Shown: positions 1 to 5,132 of the stretch, piece after piece
Layout: each line of letters starts with the position of its first letter
How positions within the stretch are numbered: the stretch's first letter is position 1
Translations under genes and position numbers: made by a program
Notes under the pieces: model-generated
What the model saw: the letters and a program-made list of their open reading frames with translations, nothing else
Databases searched by the model: none
What the model was told of the DNA's origin: nothing
Assembly (NCBI GenBank): GCA_021844725.1
Contig: JAKBSX010000290.1
Coordinates: forward strand, 1 to 5,132
Direction of reading: 5' to 3'
Source of the DNA: Actinomycetes bacterium
GTDB lineage: Bacteria; Actinomycetota; Acidimicrobiia; Acidimicrobiales; Acidimicrobiaceae
DNA: 5,132 nt

Positions 1-1
1 G

Positions 2-538
2 GCTCACGACAACGAGGTTGAGGCTTTCCGAGCCCAGATGGATGTTTTGGGCACCAGGACCACTCTCTTGGTTGACACCTATGACATCGAACAAGGGATC
101 AAGAACGCCATTCAGGTGTCCCGACAGATGGGGGTGCCGGGTCCAGAAGCCATTCGTATTGACTCCGGTGATCTTCAGGTCGAAGTTCCCCGCGCTCGTG
201 ACTTGCTCGATCGTCTGGGTGCCATCCAAACCAAGATCGTGGTTTCCTCCGATCTCGACGAGTTCAGCATCGATGCCCTGGCGGAGGTTCCCGTAGACAC
301 CTTTGGAGTTGGTACCCGGCTGGTCATGGGTAGTCAAGCTCCCACATCGGGATTTGTGTACAAACTGGTGGCGATTGAAGACTCGCCTGGTCATCTGCGC
401 CCCGTTGCCAAGCGCTCCATCGGCAAAGTGGAAGTTTCGCACGGCGTCGGCAACTCTCCCCACCCCCCCCGACGATGCCGTAACGCCGACCTGTCGGCAG
501 GCTGCGAGCGTACACCTCAAAGACCGCCTGCCGGTTAG
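2..538 (+). pseudogene. pncB: Nicotinate phosphoribosyltransferase, internal fragment (5' end off window, 3' end replaced at an inverted junction)
   Basis: The enzyme joins nicotinate to PRPP to make nicotinate mononucleotide, the first step of NAD salvage (Preiss-Handler pathway), in the cytoplasm. The frame is open from base 2. It shows family hallmarks in order: EAFRAQMDVLGTRTTLLVDT near the start, RIDSGDL at about 158-178, the KIVVSSDLDE strand at about 233-262, and DTFGVGTRLVMGSQAPTSGF followed by VYKLV at about 296-372. This corresponds to the middle of a protein usually about 430-450 residues long. Similarity continues through RPVAKRS (about 401-418) and is lost by about 428. From there to the stop at 536-538 the frame reads only antisense of the pncB N-terminus found on the other strand. 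The C-terminal part is absent, so the piece cannot encode a working enzyme as arranged. Family assignment is very secure; the broken state may be a sequence artefact. Confidence 0.9.
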
Positions 539-611
539 CCACCTTGTCAGGCAGGCTGCCGGCGATCATGGTCAGCTCATACAGGTCGGTGTTAAGGGAG
601 GTGTTACTCAT
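410..611 (-). pseudogene. pncB: Nicotinate phosphoribosyltransferase, N-terminal fragment with a frameshift
   Basis: Reading from ATG at 611-609, the first 50 or so residues match the N-terminus of the family: NTDLYELTMIAGSL, then AVFEVYARSLPTGRRYGIV. At the run of eight G (minus strand of 463-470) this frame loses similarity. The next frame continues it with GRVADAVRNFHFADGAL, ending near 410. Removing one G restores a single frame (VGGVGRVADAV), so the tract is one base too long, by sequencing error or real slippage. The start is supported by AAGGTGAG (624-617) five bases before ATG and by a promoter just upstream. Beyond about 410 the strand is antisense to the internal pncB fragment, so the two halves of the gene face each other. 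Together they lack the stretch between N-terminus and middle, and the C-terminus. Confidence 0.85.
463..470. repeat. C8/G8 homopolymer at the pncB frameshift
   Basis: Eight consecutive C on the plus strand, preceded by CCCCA at 458-462. On the minus strand this tract sits exactly where the pncB N-terminal reading frame breaks. Seven bases instead of eight would keep the frame. Such tracts are prone to sequencing error and to replication slippage, and the sequence alone cannot tell which applies. Confidence 0.85.
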
Positions 612-632
612 TTATTCTCACCTTGAGTATAA
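612..632. promoter_or_regulatory. 21-bp palindrome overlapping the pncB -10 box and ribosome binding site (candidate operator)
   Basis: The arms TTATTCTCA (612-620) and TGAGTATAA (624-632) are inverted copies with 8 of 9 positions pairing around a CCT centre. The palindrome covers the -10 box (626-631) and the AAGGTGAG ribosome binding site, and ends one base before the ATG, an ideal position for a repressor. NAD salvage genes in Actinobacteria are commonly controlled by NrtR, a Nudix-related repressor, or by NiaR-type regulators. Assigning this site to NrtR is inference from gene context, not a motif match I can confirm. Confidence 0.6.
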
Positions 633-654
633 CCACTTCTCCCACCTCTGTCAA
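626..654 (-). promoter_or_regulatory. Sigma70-type promoter of pncB
   Basis: On the minus strand, a perfect -35 TTGACA (654-649) and a -10 TATACT (631-626) are separated by exactly 17 bases. Transcription would begin near 619-618, giving a leader of only about eight bases before ATG 611. This is the strongest promoter-like sequence in the window. Confidence 0.75.
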
Positions 655-704
655 CCCCGTGGAGTGAATTGGTTTCAAGTTATGCTGTGACTGGTGCCCT
701 ACGC

Positions 705-950
705 TCACCCAACCATCTTCGATGTCTCTTGGTATAGCTTGGCAAGCACGGCCAAGCACAGTACCAAGCACCCGGCGGCAATGGCTAGGGATGTCTTCGA
801 CTGAGGGTTACTGACTTGAAGGCCGACTTCAACGCTCATGAATAAAGTAGCCAATGACCATACCATGATGATGGGCGAGCTCCAGACGTGAGTTTTCTTT
901 ACAGTTGGTCTGGGCTTTGGTGATGAACGCGCCTTCTTTCTGCGGAACAT
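705..950 (-). CDS. Small two-helix membrane protein of unknown function
   Basis: An 81-residue protein that I do not recognise. Residues 1-20 are strongly basic (MFRRKKARSS, then PKPRPTVKKT) and should stay in the cytoplasm. A first hydrophobic stretch spans about 24-45 (IIMVWSLATLFMSV) and a second about 54-71 (LAIAAGCLVLCLAVLA), separated by a short polar loop with N48, Q50 and K52. The predicted form is a helical hairpin with both ends inside. The ATG at 950 lacks a clear Shine-Dalgarno, but TTGCAA and TAGAGT, 17 bases apart, place transcription initiation one or two bases before the ATG, so the message would be leaderless. It lies upstream of and in the same direction as the pncB N-terminal piece, which has its own promoter, and is divergent from the MazG gene. 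The gene is probably real, because composition and topology are coherent and nothing better occupies the stretch. Confidence 0.7.
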   Translation of the reverse strand: MFRRKKARSSPKPRPTVKKTHVWSSPIIMVWSLATLFMSVEVGLQVSNPQSKTSLAIAAGCLVLCLAVLAKLYQETSKMVG

Positions 951-958
951 TAGGCAAC

Positions 959-987
959 ACTCTAAAATATAGTCATTGGTTTTGCAA
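959..987 (-). promoter_or_regulatory. Probable promoter of the small membrane protein gene (leaderless)
   Basis: On the minus strand, -35 TTGCAA (987-982) and -10 TAGAGT (964-959) are 17 bases apart. The start site would fall at about 952-950, at or next to the ATG. The hexamers are imperfect, but spacing and position agree with the other genes here. An alternative -10, TATATT, lies nearby but has no good -35. Confidence 0.45.
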
Positions 988-1041
988 CTAACGGTCGATG
1001 AAAAGATTATGCATGCTCAGTGATTACTTTTAAAGTTCCGG

Positions 1042-1070
1042 TTGTCATGAACGTAGCGCTCTGTTATATT
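1042..1070 (+). promoter_or_regulatory. Promoter of the mazG-like gene (leaderless start)
   Basis: -35 TTGTCA (1042-1047), a 17-base spacer and -10 TATATT (1065-1070) place the transcription start at about 1077, the A of the ATG. This decides the start codon: the in-frame GTG at 1020 and ATG at 1047 lie upstream of the predicted transcript or inside the promoter itself. Confidence 0.65.
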
Positions 1071-1076
1071 GGATAC

Positions 1077-1670
1077 ATGTCACAGAATATCGATATTGAG
1101 CTGCTTAAAGATCTGGATCGTCAAGCGTCTGAGGGCCCCTGGAGAGCGCGGGCGGGGGACGTCCGCAATGGTTGGGACCACTTTGATCCGTCCGGAGTGG
1201 GTTTTGAGGTCGATGGCCTGCCGGCCCCGGCGGTCGGAAGGTACCGCTTTGGCTTTGGGGCAGATGCTCGATTGGTGGCTGAGATGCGCAACCAACTGCC
1301 AGTGATCATAAGTCGGCTGGAGAGCGCCAATTTTCAAGGCCTGACGTTTGATGAGTATCAGGGTCGAGCTAAGGGTTTTGCCGACTATCCCAATCGCGGT
1401 AGTAATTTCACCTATCCTGCCCTGGGATTGGCGGGCGAATCGGGGGAGGTCTGCGAGAAGATCAAGAAAGTCATTCGTGATCGCGGCGGTGAGATCGATG
1501 CGGCTACCCGTCAGGAGATAGCCAAAGAACTTGGCGACGTTCTGTGGTACGTGTCTCAATTGGCCTTAGAGTTGGGGTTGAGCATGGCGGAGATCGCCCA
1601 AGGCAATATTGACAAACTGAGCTCGCGTCAACGCCGCGGAAAGTTGCATGGCGATGGTGACAATCGCTGA
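1077..1670 (+). CDS. MazG-like nucleotide pyrophosphohydrolase with a phage-type N-terminal domain
   Basis: A 197-residue protein in two parts. Residues 90-197 are an all-alpha NTP pyrophosphohydrolase domain of the MazG superfamily, which hydrolyses (d)NTPs to the monophosphate and pyrophosphate with Mg2+. The metal-binding motif is visible: E121-SG-E124 and E151-LG-D154, separated by 26 residues, within the usual range. The tail KLSSRQRRG...GDGDNR (180-197) is typical of small phage and bacterial MazG proteins. Residues 5-83 (ASEGPWRA near 17-24, then ADARLVAEMRNQLPVIISRL at 62-81) resemble the 'PGPW ... DAxLIAxxRNxLPxLL' pattern of Ead/Ea22-like phage proteins; this match is from memory. 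The start at 1077 is chosen because the promoter initiates there and similarity begins just after it. The stop is TGA at 1668-1670. Likely role: clearing aberrant nucleotides or altering nucleotide pools; acquisition from a phage is possible. Confidence 0.88.
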   Translation: MSQNIDIELLKDLDRQASEGPWRARAGDVRNGWDHFDPSGVGFEVDGLPAPAVGRYRFGFGADARLVAEMRNQLPVIISRLESANFQGLTFDEYQGRAKGFADYPNRGSNFTYPALGLAGESGEVCEKIKKVIRDRGGEIDAATRQEIAKELGDVLWYVSQLALELGLSMAEIAQGNIDKLSSRQRRGKLHGDGDNR

Positions 1671-1685
1671 CATCACTGTTACATA

Positions 1686-1715
1686 TTGCTAATTTAGTGG
1701 AGCGAGAGCTATTAT
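1686..1715 (+). promoter_or_regulatory. Probable promoter of the 67-residue protein gene (leaderless)
   Basis: -35-like TTGCTA (1686-1691), an 18-base spacer and -10 TATTAT (1710-1715). The -10 box ends six bases before the GTG at 1722, so transcription would begin at the start codon itself. This is the main support for a GTG start with no ribosome binding site at a normal distance; the purine-rich GGAGCGAGAG (1699-1708) is too far upstream. Confidence 0.45.
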
Positions 1716-1721
1716 TGGCTT

Positions 1722-1925
1722 GTGACTCCGGATGATGACATAATTTCGCACTGGTTGGAACACGGCAAGGCATTAAAAGCTAAATGGATGATTCACGCTA
1801 TAGATTCCTGGAATCTTGAGGATTATCCGGTCTACGTCACGGCAGATCAGAGCCTCGATGACAGTTTGGCGGAGCTTCGCTCGCATTTTATGACCGGCGT
1901 GGTGCAAGTTTACAGTATCAATTGA
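1722..1925 (+). CDS. Hypothetical 67-residue protein
   Basis: I do not recognise a named family. The protein is small, soluble and acidic, with no signal peptide or membrane segment. It begins MTPDDDIISHWLEHGKALKA, then has KWMIHAIDSW (21-30), a DYPVYVTADQS strand-turn (34-44), a short helix SLAELRSHF (48-56) and the terminal strand GVVQVYSI (59-66). That order suggests a compact alpha/beta fold. The GTG start is the only possible one in frame before an upstream stop (TAG at 1695-1697), apart from an internal ATG at 1785 that would remove the first third. It follows the mazG-like gene by 51 bases in the same direction and may be co-transcribed with it as well as having its own promoter. The coding call rests on amino acid composition and start context. 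Confidence 0.6.
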   Translation: MTPDDDIISHWLEHGKALKAKWMIHAIDSWNLEDYPVYVTADQSLDDSLAELRSHFMTGVVQVYSIN

Positions 1926-2007
1926 TCGATACGTGGTGATCGGGTGTCGCTGTCAATCTAAAATGCGGACGTACGTGTAACGATAAGCGCTTTGCGTCGA
2001 TAGTTAG

Positions 2008-2030
2008 GCAAAAGTAAGGTATTTTGCTTA
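2008..2030 (+). promoter_or_regulatory. Translation/transcription start region of the LamG gene
   Basis: AAGG (2016-2019) is a possible ribosome binding site, 11 bases before the ATG at 2031, rather far. It lies in the eight-base loop of a small perfect inverted repeat, GCAAAA (2008-2013) and TTTTGC (2022-2027). Alternatively TATTTT (2020-2025) is a -10 box ending five bases before the ATG, as in the leaderless genes upstream, but no good -35 is visible at 16-18 bases. The two readings conflict and I cannot choose between them. Confidence 0.35.
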
Positions 2031-2150
2031 ATGAATATCATGGCCGCAGGTATGCCTAGAGCGCTTAACAATTGGTGGCTAACAGTACTACTGCCACTGA
2101 CGGGGGCGATTCTGTTCCTGATGTTCTTCGGCGCGGAAACAGTGAGTGCA
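2031..2150 (+). other. Signal peptide region of the LamG protein
   Basis: Residues 1-40: n-region with one arginine (R10), a core of about 17 hydrophobic residues (17-33), and VSA at 38-40 fitting the small-x-small rule for signal peptidase I, followed by STALYPG. There is no lipobox cysteine and no twin arginine, so Sec export is expected. Confidence 0.75.
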
Positions 2151-5132
2151 TCCACTGCTTTGTATCCGGGTACGCAGAGTTATTATCAACCAGGGCAAGG
2201 GCCTGCGGTTAATCCATGCACCAATGGGTCATGCTGGAGTACTGCTCTGGGAACGCAGAACGCACACGAGATTTATCCACCACAGACCACTCAATATAAT
2301 CCCGAGGCCAACACCATCTTCTCGATTCCCGGAGCCAGTTGCGGGACTTATTGGTATACCTATGTGCAGGGAGCATTCACGGGCACACAAGGTGAATGGG
2401 TCTATGTTGGCTACGGCCCGCCACCAGGAAATGGCGCCGCCCCCGCCTGGAGCTTCAACCAGTCACAACCGGTTTTCAAGCCTGGCTTCCCGGGACCGTA
2501 TTGGCAAAAATATGGCAACCCTGATTCCAACCCATTGAATGCCACAACCAACCTGGCGGGCGAGATCACCGGACACGTTACGGTCTGGACCGGATTCGTC
2601 ATGCCTTCGGGTAATTGCCTGAACAAGTCGCCCATTTATGAGGATCAGTATCCCACCGGAGCGGCAGTCATGGATCTCTATGTGGACAACACCCCGCCCC
2701 AGGTCAACCCCTTGAACGTTAGCTACGACAACACCGCTCCCGTCAACCCCAATGCTCCGGCCGGAATGACATTCAATGGCGGCATCGGTTATCTAACTGG
2801 ACAGGTCAACATGAATGCAGTCACAAGCAATTGGACATTGTCGGCTTGGATATATCCTCAGGCCAATCCACAACTAAGCGAAACGTATCAAATGATTTCG
2901 TATGTTGGTTCGCCGGGTAATGGTTATGGTTTGGCTCTGGGCTCCAACAATGGAATTACTGAGCTTTCGGTGTATGACAATAACACCGGAGCTTATTGGT
3001 CGGGGGTTGCGTATCCGTCCTCATGTATTAGCTCGTGGTGTTTAGTAACCGCTACCGATAACGCTGGAACTGTTACTTTTTACGTCAACGGCGTTTCTGA
3101 GGCAACGATCACTGCTGTCAACCCATTTACCGCCCCCAATAACGACTTCCAAATAGGTGAATATCCCAACGGTGCACCTGGCCAGGATTTCTTTGAGGGT
3201 TACATGAGCAACGTTGGGGTCTGGAGCTCCACGCTCACCGCAACTCAGGTTGCCTCTCTGGATACCGCGGGATGTGATCAATTTATACCAACCGGATGTT
3301 GGCCACTGACCGAGCCGAGTGGGTTAACCGCCGCCGACGTCTCAGGTAACTCCTTCAATCTCTCTGCAGCCGGCGCAATTGATGTTGGAAATCAACTCGG
3401 TCCCTTCTCAGGGACTACTGCTTTTGGTTTCAATCTAGCTTCGTACGCCTACACTTATACTCCTGTGCAAACCACTACCAGCGCATTCACTCTTTCCGCG
3501 TGGATACAACCGAAATCAGCCACTGCCAACACGGTGAGTGAGGTTGTCGTCTATAACGGACAAATGAACAGTAATGGATACGGACTAGGTCTGTTGGGCT
3601 ACACGGGCACCCAGATTCCGGTATATGATTTGGGACTCGTTTACAACAATAATATCTGGATCGACTCCAATTACGCATTGCCGAACTATTGCTACACACA
3701 GTGGTGTTTGGTAACTCTTGTGTATAACGGGAGCGAGCTGATTTGGTATCTGAATGGAACTCAGGTGGCTGCCATTTCGGGGGCATGGGGTATAAACACG
3801 CCAACCGGCTGGACCACTATCGGAATTCCCGGCTTCTACAGTAACTCCACGTACACGTACAGTGGGAATATTGGCCAGGTAGGGATTTGGAGTACTGCTC
3901 TCAGCGCGACTGATGTCGGCTCTTTATACACTAATAGCGGCGCAGCGCAGTTTTCTCCTTCTGCTTATTGGGTCATGAATGACTCCGGGGGGCAGACTGT
4001 GGCCGACAGCTCGGGAAATGGCAACACCGCTTATGTGAGCCCCTCCCCCAATTTTGGGGCCCCTCAGGGTGGTGTTACGTTGTCGTCTGCCACAGGTCCG
4101 ATAACCACGGCCAGCGGGGATACCAGCGCGTCGTTCGATGGGAGTACTGGTTACATTCAAACTCAAAGCGCTATCAACCCACCGGATGTGTTTTCCATGG
4201 CGGCATGGTTCAAGACTACAGCGTCCAACGGCGGAATCATCATGCAATTCGCCAACGGGTCCCCAAGTTCGGCATCCGCGTATGATCGCGAACTCTACGT
4301 CGGCACTGATGGCGATCTTTATTTCGGTGAGTGCTGCGGGGTAACGACTATAAATTCCTCCACCCCGGTCAACAACGGTCAGTGGCACTTCGCGGTGGGA
4401 GTGAGCAATGGATCAACTATGTCGTTGTATTTAGACGGGACTTTGGTGAGCACTATCACTTTCGCCGAGAACCAAAATTTCACTGGTAATTGGTTTATCG
4501 GCGCCGGAAACCCTGGTGGATGGCCGAACACCGGTAATGGGTATTTCAACGGCCAACTTTCACAGGTGGCAGTATACGATAACGCGCTATCGGCTTCCCA
4601 AATCAGTGACTTATACCAATATGCAGGATACGGCACCCAAGGCACCGGTCAACCAACTTACGCCTCTACGGTTTTGTCGTATTCACCTGTAGATTATTGG
4701 CCTCTTCAGGATCCAGCTGCCAGCCCCATCGTACAAAACATTGCGCCTAATCCAGAGAATGTAGTAACAGAAGGCTACACCCCTGGTACTGGAGTGCAGC
4801 AGATGCAAATTACTTATAGCTGGCAGCATGAACCAGACTTAGGGAATTCATCCCCTGTGAATCCTGACTTCTATCGAGCTGGAACCAAGGAGTATTTCCT
4901 TTATCTCTGGACTTCTGCTACGAATTCCACCTTGAGTGACTCGGTACCAACTGGAACTGTACCCATTACGATTATGGATAACGGCCGAAGCTCTTTCTCT
5001 TACTCTGAAACCGTTCCCGAAGGGGTTTATCCACACGGTTGTTTGGTTGCTGAGGACTGGTTGGGCAACACGCAGGCTTCTACCGTGCAGGGGTGCAATG
5101 CAACCTCTACCGCGACATTGCAATCCGGCGGA
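2031..5132 (+). CDS. Large secreted LamG-repeat (concanavalin A-like) protein, 3' end beyond the window
   Basis: One frame stays open for 1034 codons to the last base. Residues 1-40 are a signal peptide: short basic start (PRALNNWW), hydrophobic core LTVLLPLTGAILFLMFF, cleavage probably after VSA (38-40). Residues 41-235 are beta-rich and Cys-containing, with no family recognised, ending in DNTPP (219-223), common in bacterial Ig-like domains. Three LamG jelly-roll domains follow: about 246-414, 424-637 and 645-866. Each carries an S-x-x-AW strand (W273, W491, W726), a Y-V/L-N/D-G hairpin and a closing helix such as GQVGIWSTALSATDVGSLY. Domains 2 and 3 open with a W strand and a SGN turn (W424, W647). 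W890 starts another such strand, but residues 900-1034 look Ig-like. LamG domains bind glycans or proteins, so a surface adhesin or polysaccharide-binding role is inferred; a C-terminal anchor or enzyme could lie beyond the edge. ATG 2031 gives the longest signal peptide; ATG 2040 or 2052 would also work. Confidence 0.92.
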   Translation, partial: MNIMAAGMPRALNNWWLTVLLPLTGAILFLMFFGAETVSASTALYPGTQSYYQPGQGPAVNPCTNGSCWSTALGTQNAHEIYPPQTTQYNPEANTIFSIPGASCGTYWYTYVQGAFTGTQGEWVYVGYGPPPGNGAAPAWSFNQSQPVFKPGFPGPYWQKYGNPDSNPLNATTNLAGEITGHVTVWTGFVMPSGNCLNKSPIYEDQYPTGAAVMDLYVDNTPPQVNPLNVSYDNTAPVNPNAPAGMTFNGGIGYLTGQVNMNAVTSNWTLSAWIYPQANPQLSETYQMISYVGSPGNGYGLALGSNNGITELSVYDNNTGAYWSGVAYPSSCISSWCLVTATDNAGTVTFYVNGVSEATITAVNPFTAPNNDFQIGEYPNGAPGQDFFEGYMSNVGVWSSTLTATQVASLDTAGCDQFIPTGCWPLTEPSGLTAADVSGNSFNLSAAGAIDVGNQLGPFSGTTAFGFNLASYAYTYTPVQTTTSAFTLSAWIQPKSATANTVSEVVVYNGQMNSNGYGLGLLGYTGTQIPVYDLGLVYNNNIWIDSNYALPNYCYTQWCLVTLVYNGSELIWYLNGTQVAAISGAWGINTPTGWTTIGIPGFYSNSTYTYSGNIGQVGIWSTALSATDVGSLYTNSGAAQFSPSAYWVMNDSGGQTVADSSGNGNTAYVSPSPNFGAPQGGVTLSSATGPITTASGDTSASFDGSTGYIQTQSAINPPDVFSMAAWFKTTASNGGIIMQFANGSPSSASAYDRELYVGTDGDLYFGECCGVTTINSSTPVNNGQWHFAVGVSNGSTMSLYLDGTLVSTITFAENQNFTGNWFIGAGNPGGWPNTGNGYFNGQLSQVAVYDNALSASQISDLYQYAGYGTQGTGQPTYASTVLSYSPVDYWPLQDPAASPIVQNIAPNPENVVTEGYTPGTGVQQMQITYSWQHEPDLGNSSPVNPDFYRAGTKEYFLYLWTSATNSTLSDSVPTGTVPITIMDNGRSSFSYSETVPEGVYPHGCLVAEDWLGNTQASTVQGCNATSTATLQSGG

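Follow-up and report, generated by a model that had tools for sequence, protein, structure and literature searches.

Two facing pieces of one pncB gene joined at a five-base overlap: a probable in vitro fold-back chimera

The locus

The window, by which we mean the whole stretch of 5,132 nucleotides analysed here, opens with two pieces of one gene that face each other on opposite strands. The gene is pncB, encoding nicotinate phosphoribosyltransferase: frames on the facing strands of this one window both match the NCBIfam model NF006698 (nicotinate phosphoribosyltransferase), the plus-strand frame at E 1.2e-53 over profile positions 215–348 and the minus-strand frame at E 6.4e-16 over positions 13–62, scores that for both halves lie below the model's whole-protein cut-off, as is usual for fragments. 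With one gene family reached by two independent matches, the fold-back exceeds chance. A single full-length pncB open reading frame is absent from the window, and two facing pieces with a frame slip are found instead. The features are as follows, with residues and codons numbered on P0121, a full-length relative described below.

2–428, plus strand: middle of pncB, with residues 203–344 at 2–427 and base 428 as the first base of codon 345
413–423: additional, imperfect complementarity of the two joined sites on the upstream side of the sense 3′ end, with five certain matches, four possible matches and two mismatches
424–428: junction tract CAAAG; plus-strand agreement with P0121 ends after 428 and minus-strand agreement at 424
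424–611, minus strand: start of pncB, with residues 1–62 running from 611 to 425 and base 424 as the first base of codon 63
463–470: eight C's in a row, read as G's on the coding strand, at which the N-terminal pncB frame slips by one base, as judged by frame comparison with P0121

The remainder of the window carries other reading frames. Positions 1077–1670 on the plus strand encode a pyrophosphohydrolase of the MazG type (Pfam MazG, E 3.2e-11) whose N-terminal part is long. Its twin P0236, of 197 amino acids and 96% identical, supports a start at 1077, and most of the other listed matches span about half of the query. Nine stretches in viral contigs matched the pattern used for MazG relatives, and none was confirmed. 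From 2031 to the window's end at 5132, also on the plus strand, runs a reading frame for 1,034 or more residues that is still open at that end; the protein contains three Laminin_G_3 stretches (Pfam), and its start, judged by eye, resembles a signal peptide. Two small open reading frames, 705–950 (minus strand) and 1722–1925 (plus strand), match no Pfam or NCBIfam family. Rfam returned no matches in the window, and the window as a whole has no match in phages or plasmids. A transposon- or phage-borne rearrangement was considered and set aside, there being no such family among the seven window open reading frames scanned against Pfam.

A near-identical gene in normal order

Both halves are held, in normal order, by P0121, a pncB protein of 447 amino acids with three member sequences. 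It was found in a protein search whose length limit admitted full-length relatives, and shows 99% identity across the 140 residues of the query region; among the 120 matches listed of 4,070, the next best identity is 68%. On the plus strand, where the pncB piece begins at the window's edge, 140 of 142 residues at 2–427 are identical to P0121 203–344, the differences being G221R and G251E. The agreement then stops abruptly, with none of P0121 residues 345–352 (0/8) identical to the plus-strand continuation. On the minus strand, reading from 611 downward, 48 of residues 1–49 are identical (the exception is T26N), as are all 13 of residues 50–62 beyond the frame slip. P0121 and the window's pncB thus differ by three substitutions in 204 residues, frame slip aside; the two are not identical, and P0121 may derive from another strain. 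The order read in the window is sense codons up to 344 followed by antisense codons 62 to 1, and residues 63–202 and 345–447 are missing from it.

These alignments sharpen the account given by the first-pass annotation. Its assignment of the plus strand up to about 427 to the middle of nicotinate phosphoribosyltransferase is confirmed, and so is its expectation that one relative's pncB would align to both strands. Its N-terminal half on the minus strand is likewise genuine, comprising residues 1–62, but ends at 424 rather than at about 410, so that the overlap it placed at about 410–427 contracts to 424–428. The short shared sequence at which it had proposed a crossover is indeed there, as the five bases CAAAG. 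The interval between the halves, put at about 160 residues, is 140 (63–202), and neither the absence of residues 345–447 nor the frame slip in the N-terminal half had been mentioned.

The junction tract and its surroundings

The limits of the tract, 424–428, hold for any synonymous codon choice in P0121. In a normal gene the points joined here lie 846 nt apart (codons 63–344, counted on P0121). When inverted joins were drawn at random in the pncB genes of three relatives, with 100,000 draws each, an overlap of at least five bases arose in 0.46%, 0.50% and 1.6% of cases. An overlap this rare (0.46–1.6%) would seldom come from blunt joining and suggests annealing. Five-base inverted pairs separated by at least 100 nt are themselves plentiful, numbering 697, 1,597 and 772 in three relatives' pncB genes, and a special site is therefore unnecessary for the join.

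Pairing between the joined sites appears to be one-sided. As the searched genomes yielded no DNA of P0121 itself, its bases at both sites were deduced from the protein sequence, and matches are accordingly given as certain or possible. In contrast to the partial pairing at 413–423, the stretch to the right of the tract, 429–439, has one certain match, four possible matches and six mismatches. The contrast weakens over longer stretches, with eight certain, six possible and eight mismatched positions at 402–423 and two, five and fourteen, respectively, at 429–449. At least five matches among the seven determinate positions on the left would arise by chance with a probability of about 0.013, a figure for a stretch picked after inspection. 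A misprimed extension would predict pairing on the upstream side of the sense 3′ end, whereas a repeat used in recombination should extend to both sides of the crossover.

A survey of positions 1–1100 for inverted repeats returned five pairs, of 12–17 nt and 81–92% complementarity, none with an arm at the join. One of them, I4, has arms at 83–96 and 713–726 that flank the join and was taken for chance. Positions 478–494 and 581–597, both within the N-terminal pncB half, form an imperfect 17-nt inverted repeat (88% complementary) that is probably also due to chance.

The frame slip and the substitutions

The run of eight C's at 463–470 is the longest single-base run in the window. Homopolymers are the usual place for sequencing errors, and because the frame slip is located in the window's longest one, a sequencing error is a possible cause; the slip may represent either such an error or real decay. 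Among 110 full-length homologues, glycine is kept at position 251 in 105 and at position 221 in 65, and position 26 is variable. These homologues are those first listed in the P0121 search with at least 400 residues, four shorter entries and five fragments already listed having been dropped. The change at the conserved G251 would fit error or decay. Since the frame slip lies in the same gene as the join, a real pseudogene still has room.

Relatives and other copies of the join

Within the named genomes, a relative is encoded in 148 stretches, of which the best 80 were kept, with a best identity of 59%. The nearest loci come from an Actinomycetes bacterium (L001, 59% over the fragment), a Frankiales bacterium (L002, 58%) and an Acidimicrobiaceae bacterium (L003, 52%), and the genomes of the first and third (G001 and G003) fall in one order. 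The search was extended to further genome sets of 3, 298 (the order of G001), 298 (the order of G003, whose listed genomes are largely those of the preceding set), 1, 17, 395 (the class of G063), 35 and 42 genomes, in which the best match by E value is 53% identical over residues 3–435 and shorter matches reach 58%. The window is probably actinobacterial and near Acidimicrobiaceae, and its own species did not turn up among these genomes. As for gene order beside pncB, the window's four remaining proteins found no counterpart at E 1e-4 in the 80 loci kept; in a set of 16 loci (13 with short flanks) no match was better than E 0.22.

Of the 298 genomes in the order of G001, 81 match P0121 at E 1e-100 or better, in 82 stretches that each lie on one strand; these one-strand matches are weak evidence, because the search was not designed for facing halves. 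The joined plus-strand open reading frame of 178 amino acids has no near-identical protein among the 120 matches listed of 188, the best being 65% identical, in a search that viewed proteins of up to about 311 residues and had cluster members outside its view. None of the six alignments inspected reproduces the joined frame, and the 32-base N-terminal pncB piece has no exact match in viral contigs. Among the titles listed from an open-licence library, none deals with an inversion in pncB.

A probable fold-back chimera

We consider it probable that the join is an in vitro fold-back (inverted) chimera within the ordinary pncB of an uncultured actinobacterium, made before or during library making and perhaps in the course of DNA amplification. 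A sense-strand copy with the terminus GGCAAAG-3′, whose final base is the first base of codon 345, would have come loose; its last five bases would then have annealed to CTTTG at codons 61–63, farther upstream on that sense strand or on a sister one; and a polymerase would have copied back through the gene's start and past it. Copy-back from the annealed sense-strand 3′ end, as proposed, would account for sense codons up to 344 followed by antisense codons 62 to 1. Chimeras of this type have been described for multiple displacement amplification (MDA): their published signature is an inverted join with a deletion, at which points less than 10 kb apart share a short tract (PMC1855051, PMC4595205). 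For single-cell E. coli amplified in this way, the former reports that 406 of 475 chimeras were inverted, that 337 of these 406 joined points less than 10 kb apart, and that the complementary tracts at the joins measured 2–21 nt (PMC1855051). In a reanalysis, overlaps mostly measured 5–8 nt and peaked at 6 nt, whereas distances ran from 0 to beyond 5,000 nt and peaked at 250–300 nt (PMC4595205). The 846 nt of the pncB join fall within 10 kb, and inside the range of distances in the reanalysis, and its five-base tract falls within 2–21 nt.

Like the first-pass annotation, which had already preferred an amplification chimera, we favour this reading because of the inverted orientation, the overlap length, the distance, the one-sided pairing and the near-identical gene in normal order. 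It is unproven, and the frame slip permits a real pseudogene. Counting against the chimera are the frame slip and the substitution at G251, which a chimera alone would leave unexplained, and the distance, since 846 nt lies off the 250–300 nt peak (PMC4595205).

Alternative explanations

A fixed rearrangement in the living cell is the strongest rival, although we regard it as unlikely. This strain's pncB would have been broken by an inversion in place, spanning about 846 bp, or else by a partial duplication in inverted orientation, and would then have decayed; for NAD the cell would depend on de novo synthesis or on some other, intact copy of the gene. The normal order of P0121 leaves the order in this strain unsettled, because the window's strain differs from its database twins at three of 204 pncB residues and has a MazG twin that is 96% identical. 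P0121 may even share the window's record, that is, an intact copy and a broken second copy may sit in one genome. The second lesion in the same gene, the slip at 463–470, speaks for decay together with the substitution of a glycine kept in 105 of 110 homologues, but the slip falls in the longest homopolymer, where sequencing errors usually occur, and the pairing at the join is one-sided. The overlap is also short for a chromosomal inversion: in a Salmonella study, five of seven tested inversions were verified, the deduced inversion cut-off was 12 bp of junction homology, and chimeric reads were screened against at 7–9 bp (PMC3411829). At 5 bp the pncB join does not reach this 12-bp homology, which is a guide rather than a strict definition.

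A computational misjoin, in which an assembler fused two unrelated ends so that no molecule carried the join, seems very improbable. The join does lie about 425 bases from the window's left end, and contig ends, if the window's edge is one, are presumably error-prone. Assemblers, however, use overlaps or k-mers much longer than five bases, and because five bases are so far below these, a molecule or read with the join was probably needed.

Most improbable of all is a reversible inversion (an inverton) at an unusually short imperfect inverted repeat, turning nicotinate salvage on and off: both orders of near-identical sequence exist (P0121 and the window), and an imperfect repeat can be drawn at 413–428, with 10 certain to 14 possible matches of 16 positions as deduced from protein, in keeping with the mismatches common in inverton repeats (PMC5903667), yet the perfect core is only 5 bp as against repeats of 10–40 nt (PMC11892184) or typically 10–20 nt (PMC5903667), and the crossover sits at one end of the imperfect repeat. 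No recombinase was found in the scan against Pfam, which took in seven of the 41 listed window open reading frames; one might be encoded elsewhere in the genome.

Significance

The chief value of the present case lies in quality control: where a public contig carries such a fold-back, false genes and false inversions can result. Joins of this kind can be judged quickly by how long the overlap is, how far apart the joined points are and on which side the pairing lies. Should the inversion be true, nicotinate salvage would be either lost in this particular strain or subject to a switch.

Comparison with known systems

As a member of its family (NAPRTase, NF006698), the window's gene is recognisable in both halves and has P0121 as a full-length relative; it differs in consisting of two facing pieces that lack residues 63–202 and 345–447 and contain a frame slip. 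Intragenic and promoter invertons, products of site-specific inversion, resemble it (PMC11892184, PMC5903667) in presenting two orders of near-identical sequence and a segment of less than 1 kb. The pncB join departs from them in its five-base perfect core, in a crossover at the edge of the imperfect repeat, in the single junction seen and in the lack of a recombinase among the seven open reading frames scanned. Spontaneous chromosomal inversions in Salmonella (PMC3411829) share an inverted join at short homology and part from it in length, the cut-off deduced for them being 12 bp and the overlap here 5 bp. The inverted chimeras of MDA (Lasken and Stockwell, 2007, PMC1855051; PMC4595205) are alike in their inverted orientation, intervening deletion, span of less than 10 kb and short complementary tract; the pncB join differs in being known from an assembled window rather than from reads and in its distance, which at 846 nt is off their 250–300 nt peak.
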